From NCBI RefSeq assembly GCF_017874375.1, contig NZ_JAGGLK010000002.1:310001-374000 (forward strand): a DNA stretch of 64,000 nucleotides, read 5' to 3'. The position numbers and the translations under genes were made by a program. The notes under the pieces were generated by a model. It saw only the letters and a list, made by a program, of their open reading frames with translations, ran no database searches and had not been told where the DNA came from. Shown here piece by piece: positions 1 through 64,000 of the stretch (positions are counted from its first letter, which is position 1; each line of letters starts with the position of its first letter). Origin of the DNA: Methanohalophilus levihalophilus. Lineage in GTDB: Archaea; Halobacteriota; Methanosarcinia; Methanosarcinales; Methanosarcinaceae.

Positions 1-363
1 CATGGAGCTGCATATCCTGTCGACCGCCTCTTTTGATACGTATCCTTCAAAACGTGAGGCCTCCGTGCATGCATTTTCATCATCGAGTCCGTGCTGCTTA
101 AGCATCAGGCTTAAAATGCGATGCCTGTGTATCAGGAAGGTGGCGTACTCTTTTCCTCTTTCTGTAAGCCTGACTCCGCGGTAAGGGGTATGATCCGCAT
201 ATCCTGAAGATGAAAGTTCAGCTATTGTTTTGGTAATTGTGGAAGGATCGACTTTGAAGTGCTCGGAGATTTCATTGGTGCGAACTCTTGCGTCTTTCTG
301 GTAAAGGTACTTGACATAATCTATTTTCCTTGGTGAAAGCTCAAGCCCTGTTATCTCTTCCAT
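1..363 (-). CDS. DtxR/MntR-family metal-dependent transcriptional regulator (3' end outside window)
   Basis: The frame is open for 121 codons from an ATG at 363 to the window edge, so the C-terminus is missing. Residues about 5-65 form a winged helix-turn-helix (PSTITKTIAELSSSGY then YRGVRLTERG), followed by the dimerisation helix rich in His/Arg (FLIHRHRILSLML) and a CTEASRFEGYVSKE segment typical of the metal-binding domain of this family. Such proteins repress metal-uptake or metal-response genes when loaded with Fe(II) or Mn(II). It lies 42 bases after the MgtC-like gene on the same strand, so the two are probably co-transcribed; which metal it senses cannot be told. Confidence 0.85.
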   Translation of the reverse strand, partial: MEEITGLELSPRKIDYVKYLYQKDARVRTNEISEHFKVDPSTITKTIAELSSSGYADHTPYRGVRLTERGKEYATFLIHRHRILSLMLKQHGLDDENACTEASRFEGYVSKEAVDRICSSM

Positions 364-405
364 GCAGGAGAGTAGATGCAGGTGTTTATTTAAGGCTTTT
401 GAAAA

Positions 406-1629
406 TCAGAAGCTTATATTTCCTGCAAAAGACATCCATGCAAAAAGCGCTGCGATTCCCACAGCTGCAAGGATAAGCAACCCCAATCTGCTTTTTCTTT
501 CAAGTTCCGGGGTTCCCACCATGCGGATAAGAACTATCTTGTTTAGTATGCTGATAATTCCTGCAATAACTGCGATCTGCGCCGCGGTAGCGTAGGAGAG
601 ACTTCCGTTTACCGCCAATGCTGCCAGTGAAGCTGTAACTGCTGAACTGCTGACGACTCCGCCGATGGCAAGGGCATATACGCCATAAATTCCAGCGTAC
701 TCACTTGCGAAAGTGCCTATTAGCTGAAGTCCCAGGAAAATAATGCCGAATTCAAAGGCAGGCTTCAGGGCAAAGGGTGATTTAAGTTCCAGCTGCTCGG
801 TGACATTCCCATCCTTGTTGTTTCCCAGAATAAAAAGTGCTGCCAGAGCAATTCCCATAAGGATATGTGGAGGTGCCATGAAATATGCAGTTCTGCCGCT
901 TGTGTCAACAATAAATGCAATGACAAGATTGCTTATGAGCATTGAAAGGGTGGCAAGCAATACTCCCTTGTAAAAAGAGTTTATAAGACCTGTTTTTTCC
1001 TTTGCAAGCCCTGAAAGTGCAGCGACTGTTGCATCACTGCTGACAAATCCTCCCAAAAGTCCGGAGTAAGCAATTCCGCCTTCGGTTCCTACGCGCCTTA
1101 GCGAAAGATAGCTGACAAAACCAATGAACATCACCAGAACGATGATAAAGATGGTTGATTTCAGGTTTATGATTCCCCAAACAGGTTCGGACGGAACAAG
1201 AGGATACAGGATGAATGCAACTGCAAGAAATCGCAATGCACTCAGTAATTCATCGTCAGTAAGCTTTTGCGCAAAGGAGTGCAATGGACGTTTTTCGACG
1301 AGCAGGAATGTAATAATTACTCCGGTAATAATGGCAAAAAGGTAGTAACTATTAGCCACGAGAATACCCAGCAGGAATGTACAGTAGAGAGCAATTACAT
1401 TTGTCAGTCCAAGTCTTCCCCGAAGGGTGTAGGTACGGTAGATTAAAGCTACTCCGCAGAGGACGATGAGGACTGCTGCAATCAGGAGTATATTAAAACC
1501 TATAATAGTTCCCACAAATGTTGCAAGCATTCCGCTGACACAGGCAATGGCAAATGTCCGGACTCCTGCAAAAACCTCATGATCAGCTTTCCGGTGCTCT
1601 CGCTCAACACCTATCAGTATTCCTATCAT
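406..1629 (-). CDS. MgtC/SapB-family membrane protein with DUF4010 domain
   Basis: This is a polytopic membrane protein of about 407 residues. It opens with the MgtC signature (IGILIGVERE) and continues with many hydrophobic helices, then a DUF4010-type half (GLLGGFVSSDATVAALSGLA). Family members are linked to Mg2+ or acid stress, but no transport activity is proven for this type. The first ATG is at 1629, yet the upstream frame keeps coding character back to about 1677 (IDPILSDFLQKLVLSL, as expected for the first MgtC helix). That stretch holds no ATG, GTG or TTG, and an ATT at 1677 is the best candidate, so the true start is uncertain. The gene sits between the ferritin-like and DtxR genes. 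Confidence 0.8.
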   Translation of the reverse strand: MIGILIGVEREHRKADHEVFAGVRTFAIACVSGMLATFVGTIIGFNILLIAAVLIVLCGVALIYRTYTLRGRLGLTNVIALYCTFLLGILVANSYYLFAIITGVIITFLLVEKRPLHSFAQKLTDDELLSALRFLAVAFILYPLVPSEPVWGIINLKSTIFIIVLVMFIGFVSYLSLRRVGTEGGIAYSGLLGGFVSSDATVAALSGLAKEKTGLINSFYKGVLLATLSMLISNLVIAFIVDTSGRTAYFMAPPHILMGIALAALFILGNNKDGNVTEQLELKSPFALKPAFEFGIIFLGLQLIGTFASEYAGIYGVYALAIGGVVSSSAVTASLAALAVNGSLSYATAAQIAVIAGIISILNKIVLIRMVGTPELERKSRLGLLILAAVGIAALFAWMSFAGNISF

Positions 1630-1729
1630 GAGAGACAGGACTAATTTCTGTAAAAAATCTGAAAGTATCGGGTCAATTCCCGACAGTAGACTTTCCGTTT
1701 TTCCAACTCCTTAAAGGAAAAGGACCATC

Positions 1730-2014
1730 TCAACTGAGAATATCTTCTTCAACTTCCTTCTTCCCGGCTTCCAGTTCCTCTACCTGTTCTTCATCCATGC
1801 GAAGAAGCATTGTCTGGAATTCGCCGACATGGGTCTTTTCTTCTTTTGCAATATCCAGCAAGACGGCTTTAATTTCATCACTGGATGACAGCTCTGCCAT
1901 CTGCTCATAAAGGTTGATGGCATCAAGCTCAGCAATTACACCTGCACGTAATATCTCCTTATCAATGTTTTCTTTGCTGACACTGGCAAGGTTTATAGGT
2001 ATTTTAGATAACAT
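1730..2014 (-). CDS. Stand-alone encapsulin-type ferritin-like protein
   Basis: The 94-residue protein has the ferritin-like half-site AELDAINLYEQMAE (Glu ligand) and EEKTHVGEFQ (ExxH ligands). It closely resembles the N-terminal ferritin-like domain that is fused to the encapsulin shell in Pyrococcus and related archaea, including the following MDEEQVEELEAGKKEV stretch. Half-site proteins of this kind dimerise to build a di-iron ferroxidase centre. No shell protein is encoded in this window. A GGAGGG Shine-Dalgarno lies just before the ATG and a TATA-like element about 20 bases further up. It probably leads the transcript that continues into the MgtC-like gene. Confidence 0.8.
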   Translation of the reverse strand: MLSKIPINLASVSKENIDKEILRAGVIAELDAINLYEQMAELSSSDEIKAVLLDIAKEEKTHVGEFQTMLLRMDEEQVEELEAGKKEVEEDILS

Positions 2015-2124
2015 GTAGTACCCTCCGACTTAAAAATATGAAATTGCTGGGATATATTCTTTTTCCGGTTTGTTGCAGCAATCCTTTTACCAAACAAAAT
2101 CTATCTCAATAAGGGGTAATTTGT

Positions 2125-3537
2125 ATGATTATCGAGCAGGTATTCACAAAAGGACTGGCTCATAGTTCCTATTTACTTGGAGGTACGACAAACTGTGCTA
2201 TCGTCGATCCTCGAAGGGATGCAGATATTTACATCTCGCTGGCTGAGGAAGAGGGGTTGAATATAACCCACATCCTTGAAACTCATCTCCATGCTGACTT
2301 TATTTCCGGGCATATGGATCTGGTGGAAAAAACCGGTGCCCAAATTTATGCTCCGGCTTCTGCAAACTGTGATTTTGAGTATGTTGCACTTTCCGAAGGC
2401 GACGAAATCCATATTGATGACATGACCCTGAGAATAATTGAAACTCCGGGACATACTCCGGAACACATCAGCTACATTGTTACGGATACTTCCAGAGGCA
2501 GTGATCCTGTGGGAGTTTTTTGTGGTGATACCCTTTTTGTGGGAGATGTAGGCAGGCCGGATTTATTTCCCGGTCGTGCAGAGGAACTCGCAGGAAAACT
2601 TTACTCAAGTCTTCATGACAAACTCATGAAATTGCCCGATTTCTGCGAAGTATATCCGGCTCATGGAGCAGGTTCCCTTTGCGGGAGGGCTATGGCTTCA
2701 AAACGTACGAGCACAATCGGTTACGAGAAGAAATACAACTATGCCCTAAATCTGGACAAAGAGTCTTTCATAGAATCGTTGACAAAAGGTATGCCTGATG
2801 CTCCTGATCATTTCAGCCGGTGTAGCGAGATAAACCGGAACGGGCCAGCAGCCCTCTCTGCTTATCCGGATGTCGAAAGTCTCAATCCGAAACAATTCCG
2901 TGAATTATCCCTAGACTCTTCCACAATCGTGCTGGATGTCCGCAGTTTTGGAGCATTTGGCGGAGAACACATCCCCGGTGCGTTCAATATTGATCTGGCA
3001 AGCAATTTTTCCATGTGGGCCGGCTGGCTCCTGCCTCCGGACAGGGATATTCTTCTGGTAGCAGATGACTATAATCAGATTACTGAAGCTTCGGTTTTAT
3101 TACATAGGGTCGGGCTTGACCGGATCAGGGGATATCTCAAGGGTGGCATGTTTGCATGGTCCATGGCAGGTTTTCCATGCTCTCACGTAACGATGCTCAG
3201 TGCGGAAGAACTCCATTCAATGTCCAGAGAAGCCGGGGAATTTGTGCTTGTGGATGTACGTGACCCGACGGAATACTCATCGTTCCATATTGAGACCTCA
3301 ATCAATATCCATCTCCCGGATCTTAGATCCCGCTGTGCTGAACTGGATCCCGAAAGTCCGACAGTTCTTATTTGCGGGAGTGGACAGCGTTCAGGCATGG
3401 GTGCAAGCATACTGATGCAACATGGTTTTTCCGATGTGTACAATGTTGCAGGAGGAATGACTGGCTATAATGCAAGAGGTTTCGGGCCGGAATGCAGCAT
3501 GTGTGCACTTCCATGGTCTTCACGGTTGGGGAAATGA
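2125..3537 (+). CDS. MBL-fold hydrolase fused to two rhodanese domains (persulfide dioxygenase-like)
   Basis: Residues about 1-230 are a metallo-beta-lactamase domain of the ETHE1/persulfide dioxygenase type (THLHADFISGH metal motif, GDTLFVGDVGRPDL, YPAHGAGSLCG). Two rhodanese domains follow. The first (about 270-355) lacks the catalytic Cys at its loop (LLVADDYNQ) and looks structural. The second (about 375-460) has it (VLICGSGQRSGMG). Known relatives oxidise glutathione or protein persulfide, with the rhodanese handing over sulfane sulfur; methanogens use other low-molecular-weight thiols, so the substrate is unknown. The gene is monocistronic, divergent from the ferritin-like gene, and its stop lies one base from the end of the convergent MBL gene. 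Confidence 0.85.
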   Translation: MIIEQVFTKGLAHSSYLLGGTTNCAIVDPRRDADIYISLAEEEGLNITHILETHLHADFISGHMDLVEKTGAQIYAPASANCDFEYVALSEGDEIHIDDMTLRIIETPGHTPEHISYIVTDTSRGSDPVGVFCGDTLFVGDVGRPDLFPGRAEELAGKLYSSLHDKLMKLPDFCEVYPAHGAGSLCGRAMASKRTSTIGYEKKYNYALNLDKESFIESLTKGMPDAPDHFSRCSEINRNGPAALSAYPDVESLNPKQFRELSLDSSTIVLDVRSFGAFGGEHIPGAFNIDLASNFSMWAGWLLPPDRDILLVADDYNQITEASVLLHRVGLDRIRGYLKGGMFAWSMAGFPCSHVTMLSAEELHSMSREAGEFVLVDVRDPTEYSSFHIETSINIHLPDLRSRCAELDPESPTVLICGSGQRSGMGASILMQHGFSDVYNVAGGMTGYNARGFGPECSMCALPWSSRLGK

Positions 3538-3538
3538 A

Positions 3539-4198
3539 TCAGAAATCGATGGAGTATCCGGAAAAAATAGGAATGTACCTGTCACCATAAAGAGCTTGCA
3601 ATTCTTCCATTCTCCGGGTGCAATGGCCGGCAGCAATGTACTGGATATCCTCAAGCATTTCCATTTCTTCCAGTGAGTGCAATCCGCCGATAATTCCAAT
3701 AACTTTTCCATAAGAAGAAGCATTCTCCAGAATCGGCCCGATTCCGGGATGAGCACATCCGGTTACAACAAAAAATCCCGTATTTCCTCTTACTATCAGG
3801 GATTGTTCGGGAGGTTTTATCCCAAGTTCTCCACTGCTGTAAATTCCCTGCATTATTTCGCAGGAATCCGTAATTTCAACAACTTCAGCATATCTGGATA
3901 TTTCAGACTTCAAATTCTGTGGAAAGGACGAAGGGACATAAACTTTCAGGTTCCTGGCAGCATGAAGGATGTGGGATAAACCACCAATGTGATCCCAGTG
4001 ATGGTGGGACAATACAAGAATGTCGATGGTTTCAGGGTCGATTTCCAGTTGGCCAAGATTATCCAGCACTGCCTGTCCATCCCACCCAGTGTCAAAAAGT
4101 ACTTTTTTGTCTTCCTGTTCAACCAGACAGGAAAACCCCCACCCGCTCTGCAGGCTTCCATTTGTTTTGTTGTCGTAAACAACGGTTAACCGGGGCAT
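3539..4198 (-). CDS. MBL-fold metallo-hydrolase, dihydropterin-6-yl-methyl-RFAP synthase-like
   Basis: The 219-residue metallo-beta-lactamase protein has the HHHWDHIGGL metal-binding motif near residue 65 and the N-terminal layout (VVYDNKT ... GWGFSCLVE ... VLFDTG) of the subfamily containing the methanopterin-pathway enzyme that joins dihydropterin to beta-ribofuranosylaminobenzene phosphate. The later conserved His occurs in VTGCAHPGI and GGLHSLE. It is the last gene of the six-gene operon and its ATG overlaps the upstream stop as TAATG. Given that ORP-like context, a role in methanopterin synthesis is only one option. Confidence 0.75.
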   Translation of the reverse strand: MPRLTVVYDNKTNGSLQSGWGFSCLVEQEDKKVLFDTGWDGQAVLDNLGQLEIDPETIDILVLSHHHWDHIGGLSHILHAARNLKVYVPSSFPQNLKSEISRYAEVVEITDSCEIMQGIYSSGELGIKPPEQSLIVRGNTGFFVVTGCAHPGIGPILENASSYGKVIGIIGGLHSLEEMEMLEDIQYIAAGHCTRRMEELQALYGDRYIPIFSGYSIDF

Positions 4199-4770
4199 TA
4201 ATCCTCCAGCCCGAATTTTTTCTTTCGGTAATATCCGGAGTAAATTGCACCTGCCGGGTTATGTGCAAGCACCCTGTCTTTCACTATCAAGGTGGTAACC
4301 GGAGCCTCACTGTTTCGGGTAAATATGATGTCATGACCCATGCAAAGTCCTACAATAATGTTTAGATCTGTTTGTTTTTCATTGAGGAGCATTGCCTGAG
4401 CCTTTGGGTTGCAGGTTGCTTCAAAATTTTCCGATTTCATCTTTTCAAGATTATACTCCTCTTTCGGAATTCCGCATACTTTGCAGCACACGGAGAATAT
4501 GTCAAAATCCTTTTCGAGTACCTTTGCTATAATTCCGGCTTCTTCAGAGAGGCCAACACAGAATGCAAGTCCTATTCGTCTGTAACCCATCTCTTTGGCA
4601 AAAATCAGTAGTTCTTCAATTCGGTTTTTTTTCATGTAATAGCGCGCTTCAATTGCAGATGCAATTTTCATGATTTTCAGTTCATCATCCTGATAACCAA
4701 GTGTTTCGATGATGTTGGTACAATCTTTTCCGTTCCTGCATTCCTTTTTGATACATGAAGCGCATTTCAT
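4198..4770 (-). CDS. DUF1847 putative metal-binding protein
   Basis: The 190-residue protein begins with a Cys-rich segment (CASCIKKECRNGKDC) and has further cysteines in GLAFCVGLSEE, VCCKVCGIPKEE and CNPKAQA, and in VGLCMGHD. This arrangement is typical of DUF1847 proteins, which probably bind a metal or Fe-S cluster. The function is unknown. The start ATG overlaps the stop of the upstream MinD-like gene (ATGA), so the two are translationally coupled. DUF1847 genes are found with MinD-ferredoxin ATPases in other anaerobes, which fits cluster or metal handling in the same complex. Confidence 0.8.
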   Translation of the reverse strand: MKCASCIKKECRNGKDCTNIIETLGYQDDELKIMKIASAIEARYYMKKNRIEELLIFAKEMGYRRIGLAFCVGLSEEAGIIAKVLEKDFDIFSVCCKVCGIPKEEYNLEKMKSENFEATCNPKAQAMLLNEKQTDLNIIVGLCMGHDIIFTRNSEAPVTTLIVKDRVLAHNPAGAIYSGYYRKKKFGLED

Positions 4771-5633
4771 AATCCGGCTTCCTCTTTTATCGTATTCCAG
4801 ATCTGTTTAATATTGGAAGAGAAAGTATTTGAAGCATATTCAACGACGGTCTTTCCCTCAATCATTGCTTCAGTCGGGGTTTTATCAAATGGCAGTTTTC
4901 CCACAACGGTGGCACCGCACAAGTCGCATTTCTCTTCGATTTTCCTTACGTTCGCTTCGTTTAGATCGGATTTATTAATGCAAACAAAAGCAGGTATCCT
5001 GAAATGTGAGGCAACTTCCAGCACCCTTCCAAGATCATGAATGCCTGATATTGTGGGCTCCGTAACTACAAATGCAGCATCCGCTCCTGTGAGTGTTGCT
5101 ATCACGGAACAGCCGGTTCCCGGTGGACCGTCTATGATTATCAGATCCGAATCATCTTCTTCTGCCATCCTGATTGCCAGTTCCCGCACCATTGTTACCA
5201 GTTTTCCGCTGGCTTCTTCACCGATTCCCAGTTTTGCGTGTGCCATCGGTCCAAATCTTGTTCCGGACTCATATGCTTCTCCGGCTTTTTCAATTTGCAT
5301 TTTAATTGCATTGACCGGGCAAACATATTCACAAACCCCGCATCCTTCACATCTGTAACCTTCGACGGTGAAATTTTCCTCAATGGCTCCGAAACGGCAG
5401 CTTTCCCTGCATAGGTTGCATTTCATGCACAGCGTGGGTTCAATGGATGCTGTTGGAAGGGCATAAAAATCGTGTTTCTTCAGGATTTCAGGTTTAAGGA
5501 CAAGGTGCATATTGCTGGCATCAACATCGCAATCCGCAATAATCGCCTTCTTTGCCAGTGATACAAAGGCGGCGGCAATGGTAGTTTTACCAGTTCCACC
5601 TTTCCCGCTAATGACGGCCAGTTGTTTCAACAA
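4767..5633 (-). CDS. MinD-type ATPase with 2x[4Fe-4S] ferredoxin insert (B copy)
   Basis: This is a P-loop SIMIBI ATPase of about 288 residues. The deviant Walker A is GKGGTGKTTIAAAF (residues about 10-22). An inserted double ferredoxin domain follows (CMKCNLCRESC and CEGCGVCEYVC, about residues 67-110), then the switch motif IIIDGPPGTGCSV. Paired ATPases of this kind occur in ORP clusters of sulfate reducers and are thought to help assemble or insert a metal cluster. It overlaps the A copy by 7 bases and the DUF1847 gene by 4, so expression is coupled. It differs from the A copy enough to be an old duplication, suggesting a heterodimer. Confidence 0.85.
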   Translation of the reverse strand: MLKQLAVISGKGGTGKTTIAAAFVSLAKKAIIADCDVDASNMHLVLKPEILKKHDFYALPTASIEPTLCMKCNLCRESCRFGAIEENFTVEGYRCEGCGVCEYVCPVNAIKMQIEKAGEAYESGTRFGPMAHAKLGIGEEASGKLVTMVRELAIRMAEEDDSDLIIIDGPPGTGCSVIATLTGADAAFVVTEPTISGIHDLGRVLEVASHFRIPAFVCINKSDLNEANVRKIEEKCDLCGATVVGKLPFDKTPTEAMIEGKTVVEYASNTFSSNIKQIWNTIKEEAGL

Positions 5634-6457
5634 ACCACCTCCCGGATTTGATCATGCATTTCCTGAAATTTCTTTTTCCATTCCGGCATTTCCTCGACGA
5701 AAGGTATACCTCTGGAATAAAGTTCGGCAATCCTGCGATCATAAGGTATCCGTAGCAATATGGGGATGTCTTGGCTTTGGCAGAATATTTCAATTTCCTT
5801 ATATCCGCCTGATTCCCTGTTGATAATAACTCCTGTTGGGATCTTCAATTCTTTTGTGACTTCTGTCGTTAGCCTGAGATCATGGAGTCCGAATGGAGTT
5901 GGCTCAGCGACAAGAACGCAATAATCTACATTTTCGAGGGTTGATATCAACGGGCATGCCGTTCCCGGGGGCGCGTCGAGAATTACATCTTCATCTTTGG
6001 CATGAGTTTTTAGTTGCCTTATAAGGGGTGATGCCATCGACTCGCCTATGGAAAGTGTTCCCTGGTAGAAATCCATGGTATTCGATGCCGCACTTTCAAC
6101 AATGCCAATGCTTCGTCTCTTTTCAACAATTGCATCTTCAGGGCACACGAGTTTACATCCACCGCAACCATGGCACAGGGATGGGAAGAACAATATTTTC
6201 TCCGGAAGGGATGCAAGTGCGTTGAACTTACAAAATTCGGCACATGCATTACAATGAGTACAGGCGTCCTCATTAATTTCCGGTATCAAAATGATGGCGT
6301 CTTCTAATTTTTCCAGCGGGTACTGCAGGAAAAGGTTGGCGTTTGGCTCCTCAACATCACAGTCAAAAAGCTGTATTTCCTGCATTGATAGTGCAAGATT
6401 CACAGCAATTGTGGTTTTCCCGGTGCCACCTTTTCCGCTTGCAACAGCAATCTTCAT
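5627..6457 (-). CDS. MinD-type ATPase with 2x[4Fe-4S] ferredoxin insert (A copy)
   Basis: The 276-residue P-loop ATPase carries deviant Walker A ASGKGGTGKTTIAV at its N-terminus. The inserted pair of [4Fe-4S] motifs is CTHCNACAEFC and CHGCGGCKLVC (about residues 68-105). The Walker B/switch region is ILDAPPGTACPL. It is paralogous to the adjacent B copy and lies 8 bases after the second NifX-like gene. The combination of nucleotide-dependent switching with two Fe-S clusters suits delivery or reductive loading of a metal cofactor; the client is unknown. Confidence 0.85.
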   Translation of the reverse strand: MKIAVASGKGGTGKTTIAVNLALSMQEIQLFDCDVEEPNANLFLQYPLEKLEDAIILIPEINEDACTHCNACAEFCKFNALASLPEKILFFPSLCHGCGGCKLVCPEDAIVEKRRSIGIVESAASNTMDFYQGTLSIGESMASPLIRQLKTHAKDEDVILDAPPGTACPLISTLENVDYCVLVAEPTPFGLHDLRLTTEVTKELKIPTGVIINRESGGYKEIEIFCQSQDIPILLRIPYDRRIAELYSRGIPFVEEMPEWKKKFQEMHDQIREVVC

Positions 6458-6465
6458 GTTGGAAC

Positions 6466-6828
6466 TCAGTTGTGGTCATGTCCCTGGCAGGCATTATTCA
6501 TGCTGGCCTTTTCGAGCTTACCATCTTTCCAGGCATTAACAGTATCAGCGACAGATCCAGTTGCGCCGGCATAAACTTCAATTCCGTAGCTTTCAAAAAG
6601 CTGTATTGCTTTCCTTCCAAGTCCTCCACAAAGCATGATGTCCACACCTTGTTTTGAGAGTTGTTCAGGAGGAACGCCTACCCCGCCCATATGCTCGCTG
6701 GTATTCGGGACGATTTCGACTTCCCCGGTTTCACTGTTTACGATTGTAAAGTAGGGTACTTTCCCGAAATGTTGTCCGACTGCAGCTTCAAGTCCTTCCT
6801 GTCCACTTGAGGGTATGCATAATCTCAT
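6466..6828 (-). CDS. NifX/NafY-like dinitrogenase cofactor-binding family protein (second copy)
   Basis: The 120-residue protein of the NifX/NifB-C-terminal fold starts at MRLCIPSSG, chosen because GGAGG lies 7 bases upstream of the ATG at 6828. Conserved features are the QHFGKVPYFTIV segment, GGVGVPPEQL and LCGGLGRKAIQLFE. It ends in a His/Cys tail (NNACQGHDHN) that could bind metal. Relatives bind FeMo-co precursors or, in orange protein, a Mo-Cu-S cluster. No nitrogenase structural genes are nearby. It is one base from the stop of the first NifX-like gene. Confidence 0.85.
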   Translation of the reverse strand: MRLCIPSSGQEGLEAAVGQHFGKVPYFTIVNSETGEVEIVPNTSEHMGGVGVPPEQLSKQGVDIMLCGGLGRKAIQLFESYGIEVYAGATGSVADTVNAWKDGKLEKASMNNACQGHDHN

Positions 6829-6829
6829 T

Positions 6830-7249
6830 TTATTGCCTCCCTTGCATGTCATTGCCTCGATTCTGTCTACCCTGGCCCATTCCACGTCCCATTCCGGCAT
6901 GAGCTGCTGAATTTGGTTCTGAAAGTACCTGGAGTTCTCCTGCATTGTACATTTTCACGGCTTCTTCAACTGTGTTTCCTTCTAGTTCAAACACATTGAT
7001 CCCGGCGGTTGACAAGACCTGATGTGCGTTTGGTCCAATGTTTCCCGTAAGCAGTACGTTTGCATTCTGTCTCACAATTTCCTGTGCTGCCTGAATCCCG
7101 GCACCACCGGTTGCTGAAATTGCCGGGTTTCTGAAAGCTCTGGCATTCATATTCTCGGAATCTACAATTACAAAATAATTGCACCTCCCAAAGCGTAGAT
7201 CAACATTTGAGGTAAGTTCCTCTCCTGATGATGGTATACATATATTCAT
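6830..7249 (-). CDS. NifX/NafY-like dinitrogenase cofactor-binding family protein (first copy)
   Basis: The 139-residue protein of the same fold starts at MNICIPSSGEEL. The ATG at 7249 follows a GGTGAA element; an upstream in-frame start at 7300 would include an unconserved leader. Conserved segments are LRFGRCNYFVIVD, GGAGIQAAQEIV and LLTGNIGPNAHQVL. The C-terminus is Gly/Met/Arg-rich (AGMGRGMGQGRQNRG), unlike its paralogue. It is the promoter-proximal gene of the six-gene operon, with a conspicuous inverted-repeat element upstream. A cofactor-carrier or chaperone role is inferred from the family. Confidence 0.83.
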   Translation of the reverse strand: MNICIPSSGEELTSNVDLRFGRCNYFVIVDSENMNARAFRNPAISATGGAGIQAAQEIVRQNANVLLTGNIGPNAHQVLSTAGINVFELEGNTVEEAVKMYNAGELQVLSEPNSAAHAGMGRGMGQGRQNRGNDMQGRQ

Positions 7250-7267
7250 ACAATTCACCAAATTTAC

Positions 7268-7328
7268 CTCATAAGAGTTAATGTATATAAAAGTTTCCAA
7301 AACACTATTATAATTAAGCTCTTATGAG
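7268..7328. promoter_or_regulatory. Pair of inverted 10-bp elements in the divergent ORP-like/uppP promoter
   Basis: CTCATAAGAG at 7268-7277 recurs as its exact reverse complement CTCTTATGAG at 7319-7328, and the match extends loosely into AT-rich flanks (TTA before, TTAA after). The elements lie 51 bases apart, about five helical turns, between the NifX-like operon (minus) and uppP (plus). A TATA-like stretch (TTTATATAC) lies at 7350-7358 on the plus side. The layout suggests a regulator binding both sites to control both transcripts. The regulator is unknown. Confidence 0.6.
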
Positions 7329-7379
7329 ATAAAACAAATTTTACTTTTGTTTATATACCTGGAATGCCTATCTCATGCT

Positions 7380-8177
7380 ATGCTAAGTCTCATGGAAGCT
7401 ATTGTTGTCGGTCTCATTCAAGGAATGGCTGAATGGCTTCCTGTAAGCAGTGAAGGCTTGGTATCTCTTGTTCTCATCAATGTCTTTGGCAGATCTCCCG
7501 GAGAAGCAATATCCCTTTCAATATGGCTTCATGGTGGCACGCTGGCAGCTGCTACGGTGTATTTCCGTACAGAACTTATGCGAATCCTGCCCGGAATTCC
7601 GCCCTATTTCAAAGCTCTTTTCATGAAGGAAAAGAAAGATCCGCTTATTGACTTCCTGGCAGTTGCAACTGTCATTTCAGGAGCAATCGGTGCTCCACTG
7701 CTTCTATATGTATCTGGCTTGTCTTCATTTTCAGGTTCAATAATGACCGGAGTTATCGGTATTCTCCTGATAATTACCGGCTTACTCCAGAGAAAAGCAA
7801 AAAATGGATTGGGTGGCAGACATGATCCAAAGTTTGATGATGGCGTTATTGCAGGTGTTGCTCAGGGACTTGCAGCCCTTCCAGGTGTCAGCAGGTCCGG
7901 ATTTACCATCTCTGCTCTCCTGCTTCGAGGATATTCCGCATCCACAGCAATTGAGCTAAGCTTCCTGATGAGTATTCCTGCAGTAATGATTGCCATGGTG
8001 GGCATCATGGCTACTGGTAGCATCGAAGTGGATCAGGGTGCGCTTGTAGCTCTATTATGTGCTTTTGTTTCCGGGTATATTACAATAAGCCTGTTCCTGA
8101 AACTGGCAGCGAAAATAGATTTCTCTACGTTTTGTATTGCTTTAGGTCTCCTCAGCATACTGGCTGCCGGGGTATAA
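7380..8177 (+). CDS. uppP: Undecaprenyl-diphosphatase UppP/BacA family (archaeal polyprenyl-PP phosphatase)
   Basis: This integral membrane protein of about 265 residues has both family signatures: EAIVVGLIQGMAEWLPVSSEG at the N-terminus (quoted residues are contiguous with the catalytic Glu) and PGVSRSGFTIS in the middle. In archaea it is expected to dephosphorylate polyprenyl diphosphate, recycling the dolichol-type carrier for glycan synthesis. An in-frame TTG exists at 7347, but it overlaps the TATA element, so the ATG at 7380 (or 7392) is preferred and would give a nearly leaderless mRNA. It is convergent with mtbA. Confidence 0.85.
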   Translation: MLSLMEAIVVGLIQGMAEWLPVSSEGLVSLVLINVFGRSPGEAISLSIWLHGGTLAAATVYFRTELMRILPGIPPYFKALFMKEKKDPLIDFLAVATVISGAIGAPLLLYVSGLSSFSGSIMTGVIGILLIITGLLQRKAKNGLGGRHDPKFDDGVIAGVAQGLAALPGVSRSGFTISALLLRGYSASTAIELSFLMSIPAVMIAMVGIMATGSIEVDQGALVALLCAFVSGYITISLFLKLAAKIDFSTFCIALGLLSILAAGV

Positions 8178-8221
8178 GTAATAAGGAAAAAAGAATAAAA
8201 AAAGAAAGAAAAGAAGGGACC

Positions 8222-9250
8222 TTAGTAGGTCCAGTTCTTTGTTTCTTCAATCATTGCCTGAAGGTTGACTGTTGGGGTCTGGCTTACAGTTCCACAGCCT
8301 GGGCCGAGGAGAGCAACGCCAGCTTCCAGAACTTTCTTTGATTCTTCCCTGATTGCAGCAACATTCTCTTCACCGGAGTTCCAGAGCATGCTTACAGGGT
8401 CGAGGTTACCAACGATAAGTGCTTTCTCAACGTTTGCTACAGCTGCTGCCATATCGACATTCTGGTCAACACTGATTGCATCGACACCACAGGTTTCCAT
8501 GAGGGAAAGACCAGGGGTTGTGTCACCACAGATGTGGAGTACGGATGGTACACCCTTCTCGTGGAGTGCGTCAATAAGCTTTGCGTGGAAAGGTACGACA
8601 AATTTCTTGTAGAAATCTGCACCGATAAGTGAGTAACTTGCGGTTGGGTCAATGATTACGAAGGTGTCTGCGCCGTTCTCGACCTGTGCAAGTGCGTATT
8701 TGATGCTGAATTCGGTTGTGAAGTCCATGACAGCCAGACCGAATTCCTCGTCGGTCATGATGCTCATGAACCAGGAGTCCCCGGTGAGGTGCTGTGCGAG
8801 GGAGAAAGGACCGATCATACTGCCAATGATTGGAAGTTCTTCTCCATATTTGTCAGCGAGGATCTTGACTGCTTTGAGAACTTCTCCGATCCTGCCGGTT
8901 GTTACATCGTAGTCCTTGTGGCTTTCAAGGTCATCTGCGCTGTTGATAACGTGGCTGATAACGGATGGCTGTTGTACTCTTGTACTTGGCTTGATGCCAC
9001 AGCCGAAGAATTCTGCTTCAGCAGTGATGTCGAAAGGAACACGTACTGCTTCCCAACCTACAACTGTGTGACCTGCTTCTGCAAGTTTTGCCATAAGTTC
9101 TGGGTCTTCGTGTGCTTCTGGCCATGCTGCACCACATGCATCCATCTGCTCGACTGTACCTGTCTGTGTGACACAGATTGCAGGCATCCTGTCAACTTCT
9201 TCACGTGCAAATACGCGTGCTAATCTCTCTTTTGGTGTGTATTCAACCAT
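8222..9250 (-). CDS. mtbA: Methylcobamide:CoM methyltransferase, methylamine type
   Basis: The 342-residue enzyme of the UroD/MtaA/MtbA fold transfers the methyl group from methylated corrinoid protein to coenzyme M. The zinc ligands are seen as LHICGDTT and, about 75 residues later, GPGCGTV. The start is [10 protein letters not shown] at 9250, preceded by GGAG; an in-frame upstream start at 9328 lies in the promoter. It has its own TATA box, 119 bases after pylD. Family similarity alone does not separate MtbA (methylamines) from MtaA (methanol); the neighbouring pyrrolysine cassette favours MtbA. Confidence 0.85.
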
Positions 9251-9310
9251 AACCTTAAACTCCTTTAGTATAAGTTCAATTCTAAAAGGTATTCTGGCTA
9301 TGCATTTAGC

Positions 9311-9321
9311 ATATATATACC
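9311..9321 (-). promoter_or_regulatory. TATA box of mtbA
   Basis: On the minus strand the run GTATATATAT is preceded by purines (AAAAG, a BRE-like context). A start site about 26 bases downstream, near 9290, would give a 5' leader of about 40 bases that includes the GGAG ribosome-binding site. Confidence 0.6.
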
Positions 9322-9368
9322 TTTTCATATTGAAAATGCATAACCGGCACCGTCTTCCAATGCCGTTA

Positions 9369-10148
9369 TCAGAGAACTGAATAGAGCATTGCAGCTACCC
9401 CTATAACCAGGGGTTCCATTACAAGATCAACGTGATCCCGGCTTCCAATATCCTCTGGAAGCCCACAGGGAATACCCGGGGTGGATACAAGACACCTTTC
9501 TGCAACCATTCCTTCAGAAATTGTATTTGGATTTGGTGTTGCTTCAAGAACCATTGAGAATTTTTTCGTACCATTGCAGTTGTACGGTATTACCCCAAGT
9601 TCTTCCTTCGCTTTTTCCATGATTTTCCTGTCCGGATCGCATGCATAGACTGTGAATCCCTTGTTTACCAGATGCTCGGCTCCTGCATATCCAACCCTTC
9701 CCATGCCGATTACAAGTATTTCTTTTGAGTCTGCGTGGAGGTATTGCGAGGCAATTTCCGCATAAACCACTCCTGTGCAAACGTGGTTTGTGGCAATCTT
9801 CCCGTTGCGAAGGTTGTGGGCAATGAAAATATGATCATCAGCCATGAGAATTATGTCGGCATTTCCCTTGATTGCTTCATGGTATCCGGTAATGTCCGCA
9901 TGTTCGGTGATGAATCCATCCATTCCAAAGTATTCAGTAATAGCCAGCAATGATGCTGAAAAAGTGCTAATAATCCCGTTTCCAGCTGTAATTGGTATGA
10001 TTCCAACTCTCTCATTCCCGGGATTTGTTCCGTAAATAGCATGGCAGATTTCCGCAATATCCATGCCAGTATCCTTCCTGATGATATCATTGTTGTGGTT
10101 GAGTTTATCCAGAAGATCTTCAAGATCCTCCGGTGTAAGTAATGCCAT
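9369..10148 (-). CDS. pylD: Pyrrolysine biosynthesis protein PylD (dehydrogenase)
   Basis: The 259-residue protein has the PylD family's usual length and a Rossmann NAD-binding motif ([15 protein letters not shown]) after an N-terminal domain. PylD oxidises L-lysine-N6-3-methyl-D-ornithine to a semialdehyde that cyclises to pyrrolysine. The start is [10 protein letters not shown] at 10148, chosen for its GGAGG Shine-Dalgarno; an upstream in-frame start at 10193 would overlap pylC. It is the last gene of pylTSBCD and has the strongest ribosome-binding site of the cassette. Confidence 0.95.
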
Positions 10149-10161
10149 GTCTTTTCCTCCT

Positions 10162-11241
10162 TTACTTTTCCATGTCTTTCCTGATGATCTCAATAGCTTT
10201 GTTGTGATTATTTTCGACTTTGTCTGGAGACTCGCCTGTGCAAATCAAAGTGTAAATAGTGTATTTGCCGGTTGACTTGAAGATCTCAATTTCTTCATCC
10301 TCAAAAAGGCGGAAGTAGTCCTCACCTTCCGAAAACAAATGTTCCCCTGTGGGTGTCAGGTTACCGTCGTCAATCATCAGATGTTCGTAAACGCAATGTT
10401 TGAGAGTTTGAGGTTTAACGTCAGGGACTTCTTTGCAGAATGCGTCCATCAGCCAGGTAAGCAGGTTAATGCCACTGCTGTGGTAGACAACTGTTGGTGT
10501 CTGGCTGGGGAATCTCGCATCAATTTCAATTACCCTGATGCCTGATTGTGAAGCGATTGCTTCCACATCCATTATGCCTTTCAGGTTCAGGTTTTTGGCA
10601 AGCTGGTAGCTGATTTCCCTGAAATTCCCATCAGTCTCCATCGGGGTTACTTTGTGGCAGTCATATACATCATCAATGTGTACCTGTGTCTGCTGGCCGA
10701 CTGCATAATCCTGCCCGTTTCCCACGACTTCAAGGGAAATTACCGGGCCGGTTACATATTCCTCAACTAGCATGTCTGGATCAATCTCTGCCAGCTCTTC
10801 TTCGGTTTCAACGATCCTTGCTCCAATGCTGCTACTCATGCAAGGAGGTTTTACAAAATATGGGGGTTTCGAAGGTTTGTCAAAGGGTGTTGGTACATCT
10901 ATGGATGAGAAATATTCCTTTGATCGTTTTTTGTCCATGCTGACGTGATATGCATCAAAATCAAAAAGCAAGGGGCAGTGAAGTTCTGAAGCAATTTTTT
11001 TCAGGAAAAGGATGCTATCGAGGTTCTCGTTCGTGGGAATAATTGCAGAAAATTCCCGGGAAAGGTCAACGAGTTTCTCAGGTTGCTTTGTTATATCAAA
11101 ACAGAATGTCTGGTCTACGACGTTACGTATCAATGCTCTGGGATTTTTGTCCACCAGGACAACTTCCATCCCGGCTTTGTGAGCAAGATAGGCTACTTCG
11201 AAGCCTTGCAACTTGCCCCCTATCAGGCATATTGTATTCAT
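10162..11241 (-). CDS. pylC: 3-methylornithine--L-lysine ligase PylC
   Basis: The 359-residue ATP-grasp ligase couples 3-methyl-D-ornithine to the epsilon-amino group of lysine. An N-terminal Rossmann-like part (CLIGGKLQGFEVAYLAHKAG) precedes the ATP-grasp core (PYFVKPPCMSSSIGARIV, MLVEEYVTGPVISLEV, VIEIDARFPSQTPTVV). The ATG at 11241 lies one base after the amber stop of pylB. No Shine-Dalgarno-like sequence is visible upstream (the region is the end of pylB, reading GATGAGTCGGTAGA), so translation probably depends on ribosomes finishing pylB. Confidence 0.95.
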   Translation of the reverse strand: MNTICLIGGKLQGFEVAYLAHKAGMEVVLVDKNPRALIRNVVDQTFCFDITKQPEKLVDLSREFSAIIPTNENLDSILFLKKIASELHCPLLFDFDAYHVSMDKKRSKEYFSSIDVPTPFDKPSKPPYFVKPPCMSSSIGARIVETEEELAEIDPDMLVEEYVTGPVISLEVVGNGQDYAVGQQTQVHIDDVYDCHKVTPMETDGNFREISYQLAKNLNLKGIMDVEAIASQSGIRVIEIDARFPSQTPTVVYHSSGINLLTWLMDAFCKEVPDVKPQTLKHCVYEHLMIDDGNLTPTGEHLFSEGEDYFRLFEDEEIEIFKSTGKYTIYTLICTGESPDKVENNHNKAIEIIRKDMEK

Positions 11242-11242
11242 T

Positions 11243-12298
11243 CTACCGACTCATCAGTATCATGTTGAAATCTTCCTGTTTCGCAGGCTCCATTCCCATG
11301 GATTCAAGTCTTTTAACAACGCTGTGGGCGTCCCTGTCTCTCTCGGCCAAATCCCTGTCGTAGTTAACAACACCCTCAAGGGATGATCCTGAGGGTATGA
11401 TAGAAGTAACAACGTTTGCTCCGGCATTGAGGCGGTGAACCATTCCATCGATTCCTTCCAGATCAAGCGATGCGGGAATCAGACGGTCCGGGAACATAAG
11501 TCTTAAAATGGCTATAATCTTCAGTTCGGATTTGCTCGAGCCCGGAACTTTTTCCTCAAGGGGTGTCCCTTCCTGCGGTACAAAAGTCATTACCCTGACC
11601 ATGTCCGGATTAGTGTTCTCCAAACCTCTTAGGGATTTGAATGTGGATTCGTTGTCAGGTTCAACTTCTGTCAGGATGCCGTCCTCAATACACATTCCGG
11701 TTTTCCGGGCATGATTTCGGCAATCAATACGTTTTTTATAGGATTGACCAACCCTGAGTTTAGCGTAAAGTTCAGGGTCATAGGTTTCCTGATACAGGGC
11801 AAGGAAATCCGCGCCATTCTCCCTCAATTCTTCAAGCACATCATTCTCAACAACTCCCGGGGAAACCATTATCGGAAGGCCGACTATTTCTTTTACCCTT
11901 CTGACGGCTTCAACGAGCCTTTCAGGATGGTTGTGGTAGTAAGGGTCTTCTCCCATGGTAAGGTCAACCATGTGGATAGGATCATCCTTGAGTGCTTCGC
12001 ACACCTTTTCTATTTCATCTGGCGTGAGGCGATATCTATCAATATCGTTTTTGCAATTATAGTAGCAGAATGCGCAATTGTTTTTGCAGTAAGTGGAAAA
12101 ATAGACAAAACTGTACAGGAAAACCTTGTTCCCAAAATTATGATCCCTTATTGCTCTTGCAACGGAATAGAGTTTCTCGAGGTTTTCATCATCTTCAATA
12201 TTAAGGAGGTTGCGCAGGTTGTCATCTGACAGCTTTTGCCCGTTTATGATGGATTCTGCAAAGTTGTCAAGTTCTTCCCGGCTCATATCCTTTAACAT
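11243..12298 (-). CDS. pylB: 3-methylornithine synthase PylB (radical SAM), amber stop codon
   Basis: This 351-residue radical SAM mutase converts lysine to 3-methyl-D-ornithine. The cluster motif is CKNNCAFC (CxxxCxxC, about residues 71-78) and later parts match the family (TMGEDPYYHN, TFVPQEGTPLEE, LDLEGIDGMVHRL). Its stop codon is TAG (11245-11243), the only TAG terminus among 69 complete genes here. If decoded as pyrrolysine, the frame continues 39 more codons to TAA at 11125-11123, inside pylC in another frame. A GAGGT ribosome-binding site precedes its ATG. Confidence 0.95.
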   Translation of the reverse strand: MLKDMSREELDNFAESIINGQKLSDDNLRNLLNIEDDENLEKLYSVARAIRDHNFGNKVFLYSFVYFSTYCKNNCAFCYYNCKNDIDRYRLTPDEIEKVCEALKDDPIHMVDLTMGEDPYYHNHPERLVEAVRRVKEIVGLPIMVSPGVVENDVLEELRENGADFLALYQETYDPELYAKLRVGQSYKKRIDCRNHARKTGMCIEDGILTEVEPDNESTFKSLRGLENTNPDMVRVMTFVPQEGTPLEEKVPGSSKSELKIIAILRLMFPDRLIPASLDLEGIDGMVHRLNAGANVVTSIIPSGSSLEGVVNYDRDLAERDRDAHSVVKRLESMGMEPAKQEDFNMILMSR

Positions 12299-12302
12299 TT
12301 TA

Positions 12303-13544
<1,242 letters not shown>

Positions 13545-13620
13545 CTATAGGTGGCAAGTTTTCCAGCTACAAGTTTCCGGGTGTCTATTTCTGTGTCATT
13601 TTCAGACCGTCTCAATTTTC

Positions 13621-13692
13621 TGGCGGAAACCCCGGGAATCTAACCCGGCTGAATGGATCTAGAGTCCATTTGATCTACCTGATCAGGTCTCC
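13621..13692 (-). tRNA. pylT: tRNA-Pyl(CUA), amber suppressor, CCA encoded
   Basis: A 72-base gene with all known tRNA-Pyl peculiarities: a single base between acceptor and D stems, a 5-base D loop, a 6-bp anticodon stem (AATGGA/TCCATT), a 3-base variable loop (CAG), a T loop without TTCG (TTAGATT) and discriminator G before an encoded CCA. The anticodon CTA is at 13662-13660. The acceptor stem GGAGACC pairs with GGTTTCC, giving one G-U wobble at the fourth pair. It heads the pylTSBCD cluster. Confidence 0.98.
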
Positions 13693-13721
13693 ACTTGACC
13701 TGTGGTCTATCTTGAAAGACC

Positions 13722-13728
13722 TATTTAA
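13722..13728 (-). promoter_or_regulatory. Probable TATA box of pylT
   Basis: On the minus strand TTAAATA lies about 30 bases before the tRNA 5' end, the distance expected for an archaeal promoter starting transcription near 13698. It may drive the whole pylTSBCD unit, since no strong TATA element is evident between pylT and pylS. Confidence 0.5.
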
Positions 13729-13870
13729 CATTATGGGTTTTGAATTGTCAGATCGATTAGATCAAAATACATAATCTATATTAATCATAAGGAGATCAAC
13801 TAAAAGTTACTTTAACAACGATCAACTCTGGTTTAAAACAAGGGCCAATAAAACGAATAAGGATTTGCTT

Positions 13871-15346
13871 ATGCTCCCTCTTAAAGAAAATATACTTGCT
13901 CTTACCCCTCCGTCACACGGTGGACTCATACGCCACGCTTCCCAGTTATACTCAATTCCTGAAGATGAAATCCTGGACATGAGCGCGAGTCTCAATCCTT
14001 TAGGTACTCCCTTTGATCACGCTGAGTATGGTATGGATCTTGATTCCATTCTCGCAGCAGCATTTGAAAGAATAGGGCAGTACCCTGATAACCGCTACAT
14101 TGAATTCAGGGAAGCTGCTGCAGAATTTGTAGGCAATGGTGTCACAAAGGATTGCATTATCCCTGGAAATGGGTCAACTGAAATCATAAGATTGGTTGCA
14201 GAATGCATTCTTGGACCGGAAGATTCTGTTATTATTCCACAGCCCACGTTTGCGGAATATGGGCAGCAATGCAGTATTACCGGGGCAAAAGTGCTCTCTT
14301 ATCCAGTTGATGATATTCTTAACATTCCCGATGAAATGCTTGCCGAAGCTAAGATTATCTTCGTCTGTAATCCTAACAATCCCACCGGGAAACTGATTCC
14401 TTCTGAAAAGATACTTGAGCTTGCTTCCAGATGCGAGGCAAATGAAACTCTTCTATACGTCGATGAAGCCTTTATTGAGCTGTCTGATATTTCACAAACG
14501 GTTGTAGGGGAAGTGCCAAAATCAAATTATCTTTTTGTGATGCGTTCCCTTACCAAGTGTTTTGCAATTCCCGGCATTCGCATGGGTTTCGGGGTTGCTT
14601 CAAAGGAAATGGCGGATTTACTCAACGCTGCACGATTGTCCTGGAATATGGGAGCTGTGGCAGAAGAAATGAGTTGTGCTCTTCTGAGGATGGAGGGAGG
14701 CCTTAAAAGTCCTTATCTCATGCGTTCAAGGGCATTTGTGGATATGGCCCGCACCTATCTTGCAGACCGGCTTTCGGATATTTACGGTTTTATTCCACTT
14801 CCCAGTGAAGTGAATTATGTGCTTGTGAACATTTCCAACCTTCTCATGGATTCCACAGAATTGAGTACAAGGTTAGCTTCACACGGTGTTCTCATACGCG
14901 ATTGCAGTTCATTCCCCACGATGGAAAAAGATTATATCCGTATAGCAGTGAGGCCACCTGAGGAAACCGACAGACTGGTTTATGCGATAGGGGAAGTGTT
15001 AACCGAATCCGGTATAGATTATGGTGCCGAACAACTCCGGGAGAATATCCAGTCCGCTGTATCCGGGAAAAAAGCTGCAAGAAACACCTGCGATTATTAT
15101 CCATGTCATTTCCACGGGCAGGATTGTACATTCTGCTTCTGTCCGTTCTATCCCTGTGAGAACACAAAAACCGGGGGTAAATGGATTGAAAGCACTACAG
15201 GTAGCGAAGTCTGGAGTTGTGAAGGTTGCACTATTATACACAAACCGGAATTATCCCAGCAAATGCTCGAGATATTAATGGATGACGGCGGTTCGGAAGA
15301 AAGCCTGAAGAAAGCATGGGACGAAATTATTGTTCCAATCCTCTGA
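13871..15346 (+). CDS. cobD: CobD: threonine-phosphate decarboxylase with C-terminal Cys-rich domain, PLP site intact
   Basis: The 491-residue protein is a fold-type I PLP enzyme (about 1-385) fused to a Cys-rich small domain (about 400-460: [27 protein letters not shown]). PLP residues are present: GNGSTEII, PTFAEY, NPNNPTGK, the Asp of LYVDEAF (codon 198) and the Schiff-base Lys of RSLTKCFA (codon 229). A homologue from Methanosarcina mazei is reported to have both L-threonine kinase and phosphothreonine decarboxylase activity, supplying aminopropanol phosphate for cobamides. It stands alone beside the pyl cassette; a paralogue at 34636 heads the cobamide operon. The start is the ATG at 13871, after AAGGA. 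Confidence 0.88.
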   Translation: MLPLKENILALTPPSHGGLIRHASQLYSIPEDEILDMSASLNPLGTPFDHAEYGMDLDSILAAAFERIGQYPDNRYIEFREAAAEFVGNGVTKDCIIPGNGSTEIIRLVAECILGPEDSVIIPQPTFAEYGQQCSITGAKVLSYPVDDILNIPDEMLAEAKIIFVCNPNNPTGKLIPSEKILELASRCEANETLLYVDEAFIELSDISQTVVGEVPKSNYLFVMRSLTKCFAIPGIRMGFGVASKEMADLLNAARLSWNMGAVAEEMSCALLRMEGGLKSPYLMRSRAFVDMARTYLADRLSDIYGFIPLPSEVNYVLVNISNLLMDSTELSTRLASHGVLIRDCSSFPTMEKDYIRIAVRPPEETDRLVYAIGEVLTESGIDYGAEQLRENIQSAVSGKKAARNTCDYYPCHFHGQDCTFCFCPFYPCENTKTGGKWIESTTGSEVWSCEGCTIIHKPELSQQMLEILMDDGGSEESLKKAWDEIIVPIL

Positions 15347-15348
15347 TC

Positions 15349-16032
15349 TCAAAGAAGATACCAGTCATTATCATTTTCTGAGAGTTCAGGGTTAAACCCG
15401 ACTTCCCTTTTTGGCAGATCCAATGCATTGGTTATGGCATCAGAGAAATCCTGAAGGTAATCCAGCTGGCTCAGGCTTCCATAGATAAAACGCTTGTTGG
15501 GGCGGATGTTTTTCTCAAGGGTTTCAGGTTTTGGAACTATGGTTACGTCGATGTCAACCATTTCAACAGCCTTTTCCATTGCTGTCCTGAAATCTCCCAC
15601 ACAATAGGCTATCCGGTGTTCGTAATTATCCCTTGTTTTTTCCAGATACCTTACGAGTCTTTCACTTTCCATTTTTATGAAATCCCTTTTGATACTGGCA
15701 ACATTGCATTTCCCGAGTATGAATTTGTAGGCAGTAAAAGGATACTCAGTGTCGATTTCACGCGGTGTTATCCCGCAGGTTCCGAACACAACAACGTGAA
15801 CATCTTCAGGTTTGAGGATGCCAAAAATTATTCTGTCATACATTTTGTGGGATGGGCTTGTATGGTAGGGTTTTCTTTTGGCGCATGGGACAAAAACCGC
15901 TACTTTCCTGTTCGGTGCTTCATATTCGGAAAGCACCCATTCATTTGCTTTAATCATGTCCGGATGGTAGATCACCCTCTCTGTATCCATGGGTTCGTTT
16001 GAGCGCTCATCTTCCGGAATTATTGTTGGCAT
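15349..16032 (-). CDS. DUF5591-type protein, related to a domain of archaeosine synthase
   Basis: The 227-residue protein has conserved blocks VAVFVPCAKRKPYHTSPSHK and VVFGTCGITPREIDTEYPFT. These resemble the DUF5591 domain found in archaeosine synthase ArcS. No PUA or TGT-like domain is present, so it is a stand-alone domain. A second possible start is MDTERVIYHP, 14 residues in. Upstream a perfect palindromic AT run (16051-16066) includes the TATA element. It is convergent with cobD. The assignment is by motif resemblance only. Confidence 0.6.
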   Translation of the reverse strand: MPTIIPEDERSNEPMDTERVIYHPDMIKANEWVLSEYEAPNRKVAVFVPCAKRKPYHTSPSHKMYDRIIFGILKPEDVHVVVFGTCGITPREIDTEYPFTAYKFILGKCNVASIKRDFIKMESERLVRYLEKTRDNYEHRIAYCVGDFRTAMEKAVEMVDIDVTIVPKPETLEKNIRPNKRFIYGSLSQLDYLQDFSDAITNALDLPKREVGFNPELSENDNDWYLL

Positions 16033-16150
16033 CTGCTGCGAGGTTCTGGCAAATTATATATATAATTAACGAATAGATTACTATGGTTTTGCGGAAACTG
16101 TGCACTACAGCATAATTTTAATAACGATTCTGACAAAACGGAGAATTTCC

Positions 16151-16525
16151 ATGAATGCTTCAATTTCAGAAATGCTCAGGGCTAATTGTGAGTGTGAGGA
16201 CGTCACAAAATGTATTCTGGGGTTAAAAGCTCTTGATCTTCAGGCTTACAAGACTCTGCTGGCAAACGGTTCAATGACTGCTGAAGTTCTGGGGCAGCAT
16301 TTAGCCAGAGAGAGGAGCACTGCTTATCGTTCTCTCCAAAACCTGATTTCCTGCGGGCTTGTTTTCCGTGAAACAAAAACCATTGAAGCCGGTGGCTACT
16401 ACTATGAGTATGTGGCTGTCCACCCGTCCGAAGTCAAGAAAATGGTTCAGGAAAACATTGACAAGTGGTATCAGAAGGTTAGCACTCTTGTTCAGGATAT
16501 GGACAAGGAATTTGTGAAGAACTGA
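16151..16525 (+). CDS. TrmB-like helix-turn-helix transcriptional regulator
   Basis: The 124-residue protein has a winged helix resembling TrmB-type regulators: KALDLQAYKTLLANGSMTAE, then ARERSTAYRSLQNLISCGLV, and a wing GGYYYEYVAVH. A C-terminal helix follows (MVQENIDKWYQKVSTLV). Three cysteines near the N-terminus (NCECEDVTKC) could bind a metal or sense redox. The start is the ATG at 16151; an upstream GTG at 16100 falls in the promoter. The target is unknown. It is divergent from the DUF5591 gene. Confidence 0.7.
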   Translation: MNASISEMLRANCECEDVTKCILGLKALDLQAYKTLLANGSMTAEVLGQHLARERSTAYRSLQNLISCGLVFRETKTIEAGGYYYEYVAVHPSEVKKMVQENIDKWYQKVSTLVQDMDKEFVKN

Positions 16526-16528
16526 TTT

Positions 16529-17701
16529 TTACAAGCTATTAACAAAAGCCCCAATTCTTTCAAGGGCTTCCTTGATGTCTTCCCGTGAAGCAGCGTAAGC
16601 GCATCTCAGGTGGCCTTCTCCTGCCTGCCCGAAAACATCTCCGGGAATTGCCACGACTTTTTGTTCCTCAAGCAGTCGCTCGGCAAACTGCTCTGATGTC
16701 AGGCCTGTTGTGACAATGGATGGGAATGCATAGAATGCGCCGCCCGGGTTAAAACAGTCAAGTCCGATATTGTTGAAACCTTTGACAATGAGCCTGCGAC
16801 GACGGTTGTACTCGTTGACCATTGCCTGTACTTCGGTTTCACCGTTTTGGAGAGCTTCGATAGCTCCTACCTGTGCGGTTACCGGGGCGCACAACATTGT
16901 GTACTGGTGAATCCTCATCATTGCATCCAGAAGGGGCTTTGGCGCGAGGATATAGCCAAGCCGGAAACCTGTCATGGAGTAAGCCTTAGAGAACCCGTTG
17001 AGAACAATCGTTCTCTCTCTCATTCCATCAAAGGATGCAATACAGCAATGTTTTCCTGAGTAAGTGAGTCTTTCATAGACTTCATCCGTGATTACCACAA
17101 GGTCGTGTTTTTCAGCAACTTCTGCGATGGCTTCGAGTTCCTCCCGGGGCATGGTGGCGCCGGTGGGATTGTTTGGATAATTGAGAATAATCGCTTTGGT
17201 ACGATCAGTAATTCGTTTTTCAATCTCTTCTGCTTTTACCCTGAACTCATCATCTCTCCTTGTGGGAATGGGTACTGCTTTGCCTCCAGCAAGGACGATT
17301 GAGGGTATATAGGCAACATACGTTGGTTCGGTGACCAGTACCTCATCACCGATATCAACAACAGAACGAATTGCAAGGTCAAGAGCCTCACTGACTCCGC
17401 TTGTAATCAGGATTTCGGATTCAGGATTGTAGTAAACATCCTGTCTCCGGGTATAATTGCGTGAAATCTCTTCACGTAGTTCCAGGAGTCCGGAATTGGA
17501 AGTATAAGAGGTCTCTCCGTGTTCAAGGGAGTGTATACAGGCTTCCCTGATATGCCAGGGCGAAACATAATCCGGTTCTCCTACTCCAAGCGAAATAACA
17601 TCGCCATCCCCGGAAACCATGTCAAAAAAGCGGCGAATACCGGAAGGTGGTACCTTTTTGACTTTTTCTGCAACAAAGCGGCAGTTTTCCATACTTTCCA
17701 T
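16529..17701 (-). CDS. PLP-dependent aminotransferase, class I/II (AspC-like)
   Basis: The 390-residue aminotransferase has fold-type I hallmarks: SLGVGEPDYVSPWHI, the NYPNNPTGATMP motif, TDEVYERL with the PLP Asp, and the Schiff-base Lys in LNGFSKAYSMTGFRLGY. The conserved Arg near the C-terminus (GHLRCAYAAS) binds the substrate carboxylate. The subgroup acts on aspartate, aromatic or branched-chain amino acids in archaea, and the exact substrate is not readable. It lies 17 bases downstream of an Lrp/AsnC regulator on the same strand. Confidence 0.88.
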   Translation of the reverse strand: MESMENCRFVAEKVKKVPPSGIRRFFDMVSGDGDVISLGVGEPDYVSPWHIREACIHSLEHGETSYTSNSGLLELREEISRNYTRRQDVYYNPESEILITSGVSEALDLAIRSVVDIGDEVLVTEPTYVAYIPSIVLAGGKAVPIPTRRDDEFRVKAEEIEKRITDRTKAIILNYPNNPTGATMPREELEAIAEVAEKHDLVVITDEVYERLTYSGKHCCIASFDGMRERTIVLNGFSKAYSMTGFRLGYILAPKPLLDAMMRIHQYTMLCAPVTAQVGAIEALQNGETEVQAMVNEYNRRRRLIVKGFNNIGLDCFNPGGAFYAFPSIVTTGLTSEQFAERLLEEQKVVAIPGDVFGQAGEGHLRCAYAASREDIKEALERIGAFVNSL

Positions 17702-17718
17702 AACGTATCCTCCTCACG

Positions 17719-18210
17719 TTATGGAGAAACCGGCAGTCTTTTTACATGTTCCGGTTCTTCGAGGATGAGGCCATCTTCCTTGTATGTCTTAAGAACAAAA
17801 TGAGTGGAGGTACTCTGTACCTGCTCGAGGGTAGCAATCTTCTCAGCTACAAAGAAAGCTACCTGTTTCATGGTGTTTCCACGAATTGTGAGGGAAATAT
17901 CATGTTCGCCGGACAGAAGTCTTACCGAACGAACTTCGGGAAATTTGTACAGTCTCTCGGCAATGGCATCATAACCCTGCCTGCGCTCGAGACTGACTTT
18001 TAGCTCAATAATCGCATAGACATAGTCTTCCCCGGCAAGTTCCCAGTCAATTACTGTCTTATACCTGCGGATGATTCCAACCTTTTCAAGGTGTTGAATC
18101 GCAGACTGCACTTCTTCTGCAGGCATATCTACAAGGGCTGAAATTTCTTCCGGTGTCGCCCTTGCATCTTTTTCCAGTATTTCCAGAATATCCCGGGTCT
18201 TGCTGTCCAT
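17719..18210 (-). CDS. Lrp/AsnC-family transcriptional regulator
   Basis: The 163-residue regulator has an N-terminal helix-turn-helix (RATPEEISALVDMPAEEVQSA) and a C-terminal ligand-binding RAM domain (YVYAIIELKVSLE ... VRSVRLLSGEHDISLTIRG). The family usually controls amino-acid metabolism in response to amino acids. Placement directly before an aminotransferase gene suggests that gene as a target. It starts at MDSKTRDILEI. Confidence 0.9.
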   Translation of the reverse strand: MDSKTRDILEILEKDARATPEEISALVDMPAEEVQSAIQHLEKVGIIRRYKTVIDWELAGEDYVYAIIELKVSLERRQGYDAIAERLYKFPEVRSVRLLSGEHDISLTIRGNTMKQVAFFVAEKIATLEQVQSTSTHFVLKTYKEDGLILEEPEHVKRLPVSP

Positions 18211-18238
18211 GTCCTGTGCGACCTTACAGCTTGATTAT

Positions 18239-18616
18239 TTACTCGGTGAGGACTGCGTTAACCACACCATCCTGTCCAGGGCGGCTGGTGATTTTTGCAT
18301 TACCTACACTTGTCTGGATTACAGAACCCTTGCTGAGAATGTTACGCCTTACGTAGTTGACGCTAGCCTTATTCTCGATGACATTTTCAATAGATGCAAC
18401 TGTTGTTTTGCCGGTTGCAGGGTCTGTAACGTTTACTGTGTTACACTGGAGAAGTTTGACTTTGCGGTTTCCTCCGCGTGTCTTGATGCTCTTTCTCTTG
18501 GTATCTGCAACGTGTGGATCTGCAGCTTCCCTTCCGATGTGGCATTTAAGTTTTCCACGGAAGCTTGTTCTCTTTCCACCGGTTGCGGTCCTTCTTGATT
18601 TTCCCTGATACTGCAT
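18239..18616 (-). CDS. rps8e: 30S ribosomal protein S8e
   Basis: The 125-residue basic protein matches archaeal S8e: [20 protein letters not shown] at the start, [20 protein letters not shown], and the C-terminal [19 protein letters not shown]. It binds 16S rRNA in the small subunit. The length is normal for the archaeal form. It is monocistronic and divergent from the RNase Z gene. Confidence 0.97.
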
Positions 18617-18762
18617 TATTTAATCCTCTTAGTGATAATTGTGATATAATCTAGTTTATATGGGGACTTCTTTACATATAGGATTGTATAAGAACCTTTC
18701 GAATAACCAGTGCCCTTAGGGATGGATAATCAATAAATAAGTTTCATACATATTCTCAAAGC

Positions 18763-19683
18763 ATGCTTCGTGTAACCTTTCTCGGAACCGGTGGCGCAAT
18801 CCCCACTACGACCCGAAACCCGTCTTCAATAATGCTAAATCGGAATGGTGAGCTGCTGCTTTTTGATTGCGGGGAAGGTGCCCAGCAGCAAATGATGCGG
18901 GCAAAAACCGGAATGATGGCTATTTCCTCAATTTTCATCACGCATTTCCATGCGGATCATGTCCTCGGGATCCCGGGACTTTTGCAGACGCTTTCTTTCC
19001 ACGGGAGAGAAGAGCCACTTGATATTTATGGTCCGATGTGGGTGGAGGATTTCACGCGTCTTGTGATGGCTCTTGGATATTGTAAATTAAAATTTGAAGT
19101 CCGTGCTCATGCATTGATTCCTGGAGAAATTGTGGAAAAAGATGATTACTGCATAGTAACTGCAAAAAGTGAGCACAGTGTCCCCTCTCTTGCATATGCT
19201 TTTGTAGAAAAACCCCGGCCGGGGCGGTTCAACAAGGAAAAAGCAGTGGAGTTGGGTGTTCCTATAGGTCCCATGTTTTCAAAATTGCACAATGGTGAAC
19301 CCGTGGAAGTTGAAGGAAGGATTATCCAACCTGAAGATGTTGTGGGTAAGTCGCGCCCCGGAAGAAAAATAGTCTACAGTGGGGATACCCGTCCCTGCGA
19401 AGAAGTCGTTGAGTTAAGCCGCAACGCTGATCTGCTTATCCATGACGGGACTCTTGCAGAAGAGAAACTGGAATGGGCAAAAGAGTCTCTGCATTCAACA
19501 GCAAAGGAGGCATCAGAGGTTGCATTGGAAGCACACGTATCCCGGCTGATCCTGACGCACATAAGTTCAAGGTATGGCGATGATCCTTCTATTCTCCTTG
19601 AAGAAGCGAAATCAGTGTTTGAAAATGTAGAAATAGCTTCAGATTTTTTCGAGCTGGAACTACCTTTTGTAGATAAATATTGA
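18763..19683 (+). CDS. rnz: Ribonuclease Z (tRNA 3' processing endonuclease)
   Basis: The 306-residue MBL-fold nuclease removes the 3' trailer of pre-tRNAs. Signature parts are FLGTGGAIPTTTRNP at the start, the zinc motif THFHADHVLGIPGLLQTL, the flexible-arm region (KPRPGRFN), VYSGDTRPC and LTHISSRYGDD. The length is normal. Some tRNA genes here encode CCA, which the enzyme usually avoids cutting. It starts at the ATG at 18763. Confidence 0.95.
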   Translation: MLRVTFLGTGGAIPTTTRNPSSIMLNRNGELLLFDCGEGAQQQMMRAKTGMMAISSIFITHFHADHVLGIPGLLQTLSFHGREEPLDIYGPMWVEDFTRLVMALGYCKLKFEVRAHALIPGEIVEKDDYCIVTAKSEHSVPSLAYAFVEKPRPGRFNKEKAVELGVPIGPMFSKLHNGEPVEVEGRIIQPEDVVGKSRPGRKIVYSGDTRPCEEVVELSRNADLLIHDGTLAEEKLEWAKESLHSTAKEASEVALEAHVSRLILTHISSRYGDDPSILLEEAKSVFENVEIASDFFELELPFVDKY

Positions 19684-19738
19684 TTCTCCAGAATATATTT
19701 AAACATCTATCACCTAATTATCTTCGGTGCGTGGTATC

Positions 19739-20461
19739 ATGGATTCGGAATTGCCCCGAAGAGAACATGTAGTAGATCCTTATCATATCAATGAATTTAA
19801 TACGCTTATCGAAAAAGTGGCGTCACTAAAAGATCGCAATCAACAGTTGAGCAATGGCATTGATAGGCTTACCCCGAAGGTTTGTAACACAGCAGTGAAA
19901 CTTGCCAGGGATAATGGGGAAAGTCCGCTAAACAGGATTGATCAAGCGATTTCCCTTAATTTTGCAGACCCCTCCATTGTCAAGGAGGATCTGAGCCGGA
20001 TTATTGCAGAAAAAATGAATATGTCCCTTGCTTTCAGATATCCTGAAACATTCCCTTATGAGAGCAACCGGAAAAAAGAATTGGTTCCACGCATTCTGCC
20101 TCAGGTCAAGAAAATTGGGATCAATGTCGATCTTGCTATTGAAGCTCTCTATCTTCAGGAAAATTCTGAAAACAGGTGGAATTTGATAGTAAACAGGGAA
20201 TGGTATGAGCTTTCCACGGAACCCGTTTACAGGATAGAACCGGAAGTCCTTCCCCCGAGCTTCAGTTACTCAACAAATTCCGGAGTTATTAATGTCAGGG
20301 ATGTTTTCGATATGGACAAAGTAAGGGAGAGTTATCCCGGTCCCATCAATGTATTTGATACACGCTGTTTTGATGTGCTTCTGGAAGCAAGAAAATCCCA
20401 CTTCCATTGCGGCAACGGTGAGAAAAGCTACGAATATGAAATTGAGTGGATTTACGGTTAA
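19739..20461 (+). CDS. Hypothetical protein
   Basis: The 240-residue soluble protein has no recognised domain. An N-terminal helical region with a short coiled coil (NTLIEKVASLKDRNQQL) is followed by a mixed alpha/beta part ending in CGNGEKSYEYEIEWIYG. A TATA-like element (ATATATTTAAA) lies about 45 bases upstream. The ATG at 19739 is chosen, although a GTG at 19727 is also possible. Its stop lies directly against the end of the convergent AAA-ATPase operon. The function is unknown. Confidence 0.65.
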   Translation: MDSELPRREHVVDPYHINEFNTLIEKVASLKDRNQQLSNGIDRLTPKVCNTAVKLARDNGESPLNRIDQAISLNFADPSIVKEDLSRIIAEKMNMSLAFRYPETFPYESNRKKELVPRILPQVKKIGINVDLAIEALYLQENSENRWNLIVNREWYELSTEPVYRIEPEVLPPSFSYSTNSGVINVRDVFDMDKVRESYPGPINVFDTRCFDVLLEARKSHFHCGNGEKSYEYEIEWIYG

Positions 20462-20776
20462 TCAATAAGTATTCATATTCTGCTGTGGCTGTACCCCTCT
20501 TGAAATGTAAGTCCAGTCAATTTTGTTATCATTTTCGTCCATAAGCTGAATTTCAGCTCCCATTTCATCCAGTTCGTGGGCAAGTTCCTGAACTTTAAGG
20601 TATAGGGTATCACCAAGTTCCAGATTATTCTCCGGAGCCACCCTTGCAAAATAAACGATGCCATTGGTTACGCTTTCCTGCACCATAACACCTTTCCATT
20701 TGAGATTATCGATGATTTCAATGACTTTGCATTCAAAACGGTCTGATGGATCAATTTCCATTATTCCAATCTCCAT
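20462..20776 (-). CDS. Hypothetical small acidic protein
   Basis: The protein of up to 104 residues has predicted beta-strands (RFECKVIEIIDNLKWKG, NGIVYFARV, DTLYLKVQEL) and a Gln/Asn-rich tail; a small beta-barrel fold is possible but unproven. A second start at 20761 is better placed behind a GGAG element. It begins 7 bases after the AAA ATPase stop on the same strand, so the two are very likely co-transcribed. No family was recognised. Confidence 0.6.
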   Translation of the reverse strand: MEIGIMEIDPSDRFECKVIEIIDNLKWKGVMVQESVTNGIVYFARVAPENNLELGDTLYLKVQELAHELDEMGAEIQLMDENDNKIDWTYISRGVQPQQNMNTY

Positions 20777-20782
20777 TTTTGA

Positions 20783-21889
20783 TTAAACATACATTCGGCT
20801 GTCTTTTTCCTGCTTTGGCAGAACTTTTGAAATGGCTTCTTCGAAGAAGCTCTCTGGTACTTCTTCCAGATCATCCATTATTGCTCTGTGCAGAGCATTT
20901 TTGAGCACTTTCTCAACAAGATCCCTTCCAGAAAAACCCTGGGTTTTCGTGGCCAATGCTCCGATATCCGGGTTTGCAGGCAATGGGAACGTAGCCAGGT
21001 TTTTAGTAATAATTGCTACCCTTTCTTCCTTTTCCGGAAGGATGAATTCAATTTCCTCTTCAAACCGGCTTCTGACAGCAACATCAAGAACTTCGGGGCG
21101 ATTTGTAGCACAAATAGTACAAACACCTTTTCGTTCATCGATTCCGTCCATTTCCGTAAGGAGGGCATTAACGACTTCTGCCACATCTCCTCTTAATTCC
21201 TGATGCCTGCGATCAAGTGCCACTGCATCAAGCTCGTCGATGAATATAATGCATGGAGCAAGATCTGCTGCCTTTTCATAAAGCTGGTGAATCTGCCTGG
21301 ACCCTTCTCCTACAAACTCGCCGATAAGCTGGGTTGCCTTAATCGGTATTATGGGGACTTTAGAATGGTTTGCCAATGCCTTAGAAAGCATGGTTTTCCC
21401 TGTTCCCGATGGTCCAAAAAAGAGTACGTTCCTCGGTGCCCATTTTCCAAATATCCCTGGTTTTTCGAGATATTTCTCAATAAGCTTGCATTTTTGTCTT
21501 GCCAGTTTCTGTCCTATAACATCTTCAAAGGTTACATCCGTATTGTACTCGATTTTTTGAGGTTCGGGTAGTTCCTCATTTACAATGAATGATGTAAACT
21601 GGCCAATGATTGATTCAGGTGGCTGGGCATCAATTATCCTATATGCAAAATCAGGATACATGCGATGATCGAAAAGATAGTCTCCAGCTCTTGCAATATA
21701 TCCGTTCCATTGTTGTCTCGCATAGCATTCAAAAACTTCCGGGTTTTCTACCTGTGGAAAATCATCTATAATTCCACACATTGGATACCCGGCGGGTTTG
21801 ATTACTACAAGTTCTGCAGAAACGCCTTCGGTTTCGGATTGCGTTTCTCTTTTTTTCTGGGGATTTAAGCGCTGAGCCGATCGAATCAT
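20783..21889 (-). CDS. AAA ATPase, probably the methanogen/Archaeoglobus AMA type
   Basis: The 368-residue protein has one AAA module in its C-terminal two-thirds: Walker A GPSGTGKT, Walker [10 protein letters not shown], sensor 1 CATNRPEVLD and the second region of homology. The N-terminal domain contains VVIKPAGYPMCG. AMA proteins, known from Archaeoglobus and methanogens, are single-AAA hexamers whose N domain carries a GYPL-like motif, and this fits in size and motif. They relate to proteasomal ATPases and p97, and unfold or remodel proteins. AMA identity is an inference from memory of the family. A small gene follows in the same transcript. Confidence 0.7.
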   Translation of the reverse strand: MIRSAQRLNPQKKRETQSETEGVSAELVVIKPAGYPMCGIIDDFPQVENPEVFECYARQQWNGYIARAGDYLFDHRMYPDFAYRIIDAQPPESIIGQFTSFIVNEELPEPQKIEYNTDVTFEDVIGQKLARQKCKLIEKYLEKPGIFGKWAPRNVLFFGPSGTGKTMLSKALANHSKVPIIPIKATQLIGEFVGEGSRQIHQLYEKAADLAPCIIFIDELDAVALDRRHQELRGDVAEVVNALLTEMDGIDERKGVCTICATNRPEVLDVAVRSRFEEEIEFILPEKEERVAIITKNLATFPLPANPDIGALATKTQGFSGRDLVEKVLKNALHRAIMDDLEEVPESFFEEAISKVLPKQEKDSRMYV

Positions 21890-22124
21890 TTGTGGTTACC
21901 GCTTTGTTTTGTTAAAAAGTGGGTTGTTGAAGATAATAATACTTTGCTCTTCTTGAACTATAATTATAGAAAGATGCAGAGCAATTAAACATACTTTCCA
22001 TATATGACCTTAACGGCGAAAAAATGTTGGAATTCTTCCATCAGGATTCCTATATTTTGCAAAGGTTAATTTAATAAGACGCAACTAATAAGTTAGGTAT
22101 AATAGAAATAAGAGGTACACGAGA

Positions 22125-22493
22125 ATGGTAACTATACTGGTTGTTGAAGACAACCCTATGAATATGGAACTCACTGTGGATCTCCTTGAAGCAGATGGCT
22201 ATGATGTTGAGCAGGCCGAAGATGGCCCAATGGCATTGAGCCTTATTAAGGACAAAAAGGTTGATCTTATTTTGCTGGACATGCAGCTTCCAAAAATGGA
22301 TGGTCTTGAAGTTCTCTCTCGTCTCAAAAACTCCGAAGAAACCAAAGATGTTCCGGTAGTTGCACTGACTGCCCATTCCATGCGTGGAGATGAGGGCAAG
22401 TTCATCAATGCCGGATGCAATGGTTACATCTCAAAACCAATTGATATACACGAATTCAGGAAAACAGTGGCAGGTTATGTAAGCAACAAGTAA
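22125..22493 (+). CDS. Single-domain response regulator (CheY/DivK-like)
   Basis: The 122-residue receiver domain has the acidic pocket VVEDNPMN, phosphoacceptor Asp in LILLDMQLPKMDG, conserved Thr in VALTAHSM and Lys in YISKPIDIH. No output domain is attached, so it acts by protein contact. A TATA-like element (TTAATTTAA) about 55 bases upstream and a GAGGT Shine-Dalgarno support the start. The next gene is a kinase that also begins with a receiver domain, so the two likely belong to one phosphorelay. Confidence 0.92.
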   Translation: MVTILVVEDNPMNMELTVDLLEADGYDVEQAEDGPMALSLIKDKKVDLILLDMQLPKMDGLEVLSRLKNSEETKDVPVVALTAHSMRGDEGKFINAGCNGYISKPIDIHEFRKTVAGYVSNK

Positions 22494-22533
22494 TGTCGGT
22501 AAACTAAGTCTCAATCAAGGTCCTGTGTTCCCC

Positions 22534-24006
22534 ATGAGTGAAGCTAAACTTCCCCGAATTCTGATTGTGGACGATGAAATCTACAATGTTGATCTAATTG
22601 AAGCGTATTTGACTCCTGATTATGAAGTTATTAAAGCATATGATGGAGAAGAAGGACTGCGACTTGCAGGTGAAGGCGTCGATCTTATTTTGCTTGATAT
22701 TATGATGCCGGGGCTTAGTGGCTATGAGGTTTGCAGTATCCTCAAGAACAACGAGGAAACACGGCATATACCAATTATCATGATTACCGCTCTTTTTGAG
22801 GACAAGGATCGTCAGGAAGCGCTTGCTGCTGGTGCAGACGAGTTCCTGAGTAAACCCGTTGAACAAATAGAGCTTGAAACAAGGATTCGTACACTTCTTC
22901 GCACAAAGAAGCTTAGTGATTGTCTAATCGCCGAAAAAAAGCAATGTCAAAACTATCTCGAAATTGCAGGTGTTCTCATAGTTGTACTTGACGAAAATGG
23001 GGACGTAGTGCTCATTAATAAGAAAGGCTTAGAAACTCTTGGCTATGAGGAAGAAGAGGTTATTGGACGGAACTGGTTTGAGTATTTCCTTCCGGAGGGG
23101 GTATCCGGGGATTTACGTGATGTTTTCCGCAAGATAATGTCCGGGGAAATGCATCTTGATGAATATTATGAGAACCCGATTGCATGCAAGGACGGTTCCG
23201 AACGTATCATAAGCTGGCAAAATAGCTCTTTGATTGATGATAATGGCCAAATCTACGGTATTCTCTCTTCAGGTGAAGATATTACTGAAAAGAAGAAAGC
23301 TGAGGCAGCTCTTCGAATGTATATGTCAGAACTTCAGCACTCAAACGACCTGAAAGATCTTTTCATTGATATTATGAGACATGATCTTTTGAATTCAGCT
23401 GGTCTTGTGAAAGGCTTTGCTTCCGTCCTTTTAAAAGATCCAAAAGACGACAAACAAAAACATGTTATCGAGACCCTGCTAAAGAATAATGAAAAGATGA
23501 TTGACCTGATTAACCAGGCTTCCAAGTTCGCCAAGGTCGAGTCTCTTGAAAAGGTTGACTTGTGTCCGGTAAATCTATCTGACATTCTTCGTGATGTTCT
23601 GGATAGTATGGGCGAAGAGATTGAAGAAAAAGGTGTGAATGTAGTAAATATTGCACCTCAGCGTTGTCTTGCAATTGCAAACCCTATTGTGGGTGAAGTC
23701 TTCCTAAATTATATCTCTAATGCCATCAAGTACAGCCCCGAAGGAGAACAGGTATCCATTGATATCAAGGATGCAGGTGATTTCTGGAAGTTCACGGTAA
23801 CTGACAGGGGCGAGGGAATCGAAAGTGAAGATAAGATCCGGGTTTTCGAGAGATTTAGTCGGGTTAATAAGGTGAATGTGAAAGGTATGGGGGTCGGTCT
23901 CGCAATTGTCAAGCGTATAGTCGATCTTCATGGCGGTGAAGTAGGGGTAACTGATAATCCCGAAGGCAAGGGAAGTGTTTTCTGGGCGACCATTCCCAAA
24001 GCCTGA
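22534..24006 (+). CDS. Hybrid sensor: receiver-PAS-histidine kinase
   Basis: The 490-residue cytosolic protein has an N-terminal receiver (DDEIYNVD, LILLDIMMPGLSG, FLSKPVEQ), a PAS domain (about 145-255, GVLIVVLDENGDVVLINKKG) and a kinase core: H-box IMRHDLLNSAGLVKG, then an HATPase with NAIKYSPEGEQ, DRGEGI and KGMGVGLAIVK. No membrane segments are present. Receiver-first kinases of this type are common in Methanosarcinales. The start is the ATG at 22534; an in-frame GTG at 22525 is less likely. The signal and the final output are unknown. Confidence 0.9.
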   Translation: MSEAKLPRILIVDDEIYNVDLIEAYLTPDYEVIKAYDGEEGLRLAGEGVDLILLDIMMPGLSGYEVCSILKNNEETRHIPIIMITALFEDKDRQEALAAGADEFLSKPVEQIELETRIRTLLRTKKLSDCLIAEKKQCQNYLEIAGVLIVVLDENGDVVLINKKGLETLGYEEEEVIGRNWFEYFLPEGVSGDLRDVFRKIMSGEMHLDEYYENPIACKDGSERIISWQNSSLIDDNGQIYGILSSGEDITEKKKAEAALRMYMSELQHSNDLKDLFIDIMRHDLLNSAGLVKGFASVLLKDPKDDKQKHVIETLLKNNEKMIDLINQASKFAKVESLEKVDLCPVNLSDILRDVLDSMGEEIEEKGVNVVNIAPQRCLAIANPIVGEVFLNYISNAIKYSPEGEQVSIDIKDAGDFWKFTVTDRGEGIESEDKIRVFERFSRVNKVNVKGMGVGLAIVKRIVDLHGGEVGVTDNPEGKGSVFWATIPKA

Positions 24007-24079
24007 TTTGCCTGTTCCCAAATACTTTTAATGGCGTATACCCTATCAGCATGTATTCTAATCCATTCAGGGTGAAATA

Positions 24080-24853
24080 ATGGGACTTGATGAAGTTATA
24101 ATTACAAAAGCTATTGTTGAAGAATTTACTCAGGCATTTCTTGAGTATTCTGAAGTCGATGTTGCTTTGGTAGGCGGAGGCCCGGCTAACCTCGTAGCTG
24201 CCAAGCATCTTGCTGAAAAAGGCATAAAAACCGCTCTTTTTGAGAAAAAACTGTCTGTAGGCGGTGGAATGTGGGGAGGCGGAATGATGTTCCCCAGAAT
24301 TGTTATTCAGGAAGAAGCCAAACACATTTTGGATGATTTCGGGATTTCTTACCGTGAATACCAAGAAGGATATTATGTTGCAAATTCAGTCGAATCAGTA
24401 GGGAAACTGATCAGTGGTGCAACATCCGCAGGGGCTGAATTTTTCAATCTTGTGAGTGCCGAGGACGTTATGATCAGGGATGATGACAGTGTCTGTGGTC
24501 TTGTTATTAACTGGACTCCTGTTTCTATCGGGGGATTCCATGTTGATCCTTTAACTATAAAGGCAAAAGTCGTTATTGATGGTACCGGGCATGAGGCAGC
24601 GGTATGTGATACTGTGCAGCGTAAAATCCCGACTGCATTTAATGGGCAGAAAGTTGTTGGTGAAAAACCTCTCTGTGCTGAAAGTGGGGAACGCCTTGTT
24701 GTGGAAAACACAAAAGAAGTTTATCCTGGGCTTATTGTCACAGGTATGGCTGCAAATGCTTTTGCGGGCTCCCCCCGAATGGGGCCTGTATTTGGTGGTA
24801 TGCTGCTGTCCGGTGAAAAAGCAGCAGAGCTGGCGATTTCCAAACTAAAATAA
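24080..24853 (+). CDS. thi4: Thi4-type thiazole synthase (sulfide-using archaeal form)
   Basis: The 257-residue Rossmann-fold protein makes the ADP-thiazole precursor of thiamine from NAD and glycine. It shows the dinucleotide motif VALVGGGPANLVAAKHLAE, the GGMWGGGMMFPR segment and the C-terminal GSPRMGPVFGGMLLSG. Yeast Thi4 donates sulfur from its own Cys; archaeal forms have His there and use free sulfide. The DGTGHEAAV stretch here matches the His type. It is followed by tRNA-His. thiL at 45752 is a second thiamine gene in the window. Confidence 0.93.
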   Translation: MGLDEVIITKAIVEEFTQAFLEYSEVDVALVGGGPANLVAAKHLAEKGIKTALFEKKLSVGGGMWGGGMMFPRIVIQEEAKHILDDFGISYREYQEGYYVANSVESVGKLISGATSAGAEFFNLVSAEDVMIRDDDSVCGLVINWTPVSIGGFHVDPLTIKAKVVIDGTGHEAAVCDTVQRKIPTAFNGQKVVGEKPLCAESGERLVVENTKEVYPGLIVTGMAANAFAGSPRMGPVFGGMLLSGEKAAELAISKLK

Positions 24854-24891
24854 ACAAGGGATATCTTTATATCACAGCAATGTATCTATAA

Positions 24892-24913
24892 GGTGCTTCC
24901 AGCAGGAGGCGCC
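24892..24913 (+). other. Stable hairpin in the leader of tRNA-His
   Basis: GGTGCTTCC and GGAGGCGCC pair over 9 bp (two G-U pairs) around an AGCA loop. The hairpin sits between a TATA element (CTTTATATC, 24864-24872) and the tRNA 5' end, so it would lie in the pre-tRNA leader. A role in leader processing, or as a leftover terminator of thi4, is a guess. Confidence 0.4.
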
Positions 24914-24922
24914 ATACATTGT

Positions 24923-24997
<75 letters not shown>

Positions 24998-25051
24998 TAT
25001 TTTTCTTTTAATTTTAGGTTTCGTTTTTGAAGTAGAAGAGATTTTTTAGAC

Positions 25052-25414
25052 TCAAGCTGAAATTTCCAGTTCAGGCTCCATTTCAAATTCTGGATAAATT
25101 TCCACACAATCCATTAATTCATTGTAAGGCGCATGTCTTGGGCTAACAATGACGATATGTGCAGGTGGATGAATTTTCCTTAATTTGCTAATAGCTGCAC
25201 CAGCATTGTTTTCCAGTCCTACAAGAGCAGCAACTTTGCATGGTGCACGTAGTGGTACCCCTACCACTCTTACAAGCAGGTTGTCTGCGTATGTTGGCTC
25301 GATGCGTCTCGGGTTTGAACTGAACCGCATGCTCCCGTAATGTTCCAGATCATGCAACGCAATTTTAACTTTTGTCCTATCTTCTCCCCTGACAACAGCA
25401 AAAGATTTCAGAAT
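25052..25414 (-). CDS. Conserved methanogen protein, DUF356-like; start codon uncertain
   Basis: The protein is about 120 residues with the conserved block AISKLRKIHPPAHIVIVSP, which I associate with DUF356 of methanogens; its function is unknown. The first standard start is a TTG at 25357, but upstream codons read LKSFAVVRGEDRTKVKIALH, a strand-helix segment expected in the family. No ATG, GTG or TTG precedes it in frame; the best candidate is an ATT at 25414. A TATA run (25425-25437) places the transcript start close to that ATT, so a leaderless mRNA is possible. Confidence 0.6.
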   Translation of the reverse strand: MLKSFAVVRGEDRTKVKIALHDLEHYGSMRFSSNPRRIEPTYADNLLVRVVGVPLRAPCKVAALVGLENNAGAAISKLRKIHPPAHIVIVSPRHAPYNELMDCVEIYPEFEMEPELEISA

Positions 25415-25495
25415 TCCACCCCTGTTTTTAATATATACAATGACCTATACTCTTTTTCACTATATCAAGTTTTGCAAAAAAAAGTAAAATGTAGT

Positions 25496-26308
25496 TTATT
25501 TTCCAAGTTCCTTAGACCGTTCGGATGATTTAATTACTGCATCCATGAAGGCAGATCGAATGCCATTCTGTTCAAGAGTATGCATAGCACGAATCGTTGT
25601 TCCGGCCGGGGATGTAACCATGTCTTTGAGTTCTCCGGGGTGCATTCCTGTCTCTAGAACCAGTTTTGCAGCACCTAACACTGTCTGAGCTGCCAGTTTG
25701 AGTGCATTTTCCCTGTCAAGCCCCTCATAAACTGCACCGTCTGCAAGGGCTTCAATTACCGGGAAAATATATGCAGGACCGCTGCCGGAAAGTCCGGTGA
25801 CTGCATTCATCAAATGCTCCGGGACAAGAGTGGCAACTCCCACACTGTTAAAGATCTCCATTGCAATTTCGGCATCTTCCACAGATGCATTCCTTCCGGT
25901 ACTGATTGCAGATGCAGCTTCCCCTACAGTCGCTGCAATGTTTGGCATTACCCTGATGACATGTCGTCCTTCGTCTAGCTCTGCTTCAATTGCTTCTGTT
26001 GTTATGCCGGCAGCAATAGATATCACGAGTTTGTTTTCAAGCTGCGGATTAATATCCCTCAAGACAGTTTTGATAATCTGGGGTTTAACTGCAATAATCA
26101 GGATTTCACAATTGGATACGGTTTCAAAATTGTCTGTGGAAACGTTGATTCCCAGTTCGTCACGAAGGGAGTTTAGGCCCGGTTCGTAAACATCACTTGC
26201 ATAGACGTCTTCGGAATTGGCAATTCCTGCTTTCAGGATTCCTTTAAGCAGGCTACCTCCCATTTTTCCTGTACCTATTATCCCTATTTTCTTGTTATTG
26301 AGGTGCAT
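25496..26308 (-). CDS. proC: Pyrroline-5-carboxylate reductase
   Basis: The 270-residue NADPH-dependent enzyme performs the last step of proline synthesis. The N-terminal Rossmann motif is KIGIIGTGKMGGSLLKGIL. The C-terminal dimerisation domain carries the family signature AVTGLSGSGPAYIFPVIEAL and MVTSPAGTTIRAMHTLEQNG. The start is MHLNNKKIG at 26308; an upstream in-frame start at 26398 overlaps the MBF1 gene. It follows MBF1 on the same strand by 13 bases. Confidence 0.95.
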   Translation of the reverse strand: MHLNNKKIGIIGTGKMGGSLLKGILKAGIANSEDVYASDVYEPGLNSLRDELGINVSTDNFETVSNCEILIIAVKPQIIKTVLRDINPQLENKLVISIAAGITTEAIEAELDEGRHVIRVMPNIAATVGEAASAISTGRNASVEDAEIAMEIFNSVGVATLVPEHLMNAVTGLSGSGPAYIFPVIEALADGAVYEGLDRENALKLAAQTVLGAAKLVLETGMHPGELKDMVTSPAGTTIRAMHTLEQNGIRSAFMDAVIKSSERSKELGK

Positions 26309-26321
26309 TGAATTACCTGCT

Positions 26322-26810
26322 TTATTTCTTTTTGATAGTAACGATGTCTCCGAGAGTTGTATTACGCTGGAACCCATCTGCCTGCCAGTCGTCTCCACTA
26401 ACTCTCTCCATAAGTGTTATGCTAAGAGTTTGCTCCAGTTTCTTTCGGACGGAATCTTCCGGAACAATTTCCCCTCTCTCAATTTTCTTTATGAGAGATG
26501 CCTTTTCCTTTATTTTTGCTGCAAGCACTTCATGTGTCCAGCCACGTTTTTCCCTTGCTTCCTTTATGATGTGCTCATAACCATCCACAAGTTCGTCACT
26601 TAATTCTGCAAAAGGGTCTCTTTTTGGCCTTGGTCGGGAAGTTCTCTGGGGTTTGGCTGCCACGGGAGCATTTTTTCTTGATACCGGTGTTCTTGCCTTG
26701 ATGGCAGTTCCATGTTGTGAACAACGCCCACATACGTTTAGTTCACTTCCTTCAACGGTAACTTTGAAAGGCTTGCCCCTGATGTCTGTGCCGCAGATTT
26801 CACATTGCAT
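26322..26810 (-). CDS. mbf1: Multiprotein bridging factor aMBF1
   Basis: The 162-residue protein has an N-terminal zinc ribbon (CEICGTDIRG ... CGRCSQHG), a basic Pro/Arg linker (KPQRTSRPRPKRD) and a C-terminal Cro/XRE helix-turn-helix (REKRGWTHEVLAAKIKEKASLIKKIERG). Archaeal MBF1 binds the ribosome and may link translation with transcription. The layout and length match other archaeal members. It is divergent from the PAN gene. Confidence 0.95.
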   Translation of the reverse strand: MQCEICGTDIRGKPFKVTVEGSELNVCGRCSQHGTAIKARTPVSRKNAPVAAKPQRTSRPRPKRDPFAELSDELVDGYEHIIKEAREKRGWTHEVLAAKIKEKASLIKKIERGEIVPEDSVRKKLEQTLSITLMERVSGDDWQADGFQRNTTLGDIVTIKKK

Positions 26811-26895
26811 AATATGATCCTCCCTGATGCCGGCGTGCTACGCCTCTTCTCGAAAGTGCTATATACCTATGGGCTTAAATATTATTCGGAGCGAC

Positions 26896-28179
26896 ATGAG
26901 CGACAGTAAGGAAGAGACGGCAGAGCGGGGGAATTATGGGTTTAAGCATCTGTCGGATCCATATGATGTTCAGGAAATGGGGCAGGATGCCGAATTTTCC
27001 AAGTATTTGCTTGACAGGATGAAACAACTCGAATCCCGGAATACGCAGCTTAGAGAGCAGTGCGACCAGATAGAATCCGAAAAACGATACGTTGAAAACC
27101 AGAAACTCAAATATGAACGTGAAGTTCGAAAGCTTAAATCTGAAATTGATCGCCTGAAAACTGTACCTCTCATAGTTGCCAATGTACTGGATATTGTTGA
27201 TGACAATAAGGTGCTGATTAGGAGTAGTACCGGTCCTCACTTCATGGTTGGTGTTTCCCAGTTTATTGAGAATAACCAGCTCGTTCCGGGTGTCAGGGTT
27301 GCATTGAACCAGCAAACACTGGCTATTGTTGATGTACTTCCTTCCTCTGATGAGCCCGACGTAATGGCACTTGAAGTACAGGATGCCCAGGATGTCAGCT
27401 ATGACGATATTGGCGGTCTTGAACCTCAGATACAGGAACTTGTAGAATGTGTGGAATTGCCACTCACAAGGCCTGAATCTTTTGAAAAAATAGGCATTTC
27501 TCCTCCTAAAGGTGTTTTGCTTTATGGTCCACCGGGTACGGGAAAGACCCTTCTTGCAAAAGCTGTAGCCCATAAGACTGATGCTACGTTTATAAGGGTA
27601 GTTGGATCTGAACTTGTCCAGAAATACATTGGTGAAGGTTCCAAACTCGTAAAAGAAGTCTTTGAAATGGCAAGACGTAAAGCTCCAAGTATAATATTCA
27701 TTGATGAGCTGGATGCGATTGCCGCAACAAGACTAAATGATACTAACGGGGCTGATCGCGAAGTCCAGCGAACCCTTATGCAACTACTTGCTGAAATGGA
27801 TGGCTTTAGTAACCGTGGCGAAATCCGTATAATCGGTGCCACCAATCGGCCGGATGTCCTTGATCCAGCAATCATCAGGCCCGGCAGGTTTGACAGGGCA
27901 GTTGAGGTTCCCCTTCCGAATGAACTTTCGAGGAAAACAATCCTGCGCATACACACAAAGGGTATTTCTGTTTCAAAGGATGTTGATTTCGATAAACTCG
28001 CTTCCCTTTCCGAAGGGTCAAGCGGTGCAGATCTCCGGGCAATAGCAATGGAAGCCGGAATGCTTGCAGTTCGTGAAGATCGAAGCTCTGTGACTATGAA
28101 AGATTTCCTTGATGCACTTGACAAAATTACAAAAGTAGGTGAATCCAGGGATGAACAACCTTTCTTTATGTTTGGCTGA
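26896..28179 (+). CDS. pan: Proteasome-activating nucleotidase (PAN)
   Basis: The 427-residue AAA ATPase unfolds substrates for the 20S proteasome. It has an N-terminal coiled coil (about 35-90, [18 protein letters not shown]), an OB domain (about 95-160) and the AAA core ([43 protein letters not shown]). The start is [10 protein letters not shown] at 26896 after GGAG. The C-terminus ends MFG, with Phe where the proteasome-docking HbYX motif has Tyr, which may affect gate opening. A GC hairpin with a T-rich tail follows the stop. Confidence 0.95.
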
Positions 28180-28180
28180 G

Positions 28181-28200
28181 GGAGGTGTTCCTCCTTTTCC
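28181..28200 (+). terminator. Hairpin terminator after PAN
   Basis: GGAGG (28181-28185), loop TGTT and CCTCC (28190-28194) form a short perfect stem followed by T/C-rich sequence. It starts immediately after the PAN stop codon and sits before the DUF99 start, so it may terminate or reduce read-through. Confidence 0.45.
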
Positions 28201-28212
28201 TCTTCTTTTCAC

Positions 28213-28785
28213 GTGAAGCCACAAATTCGTGTCCTTGGTATAGACGACTCTGCACTTATCGGTGACCGGGTTCTTGTTGTAGGTGCATTTTTCAGGGGTG
28301 GCGAGTGGCTTGATGGAGTTGTGTCCGGATATATAACTCGTGATGGTATGGATGCTACTGATTCCCTGATCCAGCTAATAATGGATAGTAAACACCATGA
28401 TCAAATTCGGGTAATCATGCTTGACGGTGTTACTTACGGTGGCTTTAATCCTGTGGACATAGTTGAATTAAGCCAAAAAACCGATTCTGGGGTAATTGTG
28501 CTGATGAGGTCTTTGCCGGATCTTGAACGCATGGGAGCTGCTGCATCACATTTGCCGTTTCCGGAAGAACGAATGAATTTAATCCTGAAGGCGGGTGAAA
28601 TACAGGAAGTAGTTTCAAAAGAGTCTGAAAATCCCGTATTTATTCAGTGTGCAGGAATTGATATGGAGAAAGCAATTGAAATAGTGAAATTAACTGCCAC
28701 CCATAGCAATATTCCGGAACCATTGCGGGTGGCTCACATAATCGCCACCGGCATAGTATGTGGTGAATCCTGCGGAAGGGTTTGA
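28213..28785 (+). CDS. DUF99 family protein
   Basis: The 190-residue protein has the DUF99 pattern: RVLGIDDSAL near the start, GVVSGYITRDGMDATDSL, IMLDGVTYGGFNPVDI and a conserved C-terminus (EPLRVAHIIATGIVCGESCGRV-like, split here at VAHI). The family belongs to an endonuclease V-like fold, but its function is unknown. It begins with GTG at 28213, close behind the hairpin that follows PAN, and converges on glmM. No strong ribosome-binding site is visible. Confidence 0.85.
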   Translation: MKPQIRVLGIDDSALIGDRVLVVGAFFRGGEWLDGVVSGYITRDGMDATDSLIQLIMDSKHHDQIRVIMLDGVTYGGFNPVDIVELSQKTDSGVIVLMRSLPDLERMGAAASHLPFPEERMNLILKAGEIQEVVSKESENPVFIQCAGIDMEKAIEIVKLTATHSNIPEPLRVAHIIATGIVCGESCGRV

Positions 28786-28787
28786 GA

Positions 28788-30131
28788 TTACTTGTTGAAC
28801 CGGTTGACCAGTTCTTCCCCTTCTTTCATAAGCTGGAGGGCACGTTCATCTTTTTCTGCTTCTGCAAAAATCCTGATAATGGGCTCGGTTCCCGAAGGGC
28901 GTATGAGTACCCAACCATCTTCACGCCAGACTTTCAGGCCATCAGTTGTGTCGACGTTGTTTTCTGTTTTCAGGATCTCTTTTTTCACAGATTCCATTGT
29001 TCCTGCAAGATCCTTGCAACGAACCTTCGTCTTGGAGTTACTGTATTTAGGAACATCCGCTGCCATTTCTGAGAGCTTGATTCCTGATGCCATTATTTCA
29101 AGAAGCTTGGCACATACCATTGCTCCGTCACGACAGTATTGGTGTTCAGGGAAAATCAGTCCGCCATTTCCCTCTCCGCCATAAACGGCATCAATTTCCA
29201 TCATTTTCCGGGCAACATTTATGGAGCCCACGGCTGTCCAGACAAGTTCTACGCCATTTTCCTCGGCGATATCAAGCAATCGTTTGGAAGAACTTACAGG
29301 TGTCACAATGGGGCCTTTCTTGTTTTCAAGAATGTGTTTTCCCACCATTGCAAGCAGGATCTCCTCGTCAATAAATGTTCCATTTTCGTCAATGAAAACT
29401 GCCCGGTCTGCATCACCGTCCTGTGCGACACCCATATTGGCCTCATAATTCCTGACGATGTCCGTAAGCTCGCCAAGCACATCGGGTGTTGGTTCGGGGT
29501 TCCTCCAGGGGAACGTGCCATCTGGTTGTGCGTTGATTGTTATTACTTCACATCCAAGGCGTCTCAGTAAAAGAGGTAATGTGAGGGAACCGGCCCCACA
29601 TCCTGTGTCAACTGCAACCCTGAATTTCTTTTGTTTGATGCTTTCGGAATCTACCGCTTTTATTATTCCTCTGATGTAATAGTCATTTGCAGAAAAATCT
29701 TCCCTGAGGTCTCCGGTTTTTTGCCATTCAGCCGGGACAAAGTTCTTCGCAAAATAAATCTTTTCAACTTCCGCTTCACCTTCACGGGAGAATTCAGTTC
29801 CATCACCTGCAATGAGCTTAACTCCGTTGTCTTCCCGGGGGTTGTGGGATGCGGTTATTACAATACCGGCATCGGCGTTATCCCGGACATAATATTGGAC
29901 TGAAGGTGTAGGGGCGGTTCCGATGTCTATTACTTCCAGTCCTGCTGAAAGTGCTCCGGCAATAGCTGCGGATTTTAGCATTTCACCGGATATGCGGGTA
30001 TCCTTGCCTATGGCAACAGTTCCCTCTCCTCCCATGTATTTGCCCAGACTTCTGGCAATATCCATTGCAAGTTGTGGTGTAATTTTTTCGTTAGCCGGAC
30101 CACGTACTCCATTTGTTCCGAAAAGACCCAT
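28788..30131 (-). CDS. glmM: Phosphoglucosamine/phosphohexomutase (GlmM-type)
   Basis: The 447-residue phosphohexomutase has MGLFGTNGVRG at the start, phosphoserine loop ITASHNPREDNG, metal loop QDGDADRAV, sugar loop GGEGNGGLIFPEH and phosphate loop IRPSGTEPIIRI. It interconverts hexosamine (or hexose) 1- and 6-phosphates for glycan and nucleotide-sugar synthesis. Archaeal members can be GlmM or broader phosphomannomutases; substrate choice is not certain. The ATG at 30131 is preferred, 8 bases after GGGAG. Confidence 0.9.
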   Translation of the reverse strand: MGLFGTNGVRGPANEKITPQLAMDIARSLGKYMGGEGTVAIGKDTRISGEMLKSAAIAGALSAGLEVIDIGTAPTPSVQYYVRDNADAGIVITASHNPREDNGVKLIAGDGTEFSREGEAEVEKIYFAKNFVPAEWQKTGDLREDFSANDYYIRGIIKAVDSESIKQKKFRVAVDTGCGAGSLTLPLLLRRLGCEVITINAQPDGTFPWRNPEPTPDVLGELTDIVRNYEANMGVAQDGDADRAVFIDENGTFIDEEILLAMVGKHILENKKGPIVTPVSSSKRLLDIAEENGVELVWTAVGSINVARKMMEIDAVYGGEGNGGLIFPEHQYCRDGAMVCAKLLEIMASGIKLSEMAADVPKYSNSKTKVRCKDLAGTMESVKKEILKTENNVDTTDGLKVWREDGWVLIRPSGTEPIIRIFAEAEKDERALQLMKEGEELVNRFNK

Positions 30132-30234
30132 TTTCATATCTCCCTTCTCTGGTACTGATGTGTTCTATACCTTTTTAGCCTTTTCATACAACATCGCCAA
30201 AGTTTAATATCGTATGAAACCTAACTCGTAAAAC

Positions 30235-30528
30235 ATGATGATGCGAGATGAAGGAAAGCTTGTAATATGGCCTGCAAGCATTGATCGTGCAAGAACCCGC
30301 CATGAGGGTCGCATTATTTCCCGCAAGAGTTCTGTTCAGGACCCCAAACTGGATGAGATTAGCAAAGCTGCACAGTCCCTTGGTTTAAACCCCCGTGTAG
30401 AGGATGATAAAGCATACCCTCGTTCATGGTGGGAAAAAAGTGGAAGGGTAATGGTCGATAAAACTGCTTCCAAAAATACAATTGCAAGAAATATCGCCAA
30501 AACAATTAAAAAAGATCGTGGAAACTGA
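30235..30528 (+). CDS. srp19: Signal recognition particle 19 kDa protein
   Basis: The 97-residue basic protein matches archaeal SRP19: KLVIWPASIDRARTRHEGRI, then SLGLNPRVEDDKAYPRSWWE and a lysine-rich end. It binds 7S RNA and prepares it for SRP54. Three ATG codons in a row make the exact start uncertain by two residues. A TATA-like element (TTTAATATC) about 30 bases upstream suggests a nearly leaderless mRNA. It is divergent from glmM. Confidence 0.96.
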   Translation: MMMRDEGKLVIWPASIDRARTRHEGRIISRKSSVQDPKLDEISKAAQSLGLNPRVEDDKAYPRSWWEKSGRVMVDKTASKNTIARNIAKTIKKDRGN

Positions 30529-30537
30529 CCTTATTTA

Positions 30538-30711
30538 TCAAGGCCATGTTCCAAAATTGGCGCTGAGCAAAAGCACAGCAATGCCGCAAAGTAATCCGAA
30601 TCCAATTATTGCTTTAGGATCGAGATGAATTGCCCTCTTATCAGCATCATAATAACGCATAAGACCGGCAGATGACATCAATCCACTGCCGCCCTGGTTC
30701 TTTTTTGCCAT
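30538..30711 (-). CDS. secG: Preprotein translocase subunit Sec61-beta (SecG)
   Basis: A 57-residue gene read by hand on the minus strand from ATG at 30711 to TGA at 30538. It starts MAKKNQGGSG, then LMSSAGLMRYYDADKR, which is the conserved Sec61-beta motif. One transmembrane helix at the C-terminus (AIIGFGLLCGIAVLLLS) ends in a short tail. It is the third component of the SecYE translocon. A GGAG Shine-Dalgarno lies just upstream. It converges on srp19, another protein-export gene. Confidence 0.92.
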   Translation of the reverse strand: MAKKNQGGSGLMSSAGLMRYYDADKRAIHLDPKAIIGFGLLCGIAVLLLSANFGTWP

Positions 30712-30795
30712 ATTAAGTACTCCTTTGTGTTTCTGATACCTTCATGTATTCCCATGGTTTAAAGATTTTGCCCTGAATAATCCTTGATTTTACTC

Positions 30796-31815
30796 TCAGG
30801 ATCTGACTTCATCCAGCAGGAAAGGTGGTTTGAAAATACCTCTTTCTGTAATTACCGCGTCAATGTATTCCATTGGCGTGGCATCAAACGCCGGATTGTA
30901 AACCGGCACATCTTCAGGAGCTATTTGCTGTCCGCGGAAATATCTCAGCTCGTCAGGATTTCTCTGTTCAATTTTGACACTACCTTCCCAGCCGTTGAAA
31001 TCAAATGTTGAAATAGGTGCTGCTACAAAAAACGGAATTTCATGTTCTCGGGCAATAATTGCATGATTGTATGTGCCAATCTTGTTAAAAACAGCGTCTT
31101 CTGTAATGCGATCTGCTCCTACAATAACCTTGTCTACCATTTCATTGCGCATCACATGGCCACTCATGGAATCTGCGATCAGCGTCACCGGGATGTTGTC
31201 CTGCATGAGCTCCCATGTGGTTAATCGTCCTCCCTGGTTCAGGGGCCGGGTTTCACATGCAATTACCTTGATGTCCTTTCCTTCCTGCACTGCAGATCTG
31301 ATTACTCCAAGGGCAGTTCCCCAGTCCACGCACGCAAGCTTTCCGGCATTGCAATGTGTCATCACGGTGTCCCCGTCTTTAAGAAGGGATGCACCATATT
31401 TCCCAAGTCTTTTATTGATTTCCACATCTTCATCTGCAATTCTTTTTGCTTCGGAAAGCGCAATATCATGCATTCCGTCCAGATCATAGGCCTCAGAAGT
31501 GGCTTTTATAACCCGGTACATTCCCCATTCAAGATTAATCGCAGTTGGACGGGTCGACTTGATAATCTTGCCTGCTCCCTTAAGGTCTTCAAGCAGCTTT
31601 TCCATTGTTTGCGCACTGCTCAGTTTAGAAGCAAGTGCAATACCGAATGCTCCTGCAGCTGCCAGTGCCGGTGCTCCCCTTACACGAAGGGATTTGATAG
31701 CTTCACAAAGGGAGGCCAGATTGTCACATTCGATGACCTTGTACTCTGTAGGTAACAGGGTCTGGTCAATCATCATGATGCTCCCCCGCTCATCATTCCA
31801 TTCTATGGTTCTCAT
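30796..31815 (-). CDS. mtnA: Methylthioribose-1-phosphate isomerase / aIF2B-family isomerase
   Basis: The 339-residue protein of the eIF2B-related isomerase family shows SLRVRGAPALAAAGAFG, the catalytic Cys region THCNAGKLACVDWGTALGV, the Asp-containing IVGADRITEDAVFNKIGTYN and AAPISTFD. It isomerises 5-methylthioribose-1-phosphate to the ribulose form; in some archaea related proteins act on other ribose-1-phosphates. The start is MRTIEWNDE (31815). It is divergent from the HD-domain gene. No other methionine-salvage gene is nearby. Confidence 0.88.
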   Translation of the reverse strand: MRTIEWNDERGSIMMIDQTLLPTEYKVIECDNLASLCEAIKSLRVRGAPALAAAGAFGIALASKLSSAQTMEKLLEDLKGAGKIIKSTRPTAINLEWGMYRVIKATSEAYDLDGMHDIALSEAKRIADEDVEINKRLGKYGASLLKDGDTVMTHCNAGKLACVDWGTALGVIRSAVQEGKDIKVIACETRPLNQGGRLTTWELMQDNIPVTLIADSMSGHVMRNEMVDKVIVGADRITEDAVFNKIGTYNHAIIAREHEIPFFVAAPISTFDFNGWEGSVKIEQRNPDELRYFRGQQIAPEDVPVYNPAFDATPMEYIDAVITERGIFKPPFLLDEVRS

Positions 31816-31874
31816 TGTAATCACTTAAACAGGAATATATTGTCTTAATACAGGCATTCAAGATATTTCGCAAC

Positions 31875-31885
31875 TTTATATATAT
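31875..31885 (+). promoter_or_regulatory. TATA box of the HD-domain gene
   Basis: TTTATATATAT lies 32 bases before the ATG at 31907. Initiation about 27 bases from its start would put the 5' end near 31902, so the mRNA is probably leaderless. Confidence 0.6.
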
Positions 31886-31906
31886 CTTCCACTCTAATAC
31901 TTTCGC

Positions 31907-33745
31907 ATGGCCAGTCCCTTTGTGGTTCATGATCCTGTTCACAAGACAATAGTAATCACGCCCCTGCAACAGGGATTGCTCGAGACTCCTCATCTCCAGA
32001 GGCTCAGGGGAATCCAGCAATTGGGGCTTGCAGATGTCGTCTATCCCGGGGCAAACCATACCCGTTTTGAGCATAGTCTGGGTACGATGCATACAGCATC
32101 CCTTTTTGCAAATGTGCTTGCTCTTCCTCCGGATGAAAAAGTAATGGTGGAAATTGCCGGTCTTCTCCATGACGTTGGGCATTCCGCCTTCTCACATGCT
32201 GTTGAGGGGGTTTTACAGCGCAATCCGGCTTTCCAGCCCGAACTGCAGGGGACGCAAATGGGCAGGCATGAGGCATTCACTTCCCATATAATCAAAAACA
32301 TACTTCCCGAAATTGGTGAAATTTCAAGACTTGTGAAATAGGAAATAGGGGCAGATCCACACGCATTTTTTGCAGCAATCTCAAAAATAGCTGTAGGCCA
32401 GACTGAAGGTCTCGATAAACCATATCTTGCACAACTAATCTCTGGGGATATTGATGCAGACCGAATTGATTTTCTTCTGCGTGATTCTTATCATACGGGT
32501 ATTTCCCTGGGGTTGATTGATCTTGATCAGATTTTGCAGAGTCTTAGCATCAAAGATGGCAATATTGTGCTTGGTTTTGGTGACGGATGTAGTTATGACG
32601 AGGATATGGCTTTAACTGCTGCAGAATCAATGCTCATTGCCCGCTCTCATCACTATAATGCTATTATTCATCATCCTCATCTCCAGTCCGCACGGACAAT
32701 GCTTTTGCGCTGTCTTGAGAATGCCCTTCAGAATATGGCTAAGGCAGAAGGGGATGACAATGTAATCTCCAGTATAGAGGAGTTTTTTATTTCCTACAGG
32801 GATGCGGATCTTCTAGCCTTTGTTCGGAAATGGGGGGATGCAAAATCTTCCAAACTCATTGATTCACTCCTTGAAGGGAATGTTTACGAACCCGTTTTCC
32901 GGTTTAACCAGAAAACCCTGTCCCCGTCTACAAGAATGACGCTTTCTACAATTGCAAGGCATGGTGTTGCCTGCAAAATGTTTGAAACCGAATTGGAAAA
33001 ACGTCTTGGTGATGTATTTGTAAACCTGGATGTTGCATCAGGAGTTCCCAAAACCACCCGAGTCTTTGTGGGTGAGGGGGATAGTTTCTTTTATGATGAA
33101 TCCGCACTCGCAGGTGGACTTGTCAGGGCCATTTCCCGACAACTTTCTCTTACAGCTTTTGCTCACAGGGATGTGGCCACTTGCAGGGATGGTGAGGAAG
33201 CCCGGATGATGATGAAAGATACTGTCGATGAATTATCTCCGCGTTTGCTTGGTTTCATAAGGCAGGGCCAATATCTTCCCATCGAAGGAATAATGCTTCT
33301 CTTCTACGCAGTTCACAGCCTGTTCGAGGAAAAAGGAAAGGATTTTGTTTCTATTCCCCGGATAAGAAACATCACCTGGCTTTACAAAACTGTTCGGAAT
33401 TTTGGACAGCATGAAAAATTGAAGTACCTTTTTGACTACAAATTCCATGAAAAGTATGGTTTTCCCTATAGCTATCGGGTTTACGAAGATATACAGGTGC
33501 TTGTTGCTATGGGAATTGTGGATGAAGATCTTCGTTACTACGAAAAGGCAGGTCGTTATCACCAACGCTATGAATATGTGCTTACCGAGCACGGGGTGAC
33601 CTATGGAAAAAATCTTGTAGGGCCTTATCAATATGAATTCAGAGAGATTATTAATATGTTGAAAATGGAAAAACATTCGATACCAAGGGATATTGTAACA
33701 CTGCCCCTCAAGAGATATTTACGCGAAACCGGACTGGAGCCTTGA
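31907..33745 (+). CDS. HD-domain phosphohydrolase (SAMHD1/dGTPase-like) with in-frame amber codon, probably pyrrolysine
   Basis: One frame of 613 codons, interrupted only by TAG at 32339-32341 (codon 145). The N-terminal part has RFEHSLGTMH (His56), LLHDVGHSAFSHA (His88-Asp89) and a leaderless start. After the TAG, homology continues without loss: ADPHAFFAAISKIAVGQTEG, then GDIDADRIDFLLRDSYHTG, the block holding the last Asp ligand of SAMHD1-type enzymes. No ATG, GTG or TTG occurs in frame between the TAG and 32513, so restart would lose that block. With pylTS in the same window, decoding as pyrrolysine is the simplest reading. The C-terminal 350 residues have no clear domain. The stop overlaps the trmI start. 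Confidence 0.85.
32339..32341 (+). other. In-frame TAG, candidate pyrrolysine codon
   Basis: The codon follows CTT GTG AAA and precedes GAA ATA GGG in the HD phosphohydrolase frame. It sits in a loop between the HD helices and the next conserved block, where an unusual residue might be tolerated. No obvious strong hairpin follows it. Confidence 0.75.
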
Positions 33746-34500
33746 TGATGGATGATAATAGGTTAGTTCTTCTCAGGACTCGACACAAAGGGAAGACAAA
33801 AGAGTTTCTTGCACCGGTTTCGAATGCTCCTCATCATTCAGAATTCGGAGTCACTGATCTGAGTGTTCTTTTGGAGGACGAAAATCTGGATGCCGTCACT
33901 TCCCACATGGGGCAGGAGTTCTCTGTGGTATCCCCGCGGTCTCCTGATTTTTTCCGTCACTCAAAACGCACAGGGGCTCCTATGATTCCCAAGGATATTG
34001 GGTTGATAATGGCTCATGCCGGTGTTTGTTCATCGGATAATGTACTTGAAGCAGGGACCGGTTCAGGATCACTGGCTATTTATCTTGGCTTTGTGGCGAA
34101 AAGAGTTCTTAGTTATGAGGTGCGGGAAGAGTTTACCAAAGTTGCCCGGAATAACATCGAGAAAGCAGGTCTTTCAAACGTTGAAGTCCGTTGTGGAGAC
34201 CTTGTGGAAGCGCTTCCTTCGCTATCGGAAGAATTTGATGTCATCATCCTTGATATGGGTGGCTCGGAAAAGGCTGTCAGTGGATGCTTTGAAAAACTGA
34301 AAAAAGGTGGATTCCTTGTAACTTATTCCCCGTTCCTGGAGCAGGCTGCACAAATCCGGGAAGAAATTGACAAACTGGATTTCTTTGATTGCAGGACATA
34401 CGAGTGCTTTGAGCGTGAAATTTCATTTTCATCCAGAGGAACCCGGCCCTCTACAATTCCTGTGGGGCACACAGGATACCTGACTTTTGCAAGGAAATAA
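33745..34500 (+). CDS. trmI: tRNA (adenine-N1)-methyltransferase TrmI-type
   Basis: The 251-residue SAM methyltransferase modifies A57/A58 of archaeal tRNAs. An N-terminal beta domain is followed by the Rossmann core: PRSPDFFRHSKRTGAPMIPK, motif I VLEAGTGSGSLAIYLG, DVIILDMGGSE and a conserved end RPSTIPVGHTGYLTFARK. The ATG at 33745 shares its A with the TGA of the HD gene, so the two are translationally coupled. An in-frame TTG at 33742 is less likely. Confidence 0.9.
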   Translation: MMDDNRLVLLRTRHKGKTKEFLAPVSNAPHHSEFGVTDLSVLLEDENLDAVTSHMGQEFSVVSPRSPDFFRHSKRTGAPMIPKDIGLIMAHAGVCSSDNVLEAGTGSGSLAIYLGFVAKRVLSYEVREEFTKVARNNIEKAGLSNVEVRCGDLVEALPSLSEEFDVIILDMGGSEKAVSGCFEKLKKGGFLVTYSPFLEQAAQIREEIDKLDFFDCRTYECFEREISFSSRGTRPSTIPVGHTGYLTFARK

Positions 34501-34635
34501 TTTGCTGTTTCAGAACAACTTTATCTGGTTCTTATTGGTAAAAGAGATGTGGGGTGTGTCATTCTTATTCGGCCCAAAAGAAAGTCTATTTGATTAATTT
34601 AATATAGCTGCTGTTCATACACTACCTCGATTAAC

Positions 34636-36108
34636 TTGCCAGAGAACATATTGAAAAAAAGGATCCGGGATCTTGAATCTTTTTTATGCGAAGATCCGAC
34701 TTCCCTCTCTTCAGAGTCACATCGAATAGAGCCTGACCTTGATTTCAGTATGCTGACAAATCCTCTGGGGAATCCTTTTGATTTGTCCGATTCGGGAATA
34801 GATCTTTCAAAGGCTACAAAAAATGTTTTTGAGCGGCTTACTCAGTACCCCGACAACCGCTACAGCGAGTTAAGGGCTTCGATTGCTTCTTTTTTAGGAA
34901 ATACAATTATTCCGGAGCAGGTGATTCCGGGGAACGGTTCCTGTGAACTCCTGAAGCTGGTCCTCGAATGTACTGTGGATGAGGGTGACAAAGTTGTGAT
35001 TGTCCAACCTGCAATGGATTTATTTGAAAAATATTGCAGTATCCACGGGGCAGAGATCATGCACCTGATGGGCGAAGATCTCCGGGACATCAATGATTCT
35101 CTCCTTAAAGATACAAAGATCGTGTTTCTTTCCAACCCCTCTGATGTTTCCGGAAAATTGATGGAAACTGCTAAACTCAACAAACTCTCGGAATTATGCA
35201 GTCAAAACGGCACTCTTCTTTTCGTAAATGAGAGCTGCATTGATTTTGCTGATAATTCTGCAAGCGTAATCTCACTTACTAATTCCAGTAATCATCTTTT
35301 TGTGCTTCGCTCCTTTGAAACAGTGTTTGCAATTCCGGGAATCAGGATTGGATTTGGCTTAACATCTCCAAAAATGGCTGAAAAACTTAATTCTGCAAGG
35401 CTTTCGTGGAATCTGGGTGTTGTATCTGAAAAAGCTGCTATTTCACTAATGAAAAGAGATGATCTTTCCAATAATTACCTTGCAAAATCCCGGGAATACA
35501 TTTCCGAGAATCGGGAATATCTTGCAACCCGGCTCGACAAGATTCGCAAATTTAACGTGTTGCCGGGAGATGCTCACTACGTGCTTGTGGATGTGAGTGC
35601 TTCTTCAATAGATTCGACGGAACTCACAAACCGCCTCCTTAATGCTGGAATAAAAGTAATGGATTGTTCCTGTTTTTATTCAATGGGGAAGGATTTTATC
35701 CGTGTTTCAGTTCGTTCAAAAGAAGATACTGACAGTCTTGTCAGGGAAATTGGTGTTGCAGTAGTGGATTCTGCACGTGACAAAGCCATGAGGGAACTTG
35801 AAGCTTCTTTGTTATCTCCGGATTTTTCAGCTACAGGTCCCAACAAGGAATGCCCTTATTATCCATGTCATTTCCAGGGTCAGGACTGTACATTCTGCTT
35901 CTGCCCATTTTACCCATGCGGGGATGAAAGAACAGGTGGTAAATGGGTTGAACGCTCCAGTGGAGGAAAGGTCTGGAGTTGCGAAAAATGCGATATTGTG
36001 CATCATCTTGAAACAGCAGAAAAACTGGTTTTTGAGCTAAAAGGGGATTCTCCGATGGAAGAGAAACTTAAGAAAGCGTGGAAAAAGGTGGTGGATCCGC
36101 TTCTATGA
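34636..36108 (+). CDS. CobD paralogue lacking the PLP lysine, with intact Cys-rich C-terminal domain
   Basis: The 490-residue protein is colinear with the CobD at 13871 from residue 1, which supports the TTG start at 34636. The Schiff-base Lys codon 229 is ACA (Thr, RSFETVFA), the PLP Asp at codon 198 is Asn (LFVNESC), NPNNPTG is NPSDVSG, PTFAEY is PAMDLF and GNGSTE is GNGSCE, so it cannot be a normal PLP enzyme. The tail keeps all cysteines ([27 protein letters not shown]). It leads the cobamide operon and overlaps cbiB by 4 bases. It may retain only a threonine kinase or partner role. Confidence 0.85.
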
Positions 36109-37103
36109 TTGATTTTGAATTACTCTCCAGTCTTCATTTGTTGAATGTGCTGCTGATGGCAGTATTAATAGACCTGACTATTGGTGAACCTCCCACAAAA
36201 CTACATCCTGTAGTGTGGATAGGTAATCTTATTTACTTCTTCAAGAGGAATGCTCCAGCGTCATGTCGGCTTGCGTATGGTGTCTTCATCGGAGTTAGCT
36301 GTATGGCATTTGCTTCGGCAATTGCTTTAATCGTATTGTGGATTGCAAGCGCCTCATGGATGCCTGAAATAGGTGCCATTTTCATCGAAGCCTTTTTCCT
36401 GAAATGCACATTTGCAATCAAACGTCTCCTGTATGCGGGCGATGAAATAGATATGGCACTTCGTGATGAAGGACTGGATGCAGCACGCCAGAAGCTTTCC
36501 ATGTATGTCAGCAGGGACACTTCAAAACTGAACGAAGGTTCTGTTTCATCTGCAGCGATTGAAACCATGTCTGAGAACTTTGTGGATTCCATTCTCACGC
36601 CGCTGTTCTATTATGCTATTTTCGGTCCGCTTGGGTTGGTTGCAGCGTATGCGTACAAGGCGGTAAGTACACTTGATTCAATGGTGGGCTACAAGGATGA
36701 AGAGCACATAAAGATGGGTAAGTTCTCAGCAAGGCTTGATGATGTCTTAAACTGGCCTACTGCAAGGCTTTCAGTGGTCTTCATAGTTGCAGCGTCTTTG
36801 ATTCTTAATGTTCTCAAACGTTCAGTTTATTATGCCTCTGAAGCAAGTGCATGTGCCTTCAGGGACTGTCGTGTGCCGTCTTCCCCCAATTCAGGCTATC
36901 CCATGGCAGCATTTGCGGGTGCACTTAAAATCAAATTGGAAAAACCAGGGACGTATGTTCTGGGACAGGAATATTCTCTTCCTGACGTGGAAGACATTGG
37001 AAGGGCTTCACAGCTAATCCTTGCAACTGCACTCTTATCTGTTGCAGCTCTTTCATTGCTTATTCTTACGGTTCCTGATGTTATTATTAATCTAATCGGC
37101 TAA
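36105..37103 (+). CDS. cbiB: Adenosylcobinamide-phosphate synthase CbiB
   Basis: The 332-residue membrane protein attaches the aminopropanol (phosphate) arm to adenosylcobyric acid. It has typical CbiB segments [58 protein letters not shown] and [17 protein letters not shown], with about five hydrophobic helices. The ATG at 36105 overlaps the upstream stop (ATGA), showing coupling. It uses the product of the CobD step. Confidence 0.95.
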
Positions 37104-37113
37104 AGTGGTTACA

Positions 37114-37692
37114 ATGAAATTATCAGATATCAAATCCAAGAATCTTAAAGAAAATCAACCGGAAACGGCTAAAAAAGATAATACCCGGGATATTCTGGAA
37201 ATTCTCAAAAAGGAGGGTGTCACAGTTGAGGCTATGGTGGATTCGGCACTATCACTTTATACTCCTCATCCGGGACTGGAAACCCGTGAAATTGCTGAAA
37301 ACCTGTTTTTAAGGGAACTAAAAATAGCAGTTTCCGATCCCAATCTCTGCATGCTGATATACGCAGGAATCTTACTCGAAAGAGAGGGTCGTGCAGGCCA
37401 GCTTCCAAACATAAGTCCTGATTCCTACGAACGTGATCTGACTTTCATAATTGCGGATGAAGTGCTTGGCATGAGCATCTCCAAGTATATCAGTGGGGAC
37501 AAAGGAATGTTTGAGTTTGTTCGTTTTGACAAACAAAAACCAGGCATCCTTGCCGAGCTAGGTCCCTTCATGGATGATATTGTAGGTGGATTGATTGGAG
37601 GGGTTTCTGCCAATATGTATACGAGAGGCATGGCAGAAGCGGAAGAGAAGAATGAAAAAACAAAAACTGTCAGTGATGTGATCGCCGGATGA
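37114..37692 (+). CDS. cobZ: Alpha-ribazole-5'-phosphate phosphatase CobZ
   Basis: The protein of about 192 residues shows the PgpA-like architecture of CobZ: ALSLYTPHPGLETREIAENL, FIIADEVLGMSISKYISG, GPFMDDIVGGLIGGVSANMY. CobZ was described in Methanosarcina mazei as the archaeal replacement for bacterial CobC, in a cluster with cobD, cbiB, cobS and cobY, an order repeated here. The ATG at 37114 is chosen; a GTG at 37105 is also in frame. Confidence 0.9.
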   Translation: MKLSDIKSKNLKENQPETAKKDNTRDILEILKKEGVTVEAMVDSALSLYTPHPGLETREIAENLFLRELKIAVSDPNLCMLIYAGILLEREGRAGQLPNISPDSYERDLTFIIADEVLGMSISKYISGDKGMFEFVRFDKQKPGILAELGPFMDDIVGGLIGGVSANMYTRGMAEAEEKNEKTKTVSDVIAG

Positions 37693-38510
37693 GTGGATTC
37701 CTGCTTGCAGTAAGAACCGGTTTTGGTTTCCTTTCAACCATTCCGGTTGGAATAACAATGGAGGGTCTTGATGAGCTTTCAAAGAGAAGTTACCTCTTTG
37801 TTTTCACCGGAGCAGTGCTTGGAATTCTTATGGGGATATTTACTATTGCTACCGAATATGTATTCCCTTCCGACCTGAGTGCTGCACTGATTGTCGCTTT
37901 TGTCTATTATCTTACAGGTTTTAACCATCTTGACGGTTTATCCGATTTCGGTGACGGTTTCACAGCACATGGTTCCCTTGAGAAGAAAATCAAGGCACTA
38001 AAAGACATGTCTCTTGGAATCGGAGGCGTTGCTTTCTGTGTAATATCACTTTTGATTCTCTACGCTGCAATCGTTTCACTGCAGGGCGTAATTCAGTCAA
38101 CAAGTTCTGTTGGTGCCATGTGGCTATATCTCCCATTGTCTATTTTCGTAGCGGAAATAGGCGCGAAACAGGCAATGGTTACGATTTCAGCATTTGGGGA
38201 GGCTATTCACGAAGGGCTTGGATCTATGGTAATCAATGTTACAACTTCAGGGACATTCCTTATCGGTGTGTTGATTGGTGGAATTGCATGTGGACTCGCC
38301 CTTGGGTTAGTTGGTTTGATAGCTTTTGCCGCTGCAATTGTTTCTGCGTTCTGGGTGCTTTATGTTTCCAATAAACATTTCACTGGAATAAACGGTGATT
38401 GTATCGGGACTGCTAATGAAGTGGGAAGAATTGCTTCATTGATTGCTACTATCGTTGCTCTAAATTTTGCCCAGGCCAGCTACGGAGGAGTTTTATGGAT
38501 GCTGTTGTAA
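37689..38510 (+). CDS. cobS: Adenosylcobinamide-GDP ribazoletransferase (cobalamin synthase) CobS
   Basis: The 273-residue polytopic membrane enzyme joins adenosylcobinamide-GDP and alpha-ribazole. The CobS signature GFNHLDGLSDFGDGF is at about residue 77, LSTIPVG near the N-terminus, and a C-terminal GINGDCIGTANEVGRI holds a second conserved Asp. It overlaps cobZ by 4 bases (ATGA) and cobY by 16 bases, as expected for a coupled operon. Confidence 0.95.
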   Translation: MSGFLLAVRTGFGFLSTIPVGITMEGLDELSKRSYLFVFTGAVLGILMGIFTIATEYVFPSDLSAALIVAFVYYLTGFNHLDGLSDFGDGFTAHGSLEKKIKALKDMSLGIGGVAFCVISLLILYAAIVSLQGVIQSTSSVGAMWLYLPLSIFVAEIGAKQAMVTISAFGEAIHEGLGSMVINVTTSGTFLIGVLIGGIACGLALGLVGLIAFAAAIVSAFWVLYVSNKHFTGINGDCIGTANEVGRIASLIATIVALNFAQASYGGVLWMLL

Positions 38511-39130
38511 TGGCTGGTGGCCAGGGGCTACGTCTGGGGATGGGTGAAAAACCCGTTGTGGATCTGCTTGGAAAACCACTTATCAGTTACGTCATTGACA
38601 GCCTTGAAGGGGCGGAAGAAATTGGCAAAATCTACGTGACTGTTTCTCCGTTTACCCCGACCACTGAAAAAGTTGTGGGGGAGCGATATGAAGGAAGAAT
38701 CAAGACCATTGAAACAGGTGGAGATAACTATGTAGGTGACATGATTTTTGCAGTGGAATCTGTGGGAATAGAAAAACCTGTCATGATCATCATGTCAGAT
38801 CTACCTTTGATTACTCCTTCTCTTATTGATCAGATTGTCAGAGCATATTATGATTGCGGAAAACCGTCTATGTCGGTTTTCATTCCGTTGTCCCTTTGTA
38901 AGAAAGTTGGACTACGTCCGGACACTGTGTTTAACTGGGAGGGAGAGTTAATAGTTCCTGCAGGAATTAATATTCTGGATGGGAAAGATATCAGGGAAGA
39001 ACAGGAATATCATAATTTCCTGCTGGATGATCCGCAGATTGCTATTAATATCAATACTGCCGAAGATCTAAAATACTGTTCCGATATTCTCTGTGAAAAG
39101 CAAAAAAATAATTCTCCGGGTGAATTCTGA
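38495..39130 (+). CDS. cobY: GTP:adenosylcobinamide-phosphate guanylyltransferase CobY
   Basis: The 211-residue nucleotidyltransferase starts MDAVVMAGGQGLRLGMGEKP, the GTP-binding loop of the CobY/MobA-like fold, and continues with IIMSDLPLITPSLIDQI and PAGINILDG. CobY is the archaeal, non-orthologous replacement of bacterial CobU. A GGAGGAG Shine-Dalgarno lies inside the end of cobS. The stop overlaps the next gene. Confidence 0.95.
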   Translation: MDAVVMAGGQGLRLGMGEKPVVDLLGKPLISYVIDSLEGAEEIGKIYVTVSPFTPTTEKVVGERYEGRIKTIETGGDNYVGDMIFAVESVGIEKPVMIIMSDLPLITPSLIDQIVRAYYDCGKPSMSVFIPLSLCKKVGLRPDTVFNWEGELIVPAGINILDGKDIREEQEYHNFLLDDPQIAININTAEDLKYCSDILCEKQKNNSPGEF

Positions 39131-39525
39131 TGAATTCTGTTATAGAAAAAAATGGGAAAAAATACGATGTTTCTACTTTACAACTAATTCTGGGTGATCA
39201 GGATTTTGATGTGGAGAATGAAATAAATCCGGAATACCTCCTTTTGTGTGAAGCCGTGGATAATCCCTCTACTCTTCCTTTCCTGTTGGCAGATTTTTAT
39301 TCTATTGATCTTCCCGAGCCGGATGATTTCCGTTTGTCTCTTATGAGGGTGCAGGTAGATTCAGATTTAAGGCTTGGTGAGGATATACAGAAGCATCAGC
39401 AGAGAGCTTATGTTGCACGAATTATTGAAAAAATCATATTCAGTGAGCTGTTCCTTACTTTATCAATGGAGGAGCAGGGGGCTGATGGTGAGGGGCTGGT
39501 TTTCCTTCCTGAAAAAGATACATGA
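39130..39525 (+). CDS. Hypothetical protein at the end of the cobamide operon
   Basis: The 131-residue acidic protein has no recognised domain or membrane segment. Its ATG shares the last base of the cobY stop (TGATG), so it is translated as part of the operon. Features are an N-terminal strand-rich start (MNSVIEKNGKKYDVSTLQLI), an acidic middle and a helical KHQQRAYVARIIEKIIFSEL. A T-rich run follows the stop, marking the likely operon end. A cobamide-related role is possible from position only. Confidence 0.65.
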   Translation: MNSVIEKNGKKYDVSTLQLILGDQDFDVENEINPEYLLLCEAVDNPSTLPFLLADFYSIDLPEPDDFRLSLMRVQVDSDLRLGEDIQKHQQRAYVARIIEKIIFSELFLTLSMEEQGADGEGLVFLPEKDT

Positions 39526-39631
39526 TTTTTTATATCAGTACTGACCTATTTTCAATAAGGGGTTCTGAGAGCGAAAAAGGCGTCTACTGCCCTCTTTTAT
39601 ATATTACTTTAATTTTATAAGGTGTTCCAAA

Positions 39632-40360
39632 ATGGAAGAAACAAATATTCCAGAGCGTGTTCCAACCGGTATAAGCGGTCTTGATGAGATGTTGCATGGT
39701 GGTTACTTTAAAGGAGCCGTTAATGTTGTTTCAGGAGGTTCAGGTACGGGGAAGACTATTTTTGGTTCCCAGTTCCTGTATGAAGGTGCACAAAAAGGCG
39801 AAAAGGTAATGTGTGTAATTACTTCTGAAGAATCCCATTCAATTGTACAGGAGATGAAAACTTCTTTCGGATGGGATTTTGCGGAACTTGAAGAAAAAGG
39901 TATAATCACTTTTGTAGATATTACTGATCCGGCCCTGAGGCTCCAGAAAAGTGTGGAAATCGCTCCTTCTGAATTGATAAAGAGCTTCAAGAAGCTTGTT
40001 GAAAGCAAGATTGAGGAATTGAAACCAGACCGTGTATTTATCGATTCAATTGAAGCACTGTTCCTTGCAATAGAATCAAATTACAAACTTCGCACTCACA
40101 TTGATGATGTTTTCGGGGTTTTGCGCAAGCAAAATGTAACTTCAGTTATCACTGTGGGTAAGCTTTTCGGGCTTAATGAAATGGTGGAATATGGTGCTGA
40201 TTCGGTTGTCAAGCTTGAGCGCGTTCGCACAGGAAATACGCTCCAGCGCTCCATTTATGTAATGAAAATGAGGGGATCAGGAACAATCAATGAAGTAAGG
40301 GTTTTGAACATATCCGATAGTGGAATGTCTGTGCTTGCCCAGTCTCCGTATCTGGAGTAA
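39632..40360 (+). CDS. KaiC/RadA-like single-domain RecA ATPase
   Basis: The 242-residue RecA-superfamily ATPase of the archaeal KaiC-like (RAD55) group begins RVPTGISGLDEMLHGGYFKG. Walker A is SGGSGTGKTIFGSQFL, the Walker B region is PDRVFIDSIEALF, and the end is GSGTINEVRVLNISDSGMSV. Such proteins are widespread in archaea, often next to signal-transduction genes, and their function is unsettled. It has its own TATA box (TTTTATATATT near 39593) and AAGGTG Shine-Dalgarno, and faces radB end to end. Confidence 0.85.
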   Translation: MEETNIPERVPTGISGLDEMLHGGYFKGAVNVVSGGSGTGKTIFGSQFLYEGAQKGEKVMCVITSEESHSIVQEMKTSFGWDFAELEEKGIITFVDITDPALRLQKSVEIAPSELIKSFKKLVESKIEELKPDRVFIDSIEALFLAIESNYKLRTHIDDVFGVLRKQNVTSVITVGKLFGLNEMVEYGADSVVKLERVRTGNTLQRSIYVMKMRGSGTINEVRVLNISDSGMSVLAQSPYLE

Positions 40361-40372
40361 GCTTTCCCTTTT

Positions 40373-41092
40373 TTATTTTATTCCTTCTTCTGTAAGTGAA
40401 AACTCGCAGCCAATTCCTTCAGGTCTTGAGCGGTGCTTCCGGAGTATGGCGCTTCGTTTGTTTTTGTCCTCACGTTTGAATTCAATTATTGTTTTTGACA
40501 TGTGGCCTATGGTGCTGCCACCGATGGGTTTCAACTCTCCGCTCTGTATGTCGGAATAAACCTGGTTTGTAATTACTACTACGATTCCCCTTTTCCGTGC
40601 AAGGCTGTGCAGATATCCTATTTGGTTTGCCAGTTCCCGGCGATTTCGGATGCTGTTTTCCTGATCTTCAAGACCGAATCGGTAGTATGAGGTCGCAGAG
40701 TCCACGATGATAAGGCCGATGTTTTCGGCACTTATTTTCTCAATTTCCCTTATTGCAGAGTATTGTTCCTCAAAGCTGTGAGGCTCATAAATAATAATAT
40801 TTTGTGCAATTTTTTTTGCATTTTCGCCAGCAATCTGCCTGAATCTTTCAGGTGAAATTGCTTCGGTGTCTACGTAAATCGCCCTTTTTCCTCTCTTTAC
40901 GCAGTTTACTGCAAGCTGGAGGCACAGGTTTGTTTTTCCGCTACCGGCTTCTCCGAATACCTGTGTTACAATCCCTTCTTCAAAACCTCCCCCTAGCATT
41001 TCATCAAGGGGCAAACAACCTGATTTCAAGAGTTTGTTTTCTATTATCGACACCTCTGGCGTTTGGGCTGAGGGGTAATTGGGATTGTTCAT
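40373..41092 (-). CDS. radB: DNA repair and recombination protein RadB
   Basis: The 239-residue RadA paralogue found in Euryarchaeota consists of the RecA core only (LPLDEMLGGGFEEGIVTQV, Walker A GEAGSGKTNLCLQL, IGLIIVDSATSYYRF, QVYSDIQSGELKPIGGSTI). It assists homologous recombination. The ATG at 41092 adds about 25 residues before the usual RadB start; a TTG at 41119 is also in frame. Convergent T-runs separate it from the KaiC-like gene. Confidence 0.92.
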   Translation of the reverse strand: MNNPNYPSAQTPEVSIIENKLLKSGCLPLDEMLGGGFEEGIVTQVFGEAGSGKTNLCLQLAVNCVKRGKRAIYVDTEAISPERFRQIAGENAKKIAQNIIIYEPHSFEEQYSAIREIEKISAENIGLIIVDSATSYYRFGLEDQENSIRNRRELANQIGYLHSLARKRGIVVVITNQVYSDIQSGELKPIGGSTIGHMSKTIIEFKREDKNKRSAILRKHRSRPEGIGCEFSLTEEGIK

Positions 41093-41135
41093 GTAATAAA
41101 GTTTTGGAATTCTTAGCAAAAAGCACCAGTTTATC

Positions 41136-41179
41136 CAGATCTGATCATACTATCTTTCTTTGTTATCAGATTGGATCAT
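41136..41179. repeat. Two 13-bp direct repeats upstream of radB and the nrd operon
   Basis: CAGATCTGATCAT at 41136-41148 and CAGATTGGATCAT at 41167-41179 match at 11 of 13 positions and are 31 bases apart, about three helical turns. They lie just upstream of the radB start and about 40 bases before a TATA-like GTTATAAAGG (about 41219) of the grx-nrdD transcript. The spacing suggests a regulator binding on one face of DNA. Confidence 0.4.
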
Positions 41180-41350
41180 CTTTGCACTTGTTATGTATAC
41201 AAATATGTGCTGAAAAAGCGTTATAAAGGAAGGTGCAGATATGTTAGGTTTACCCATTATGTAACTGTTGATCAGGGGGAATTGCTACGCTTTTAGCTGT
41301 GCTTTTCTTTCTGTATTAACTGATTTTGGGATTTGGAGGATGGAGCTACA

Positions 41351-41602
41351 ATGCCTGATATCACTGTTTATACCACACAAACCTGCCCACGTTGTGTTCG
41401 CCTTAAGAAATTACTTGGTGAAAACAATATAGTGTATAATGAGGCGGACATGTCTACGCCGGAATCCCTGACCGAGCTTCGTATCAATGGTGTTTTCACC
41501 AATGAAGCCCCGGTGCTCCAGATTGATGATACATTTCTTACAGGTGATGATCTCTTTAGCGGCAATGATGTGAATACCGAAGCTTTCGGAGATCTGTTTT
41601 GA
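41351..41602 (+). CDS. Glutaredoxin/NrdH-like thioredoxin-fold protein
   Basis: The 83-residue protein has a CPRC redox motif at the N-terminus (ITVYTTQTCPRCVRLKKLL) and a thioredoxin-fold C-terminal part (APVLQIDDTFLTGDDLF). It leads the operon with nrdD and nrdG, so it probably reduces or supports the anaerobic ribonucleotide reductase. The ATG at 41351 is preceded by GGAG; an in-frame TTG at 41333 is rejected. If the TATA at about 41219 is used, the 5' leader is about 100 bases. Confidence 0.88.
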   Translation: MPDITVYTTQTCPRCVRLKKLLGENNIVYNEADMSTPESLTELRINGVFTNEAPVLQIDDTFLTGDDLFSGNDVNTEAFGDLF

Positions 41603-41617
41603 GGAGGTGAATTGTTT

Positions 41618-43999
41618 ATGGATGCGATGACCAAGGAATCTGTTGAAGAAGTAAATGCCGCTGCCGAACTTTCTCCGGAAGAAAGCGTTTCAGAGGAAAC
41701 CCTGTCAGTTGAGACTCAATTAAGCCACGGTCCTCTCCAGCAGACGCTGGATGGTGGATTTATTTCCACAATGCCAAAGGTGCGAACCACTGATGGCCAT
41801 ATGGTAGATTGGGATCGGAATATCGTGGTAAACCAGCTCATAAAGGAAACTATGCTGAGCGAGAGGTTCCATGACATTCCAGCTATTACAAAAGCGGAAG
41901 CTCTTGAAATTGCAAAAGAAACTGAGAGGCGTATACGCAGTATGAACCTCAAGTTCCTTTCAGGTCCTCTTATCCGTGAACTTGTAAACATGATTCTTCT
42001 TGAGAAAAACAAGATAGAATGGCGTAATGTTTCTACAAGGGTAGGTACGCCGGTTTATGATTCATGTGAAATTGATCTCGGTACCGGGTTTGAAGCAAAT
42101 GAAAACGCAAACCTTCAGGAAAACGCCGAGACTTCCCACAAGAAAAAAGCCGATAAGATTTCAAAAGAACAGTATCTATTACTGCTTCCACCAAAGCTTG
42201 CTGATCTTCACCTTAATGGTGATTTCCACATCCACGATCTTGAATACATGGGAACACGAGCTTTCTGTCAGGATTGGGATTTGAGATATTTCCTTTATTA
42301 CGGACTCATGCCTGATGGTTCAGGTTCCAAGGCAAGTGTTGCAGGTCCGGCCATGAAAGCTGAGGTTGCAGTTCTCCATGCTGTGAAAGCCCTTGGTAGT
42401 GCCCAGACTAACTTTGCAGGCGGGCAGGGTTTCTATAATTTCCTTACATTCCTCGCTCCTCACTTTGAAGGTAAGCCTTACAAAGAGATTGAACAGCTCA
42501 TGCAGATGTTTGTCTATGAGATGACCCAGATGATGGTAGCTCGTGGCGGACAGCTTGTGTTCTCTTCAGTCCAGTTGTCTCCAGGCGTACCAAAACTCTG
42601 GAAAGACAAACCTGTGGTTTACCGCGGAAAGATCTGGGATGGAACCGATGGAAGCGAGAAAAGAGTTTACGGCGATTTTGAGCGTGAAGTACGCCTCGGA
42701 TTCAAGGCTCTTATGAATGTCATGCTTGAAGGTGACTACTGGGGCAAACCGTTCAATTTCCCCAAACCCGAGATTTCCATTGAACCGGATTTCATGGAAG
42801 AGGACGAGATGTTCAACCGGGCTCACCCCGAACTTCCAACATACGATGAACTTTATACTCTCACATTTGAACTGGCTGCCAAGTACGGAACTCCGTACTT
42901 TGACAACCAGCTTCCGGCATACCGTGGAGCAGGTAACGGAATTTCATGTTACCAGTGCTGTGCCTATCAGTTCTCCGCAAACGAGGATGACGATGATCAC
43001 TTTGACGACAAACTATACTTCAAAGACGGTGCACACTTTTCCATGGGATCATGGCAGGTCGTTTCACTGAACTGCCCCAGAGCCGCCTATGAAGCTAAAG
43101 GTGATGACGAGGAACTCTACGGAAGGCTCAAACACCTGATGGATATGGCAGTGGAAGTTTACCATACCAAGGTAAAATGGATGACTCCTATCATCGAATC
43201 CGGTAGGATGCCTTTTGCAACACAGCAACCCAAAGATCCTTTGACAGGTGACAAAGGTGCTGTAGCAGTTGATCTCGACAGTCTTGTGTTCACTATTGGT
43301 GTTGTCGGAATCAGTGAAATGGTCCAGTATCATACCGGCTCTCAGATTCATGAGTCCAAGGACTCTTTCAAGGTTGCAGTACGCGCCATGACTGAAATGG
43401 AAATGTATGCAAGAGAACTTTCACAGAAACATGGTGTTGAAATTGCCCTCGCAAGAACTCCTGCTGAAACCACAGGACAAAGATTTGGTGTTTCTGATCT
43501 TCTGCATGAGGAATACCGTGAGCAGGCAAAAGCTGTGCTTAAGGGGGACATTGAGGTTGCTTTGAGGGATATAAAGAAATCCCGCAATCTTCCGGTATAC
43601 TACACAAACGGCACTCATGTGCCGCCGGGAGCCAATATCCCACTGACTGAAAGGATCAAGTATGAGCATGTATTCTTCCCGATTGTAGATGGTGGAAATA
43701 TCATGCACATATGGCTTGGTGAAGGAGCTCCTGATGCAAAAGGTCTTAAGGAATTTGCCATGAACCTTTCACGCAACACGCAAACCGGTTATTTTGCCTT
43801 TACCAAGGATATGACGGTTTGCCTGAATGACTTCCATATGATGTCAGGGCTGAAGGGTTGCTGCGATAATTGTGGTTCTGCCAATATCGAGCAACTTTCC
43901 CGTGTGACTGGATACATACAATCTGTAAGCGGTTGGAATGCTGCAAAGCAACAGGAACTTGCGGATCGGATGCGCTATGGATCCCCTGACATGCAATGA
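41618..43999 (+). CDS. nrdD: Anaerobic (class III) ribonucleoside-triphosphate reductase NrdD
   Basis: The 793-residue glycyl-radical enzyme has an ATP-cone regulatory domain at about residues 45-140 (RTTDGHMVDWDRNIV) and the ten-stranded barrel (LHLNGDFHIHDLEYMG, ACRGAGNGISCYQC-like segment with the catalytic Cys). The C-terminal zinc cysteines are GLKGCCDNCGS, and the glycyl loop is SRVTGYIQS. It makes deoxynucleotides without oxygen. GGAGGTG lies before the ATG at 41618; an in-frame TTG two codons earlier is unlikely. It follows the glutaredoxin gene by 15 bases and overlaps nrdG. Confidence 0.95.
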   Translation: MDAMTKESVEEVNAAAELSPEESVSEETLSVETQLSHGPLQQTLDGGFISTMPKVRTTDGHMVDWDRNIVVNQLIKETMLSERFHDIPAITKAEALEIAKETERRIRSMNLKFLSGPLIRELVNMILLEKNKIEWRNVSTRVGTPVYDSCEIDLGTGFEANENANLQENAETSHKKKADKISKEQYLLLLPPKLADLHLNGDFHIHDLEYMGTRAFCQDWDLRYFLYYGLMPDGSGSKASVAGPAMKAEVAVLHAVKALGSAQTNFAGGQGFYNFLTFLAPHFEGKPYKEIEQLMQMFVYEMTQMMVARGGQLVFSSVQLSPGVPKLWKDKPVVYRGKIWDGTDGSEKRVYGDFEREVRLGFKALMNVMLEGDYWGKPFNFPKPEISIEPDFMEEDEMFNRAHPELPTYDELYTLTFELAAKYGTPYFDNQLPAYRGAGNGISCYQCCAYQFSANEDDDDHFDDKLYFKDGAHFSMGSWQVVSLNCPRAAYEAKGDDEELYGRLKHLMDMAVEVYHTKVKWMTPIIESGRMPFATQQPKDPLTGDKGAVAVDLDSLVFTIGVVGISEMVQYHTGSQIHESKDSFKVAVRAMTEMEMYARELSQKHGVEIALARTPAETTGQRFGVSDLLHEEYREQAKAVLKGDIEVALRDIKKSRNLPVYYTNGTHVPPGANIPLTERIKYEHVFFPIVDGGNIMHIWLGEGAPDAKGLKEFAMNLSRNTQTGYFAFTKDMTVCLNDFHMMSGLKGCCDNCGSANIEQLSRVTGYIQSVSGWNAAKQQELADRMRYGSPDMQ

Positions 44000-44789
44000 T
44001 TGCACAACTGTAAATTTCGGGGATTCTATTCCCCTTTCTACTTTAGACTGGCCGGGGCGGGCGTCGGTGGTATTCTTCCTCCGTGGATGCCCTTATCGCT
44101 GCCCTTACTGCCAGAACTATTCGATATTAAGTGGTTCTGATCCGGTTGATTTCAGCCGGATTGAGCAGCTTATTGAATCTTCAAGGCTTTTTGTAAGTAC
44201 GGTTATTTTTTCAGGAGGCGAACCCCTTCAGCAAAAGGATGCAATTCTTGCATTATGCTCCCTTGTAAAAGATCTGGGTCTGGATGTTGGGATTCATACC
44301 AATGGGGCTTATCCGGATGTGCTTGAAGAACTTTGCAAACGAAAGCTTGTGGATGGCGTATTCATAGATGTTAAAGCCCCTCTTAATGATCCTGAGTCGT
44401 ATGGGAGGATGATAGGTTCGGAAAAACCTTCAGTAACTATCCTTCCGGATGAAGTGACGGAAAAGGTTCGGGAATCCATTGAAATAGCAGTAAAATATGG
44501 TGTATTGGAAGAATTGAGAACCACTGTTTTACCTCAGCACATGGATTCTCCTGAGGAGATCAGATCGATTGTATATTCCATTGCTCCTTTTCTGGAAATC
44601 TCAAAAGTTCCCTATGTTGTACAACAGGGTCTTCCCGGTAATACCGGTGACAGGATATTGAAAGAACTGTCTCCTCTTTCAAGAGAATCGTTGCTGATGC
44701 TGTCCAAGCCCTCTCTTGATGTCGGTGTAGAAATATATGTTCGTACTCGGGAGAAAGGTTCTGAGCGGATTAGCTTCGAAACCATTTGA
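43977..44789 (+). CDS. nrdG: Radical SAM activase of the anaerobic ribonucleotide reductase (NrdG)
   Basis: The 270-residue protein carries LRGCPYRCPYCQNY, the CxxxCxxC motif for the [4Fe-4S] cluster, and FSGGEPLQQKDAILAL. It generates the glycyl radical on NrdD. An N-terminal pair of cysteines (LTCNDCTTV) precedes the SAM domain, and the protein is longer than bacterial NrdG. The ATG at 43977 overlaps the end of nrdD by 23 bases. Confidence 0.92.
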   Translation: MDPLTCNDCTTVNFGDSIPLSTLDWPGRASVVFFLRGCPYRCPYCQNYSILSGSDPVDFSRIEQLIESSRLFVSTVIFSGGEPLQQKDAILALCSLVKDLGLDVGIHTNGAYPDVLEELCKRKLVDGVFIDVKAPLNDPESYGRMIGSEKPSVTILPDEVTEKVRESIEIAVKYGVLEELRTTVLPQHMDSPEEIRSIVYSIAPFLEISKVPYVVQQGLPGNTGDRILKELSPLSRESLLMLSKPSLDVGVEIYVRTREKGSERISFETI

Positions 44790-44821
44790 AGTTTAAGCAA
44801 TGACTTTATATGTTTGGAAAC

Positions 44822-44843
44822 ATACACCTGTATGTAGGTGTAT
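44822..44843. promoter_or_regulatory. Palindrome spanning the leader and Shine-Dalgarno of the DUF4349 gene
   Basis: ATACACCT (44822-44829), spacer GTATGT and AGGTGTAT (44836-44843) form a perfect 8-bp inverted repeat ending 3 bases before the ATG. The right arm contains the AGGTG ribosome-binding site, and the TATA element (TTTATATG) lies about 20 bases upstream. It could be an operator at the start site or an RNA hairpin that hides the ribosome-binding site. Confidence 0.55.
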
Positions 44844-44846
44844 ACA

Positions 44847-45734
44847 ATGAAATACAATAGTATAACTCTTGTCTTTTTACTGTTGGTATTTTCAATAATG
44901 TCAGCGGGATGTCTCTCTCTGGATGAAGATTCTTATTCTTTGTCAGAGAAGCAGATTGTTGGGGTTCCGGACTACAGGAATGATCTTGCTTATGAGGAAG
45001 CAGTTGCCTTTGATACGTCCTCCGGAGTGGCGGTTGAATTTGAGGATATTGAGTCTTCAGAAACCAAAACCACTGAAAGGCAGGTCATAAAAACCGTAGA
45101 TATGTCTTTACAGGTTGACAATGCCAGTAGTGCCGCGGAAGCACTTGGGGATATTGCTGCTTCATATGATGGTTATGTTTCATCTTCTTCTGTTTACGAT
45201 AGCTATTATTATGAAAGCGATGTGCGCAAACAGGGATACGTCAATCTTCGCATTCCCGCAGATAAACTCGACGACGCGCTTGATGAAATAAAGGTTCTTG
45301 GGGAAATCCAATCTGAGAGCAGTTCCGCACAGGATGTTACTGAAGAATACATCGATCTGAATGCAAGGCTTTCAAACCTTGAAAAGCAGGAAACAAGGTT
45401 GCTGGAAATCCTTGACATGGCCTCGTCCGTTCAGGATGTTCTGGAGGTTGAGAAAGAGCTTGGACGTGTGAGGGGTGACATCGAAAGTCTTCAGGGAAGA
45501 TTGAATTACCTGAACAGCAGGATTGACATGGCGACAGTAAACGTGTTCCTTACAGAGCCTGCTCCAATAGGGGGCTCCCTTGGAATCAGGGATGCAATCT
45601 CGGATGCAGTTCAGGGATTCATACTGTCTGTCAGGGGAATAATAGTCTTCGTAGGTTATGCTCTCCCGATTATAATTGTGCTTTCAATTGCAGGTGGAGC
45701 TATCATACTGGCGGCTCGCAGGAAGAAAAAATAA
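44847..45734 (+). CDS. DUF4349-containing lipoprotein
   Basis: The 295-residue protein starts with a signal peptide and lipobox (FSIMSAGCLSL, Cys about residue 22). A DUF4349 domain follows: QVIKTVDMSLQVDNASSAAE, GYVNLRIPADKLDDALDEIK, a coiled coil (about 165-225, LNARLSNLEKQETRLLEIL) and a C-terminal transmembrane helix with a basic KKK end. It is probably anchored at the cell surface at both ends. The function of DUF4349 is unknown. A palindrome covers its leader. Confidence 0.88.
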   Translation: MKYNSITLVFLLLVFSIMSAGCLSLDEDSYSLSEKQIVGVPDYRNDLAYEEAVAFDTSSGVAVEFEDIESSETKTTERQVIKTVDMSLQVDNASSAAEALGDIAASYDGYVSSSSVYDSYYYESDVRKQGYVNLRIPADKLDDALDEIKVLGEIQSESSSAQDVTEEYIDLNARLSNLEKQETRLLEILDMASSVQDVLEVEKELGRVRGDIESLQGRLNYLNSRIDMATVNVFLTEPAPIGGSLGIRDAISDAVQGFILSVRGIIVFVGYALPIIIVLSIAGGAIILAARRKKK

Positions 45735-45751
45735 GCTTTCAGGAGTATTAT

Positions 45752-46744
45752 ATGGGTGAAGAGTTGATCAGGGACATTGATGAGAGGGAATTCATCAAGC
45801 GACTTGTTGGGATACTTGGGAGTGACGACAAAGGTGTCGTTGTCGGTGCAGGGAAAGATGACTGTGCTATCCTTGAAATCGGTGATGAATCTCTTGTTGT
45901 GACCACGGACATGCTTCACAGGAAAACAGATTTTCCGCCAGGTATGTCTGCCCGGCAGATTGGCTGGATGGCTGCTGCGGTGAATTTCAGCGATATCGCT
46001 GCAATGGGGGCTAAGCCCATTGGACTGCTTGCAGCAGTGGGTTATCCTCCTGATATGCCCTACAAAGAAGCCGCAGAAATATCAAAGGGAATGCGGGATT
46101 GCGCTTCCTTTTGCGGGACTTCTGTGATTGGTGGTGACGTAGATATCCATGACGAACTGACAATTACAGGAACTGCCTTTGGAAAATCCGACGGAGTGCA
46201 ACTCCTGCGTCGCAGTGGTGCAAAGGAAGGTGATCTTGTATGCGTTACCGGAACCCTTGGGGGTGCAGGTGCAGCTTTACAGGCATTGTTGGAGGATATG
46301 AACGTTGATTCCGAATTCCTGAAAGCCCTATTTGAGCCGATTCCACGAATAGCGGAAGGGCGAAAACTTGCAGAAAGTGGCTTTGTGACTTCTGCGATGG
46401 ATACAAGTGATGGCCTGGCGATGTCCCTCTACGATCTGGCTGAAACCAGTAATGTGGGGTTTAAAATTTATGAATCCAGTTTACCTATTGATGAACGTGT
46501 GAAGCAGATTGCTTCCAATTCTTCCGATGAACTTGAACTTGCACTCTACTCTGGTGGAGACTTTGAACTCCTTTTCACCGTTAACCCGGAGAGAGTCAAA
46601 TCGTTACATGGCGAATCTTATTTAACTGTTGTAGGTGAAGTTGTAGGTTATGAAAGGGGAGTATCCCTTATTACTGGAAACAATGAAAACCTTGCTATAA
46701 ATCGAAAAGGTTATTTACACATGAAATCATCTGGTGAAATATGA
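45752..46744 (+). CDS. thiL: Thiamine-monophosphate kinase
   Basis: The 330-residue kinase of the PurM-like fold phosphorylates thiamine phosphate to the diphosphate. It shows GKDDCAILEIGDESLVVTTD, NFSDIAAMGAKPIGLLAAVG, VIGGDVDIHDELTITGTAFG, MDTSDGLAMSLYDL and YSGGDFELLFTV. The length is normal. It is preceded by AGGAG, lies 17 bases after the lipoprotein gene, and is followed 22 bases later by the S-layer gene. Confidence 0.94.
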   Translation: MGEELIRDIDEREFIKRLVGILGSDDKGVVVGAGKDDCAILEIGDESLVVTTDMLHRKTDFPPGMSARQIGWMAAAVNFSDIAAMGAKPIGLLAAVGYPPDMPYKEAAEISKGMRDCASFCGTSVIGGDVDIHDELTITGTAFGKSDGVQLLRRSGAKEGDLVCVTGTLGGAGAALQALLEDMNVDSEFLKALFEPIPRIAEGRKLAESGFVTSAMDTSDGLAMSLYDLAETSNVGFKIYESSLPIDERVKQIASNSSDELELALYSGGDFELLFTVNPERVKSLHGESYLTVVGEVVGYERGVSLITGNNENLAINRKGYLHMKSSGEI

Positions 46745-46766
46745 ACGGATTAATGGAGATTATAGT

Positions 46767-49700
46767 ATGAATTCTAATTTGCAAAAAGCATTGATTTTTT
46801 TACTAATTGTCGGATTTGGTTGTGGGGTGGCTACGGCAGCTGCTCCAATAATTTCAGGCATTGACGACTCGGATGTTGATTTCAACAGTGCCACCATTGA
46901 GTTCACTGTAGACCAAAACAATGCTACTACTCAGGTAGCTTATAGTATCAATTCGGATCTTTCCTCAGCTACTTGGACTACAAATACTACCTCTGGAGGA
47001 AACGATCGTAGTGTTTTACTTCCAGGTTTAACCGAGGATACTACATATTATTATTCGATCTATGCCTATAATACTTCTAATGTAAGTGAATTTACAAATT
47101 CAACGATCGACAATTTTGACACTTTAACTCCTACAGCTCCAACTATTTCAAGTGTTTCAGTTGTAGATATTACTGCTACAACTGCTGACGTTGAATTTGA
47201 TATAAGTGCGAATCCAGATGCAGACAACAAGGTTGTTTACAGCGAAAATTCTGATCTGTCTGCTCCGTTCCCTGCAAAATGGGATAACGGCACAGGTAGC
47301 CAAAGTGTTTCTCTCACAGGTTTGACTGAAGGTACAACTTACTATTATCAGATTTCCTCTAACAACACTTTTAACTCAAGTTTGTCAGATAACACGACAA
47401 TTCTTAGTTTTCAGACTGTGACTCCAACTGCACCTCTTATTGAAAATGTTGAAGATAAGAATGTTGAAGGTACCAGTGCGACTATTGAATTTGATGTAAA
47501 TCAGAGTGATGCTAAGACTCAGGTCGCTTACAGTACATCTTCAAACCTTTCATCTCCAAGCTGGACTGCAAATGTTACTTCAGGAAGTTCTCGTACAGTT
47601 TCTCTTTCCAGTCTAAGTGGGGAAACTACCTACTATTACAGTGTTTTCGCTTATAACGCCAGTAACAACAGTGTCTATAGCAATTCTACAATTGCCAGTT
47701 TCACAACCCTTTCATCATGGGGTAATCGTATCTGGGATGAAAACGAAGGTTTGTCAAATCCTTATACTTGGGACGCTAAAAGTTTCTCAGGATTCTTCTA
47801 TGATCTTGATACAGGTGACACATCCGAAAGTATGACTATTACAATTGATGTTTCCGGTCGTGAAATTAAGGATGGGGACCTTGTTTACACTGCAATCCCA
47901 ATTACAACAGAGTTTGAATACAGTGGCTGGGATGATTATGATGTGATCGGTTTCATGGCCGAGAAATATTTTGCAGGCTATAACAATACAGACACGTCTA
48001 TAATCGATTCCGACCTAAGTCTCATGGAAGAAGGTATCCTTGCCAAAGTCCTTATTGACACGGACGATGATGAGTCAATTTATTCCGGTTCTTCTCTCAT
48101 ACTTGAAGATGGTTATGCCCTTAACATTCAGCAAGTTGATGTTAATGGGGATAGTGTTTGGATGAGCCTTACCAAAGATGGCGATGAAATAGATGACGAC
48201 ATCTTGTCCGCAGGTGAGACTTACGTTTACACGAAAGATATGGGTGGCGTTGATGATGTTCCTATAATTGCTGTGCATTTTGATGAAGTATTCAGTGGTA
48301 CTGAAACTAATGCAGTATTTGTGGATGGTATTTTCCAGATATCCGATGAATACACCGAAATTGATCGCGGTGATGAGTTTGGAAAGATGGAAATTACTGA
48401 TGTAGATGACGATATAATTGAAATGGAAAATGAAGATGACATTGATCTCGATGAAGGCGACATAATTGAGATTATGGGCAAACTTAACATTATAGTTGCT
48501 GATGACAGCGTTCTTCGTTTTGCTCCATTTGTGGATATGTCCGAACCGGGTACTTACGAATTGAGAGGTACCATTGCTACTGAAAATGATGGGGAATTTA
48601 CTTGGACTCCGTTGAATTTTGAGGGTTTCTATTATGACATAGATGAAGGTCTAAGAAGTGAAACATTGAAAATAGATGCTTCTGGTGGTCGAAATCTTGA
48701 AGGTGATGATGTTACTTACACAGCAGTGCCTGTAACTGTCGAATTTGAACATTCCCAATGGGGTGATTATAAGGTAATCGGTTTCATGGCCGAGAAATAC
48801 TTTGCAGCATTCGTTGATGATCCTTCTAATGACTGGGACGATGATGCCATTAGTCTTATGCAGGAAGGGCAGCTTTCTAAAGTTCTTATCGATGACGATG
48901 ATGACAGATCGGTATACACCGGTTCTTCCCTTATTCTTGAAGAAGGGTATACTCTCAACATCAAGGAGGTCAATGTAAACGGTGACAGTGTATGGCTCGA
49001 GTTGACCAAAGATGGCGATGAAGTTGAGGAAAAAATCATCTCTGCAAATGATGATTTTGTCTATGTTGATGATGTCAGTGGTGTTGACGATGTTCCATTG
49101 ATAGTCGTACACTTTGACGAGGTATTCAGTGGTACTGAAACAAGTGCTGTATTTGTTGAAGGTATTTTCCAGATTTCAGATGACTTCGTTGAAATTGAGA
49201 AGGGCGATGATTACGGTAAAATGACTATTGATGATGTTGGTCCAAGTAGCATAGAGATGGAACTTGATGACGACATCGAACTTGATGATGGGGACACCAT
49301 TGAACTTATGGGTGATATACAGATCAAAGTTGCCGACGACAACACTTTGAGATACTACCCATTCGTTGAAGTGGAAACCAAACCATCTGAATCTCTTAAT
49401 CTCGACATTGAACCTACAACAGTACTTGAAGATGACGAAGTTCTCTTCACAGTAACTTCCCGTGGTTCTTCTGTAAGGGATGCAATTATTCTTGTGGATG
49501 GCGTTGAAGTTGGTGACACTGACAGGGAAGGAACATTCGAATACGAATTCGATGATGAAGGCACATACACAATTACTGCTGAAAAGGAAGGCTTTACTTC
49601 AGATGAAGGTAAAGTAGAGGTCATTTCACCAGAGGATGAAAGCAAGAAGATAACTATTGAAGTTTCTCCTGAGGAAATCTTTGAGGGTACTCCAATAACC

Positions 49701-50315
49701 ATCTCAGTCCTCAAGGCGATTGGTTCTGAGCCAATTGAGGGTGCGGAAGTCTACTTTGACAGCAAGCTTCTTGGTGAAACCGACGATGACGGAACTATCA
49801 GCTACAATCCAAAAGAGCCCGGAATGCATAAGATAAAGGCCACAATCTCAGGTCTGCTTGATTCCGAGCTGAACATTCAGGTTCAGGAACTTGCTGCAAA
49901 CTTCGTGTTCAGTGAGTTTGAGTTCTCTTCCAACCCTGCAAAGGTTAACAAGGAAGTAACGATTTCTCTGAATGCTGTGAATGACGGCTATGCTGAGGGC
50001 AGCTACACAGTGGAGCTTTCTGTTAACAATGAAGTCCTGGACAGTGAGGAAATCACTCTTGCAGTAAACGATTCTACAGAGATTGAATTGACCTTTACTC
50101 CTGAGGCAGAAGGTACTTACTTCGTTGAAGCAGGTGGTTTCTCCGAAACCCTTGAAGTTGAGAAAGGAATTGGTCTTATCTGGTATGCAGCTGGTGCAGG
50201 TGCCCTTGCCCTTGCCGGAGGTGCAATCTATCTCTTTACTCAGGGTGGCGGTGCTGCAGGACTTAATGGAGCAATTGAATCCATTAAGGAAATGATCAGC
50301 GGACTGAGAAAATAA
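46767..50315 (+). CDS. Large S-layer-type surface protein with three fibronectin-III domains
   Basis: The 1182-residue protein has a signal peptide (about 1-26, LIFLLIVGFGCGVATAAAP) and three fibronectin type III domains (about 27-120, 122-216, 218-312; each with a TTYYYS or TTYYYQ motif). Two tandem Methanosarcina-type S-layer domains follow (about 320-590 and 595-860, each with VIGFMAEKYFA and FSGTET plus AVFV). Ig/PEGA-like domains (about 865-1045), a CARDB-like domain (about 1050-1135) and one transmembrane helix (WYAAGAGALALAGGAIYLF) end it. It is very acidic and rich in N-x-S/T sites in the fibronectin part. Its likely place is the cell envelope, anchored at the C-terminus. The start at 46767 follows GGAG. 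Confidence 0.9.
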   Translation: MNSNLQKALIFLLIVGFGCGVATAAAPIISGIDDSDVDFNSATIEFTVDQNNATTQVAYSINSDLSSATWTTNTTSGGNDRSVLLPGLTEDTTYYYSIYAYNTSNVSEFTNSTIDNFDTLTPTAPTISSVSVVDITATTADVEFDISANPDADNKVVYSENSDLSAPFPAKWDNGTGSQSVSLTGLTEGTTYYYQISSNNTFNSSLSDNTTILSFQTVTPTAPLIENVEDKNVEGTSATIEFDVNQSDAKTQVAYSTSSNLSSPSWTANVTSGSSRTVSLSSLSGETTYYYSVFAYNASNNSVYSNSTIASFTTLSSWGNRIWDENEGLSNPYTWDAKSFSGFFYDLDTGDTSESMTITIDVSGREIKDGDLVYTAIPITTEFEYSGWDDYDVIGFMAEKYFAGYNNTDTSIIDSDLSLMEEGILAKVLIDTDDDESIYSGSSLILEDGYALNIQQVDVNGDSVWMSLTKDGDEIDDDILSAGETYVYTKDMGGVDDVPIIAVHFDEVFSGTETNAVFVDGIFQISDEYTEIDRGDEFGKMEITDVDDDIIEMENEDDIDLDEGDIIEIMGKLNIIVADDSVLRFAPFVDMSEPGTYELRGTIATENDGEFTWTPLNFEGFYYDIDEGLRSETLKIDASGGRNLEGDDVTYTAVPVTVEFEHSQWGDYKVIGFMAEKYFAAFVDDPSNDWDDDAISLMQEGQLSKVLIDDDDDRSVYTGSSLILEEGYTLNIKEVNVNGDSVWLELTKDGDEVEEKIISANDDFVYVDDVSGVDDVPLIVVHFDEVFSGTETSAVFVEGIFQISDDFVEIEKGDDYGKMTIDDVGPSSIEMELDDDIELDDGDTIELMGDIQIKVADDNTLRYYPFVEVETKPSESLNLDIEPTTVLEDDEVLFTVTSRGSSVRDAIILVDGVEVGDTDREGTFEYEFDDEGTYTITAEKEGFTSDEGKVEVISPEDESKKITIEVSPEEIFEGTPITISVLKAIGSEPIEGAEVYFDSKLLGETDDDGTISYNPKEPGMHKIKATISGLLDSELNIQVQELAANFVFSEFEFSSNPAKVNKEVTISLNAVNDGYAEGSYTVELSVNNEVLDSEEITLAVNDSTEIELTFTPEAEGTYFVEAGGFSETLEVEKGIGLIWYAAGAGALALAGGAIYLFTQGGGAAGLNGAIESIKEMISGLRK

Positions 50316-50334
50316 ACTATACAGAAACAAAAGC

Positions 50335-50367
50335 TTGTGCCCGAAAGGGCACAACAAATTCTTTTTT
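50335..50367. terminator. Bidirectional hairpin terminator
   Basis: TTGTGCCC (50335-50342), GAAA tetraloop and GGGCACAA (50347-50354) form a perfect 8-bp stem. On the plus strand a run of six T (50362-50367) follows, terminating the S-layer transcript. On the minus strand CTTTTGTTTC follows, serving the convergent regulator gene. Confidence 0.8.
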
Positions 50368-50896
50368 ATTCTTCAATTTCAACCTTGCGGGCTACGTTTT
50401 CAATAGCTTCCACAAGACTGTTTTTTGGCATAATTGTTGAAACAGGAATACGCAGTATTTTTTCGACGGTTGGGCTTACGATTGGAGCACAAACAAGTGC
50501 CTTTGCGCCTTCCCGTTCTGCCCTCACAGCTGCTATTATTGCTTCTTCCATTGTCGTAGCTGAATATTCCCGGATTGTACAGAGATTGCCGCAGATTTTC
50601 TTTTTTGTTTCATTTATGTTGTCAAGCACGGGTCTGGCAGCGATTACGGCTATAAAATCTCCTTTTTCCTGTCCTTCGATTTTGCGTATAGTCTTCACAA
50701 TTTGCCTTATCGTACGCAGATTTGGTTCCCTGTTTCCGGACATGAGTTTGTACAGGGTACTTGGAGGAATTCCTGAATGCTCTGAAAATTCGATTGCTGT
50801 AAGGCCCAGATCCTCTTTGATAACTTTGAGTAAGGTTTGCTGGAAGGCTTCATCTGACTCAAATGCAGCTTCAATAACCTTGTTTGAAGTACTCAT
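50366..50896 (-). CDS. XRE-type helix-turn-helix regulator with C-terminal effector-like domain
   Basis: The 176-residue protein has a Cro/XRE helix-turn-helix (DLGLTAIEFSEHSGIPPSTL, YKLMSGNREPNLRTIRQI) and a C-terminal alpha/beta domain (EEAIIAAVRAEREGAKALVC, VSPTVEKILRIPVSTIMP) that could bind a small molecule. The start is MSTSNKVIEAA at 50896, after GGAG. It is divergent from the ABC importer at 51066 and is a likely local regulator of it. The ligand is unknown. Confidence 0.78.
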   Translation of the reverse strand: MSTSNKVIEAAFESDEAFQQTLLKVIKEDLGLTAIEFSEHSGIPPSTLYKLMSGNREPNLRTIRQIVKTIRKIEGQEKGDFIAVIAARPVLDNINETKKKICGNLCTIREYSATTMEEAIIAAVRAEREGAKALVCAPIVSPTVEKILRIPVSTIMPKNSLVEAIENVARKVEIEE

Positions 50897-51065
50897 TTTG
50901 TACAATCTCCTTTGATATAGTTTACTACAAGGAAATATTATATTACAAATTATCACTATTGGGTTAAATAATTATGTTTTACGGCAAAGTATAAATTTAA
51001 TGCTTCCAGATTGCAAATTGATATCTATAATCTATATAGAATTCATATGTTTTGGAGGTATGAAT

Positions 51066-52067
51066 ATGAAGAAACTTCAATTAATTTTACTCATTTCATT
51101 CGTAATCGCTGGTATTGTATTGATTTCCGGTTGCGTTTCCCCGGAAGAAGGCGAAGAATCGGTAGTTGAAGAGATCAATTTTGGTTACCAGCCAAGCACT
51201 CACCAGATTGCATACATGACTGCCTACGAAAAAGGATGGTGGGCTGAGGATCTTGCACCCTTTGGTGTAACTACCATTAATGAATTTGAATTCCCCACAG
51301 GTGCTCCTGAGATGCAGTCCATGCTTGCAGGAGATCTTGATATAGCATATGTCGGAGCTGCACCATTTATCGCGGCATTGGGCAGCGGTCTTGATGCTAA
51401 GGTTGTTGCCGGGGTAAATTCTCAGGGCTCTGATCTTGTGCTGTTGACTGATATCCCTTATGAATCTCCTGAAGATCTTAAAGGGCTCACAATTGCAACT
51501 TTCCCTCCGGGGACAATTCAGGATACCATTCTGCGCAACTGGCTGATTGAGAACGGCTTGGAACCTGATGCTGATGTTATCATAAAATCCATGGGTCCGG
51601 GCGATGCTATTGCTGCAATCTCCGCAGCCCAGATTGATGGGGCATTCCTTCCACACCCTGCACCTGCGCTTATTGAAGCAGAGGGTACTGGCAGATCTGT
51701 CGTTGCTTCCGGAGTGATAATGCCAGAGCATGCCTGTTGTGTGATGGTTGTAAGTGGTGACCTGATTCGCAACAATCCTGAAATGGTCACACAGATTGTG
51801 AAAACACATATCAAGGCAAATGACTTCAACCTTGAGAACAAGGAAGAAGCAGCCCAGATATTCGCTGACAAACAAGGCTGGGATGTCAATATTGTTCGCG
51901 CTTCCCTTGACGAGTGGGATGGACAGTGGATTGCAGATCCAAACATCATTGTGGAATCAACTGTGGATTATGCAGAAGTACAGCATGAGCTGGGCTACAT
52001 TGAAGTTGAGTTGACTCAGGATGACATCTTTGACCTGAGTTTTTATGAAGCTGCAACTGAAGAATGA
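51066..52067 (+). CDS. ABC transporter substrate-binding lipoprotein (NitT/TauT type)
   Basis: The 333-residue lipoprotein has a signal peptide with lipobox (IVLISGCVSPEE, Cys about residue 24) and a type-2 periplasmic binding fold of the nitrate/sulfonate/taurine group (FGYQPSTHQIAYMTAYEKGWW, LDIAYVGAAPFIAALGSG, AAQIDGAFLPHPAPALIE). The family takes up nitrate, alkylsulfonates, taurine or thiamine precursors. The substrate here is not predictable, but sulfonates such as coenzyme M precursors are worth testing. The start at 51066 is 6 bases after GGAGGT. Confidence 0.88.
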   Translation: MKKLQLILLISFVIAGIVLISGCVSPEEGEESVVEEINFGYQPSTHQIAYMTAYEKGWWAEDLAPFGVTTINEFEFPTGAPEMQSMLAGDLDIAYVGAAPFIAALGSGLDAKVVAGVNSQGSDLVLLTDIPYESPEDLKGLTIATFPPGTIQDTILRNWLIENGLEPDADVIIKSMGPGDAIAAISAAQIDGAFLPHPAPALIEAEGTGRSVVASGVIMPEHACCVMVVSGDLIRNNPEMVTQIVKTHIKANDFNLENKEEAAQIFADKQGWDVNIVRASLDEWDGQWIADPNIIVESTVDYAEVQHELGYIEVELTQDDIFDLSFYEAATEE

Positions 52068-52102
52068 TGGCAACATACATTAATGAGCTATACATAATAA
52101 GA

Positions 52103-52135
52103 CCCGGAAGCGGGGAAAATTTGTCCGCTTTCGGG
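52103..52135 (+). other. Intercistronic hairpin between binding-protein and permease genes
   Basis: CCCGGAAGCGG (52103-52113) pairs with CCGCTTTCGGG (52125-52135) over 11 bp with one G-U pair. The permease Shine-Dalgarno (GGGAGG) begins inside the 3' arm. Such hairpins can stabilise the upstream binding-protein mRNA or dampen permease translation, giving excess binding protein. Confidence 0.6.
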
Positions 52136-52143
52136 AGGAATTT

Positions 52144-52929
52144 ATGAAATCCCCGAAGAGTCGTTTCGAAGGCAAAGGAATTGAGATAATATCTCTTTTC
52201 GTAGCAATTGCAATCTGGCAATTAATTGCGGATTTCGTAATTCAGCGAAAGCTCATTCTTCCAAGTTTTACTGATGTTTTCATCGCTTTTGTTGATATAA
52301 TTCAGAGTGGTGTTTTCTTTACGGATTTACTCACGAGTCTGCTACATTTCGGAATCGGTTTATTTGCGGCCCTGCTCATTGGCATTCCGATTGGAGTTGC
52401 AATGGGCTGGTTCAAATACGTTGACAAGGCGATTGATCCCCTTATTGAAATTGTGCGTCCGATTCCACCGCTTGCATGGATTCCCTTTGCCATTGTCTGG
52501 TTTGGGCTTACAAATATATCTGCAGGTTTTGTTATCTTTGTAGGAGCTGTATTTCCAATAGTTATCAACACGGTTTCCGGTTTCAAAGGAGTTCCAAAAG
52601 TTTATGTGGAAGCTGCAAGAGTGCTGGGATGTATGAATGACAGATCCTTGATCCGTCATGTTGCATTGCCATCCTCCTTCCCTTCAATTGCTGCTGGTAT
52701 CAGGATTGCAATGGGTGTCGGATGGATGTGTCTTGTGGCTGCAGAGATGTTCGGTGTGAGCAGCAGCGGTCTGGGATACAAAATCTGGTGGCACTATTAT
52801 CTCCACCAGATGGACTATGTGCTTGTCTACATGCTGATACTTGGTTTCCTCGGACTGGTGATTGACCGTATTTTCAGATGGTATGTCGATGGTAAAATCC
52901 TGAAATGGCGTAAAGGAGTTGTTGTCTGA
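52144..52929 (+). CDS. ABC transporter permease (NitT/TauT type)
   Basis: The 261-residue membrane protein has about six helices and the coupling-loop EAA motif (EAARVLGCMNDRSLIRHVALP). The segment PIPPLAWIPFAIVWFGL is typical of SsuC/TauC permeases. It starts at 52144 behind GGGAGG in a hairpin arm, and its stop overlaps the ATP-binding gene by one base (TGATG). Confidence 0.92.
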   Translation: MKSPKSRFEGKGIEIISLFVAIAIWQLIADFVIQRKLILPSFTDVFIAFVDIIQSGVFFTDLLTSLLHFGIGLFAALLIGIPIGVAMGWFKYVDKAIDPLIEIVRPIPPLAWIPFAIVWFGLTNISAGFVIFVGAVFPIVINTVSGFKGVPKVYVEAARVLGCMNDRSLIRHVALPSSFPSIAAGIRIAMGVGWMCLVAAEMFGVSSSGLGYKIWWHYYLHQMDYVLVYMLILGFLGLVIDRIFRWYVDGKILKWRKGVVV

Positions 52930-53687
52930 TGGGCCAGCTTTCAATCGAACACATTTCGCAGTCATTTGAGAAAGACAGTGGTGAATCCACCAATGCCCTT
53001 GAAGACGTAAATCTTGAGATAAAAGACAGGGAATTTATTTGTCTTATAGGGCCTTCTGGATGTGGAAAAACCACTTTGCTGCGTATTATAGCAGGGCTTG
53101 ACATACCTGACTCTGGTCGTGTAACCCTTGACGGCGATGAAATCACGGTTCCTGATCCTCGAAGGGGGATGGTTTTTCAGGAATATTCGCTTTTTCCATG
53201 GAAAACAGTTATTGAAAACATTACTTTCGGAATGGAACTGCAGGGTGCTCCAAAGGAAGAAATATCCAGAACTGCAGAAGAATACCTTAAGATGGTTGGT
53301 CTTGAACAATTCAGGGATAGTTATCCTTATGAATTGTCAGGTGGGATGCGGCAAAGGGTTGCTATTGTAAGGGCACTTGCAAATGATCCTTCCGTCTTAC
53401 TCATGGACGAACCTTTTGGTGCACTTGATGCCCAGACGCGGAATACCTCACAGCAGGAATTACTCCAGATATGGGAGAAAAAGAAAATAACAATTCTTTT
53501 TGTAACTCACAGCGTAGATGAAGCTGTTTATCTTGCAGACAGGATTGTGGTTATGTCAGCAAGACCTGGAAGGGTTAAGGAAATGGTAAAAGTAGATCTT
53601 CCAAGACCCCGGGATCGCACAAGCCGCCAAGCTAATGAACTTCGCAATTCCCTTCTTGGGAAGCTTGCAGAAGAGCGCAAAAAATGA
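52929..53687 (+). CDS. ABC transporter ATP-binding protein (NitT/TauT type)
   Basis: The 252-residue ATPase shows Walker A GPSGCGKTTLLRI, Q-loop VFQEYSLFPW, signature LSGGMRQRVAIVRA, Walker B VLLMDEPFGALD and the switch His in FVTHSVDEAVYLAD. It is the SsuB/TauB-like partner of the permease and lipoprotein upstream. The three genes form one operon. It converges on the bactofilin-like gene. Confidence 0.95.
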   Translation: MGQLSIEHISQSFEKDSGESTNALEDVNLEIKDREFICLIGPSGCGKTTLLRIIAGLDIPDSGRVTLDGDEITVPDPRRGMVFQEYSLFPWKTVIENITFGMELQGAPKEEISRTAEEYLKMVGLEQFRDSYPYELSGGMRQRVAIVRALANDPSVLLMDEPFGALDAQTRNTSQQELLQIWEKKKITILFVTHSVDEAVYLADRIVVMSARPGRVKEMVKVDLPRPRDRTSRQANELRNSLLGKLAEERKK

Positions 53688-53695
53688 TTTCTGAT

Positions 53696-54127
53696 TTAAT
53701 CGGATCGAACCACTACGCGGGTTCCGGATTCAATTTCCCCGATGTGGACTTTGCCGACAAGTTCAAGTTCCCTGTCAGCTTTTGCAAATTTTATTTTGCA
53801 TCCGGGCCTGATTTTCATCTGGCCTCCACAGGTCGCAGATCCTCCAATAATGGCTCCATCAAGCAAAATAGCCTCATCCTCTGCGTGCAGATTCCCGGTG
53901 ATTTCACTCCCTGGGCCGAGAAGAATGCGCGTTGCTTTTAAATCCCCACGGACAATTGTTCTTTTCCCAAGTTCAACTGTGCCTGTAGCGCTCAGAGACT
54001 TCCAGAAATTGGATAACGCTCCTGCAATCAGGTTTCCATCCACCCTGATTTCATCTTTAAAATAGGATCTCTTCTCTGCAATATACGTATTTGATTCAGG
54101 ATGATATTTCAGGAAATTGTCTTCCAT
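53696..54127 (-). CDS. Bactofilin-like beta-helix protein (polymer-forming cytoskeletal family)
   Basis: The 143-residue protein consists mostly of short repeated strands with Gly turns (IRVDGNLIAGAL, TIVRGDLKATRILLGPGS, EITGNLHAEDEAILLDGAII), the pattern of right-handed beta-helical bactofilins. The start is MEDNFLKYHP (54127); an earlier in-frame start adds four residues. Bactofilins polymerise without nucleotide in bacteria, but archaeal roles are little known. No partner gene is evident; it lies between the ABC operon and the prenyltransferase-like gene. Confidence 0.7.
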   Translation of the reverse strand: MEDNFLKYHPESNTYIAEKRSYFKDEIRVDGNLIAGALSNFWKSLSATGTVELGKRTIVRGDLKATRILLGPGSEITGNLHAEDEAILLDGAIIGGSATCGGQMKIRPGCKIKFAKADRELELVGKVHIGEIESGTRVVVRSD

Positions 54128-54186
54128 TATTCCCCTCACTTATAACATATTCCGATTTCCTTTATAAAAACTGCTATTAGGTATTG

Positions 54187-54909
54187 TTATTGTATTTTTG
54201 CAAAGCAAGCAAGAACCATTGCAGTTGTGTTTTTTCTCTTTTCCCCTTTGCCCCATGAACCATCAGGATTTTGCCTTCCAACCAGCCATTCTGCGGAAGG
54301 GTTTATTGCATCATTATGCCCTGAGTTGATAAGCGCATCAATGACAATAGTTGTTGTGGCAATGTATTTCCATCCGCCTTTGACATCTTCATTGTCAAGC
54401 AACCATTGAACCCGCTGGCTGATAAAATCGTTGTAAATGTTGGTATTTCCTGTTTTTCCCTGTTTTACAAGGGCTGTGATTATCAAAGAAATAGTTCCGG
54501 GATGTTCCCACCCGGAAGAAAAATTGTCCAGAAGCCAATTACATCCTATGGGATTATAGTAGCCAGCATTCGCAAGAGCTGTGAGGGCATATGCCGTGTC
54601 GTAGATGTCATCTGTCCCCCATGATCCATTCTGGTTTTGCTGCTCTTTTATCCAGATTTCGGATTCTGAAAATTTAGTCCCTGCAATGGATGCAGAAGTA
54701 AGTACCCTTGCGATATCCCTGACATTTTGCTTCAGAGGCTCCTGCAAAACATTGTTCAGGAAATCAATCCATTTATTCTCTTTTTTCCAGAGCGTATATG
54801 CAAGGGAGAAGCGACTGATCTCTTTTAGATCATCAGGATGCTGCTGCTCCAGCCAGATGAACCCTTTTTTTGCAGCGTCTTCAATTTCGGTCACAATTGT
54901 CCATCTCAT
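54187..54909 (-). CDS. Terpenoid-cyclase/prenyltransferase-like alpha-toroid protein
   Basis: The 240-residue helical protein has two QW-type repeats (QNQNGSWGTDD and QNPDGSWGKGE) and YDTAYALTALANAGY, typical of squalene cyclase/prenyltransferase toroids. The catalytic DxDD or zinc residues of true cyclases and prenyltransferases are not seen, so activity is doubtful. It starts with an ATG overlapping the DUF169 stop (ATGA), so the two are co-translated. The role is unknown. Confidence 0.7.
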   Translation of the reverse strand: MRWTIVTEIEDAAKKGFIWLEQQHPDDLKEISRFSLAYTLWKKENKWIDFLNNVLQEPLKQNVRDIARVLTSASIAGTKFSESEIWIKEQQNQNGSWGTDDIYDTAYALTALANAGYYNPIGCNWLLDNFSSGWEHPGTISLIITALVKQGKTGNTNIYNDFISQRVQWLLDNEDVKGGWKYIATTTIVIDALINSGHNDAINPSAEWLVGRQNPDGSWGKGEKRKNTTAMVLACFAKIQ

Positions 54910-55604
54910 TTTCCGCGAGCTTTTTCCATAGGTCCTTTATGCATTTCTTCCAGGTTTTTCACAACTTCTGGCAATTCCTTGAATGGAATTCCGGCTAACA
55001 TCTCATCAGTTTGTATGTCTGTGGCTTTGCGGCATCCAAAGCATCCCATTGACAGATTTATCTTACCTGTCACAAGGGGTATCAGGGTCGCATCAACACA
55101 TGTTGCCTGGAACGGAGCCGTACTCATTTCTACGCGTCCTCCGTTTTCATAAGTAGTTGCAGGAATCAGCCAATAAAGGGTTTCAGGCTCGTCTACAATG
55201 ATGACGACATCAGGTTCAAAGTCGGCCGTCTTTAGGGGGGAAACAATTGTTGCAATCACTGAGCCTTCTTCAAGCTCGACACGTTCTTCCATGGTCTTTG
55301 AAGCTGCTGTCTCACTTTTGAACATTCCGAGATTGTAGTGGAACGTTCCCTTCCTTACTTTTTCAGGGGTTGGCAGTAGTCCGAGGCTGGAACCACCGAC
55401 AACACAGGCATGCATTTCTGCCGGGATAACAAATCCTTCTCCCTTGCGAGCTCGCATTATGGATTGGCAGTGCCTGAGTTTTTGAGACGGGATATCAAAC
55501 AAATCCGGAATTCTTTCTCCTTTGTGTATTAACTTCACAGCTACTGGTTCATACCTTAAGTCAAGTATATCCTTAAGCTTGTTACTGATTTGCTTGTTAT
55601 CCAC
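54906..55604 (-). CDS. DUF169 protein
   Basis: The 232-residue protein has typical DUF169 parts: DLRYEPVAVKLIHKGERIPD, CQSIMRARKGEGFVIP, CVVGGSSLGLLPTPE and a C-terminal MGCFGCRKATDIQTDEM with two cysteines. DUF169 proteins are common in methanogens and anaerobes, with conserved Cys suggesting metal or redox binding; the function is unknown. It lies 23 bases after Mrp on the same strand, within a probable DUF134-Mrp-DUF169 transcript. Confidence 0.85.
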   Translation of the reverse strand: MDNKQISNKLKDILDLRYEPVAVKLIHKGERIPDLFDIPSQKLRHCQSIMRARKGEGFVIPAEMHACVVGGSSLGLLPTPEKVRKGTFHYNLGMFKSETAASKTMEERVELEEGSVIATIVSPLKTADFEPDVVIIVDEPETLYWLIPATTYENGGRVEMSTAPFQATCVDATLIPLVTGKINLSMGCFGCRKATDIQTDEMLAGIPFKELPEVVKNLEEMHKGPMEKARGK

Positions 55605-55627
55605 TTAACTAACCCCCATTAAAAGAC

Positions 55628-56467
55628 TCACTTTTTATTGGTGAAATTCTCAACAGCATCGACAATGTCATCAAAGCCCTTACTCCATTTGGAGTCCATT
55701 TCTTCAACATAGACCTTCCCGGCATCGCTGGTTGCTGATATTTCAGGCTCAATTGGAAGTGCCGCAAGAATCTTTATGTTAAAATCTTCAGCAGCTTTTT
55801 CAATGCTTCCACGTCCGAAAATATCAATTTCTTTTCCACAATCGGGGCAAATAACACCACTCATATTTTCAACAAGGCCTATAACAGGGACATTGAGCAT
55901 GTCTGCAAATTTGAGAGATTTGCGCACGCTTGTGAGAGCAACGTCCTGTGGGGTTGTGACTACAACAGATCCATCAACTTTTCCTATAAGCTGGACTATA
56001 CTCAGTGGTTCATCTCCGGTTCCCGGTGGAAGATCAATAATCAGGTAATCCAGTACTCCCCAGTCAACTTCTTCAAGGAATTGTTTGATTGCTGCCATCT
56101 TGGCAGGTCCTCTCCATACGATTGGCGAATCCTGATTATCAAGGAGGAGGCCAATGGACATCACTTTCAGGTTTTCAGAGACCTTTACCGGCTCAATTCC
56201 CTTCTCACCGACCGTTGGACGCTGATCTTCAATGCCAAACATCGTTGGGATTGTAGGTCCGTGAATATCTCCATCCAGAAGACCCACCTTTTTGCCTTTC
56301 CTTGCAAGGAATGCAGCCAGATTAGCGGAAACCGTGCTTTTCCCGACTCCTCCCTTGCCACTCATAACCATTATTTTGCTCCTTATTCCACGCAGGTTTG
56401 TGACAATTTTCGGTTCTTCGGGTTTAGCGCTCTTAAGGCTCTCGGATGATAGTATATTTGAACTCAT
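55628..56467 (-). CDS. Mrp/NBP35-family Fe-S cluster carrier ATPase
   Basis: The 279-residue P-loop ATPase (ApbC/Mrp) has Walker [30 protein letters not shown] and the cluster-binding [12 protein letters not shown] (CxxC). It assembles [4Fe-4S] clusters at the dimer interface and hands them to client proteins. The short N-terminus lacks the extra cysteines of eukaryotic Nbp35. It overlaps the DUF134 stop by 4 bases, so the two are coupled. Confidence 0.93.
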
Positions 56468-56790
56468 GCTTTCTCTTCCTCAGCATTTTCTGTATAATTG
56501 TTAGTTGTATCAAGGATTTCGATCCCTTTTCCGGTAGAAAGGGCAAATGCCACTTTTGCTCTTGCATTTTGAAGGTCTTTCCAGAAAGCTCTCCGCGAAA
56601 TTCCCATCTGGTTGGCTGCTTCTTCCTGATGAAGCCCCTCAACATCTACAAGTCGTAGAGCTTCAAGCTCCTCCAGTGCAAGCTCAACAGCCTCAATTTC
56701 CTTCATGGGGATGCCGCATGGTTTGAAGCACATTATGCGTGGTTTGCAACTGATTCTCCGGGGTGTTTTGGGTCTTCCTCTATATCCCAT
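56464..56790 (-). CDS. DUF134 helix-turn-helix protein
   Basis: The 108-residue protein begins [12 protein letters not shown] and has the DUF134 cysteines ([14 protein letters not shown]) followed by a sigma-70 region-4-like helix-turn-helix ([38 protein letters not shown]). DUF134 genes often sit beside NifX-like or ORP genes in anaerobes; here it is coupled to Mrp, far from the ORP-like operon at 3539-7249. It may be the regulator of either. The start is ATG at 56790; TTG at 56796 is rejected. Confidence 0.88.
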
Positions 56791-56934
56791 AATCAATCAC
56801 CCATAGGCGAATAAATATATAAAAGATTCCCATCTGGTGTTCAGGTTTTCGCTTCCGGGCTTCCCGGACATGTGAAAAAGCTATTATAGTTTTGCAAGAG
56901 TTTTATATCGGCTGAAAATGTGGAGATTGGTTTG

Positions 56935-58050
56935 ATGAGCCGTGATATGCTTTTGTGGGATGAGACTCTTTTCCGTGATCCTCAGGCACTTGAAATTGAT
57001 TATGTTCCTGAAGATCTACTTCATCGTGAAAACCAGATGCAATCGCTTGCCTACAGCATGAGGCCAGCGTTAAGGGGTATGAGGCCGGTAAATTGCTTGC
57101 TTACAGGCCCGCCGGGCACTGGAAAGACCTCTGCTGTTCTCAAGATGTTTGAGGAAGTGGAAAAGCATTCAGATGACGTAGTGATGCTCAAGATTAATTG
57201 CCAGATAGATTCCACAAGGTTCGCAGTGGCTTCCAGGATATACAGGAAATTGTTCAATGTGGAACCTCCTTCTTCAGGTGTTGCTTTCAGGAAACTTTTT
57301 GAAAAGATCGTCCAGAGACTTATTGACAAAGACAAAGTGATGATTGTATGTCTTGACGATATCAACTATCTCTTCCACGAAGGGCACGCTGACGAGGTTA
57401 TGTATTCCATTCTCCGGGCTCACGAGCTCTTCCCGGGTGCAAAAATCGGTGTGATTGCAGTAGTAAGTGATACCGGTAAACTTTACAGGTTTGATCCAAA
57501 AGTCAGTTCTGTTTTCCTTCCTGAGGAAATCGAATTCTTACGTTACGATTATGATGAAATAAAAGATATCATAGCTTCAAGGGTTCAACTGGCATTTTAT
57601 CCGGACGTATTCCCCGAGAAAGTGCAGGAAGTTGTGGCGAATTACGTTGACAGTACCGGGGACTTGCGTGTGGGAATTGATCTCCTGAAACGATCCGGCC
57701 TCAATGCGGAAAAAAGGGCTAACAAAACGGTTGAAACAGAAGACGTGGAAAAAGCGTACGAGTCTTCCCGGCTTCTTAATCTCAAAAGAAACATAATGAG
57801 CCTTTCCGCAGATGAGAAAAAACTGCTTGGTATTATAGCTGAAATGGGCCAGTCTAAAGCTGGTGACATTTATGAGAATTTCCATGAAATGACAGGCCTT
57901 GGATACACACGTTTCTATGAAATTGTTAATAAACTTGCAGAATCACAGCACCTTGATACTGCCTTTTCAGGTGAGGGTACTCGTGGTCGCACTCGCCTGA
58001 TAGGCTTAGCTTCTCCTTCCGAAGACGTGCTTAAGTGTCTCAAGAGGTGA
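56935..58050 (+). CDS. Orc1/Cdc6 replication initiator
   Basis: The 371-residue AAA+ protein shows Walker [16 protein letters not shown], Walker B MIVCLDDINYLF (with Asp-Asp rather than the common Asp-Glu), sensor 2 STGDLRVGIDLLKRSG and a C-terminal winged helix (GLGYTRFYEIVNKLAES). It binds origin repeats and loads MCM. I looked for origin-recognition-box repeats upstream and saw none convincing, so this may not be the origin-linked copy. The start is MSRDMLLWDE. It overlaps the ModE-like gene. Confidence 0.9.
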   Translation: MSRDMLLWDETLFRDPQALEIDYVPEDLLHRENQMQSLAYSMRPALRGMRPVNCLLTGPPGTGKTSAVLKMFEEVEKHSDDVVMLKINCQIDSTRFAVASRIYRKLFNVEPPSSGVAFRKLFEKIVQRLIDKDKVMIVCLDDINYLFHEGHADEVMYSILRAHELFPGAKIGVIAVVSDTGKLYRFDPKVSSVFLPEEIEFLRYDYDEIKDIIASRVQLAFYPDVFPEKVQEVVANYVDSTGDLRVGIDLLKRSGLNAEKRANKTVETEDVEKAYESSRLLNLKRNIMSLSADEKKLLGIIAEMGQSKAGDIYENFHEMTGLGYTRFYEIVNKLAESQHLDTAFSGEGTRGRTRLIGLASPSEDVLKCLKR

Positions 58051-58610
58051 GGTGGGTGGAAAGGAAAGCCAAAGTATGGCTCTCACACGAAGGCAAACCG
58101 GTTCTTGGTGCAGGTAAAGCTGAACTTTTGCTTGCCATTGATGAAGAAGGCTCTCTACAAAAAGCCTGCAAGAAGCTTGATATTTCTTACAAACATGCCT
58201 GGAACATCATTAAAAGCATCAATGAAAGATTGGGTGAGGATGTTGTAAGAACGGTCCGGGGTGGCAAGAAGCAAGGAACTTTCCTGACTGAATACGGAAG
58301 AAAGCTTATTGTGGAATATGAAAAAAATCGGAATTATGTGGATGAATTGATGGCTGATGAAGTTTCATGGGAAAATCTTGGTATAAAGCTCTCTGCCAGA
58401 AACCGCCTTCTGGGTAAAATCGTGGAAATCGAGAAAGGGGATGTTGCCTGTAAGCTCAAAATTGAAGTGGAGCCTTCAATACTAACTTCCCTGATTACGG
58501 CTGAAGCGGTTGAAAGCCTTGATCTCACAGAAGGGGATGAAGTGTTTGCAATAATCAAATCCACCGAGGTGCTTGTGGGTAAACCTTCAGGAGGAAGTAA
58601 GAATGAGTGA
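58035..58610 (+). CDS. ModE-type molybdate-responsive regulator
   Basis: The protein of up to 191 residues has an N-terminal LysR-like winged helix of the ModE kind ([60 protein letters not shown]) and a C-terminal Mop/TOBE domain ([33 protein letters not shown]-like). In bacteria ModE binds molybdate or tungstate and controls its uptake. The GTG at 58035 overlaps orc1 by 16 bases; a GTG at 58056 behind AGGTGAGG is also plausible. The Mo/W link fits formylmethanofuran dehydrogenase needs. Confidence 0.87.
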
Positions 58611-59376
58611 TCTTCGTATACTCTCATGGAACGTGAACGGGCTTCGTTCAATGGTCAAAAAAGGTTTTGTGGAATGGCTTCAGAAAGATTCTCCGGACAT
58701 CCTTTGCATTCAGGAGACTAAAGCAAATCCCAACCAGCTGACAAGGGCACTAAAACATATCGAAGGCTACTATTCCTACTTTGCGGCTGCTGAGAGGAAA
58801 GGCTACAGCGGGGTTGCTATCTACAGCAAGGTGGCACCGGAACGTGTTGAATATGGGTTTGGAGATCCCAGATTTGATCACGAAGGTAGGATACTGATCG
58901 CGTGGTACGAGAATTTTGTACTTTTCAACATATACTATCCAAATGGCAATTCTTCGCAGGAGAGACTCGATTACAAGATGGACTTCTATGACGCTTTCCT
59001 TGAGTATGTTGACGGGGTCAGGGATGAAGGTTACAATGTAGTTGTTTGCGGTGATGTAAACACAGCTCACAAGGAAATTGATCTTGCAAGGCCCAAACAG
59101 AATGAGAAACGATCCGGTTTCCTTCCTGAAGAACGTGCATGGATCGACGAATTTCTTTCCCATGGTTATATTGACACTTTCCGTATGTTTACTGAGGAAG
59201 GTGGCCATTACAGTTGGTGGGACATGAAAACCCGCTCAAGGGATCGGAATGTAGGCTGGAGAATTGATTACTTCTTTGTGAATGAAGAGTTCAGGGATAA
59301 TGTGAAAGATTCATTCATGCTCAGTGATGTCATGGGTTCTGATCACTGTCCGATTGGTATCACTCTTGAAGACTAA
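58603..59376 (+). CDS. xthA: Exodeoxyribonuclease III / AP endonuclease
   Basis: The 257-residue nuclease of the EEP family shows [18 protein letters not shown], the metal Glu in [54 protein letters not shown] and SDHCPIGI. It cuts at abasic sites and trims 3' ends in base-excision repair. The start is ATG at 58603 after GGAGGAAG, overlapping the ModE-like stop by 8 bases. Confidence 0.95.
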
Positions 59377-59474
59377 GTCTTCGAATTAAAAATTAAGGTT
59401 CTGTTTAATACCAGTATTGTTATTTAAAAAAATTAAACAAATGGTTTTACACGGTATGGAATTTTGGAGTATCT

Positions 59475-59942
59475 ATGGCTAAAGACATGAGTAAACTAAC
59501 ACTGCGAATTCTTGATAATGATAGTATTAGATACGAACTTTATACCTTGTACGAATCTTCATCACACACCAGTGTTAATGAATGGGCAATGAAGCTAGTT
59601 GAACACATTTATGGAAAAATCAACCTGGACGAATCGAAAAAAGCCATCGTCCAGGAAGGTATTGATATCAACGCCCAATGGCGTGAGGGAAAAGCCAGAA
59701 TGCATGATGTCAGACAGGTCGGATTAAAAATCCACAGTTTAGCCAGAGAGGCAGACAGTGATATTGATACAAGCGCTTTGCGAGCAATCGGGCATGCTAT
59801 AAGTACTGGTCACATGAAGGAACACGGTATGGTTGCTTCAGATTATGCTGTGAAGTTTATTGGATTAATAAGCAATAATGATATTAAAGCCATAACAGAA
59901 GAAAGGGATTGGCAATTAAAAACTCTTAAAAACATGAAATAA
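59475..59942 (+). CDS. Imm5-like putative immunity protein
   Basis: The 155-residue helical protein has a C-terminal part that matches a family annotated as putative immunity proteins: ALRAIGHAISTGHMKEHGMV, then ASDYAVKFIGLI and EERDWQLKTLKNMK. Such proteins protect bacteria from polymorphic toxins, but no toxin gene is visible nearby. The gene is more AT-rich than its neighbours and stands alone with its own AT-rich promoter and GGAG site, suggesting acquisition by transfer. The immunity role is inferred from the family name only. Confidence 0.65.
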   Translation: MAKDMSKLTLRILDNDSIRYELYTLYESSSHTSVNEWAMKLVEHIYGKINLDESKKAIVQEGIDINAQWREGKARMHDVRQVGLKIHSLAREADSDIDTSALRAIGHAISTGHMKEHGMVASDYAVKFIGLISNNDIKAITEERDWQLKTLKNMK

Positions 59943-60081
59943 TATTCTACACTTAAAAGCCACTTTTTTCAAATTATTAATCATCTATATTTTCATGAAA
60001 AGATTCGTTCTATCGATCCCATAGCAGAAATCTCTTTTTCATTGAATAGCACGCAATTATCTAACAGAACCAAATTAAGCC

Positions 60082-60118
60082 AAAAAAAGAAGTTGTTGCA
60101 CAGCCCTAAAGCTGTGCA
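60082..60118 (-). terminator. Intrinsic-type terminator of the thermosome gene
   Basis: On the minus strand TGCACAGC, a 6-base loop and GCTGTGCA form a perfect 8-bp stem (60118-60097), followed by ACAACTTC and a run of seven T (to 60082). It lies 23 bases beyond the thermosome stop codon. Confidence 0.75.
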
Positions 60119-60140
60119 CGAAATATCTATTTTCTTGAAA

Positions 60141-61778
60141 TTACATCATTGGTGGCATGCCGCCCATTCCATCCATGCCTCCAGGTGGCATGTCAGGTGC
60201 ACGGGTTGATGCGATGATGTCGTCAATTCTCAGGATCATAACGGATGCTTCTGCACCGGCATTGATTGCCTGTGTCTTAATCCTGAGTGGTTCGACAACG
60301 CCAGCTTCCCACATGTCAATGACTTCACCAAGGTATACATTCAGACCAGCGGTCTTTGTGCCTTTCTCGTGGTGGGATCTCAGTTCAACAAGCATGTCAA
60401 TTGGGTCAAGACCAGCATTTTCTGCGAGAGTTCTTGGAATTACTTCAAGAGCTTCTGCGAATGCTTTGACTGCGAGCTGTTCCCTGCCGCTGAGGGATGC
60501 TGCGTAATCCTGGAGCTGCAATGCAACTTCAACTTCAGGTGCTCCGCCGCCAGCTACGAGTTTCTCGTCTTCGATAGCTACTGCGACTACACGAAGTGCA
60601 TCGTTGAGTGCCCTTTCGATGTTGTCAATAACGTGTTCGGTACCACCGCGGAGGAGGATTGAAACGGATTTTGGATTTACGCAACCGGTGATGAAAATCA
60701 TGCTGTCGCCTGCGATCTTCCTCTCTTCGACCTTGTCAGCTGCACCGAGATCTTCTGCGGTCATTTCGTCAATGTTGGTGATGAGTTTTGCACCGGTAGA
60801 GCGTACGAGTTTTTCCATGTCGCTCTTCTTGACACGCCTGACTGCGAGGATGCCTGCTTTTGCGAGGAAGTGCTGTGCCATGTCATCGATACCTTTCTGG
60901 CAGAAGACAACATTTGCACCACTGTTTTCGATTTTCTCTACAAGGCCGCGAAGCATCTTTTCTTCCTGATCGAGGAAGGACTGGAGCTGGTCCGGGGAAG
61001 TGATTGAGATTTCTGCATCCACTTCGGTTTCCTTGAGTTCGATTGCGCTGTTGAGGAGTGCGATTTTTGCTCCTTCTACTTTCTTTGGCATGTTGGAGTG
61101 TACACGTTCCTTGTCAAGAATCATGCCTTCGATAAGCTCGCTGTCTTCGATGGTTCCGCCGACTTTCTTCTCTATTTTAATGTTCTCGATGTCGATGGAT
61201 TCTCCGTCGCCTTTCTCGGCAATGCTGGTAACTGCGTTGACTGTAATGTCGCTGAGTACTTCCTTGGAAGCTTCTGCGCCCTTACCTGTCATTGCGGTAC
61301 CGGAAATGTTGATAAGTGTTTCACGGTTGTCGACTGTGACGTCTTTTGCAAGACCTTTGAGGATTTCGCTTGCCTTGTCAGCAGCCAGTCTGTAACCTGC
61401 GGCGATAATTGTTGGGTGTACATCCTGATTGATCAGTTCTTCTGCCTTTTTGAGGAGTTCGCCGGTGATGATAGCTGCAGTTGTGGTTCCGTCTCCGACT
61501 TCATCGTCCTGAGTCTTGGAAACCTCTACAATCATCTTTGCAGCAGGGTGTTCAATGTCCATTTCCTTAAGAATAGTTGCACCATCGTTGGTAATTACAA
61601 CGTCACCGAGGGAGTCCACGAGCATCTTGTCCATTCCTTTTGGACCAAGGGTTGTCCTTACAGCTTCAGCAACTGCTTTTGCTGCCATGATGTTATTGCT
61701 CTGGGCGTCCCTGCCCTTTGTTCTCTGGTTACCATCCCTTAAAATAAAGATTGGCTGTCCAGCCATCTGTCCTGCCAT
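60141..61778 (-). CDS. thsA: Thermosome subunit (group II chaperonin)
   Basis: The 545-residue chaperonin shows [40 protein letters not shown], the ATPase motif [35 protein letters not shown] and a Gly/Met-rich tail ([13 protein letters not shown]). It forms the double-ring folding chamber with a built-in lid. It is monocistronic, with TTTATATA about 80 bases upstream and a hairpin terminator downstream. Other subunit paralogues probably exist elsewhere. Confidence 0.96.
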
Positions 61779-61818
61779 GTATATTTCTCCTTATTAAATT
61801 ATATGTTAATTTGATGCT

Positions 61819-61835
61819 GACCTGCAATACAGGTC
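61819..61835. promoter_or_regulatory. Inverted repeat at the predicted thermosome start site
   Basis: GACCTG (61819-61824), spacer CAATA and CAGGTC (61830-61835) form a perfect 6-bp inverted repeat. The TATA element TTTATATA (61863-61856, minus strand) lies about 25 bases upstream, so the repeat covers the transcription start. It may be an operator for heat-shock control or a 5' hairpin. Confidence 0.4.
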
Positions 61836-61952
61836 GTTTGTACATGTTTGTGGTTCTATATAAAAGTTACCTTATGGAAAAGAACTAAAAGGTAATGGAA
61901 GCAACAACCGTTAACGGCTGCTGCTAGTTAAAAAAAGAATTCAGAACAAAGT

Positions 61953-62126
61953 TCATTTTGCAATGGACTTTGGTGACCTGTGTTTAAAGCGCCTTTTTGT
62001 TCCGGATGAACTGTAGCGCTGGCCAGGTGCACTATGTGCCTTCTCTGCATCTGCTTTTTTAACCTTAATAACGTTTCCTTTCCTTCCTTTGACTTTTACC
62101 CATTCAATACTTCCGGTTTTGCCCAT
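61953..62126 (-). CDS. Small basic DUF5350-type protein
   Basis: A 57-residue protein read by hand on the minus strand from ATG at 62126 to TGA at 61953: starts [20 protein letters not shown] and ends with a very basic [13 protein letters not shown]. About a third of its residues are Lys or Arg, suggesting RNA or ribosome binding. I associate the pattern with DUF5350, a small archaeal family of unknown function. A TATA-like TTTAAAAATC lies upstream. It precedes the thermosome gene on the same strand, 174 bases away. Confidence 0.75.
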
Positions 62127-62303
62127 TATGAGTCCTCACTTGATAAGTATGATTTTTAAATTAAGCTAATGTGGTTTCCCATACATGTGATGCTACTTAT
62201 TAAAGGTTGCGGAAATTGTAACCGTTTAGGAAAAGAGAATCAATTAAACTCGCCAACCCCCTGAACAAATATTATATCCACAAAAAACAAGAGTATTATC
62301 GAA

Positions 62304-63557
62304 ATGACTCTCGAACCGGTTCACATCAGGGCAATAGCAGATCTTGCAAGCCGTATAGATGCGGACTTTGAAACACCGGAAGAAAGCGAGGTGGATGATA
62401 TTCTCCCCCTCCTGCAGGAATTGAAACATGAGTCGAAAATCGTCCTGAAAGCGCTGGGTAGGGTATTCAGAGGTAAGGTTAATATTGAACAAATGGCTTC
62501 CTGCAACGATCCTGTCTCACGGACTTTTGCATGTGACAGCGGAAGTACCAATCCACGTAATTTTGAAGCAGGGGTAACGGTTGATTTCTGCCATTGTGCC
62601 CTTGCATGCACTCCTTCTGATCTTGATGTCCATGCAAAACGTACTATTGTCGCAGCTACATATTCCCCTTCCTGGAAATGCTCCATTAATACTACTGAAG
62701 GCTGGACATCTTTTGATAATGAGGAAGGCAGATCAAAAATAGTCCGCATAAAACCCGGGCTCCTGCAAACAAGAGAAAAACGCATGGTGCACAATGTTGC
62801 CCTTTACCTTGCGGAATCCGAACACATGCTATGGCTTAAGGATATTCCTTCAACAAATGATATTTTCATGATGGATGGTCCTCTTTATCCAAAACAGCTA
62901 ATGTACTGGATGGTCGTTCCGTCAGGCGAAGTCCAGATTCGCTATGATCCTCATGCAAAGAAAATATTACAGAACTACATTGACATCGTTGATCATTTCA
63001 TGAAGCAGCAAATTCCTGTGATAGGATTTGTCAAAAATCCCGAAGACAAACAGGTAGTTCAGGCATTGCGGAAGCAGGAAACTGATCTTGACATCCCGTG
63101 GATGGCAGATGCCCAGCTTTTCAAATCCATTCTCAGGCCACCGGAGAAAGAAGCCAGGAATTGCATTACTTACACCAATTGGTTCATGCATCCCAATCAA
63201 TTCTATGAAAGTATGCTGGATACGACTACTCCATTAATGGATGAATCCCTACAACATGTTTTTGAGGCGGAAGATTATGCATTAACCTTCTTTGTGGTTT
63301 TTGTTCCCTCAATGAATGTATTGTTTAAAGTAGAGGCGCCTTATGGTCTTACAAAAGACGAGAAAATGCGATCCCTAATCACAAAAAAAGTGCTTTATGA
63401 TATTTCTGTAAACGGCTTGCCTATAAGTCTTTCCAAGGCAGATAGTCTGGGAAAAATTCGGAAAACAGAAAGGGCACAGATATTGAAACAATTCAGGAAA
63501 CTGGATCCTGATACTACCTACAATGAGTTGCGGTGGAGTGATATGAATGAGTCTTGA
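62304..63557 (+). CDS. nurA: NurA-domain nuclease
   Basis: The 417-residue protein has the NurA catalytic core: FACDSGSTNPRNFEAGVTVD with the metal Asp after about 75 helical residues, a second acidic region IPVIGFVKNPEDKQVVQALR, and YALTFFVVFVPSMNVLFKVE. NurA forms a complex with the HerA helicase to resect DNA ends. The next gene is HerA-like and overlaps by 11 bases, confirming the pair. It is somewhat longer than many NurA proteins. Confidence 0.85.
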   Translation: MTLEPVHIRAIADLASRIDADFETPEESEVDDILPLLQELKHESKIVLKALGRVFRGKVNIEQMASCNDPVSRTFACDSGSTNPRNFEAGVTVDFCHCALACTPSDLDVHAKRTIVAATYSPSWKCSINTTEGWTSFDNEEGRSKIVRIKPGLLQTREKRMVHNVALYLAESEHMLWLKDIPSTNDIFMMDGPLYPKQLMYWMVVPSGEVQIRYDPHAKKILQNYIDIVDHFMKQQIPVIGFVKNPEDKQVVQALRKQETDLDIPWMADAQLFKSILRPPEKEARNCITYTNWFMHPNQFYESMLDTTTPLMDESLQHVFEAEDYALTFFVVFVPSMNVLFKVEAPYGLTKDEKMRSLITKKVLYDISVNGLPISLSKADSLGKIRKTERAQILKQFRKLDPDTTYNELRWSDMNES

Positions 63558-64000
63558 TGATTTTGATGATCTGTTAAAGGTAGGGGAAAAATATGGTGAA
63601 GAGAAACGTGAAACCAATGAAGATGTAACTTCACCTTCCGAAAGTTCCCGTTTTGAAGAATACAACCCTGAAGATACAGCTAATTCTTCATCTGTGGATG
63701 CAGTCGATTCTGCTTTCGGAACAATCATTTCAGGCCTGGAGCCAATTGAGATTACCGAATCAGGAGCACGGATTACGGGTTATATAACCTCAGCACGCAG
63801 ATCCGCTGTCAGGTTGGGAACGTATGTGATTGTTCCATATGGTAACGAAGATTTGTTTGCAAGGGTCTGGAAACTCCAGTATATGCAGGAATTCGAGGTT
63901 GATGATGCTACTGAACTTCATTCCCGACGGATGCTGAAAAGCAACACAACTGATGAGGTGGATTACAAGTTCCTTGCTTACCTTGATCCAATTTGCATCC
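63547..64000 (+). CDS. herA: HerA DNA helicase, N-terminal part (3' end outside window)
   Basis: The frame is open from ATG at 63547 to the window end (151 codons). An acidic low-complexity start (residues about 1-55) leads to a HAS-barrel domain (GARITGYITSARRSAVRLGT, YVIVPYGNEDLFARVWKLQY), the usual N-terminus of HerA/FtsK-like hexameric translocases. The ATPase domain lies beyond the window. The overlap with nurA supports the identity. Confidence 0.8.
   Translation, partial: MSLDDFDDLLKVGEKYGEEKRETNEDVTSPSESSRFEEYNPEDTANSSSVDAVDSAFGTIISGLEPIEITESGARITGYITSARRSAVRLGTYVIVPYGNEDLFARVWKLQYMQEFEVDDATELHSRRMLKSNTTDEVDYKFLAYLDPICI

Follow-up and report, generated by a model that had tools for sequence, protein, structure and literature searches.

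The sensing of a translation component through a decoding event at a stop codon of its own gene is known from bacteria, where release factor RF2 autoregulates prfB by way of a frameshift at such a codon. The pyrrolysine (Pyl) cassette of archaea may hold an arrangement of this kind, with the difference that pylB would sense a suppressor tRNA charged with the product of the pathway, and would do so via readthrough. The codon concerned was already pointed out by Rother and Krzycki (2010; PMC2933860), who noted that pylB is closed by TAG in M. mazei, M. acetivorans and M. burtonii and presented this as a case of codon ambiguity, and the accessible part of their article does not mention the tie of this TAG to a pylC start one base downstream, its conservation, its recurrence in another order or any regulatory role. 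In this line, termination-reinitiation at tight or overlapping gene pairs was shown in archaea by work with Haloferax (Huber et al. 2019, PMC6728339). As presented in the excerpted text, those pairs resemble pylB-pylC in that the downstream start lies at or beside the upstream stop, but they are overlaps (ATGA, TGATG) and their stop is not decoded by any tRNA of the cell. Control over the reading of UAG itself is described in excerpts of PMC8211752 for Acetohalobium arabaticum, where UAG means Pyl only on trimethylamine; in that likeness to the pylB TAG, however, control comes via growth conditions and not via a codon within the cassette. According to the same excerpts, no cis-element is known that Pyl decoding would require, and how a UAG is read is thought to depend on the amount of charged tRNA-Pyl relative to release factor. 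No proposal of regulation at the pylB-pylC junction was found in the open-licence literature, to which the search was mostly confined. What is new here is the tie of the TAG to the pylC start one base on, its conservation when compared with controls, its reappearance in a different order and, in the clade of the organism under study, a readthrough frame that stays open.

The pyl cassette and its pylB-pylC junction

The window, i.e., the whole stretch of 64,000 nucleotides of Methanohalophilus levihalophilus DNA analysed here, contains a complete pylTSBCD pyrrolysine cassette, with tRNA-Pyl, PylS, PylB, PylC and PylD together and profile scores above the cut-off. Its parts, and one more gene of the window to which we return below, are the following (window coordinates):

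9369..10148, minus strand: pylD, the next gene of the cluster (TIGR03911, 352.5 bits)
10162..11241, minus strand: pylC, with its ATG at 11241 (TIGR03909, 470.3 bits)
11123..11242, minus strand: putative readthrough extension of PylB, 39 codons (11242-11126) plus TAA (11125-11123), from translation
11242, minus strand: single spacer base between the pylB TAG and the pylC ATG, from the sequence
11243..11245, minus strand: amber codon TAG at the end of pylB, the proposed branch point (from the sequence; TAG at 49 of 51 one-base junctions)
11243..12298, minus strand: pylB, methylornithine synthase, short (terminated) form of 351 aa (TIGR03910, 544.1 bits)
12303..13529, minus strand: pylS, pyrrolysyl-tRNA synthetase, with a TAA stop (NF007083, 700.9 bits; ORF)
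13621..13692, minus strand: pylT, tRNA-Pyl with a CUA anticodon (ARAGORN)
31907..33745, plus strand: HD-domain gene with an in-frame TAG at 32339-32341 (Pfam HD; sequence)

The junction is built as the first-pass annotation had described it: pylB ends in TAG (11245-11243), a single base (11242) follows, pylC begins with the ATG at 11241, and translation past the TAG stays open for 39 codons up to the TAA at 11125-11123, overlapping pylC in another frame. A pylC start within a few bases of the pylB stop, the spacing expected of coupled genes, is found in the window and at 51 of 94 loci, there too as exactly one base, the identity of which varies among relatives. The same annotation regarded the TAG as the only amber stop of the window, and this needs some qualification: three ORFs in a greedy list of those of at least 60 aa end in TAG, pylB among them, the second being an ORF of 81 aa with no Pfam match and the third the first part of the HD-domain gene, whose TAG is read through. 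No tandem repeats were found at positions 9000-14000 of the window.

We propose that selection maintains the TAG of pylB as a branch point for the ribosomes that reach the start of pylC. When the release factor wins at the UAG, PylB of natural length would be made and the ribosome, left beside the pylC start, could restart there, giving coupled synthesis of PylC. When Pyl-tRNA(Pyl) wins, Pyl would be inserted and the ribosome would cross the pylC start out of frame, to end 14-42 codons inside pylC and leave a PylB extended by Pyl and a short unstructured tail. Which of the two wins would follow from the relative amounts of release factor and charged tRNA-Pyl, so that more charged tRNA(Pyl) would mean less coupled PylC, a negative feedback on the supply of pyrrolysine. 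From sequence comparison we put the probability of this reading, in which a branch point at the start of pylC responds to Pyl-tRNA and feeds back on PylC, at roughly 0.47; the dependence of pylC on termination at the TAG, the drop in PylC by readthrough and the selection for both are what we infer. If true, the UAG before pylC would be a built-in gauge, with translation of pylC hinging on UAG being read as a stop. This bears on the balance of charged tRNA in cells that read UAG as pyrrolysine, and the native pylB-pylC junction could cap the yield of Pyl for users of pyl cassettes.

Some described data fit into this scheme. Excerpts of PMC2933860 report that decoding of an introduced UAG reaches 20-30% in M. 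acetivorans, and that the pylB of this species works in E. coli when ended by TAA. Since the solved structure 3t7v, which PylB of the window matches over residues 1-348, has just 350 residues, and since the TAA version is functional, the short PylB is sufficient.

Conservation of the amber codon

Of 111 Methanosarcinaceae genomes, 98 have a pylB match, and DNA of up to 20 kb was taken around 94 pyl loci, the other four (G067, G087, G093 and G116) being excluded for a partial or split pylB. The stop of pylB over these 94 loci is TAG in 51, TGA in 33 and TAA in 10. Of the 51 genomes where pylC starts exactly one base after it, 49 use TAG and 2 use TAA, and where pylB and pylC overlap as ATGA the stop is TGA. 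One-base junctions occur in Methanohalophilus (g1), Methanococcoides (g3), Methanosarcina (g8) and the genera labelled g2, g7, g11 and g13; Methanolobus (g5) has TGA overlaps, with TAG at the end of pylB in 1 of its 26 loci. The comparison across relatives, which had been set beforehand as a test of the proposed switch, came out in its favour, as stops at one-base junctions are not a random choice of TAA, TGA and TAG: the codon and the spacing are conserved together in seven genera of the family and in a second archaeal order (see below).

Such a pattern could also arise from ordinary termination-reinitiation, in which slow or weak termination at TAG would favour a restart at the next base and pyrrolysine would be irrelevant. 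Archaea often couple genes at tight junctions according to the accessible portion of PMC6728339, and in seven genomes of the second order a TAG stands before pylC where it is not clearly the stop of the upstream gene. The explanation nevertheless looks decidedly unlikely when set against the remaining same-strand gene pairs with one-base spacing in the Methanosarcinaceae DNA examined, which end in TAG once, in TAA 23 times and in TGA 25 times (1/49, a control that leaves out one further TAG, the window's own pylB), and against the pylC starts of the family without a one-base stop, only 3 of 43 of which have TAG at -4 to -2. Fisher's test for TAG at pylB-pylC versus other one-base pairs gives a P of ~1e-24, a value overstated because the genomes are related. 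The same 3/43 also led us to reject TAG as a plain nucleotide motif before pylC.

Chance plus inheritance, by which an ancestral TAG was simply never replaced, is in our view very improbable. The genera concerned are related, and some other stops are conserved as well (TAA in 35 of the 35 members of one neighbourhood ortholog family). Against this, stop changes counted on a tree of PylB, PylC and PylD for the same 51 one-base genomes amount to 2 in pylB but 10 in pylS, 6 in pylC and 11 in pylD (Poisson P = 0.006 for two or fewer pylB changes with 9 expected), and the junction is found again in a second order, with a PylB that is ~45% identical. Among 41 neighbourhood ortholog families, no other non-methyltransferase gene keeps TAG across several genera as pylB does, the nearest being one family with 8/15 and one antisense-looking ORF, also with 8/15; the greedy ORF picker used for this count retained 57 of the 94 pylB genes, the rest probably being masked by upstream-extended pylC frames. 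Since the TAG genera occupy two separate parts of the family tree, taken with no root inferred, the one-base TAG arrangement is probably ancestral in the Methanosarcinaceae and lost in g6 and the TGA group, as far as these sequences indicate.

The second order is that of genome G188, in which pylB is present in 91 of 147 genomes. Its PylS matches cover only residues 137-407 of the query, as would be expected of Methanomassiliicoccales, the PylS of which lacks the N-terminal domain. In 250 genomes of another class, to which one related locus pointed, pylB was present in 34, and the 30 loci that were read include 10 one-base junctions, all 10 with TAG. Across the order of G188, the pattern of a stop, one base and a pylC start carries TAG in 24 genomes and one of the other stops, TAA or TGA, in 4. 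An in-frame TAG ending an adjacent pylB is given by coordinates in 16 genomes, or 17 with G306, which was added from the 30 read loci, versus two with TAA and one with TGA. The total for this order is 17/20 over the 147 genomes, with the frame taken from coordinates where the locus was not fetched and without G155, where the TAG is out of frame with a pylB that stops at TGA. In seven genomes (G262, G211, G400, G144, G401, G405 and G444) TAG precedes pylC by one base, yet pylC follows pylS, the distance from the PylS match to the TAG being 43-114 nt. As this TAG is in frame with PylS in only two of the seven, it is not clearly the stop of the upstream gene there; it may end a short leader ORF, be a relic of pylB, or have a role besides ending the upstream gene. 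These seven TAGs are the main loose end of the branch-point reading.

Altogether, the type of stop is conserved in 49 of 51 one-base genomes of the Methanosarcinaceae and 17 of 20 in the second order, as regulatory readthrough would demand. The placement of the codon of pyrrolysine one base before pylC is kept far beyond chance, selection on the pylB TAG is well supported, and this conserved placement suggests that pyrrolysine is sensed by the cell through the codon which this amino acid itself decodes. Counted against the branch point are the TAA of two of the 51 genomes, the TAA or TGA of three of the 20, and Methanolobus and others, which lack the device. M. barkeri also has TAA at the end of pylB (excerpts of PMC2933860), which together with the TGA overlaps of Methanolobus indicates that the device is dispensable.

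Sense TAG codons and the readthrough frame of PylB

In 344 kb sampled from the genome of the window, amber-ended ORFs are few, 9 among the 284 with 120 aa or more, in contrast with the 49 of 51 one-base pylB-pylC junctions; with the window included, TAG ends 14 of 371 ORFs of at least 100 aa. One of the 14 is pylB, seven have no Pfam match and six look like parts of longer genes, namely the HD gene of the window, a kinase (two ORFs), an MttB methyltransferase, a lipocalin-like ORF and a DUF11 ORF. The last runs for a further 48 codons past its TAG, with the domain in the upstream part only. In the HD gene (31907-33745) the frame continues for 467 codons past the TAG at 32339-32341, and its Pfam HD domain spans this codon, which is thus a sense codon. 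TAG lies inside conserved domains of unrelated genes in the HD gene, the kinase, the MttB gene and the lipocalin-like ORF, and the tandem GAF copies of the kinase carry, as judged by eye, Q and H at two of the TAG positions. The organism of the window probably reads UAG as Pyl broadly. In this it would resemble 'Ca. Methanomethylophilus alvus', for which excerpts of PMC4153887 give 1.6% TAG stops and 16 extra Pyl proteins. Sense TAG is shown for the genome of the window alone; TAG ends 1 of 107 ORFs in a Methanococcoides sample and 7 of 123 sampled ORFs in Methanosarcina. An archaeal code with all TAGs as pyrrolysine, the 'Pyl code', was reportedly described in a paper of 2025.

Two of these genes deserve a mention of their own. 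The HD-domain (phosphohydrolase-like) gene, with its TAG inside the HD domain, is a candidate pyrrolysine protein outside the methyltransferases. The kinase (L187:355-3087, minus strand) is a histidine kinase of 911 residues with PAS-PAS-GAF-GAF-HisKA-HATPase architecture and three in-frame TAGs.

For pylB, these data mean that the supposition of the first-pass annotation that part of the ribosomes read through is probably an understatement here, TAG acting as a sense codon in this genome. PylB of the window species probably often carries Pyl and a 39-residue tail and, as long as there is Pyl, may normally be made in this extended form. From here it is a short step to consider the TAG as a plain sense codon, with a PylB made longer by Pyl and 39-42 residues, and a pylC that starts alone and free of regulation. 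The length of the readthrough frame lends something to this notion. It has 39 codons in 8/8 Methanohalophilus, 42 in 11/11 Methanococcoides and in g13, and 14, 20 or 23 in Methanosarcina, and the 20 genomes of g1, g3 and g13 have no TAA or TGA in it over the 39 shared codons, whereas none of 1187 same-phase start points elsewhere in pylB, pylC, pylS and pylD reaches 39 open codons (the longest, 29). Moreover, in these three genera the codon columns of the extension that a T would turn into a stop avoid this base in 8/8 cases versus 98/388 elsewhere (P 2e-5), or 6/6 versus 68/339 when only variable columns are taken (P 8e-5); these tests of openness over 39 codons were set up after the closing point of the frame had been seen, and with the closing column included the count is 8/9 (P 2.7e-4). 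A weak excess of T avoidance also exists in Methanolobus, mostly without TAG there (4/9, P 0.017), and a mild one at the start of pylS (4/7, P 0.03), so part of the signal may be an effect of gene starts. The plain sense codon is further contradicted by Methanosarcina, where TAG is equally conserved, 7 of 123 sampled ORFs end in TAG and the frame closes after 14-23 codons (the shared open run is of 14 codons, matched by 7% of start points), and by the fact that little but the length of the tail is kept. We rate it as unlikely.

Regarding the tail itself, among 11 sequences only two columns besides Pyl are invariant, and the extension is predicted to be disordered (pLDDT <50), beginning directly behind the final helix predicted for the fold (341-350). 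Synonymous variability over the first 39 codons of pylC, compared in g1, g3, g8, g5, g14 and two rows of g11, is low in g1 and g3, and equally low at the starts of pylS and pylB. A functional C-terminal peptide was rejected on these grounds, with lengths of 39, 42, 20, 14 and 23, the two invariant columns, a pLDDT <50 and no special constraint. As the tail is poorly conserved and predicted disordered, its openness rather than its sequence seems to be kept, and only in g1, g3 and g13, the clade that includes the sense-TAG genome of the window.

The tail could instead be the point of the device if feedback acted on PylB and not on PylC: a Pyl-containing tail would destabilise or inhibit PylB, and abundant Pyl-tRNA would lower the first enzyme of the pathway. 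Its predicted disorder directly after the last helix agrees with this, and every TAG-bearing lineage would make some tail. However, the length and sequence of the tail differ strongly between genera, and the tie of the TAG to a pylC start one base on is left unexplained, which makes this option quite improbable. Returning to the branch point that feeds back on PylC, a wider form of it, by which the codon is a sensor common to two orders, and PylB of Methanohalophilus and Methanococcoides is usually a Pyl protein whose short form restarts pylC when Pyl is scarce, is put forward tentatively, the odds being somewhat against it.

Initiation of pylC and RNA around the junction

The first-pass annotation also held that pylC has no Shine-Dalgarno. 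This stands for the window species, where anti-SD pairing at the pylC start (-3.2 kcal/mol) equals the random median (-3.2), and likewise for its nearest relative, G002, but not for the other six Methanohalophilus (-7.5 kcal/mol) or for most TAG-bearing relatives (medians of -8.1 kcal/mol in Methanococcoides and -8.4 in Methanosarcina). Since a Shine-Dalgarno precedes pylC in most relatives that carry the TAG, the lack of one does not belong to a conserved design; where present, it makes uncoupled initiation possible, which counts against the branch point. In Methanosarcina, the start codon of pylC directly behind the stop is TTG or CTG in 18 of 23 cases (loci such as L092, L102 and L130). Starts of this kind beside a stop suit a pylC that depends on reinitiation, as would be expected under the branch-point reading.

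A TTG or CTG start is unusual in a biosynthetic gene. Regarding the RNA, no conserved element was found around the junction, which also counts against the branch point, and the consensus fold changes from genus to genus. Averaged within each genus, folding z-scores range from -1.6 to +1.1 for the region from -40 to +40 and from -2.2 to +0.4 downstream, the lowest of all, -2.15, coming from two genomes of g7.

Some loci present other versions of the junction. In L136 (G020), which belongs to g14, otherwise a genus with TGA overlaps, TAG lies ten bases before pylC, apparently due to an indel near the end of pylB. In L080 (G121), a pylB homologue with one internal TAA, which may be a pseudogene or a sequencing error, overlaps pylC as TAATG.

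Follow-up and report, generated by a model that had tools for sequence, protein, structure and literature searches.

An archaeal genetic code in which all TAG codons stand for pyrrolysine was reportedly described by Kivenson and colleagues in 2025, some pyrrolysine-using archaea being said to treat TAG as a sense codon throughout the genome, and the genome considered here would resemble these. In the methylamine methyltransferases MtmB, MtbB and MttB, an in-frame TAG is read as pyrrolysine at a conserved position in the active site, and for MttB of Methanohalophilus portucalensis FDF1, which belongs to the same genus as the present organism, the residue has been proven by mass spectrometry (PMC4928046). 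According to published work, pyrrolysine is inserted without a dedicated signal, as the outcome of a contest between Pyl-tRNA and the release factor (PMC9499178, PMC2933860). Pyrrolysine has also been found in the tRNA-His guanylyltransferase Thg1 of Methanosarcina acetivorans, where, in the account of Heinemann et al. (2009) as relayed in PMC2933860, it arose by neutral evolution and is not essential for activity. In 'Candidatus Methanomethylophilus alvus', TAG is the stop codon of 1.6% of genes, and pyrrolysine is predicted in 16 non-methyltransferase proteins of varied functions, half of which have homologues without the TAG in relatives (Borrel et al., 2014; PMC4153887).

The gene described here, which encodes a predicted HD phosphohydrolase, resembles each of these systems in part. 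Like the methylamine methyltransferases it has an in-frame TAG that we predict to be read as pyrrolysine, but at a variable, non-catalytic site. The likeness to Thg1, as far as PMC2933860 describes that case, is that of a non-methyltransferase gene with an in-frame amber codon in one species only and a pyrrolysine that the activity can do without; the enzyme families differ, and pyrrolysine was physically observed in Thg1 whereas here the case rests on sequence. With 'Ca. M. alvus' the present genome shares rare TAG stops, internal TAGs in non-methyltransferase genes and TAG-free homologues elsewhere (PMC4153887), but it belongs to another methanogen order and the set of genes is another. Pyrrolysine outside the methyltransferases is thus already known, and the HD phosphohydrolase appears to be a well-supported further example.

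The gene lies within a window of 64,000 nucleotides (G000:C2:310001-374000, G000 being the present 2.1 Mb genome of the Methanohalophilus genus), and its features are collected in the table. As the first-pass annotation had it, a single frame is broken only by the TAG at codon 145; it runs for 612 codons and closes with TGA. The predicted metal ligands that had been placed on the two sides of the TAG are indeed found there, and all four (H56, H88-D89 and D185) are invariant in an alignment of 21 sequences. Also borne out was the claim that no ATG, GTG or TTG lies in frame between the TAG and position 32513. One small correction concerns the product of termination at the TAG, which would have 144 residues rather than 145. 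Nor do the 467 codons downstream of the TAG contain any TAA, TGA or frameshift.

Features of the HD phosphohydrolase gene, its neighbour, the pyrrolysine genes and the remnant in the sister species (positions are those of the window unless a genome and contig are given)
Feature	Position	Strand	Basis
HD phosphohydrolase gene (PF01966 HD and PF19276 HD_assoc_2), 612 codons, one in-frame TAG	31907..33745	+	translation, Pfam, orthologues
In-frame TAG, codon 145, predicted pyrrolysine	32339..32341	+	translation, alignment
His56, predicted metal ligand (HTRFEHS)	32072..32074	+	invariant in alignment
His88-Asp89, predicted metal ligands (LLHDVGH)	32168..32173	+	invariant in alignment
Asp185, predicted fourth metal ligand (DADRIDFLLRD, residues 183-193), 3' of the TAG	32459..32461	+	invariant in alignment
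TTG, codon 203, earliest standard start in frame 3' of the TAG	32513..32515	+	frame scan
tRNA methyltransferase gene (GCD14/TrmI-like), start overlaps end of HD gene	33742..34500	+	pair conserved in family
tRNA-Pyl (CUA anticodon)	13621..13692	-	
PylS, pyrrolysine--tRNA(Pyl) ligase	12303..13529	-	NF007083, 700.9 bits vs cut-off 550
PylB, 3-methylornithine synthase, ORF itself ends in TAG	11243..12298	-	NCBIfam equivalog
PylC	10162..11241	-	TIGR03909
PylD	9369..10193	-	TIGR03911
Remnant of HD gene in sister species, truncated after ~125 residues; behind it a gene of PGF-type surface-protein kind takes the place of the rest	G002:C9:8000-27000, about 6500-9550		

The Pfam HD domain covers residues 53-188 and so straddles the TAG (PF01966, 37.6 bits against a cut-off of 22, with the H...HD...D metal motifs present), and the HD-associated region lies downstream of it. 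With a best E-value of 1.4e-31, the product matches HD dNTP triphosphohydrolases of the SAMHD1 / EF1143 type (PDB 2hek, 2q14, 2o6i, 8gb1), with which it shares the HD core and the H, HD and D motifs; it differs in that its family has a long C-terminal half outside these matches and in that its substrate is a prediction. Scores with the dGTPase equivalog profiles were far below cut-off. The protein would be SAMHD1/dNTPase-like, nucleotide hydrolysis being suggested by its similarity to 2hek, 2o6i and SAMHD1. The gene is flanked, here and in most relatives of the family, by a divergent IF-2B-family gene and by the co-directional tRNA methyltransferase gene, and since the end of the HD gene overlaps the start of the latter, translation of both may be coupled.

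The genome has what is needed to read UAG. The tRNA-Pyl and PylS claimed at first pass are present, together with intact PylB, PylC and PylD; all four proteins pass their NCBIfam equivalog cut-offs, and the cluster of tRNA-Pyl and pylSBCD lies ~18-22 kb upstream of the HD gene. PylS is ~70% identical to that of Methanohalophilus species and 87% to that of the nearest relative, the sister species G002. Two genes for the monomethylamine methyltransferase MtmB, each with an in-frame TAG, are found on another contig. A search for the release-factor family returned pelota together with aRF1; the one aRF1 read, that of G002, has a standard NIKS motif.

How TAG is used was surveyed in mechanically called ORFs over 770 kb of the 2.1 Mb (36% of the genome). 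Among 690 non-overlapping ORFs with a length of 100 aa or more, TAG is the terminator of only 23, although it makes up 17% of stop triplets and would be expected at that frequency (p about 6e-30). When the 23 are read through, the TAG is plainly internal in ten, as judged by Pfam or tblastn for most and by reading of the translation for two NosD-type repeat proteins and an integrase; with a second HD protein and a MarR regulator included, genes with a single internal TAG number at least 12 in the 770 kb. Several other TAG-ended ORFs meet their next stop one to five codons later, and TAG ends at most 1-3% of the ORFs sampled. Genuine-looking TAG terminators do persist, at pylB and at a few ORFs where another stop soon follows. 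In eight genes a Pfam domain crosses the TAG: those of a FemX/GNAT protein, a SAM methyltransferase, an isocitrate/isopropylmalate dehydrogenase, a D12 DNA methyltransferase, an FAD oxidoreductase, the second HD protein, the MarR regulator and the HD phosphohydrolase itself. When 455 genes of genome G003 were used as references, four clean single-stop interruptions of continuous alignments were found, and all four are TAG, with that of the Iso_dh-family dehydrogenase only eight residues short of where the alignment stops; lone TAA or TGA codons fall within ~15 residues of the edge of an alignment, the other cases carry several stops, and at least one of these appears to be an artifact of antisense extension. 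G002 shows the same pattern in this comparison, with one well-internal TAG in each of three genes and a TAA in one. Across the sampled genome, TAG by these measures behaves as a sense codon, and the one in the HD gene would not be special to it.

The downstream stretch looks like that of a gene in use. Of the 103 columns 3' of the TAG at which the other 25 orthologues never vary, this gene retains 100, and divergence per codon position is similar on the two sides of the TAG. In a Tajima-type comparison with the intact gene of M. sp. RSK (G001), lineage-unique replacements were evenly balanced, at 43:44, 38:43, 38:43, 35:45 and 36:45 with five outgroups. Judged by these counts, the stretch is under purifying selection like that on the intact orthologues. 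A long-silenced gene would have drifted over 467 codons, and the absence of such drift supports a working full-length protein. However, the TAG is private to this one genome and so may be recent, and conservation is blind to a fresh nonsense mutation. It is therefore conceivable that the gene is a recent pseudogene, dispensable, its 144-residue fragment degraded; the sister species has indeed lost the gene, of which two frameshifts within the first 125 residues and a truncation have left a remnant. Against this stand the lack of a second lesion in 612 codons, where constraint is not relaxed, the other genes in this genome with a single internal TAG and the lack of comparably clean TAA or TGA cases, and the presence of tRNA-Pyl and PylS, with which readthrough of UAG is expected. 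We regard a pseudogene as unlikely.

The open frame, the constraint beyond the TAG, the variability of the site, the pyrrolysine genes, and the scarcity of TAG terminators beside many internal TAGs can all be read from the DNA, and they point to a full-length protein that would be made in the cell with pyrrolysine as residue 145, very probably so in our judgment. Pyl-tRNA(CUA) would decode the UAG and insert pyrrolysine without a dedicated signal, because in a genome of this Methanohalophilus lineage UAG appears to serve chiefly as a sense codon for pyrrolysine; a structured RNA or PYLIS-like element was looked for 3' of the TAG and was not found (z = +1.74). The TAG itself would have arisen in the present lineage at a variable helix-end site and remained there, being neutral or nearly so. 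That complete reading, a 612-residue HD phosphohydrolase with a pyrrolysine of little or no consequence at a variable site, we consider probable, with good confidence.

The first-pass proposal of pyrrolysine in this protein thus stands as far as readthrough is concerned, backed by the constraint 3' of the TAG and by the genome-wide use of TAG as sense, but not in what it implied, a housekeeping-type enzyme, a constrained site and a singular case. A strong match to the gene occurs in 61 of 112 genomes of the family, the present one included, and 51 have no full-length strong match; the remnant in the sister species implies that the gene is dispensable in that clade and its loss tolerated. Among the 61, the TAG is found only here, the 60 other genes being gene-length and TAG-free. 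Their existence marks the frame as no product of chance. Alignment of homologues, the route that had been proposed for learning what replaces the residue, gives D, S, E, T, H or a gap opposite codon 145 in the other 25 orthologues of the family and order, and in a structure model (mean pLDDT 78) residue 145 falls close to the C-terminus of a predicted helix, 137-146. The variability argues that this is not a catalytic position, and the TAG is not conserved at an active-site position among orthologues as it is in the methylamine methyltransferases. The implied uniqueness gives way to the other internal TAGs of this genome and to the earlier reports of pyrrolysine in non-methyltransferase proteins.

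If readthrough is real, the full-length HD protein would depend on pyrrolysine supply, as would many proteins at once, and should the cell need those full-length forms, the pyrrolysine dependence of growth would extend beyond methylamine metabolism. One could see in this a real control, by which the full-length HD phosphohydrolase, and through the overlap of the frames the tRNA methyltransferase downstream, would be made only with an ample supply of Pyl-tRNA; both nucleotide metabolism and tRNA modification would then be tied to methylamine growth, but we think this very unlikely. An error of sequencing or assembly at 32339 is conceivable, as GAG, TCG and similar codons are one base away from TAG, but random errors would not be expected to favor TAG, and the many other internal TAGs have no comparably clean internal TAA or TGA counterparts, which makes an error highly improbable. 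A specific role for pyrrolysine 145, whether catalytic or as a deliberate regulatory link from methylamine supply to the enzyme, would draw on the dependence of the full-length enzyme on Pyl-tRNA, should readthrough be needed; with a variable site outside the metal motifs, a TAG in one species only and a feature common to many unrelated genes, such a role is extremely doubtful, and this does not appear to be a specialized pyrrolysine enzyme. Finally, a split gene, in which translation stops at the TAG and restarts within the frame to give two polypeptides acting jointly or separately, could point to the 410-residue ORF that opens with the TTG at 32513, but that restart lies past codons 146-202 and the invariant D185 block they hold, so that the product would lose Asp185, and with an HD domain match that straddles the TAG and no split form among the 60 other genomes with the gene, its probability seems negligible.

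With UAG 145 most plausibly decoded as pyrrolysine, the HD gene offers a concrete, well-conserved test case for asking to what extent Methanosarcinaceae now treat UAG as an ordinary sense codon. At least 12 genes in the third of the genome sampled here would come out split or truncated under standard annotation, among them those of the Iso_dh-family dehydrogenase and the DNA adenine methyltransferase. In the former (G000:C2:155185-156180) the TAG is 11 codons short of the next stop and corresponds to Glu in G003, and frame and homology run on past it; in the latter, of the D12 class (G000:C2:459795-460730), it lies just ahead of the DPPY motif and is spanned by the domain match. The second HD-domain gene (G000:C2:263947-265452) has its one in-frame TAG within the HD domain.

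Some approaches and candidates were set aside. A scan by codon usage for stops with coding sequence on either side did not usefully contrast TAG, TAA and TGA, being confounded by adjacent in-frame genes, and the homology comparison was used instead; taking all ORFs as references in that comparison left it swamped by antisense shadow ORFs. A TAA and a TGA ahead of a proteasome-type ATPase (window positions 26257-26826) at first resembled a disrupted gene; this stretch, however, seems to be a false extension of the frame upstream that runs antisense to the ORF at 26322-26810.

Among the TAG-ended ORFs, three (G000:C2:494669-495649, 507617-507997 and 688279-688593) have another stop one codon later, so that reading through the TAG would lengthen the product by only two residues. 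The TAG end of pylB has been reported before in M. mazei, M. acetivorans and M. burtonii (PMC2933860); we see it here and in nine of 11 relatives checked, the next in-frame stop usually lying ~40 codons on, within pylC.
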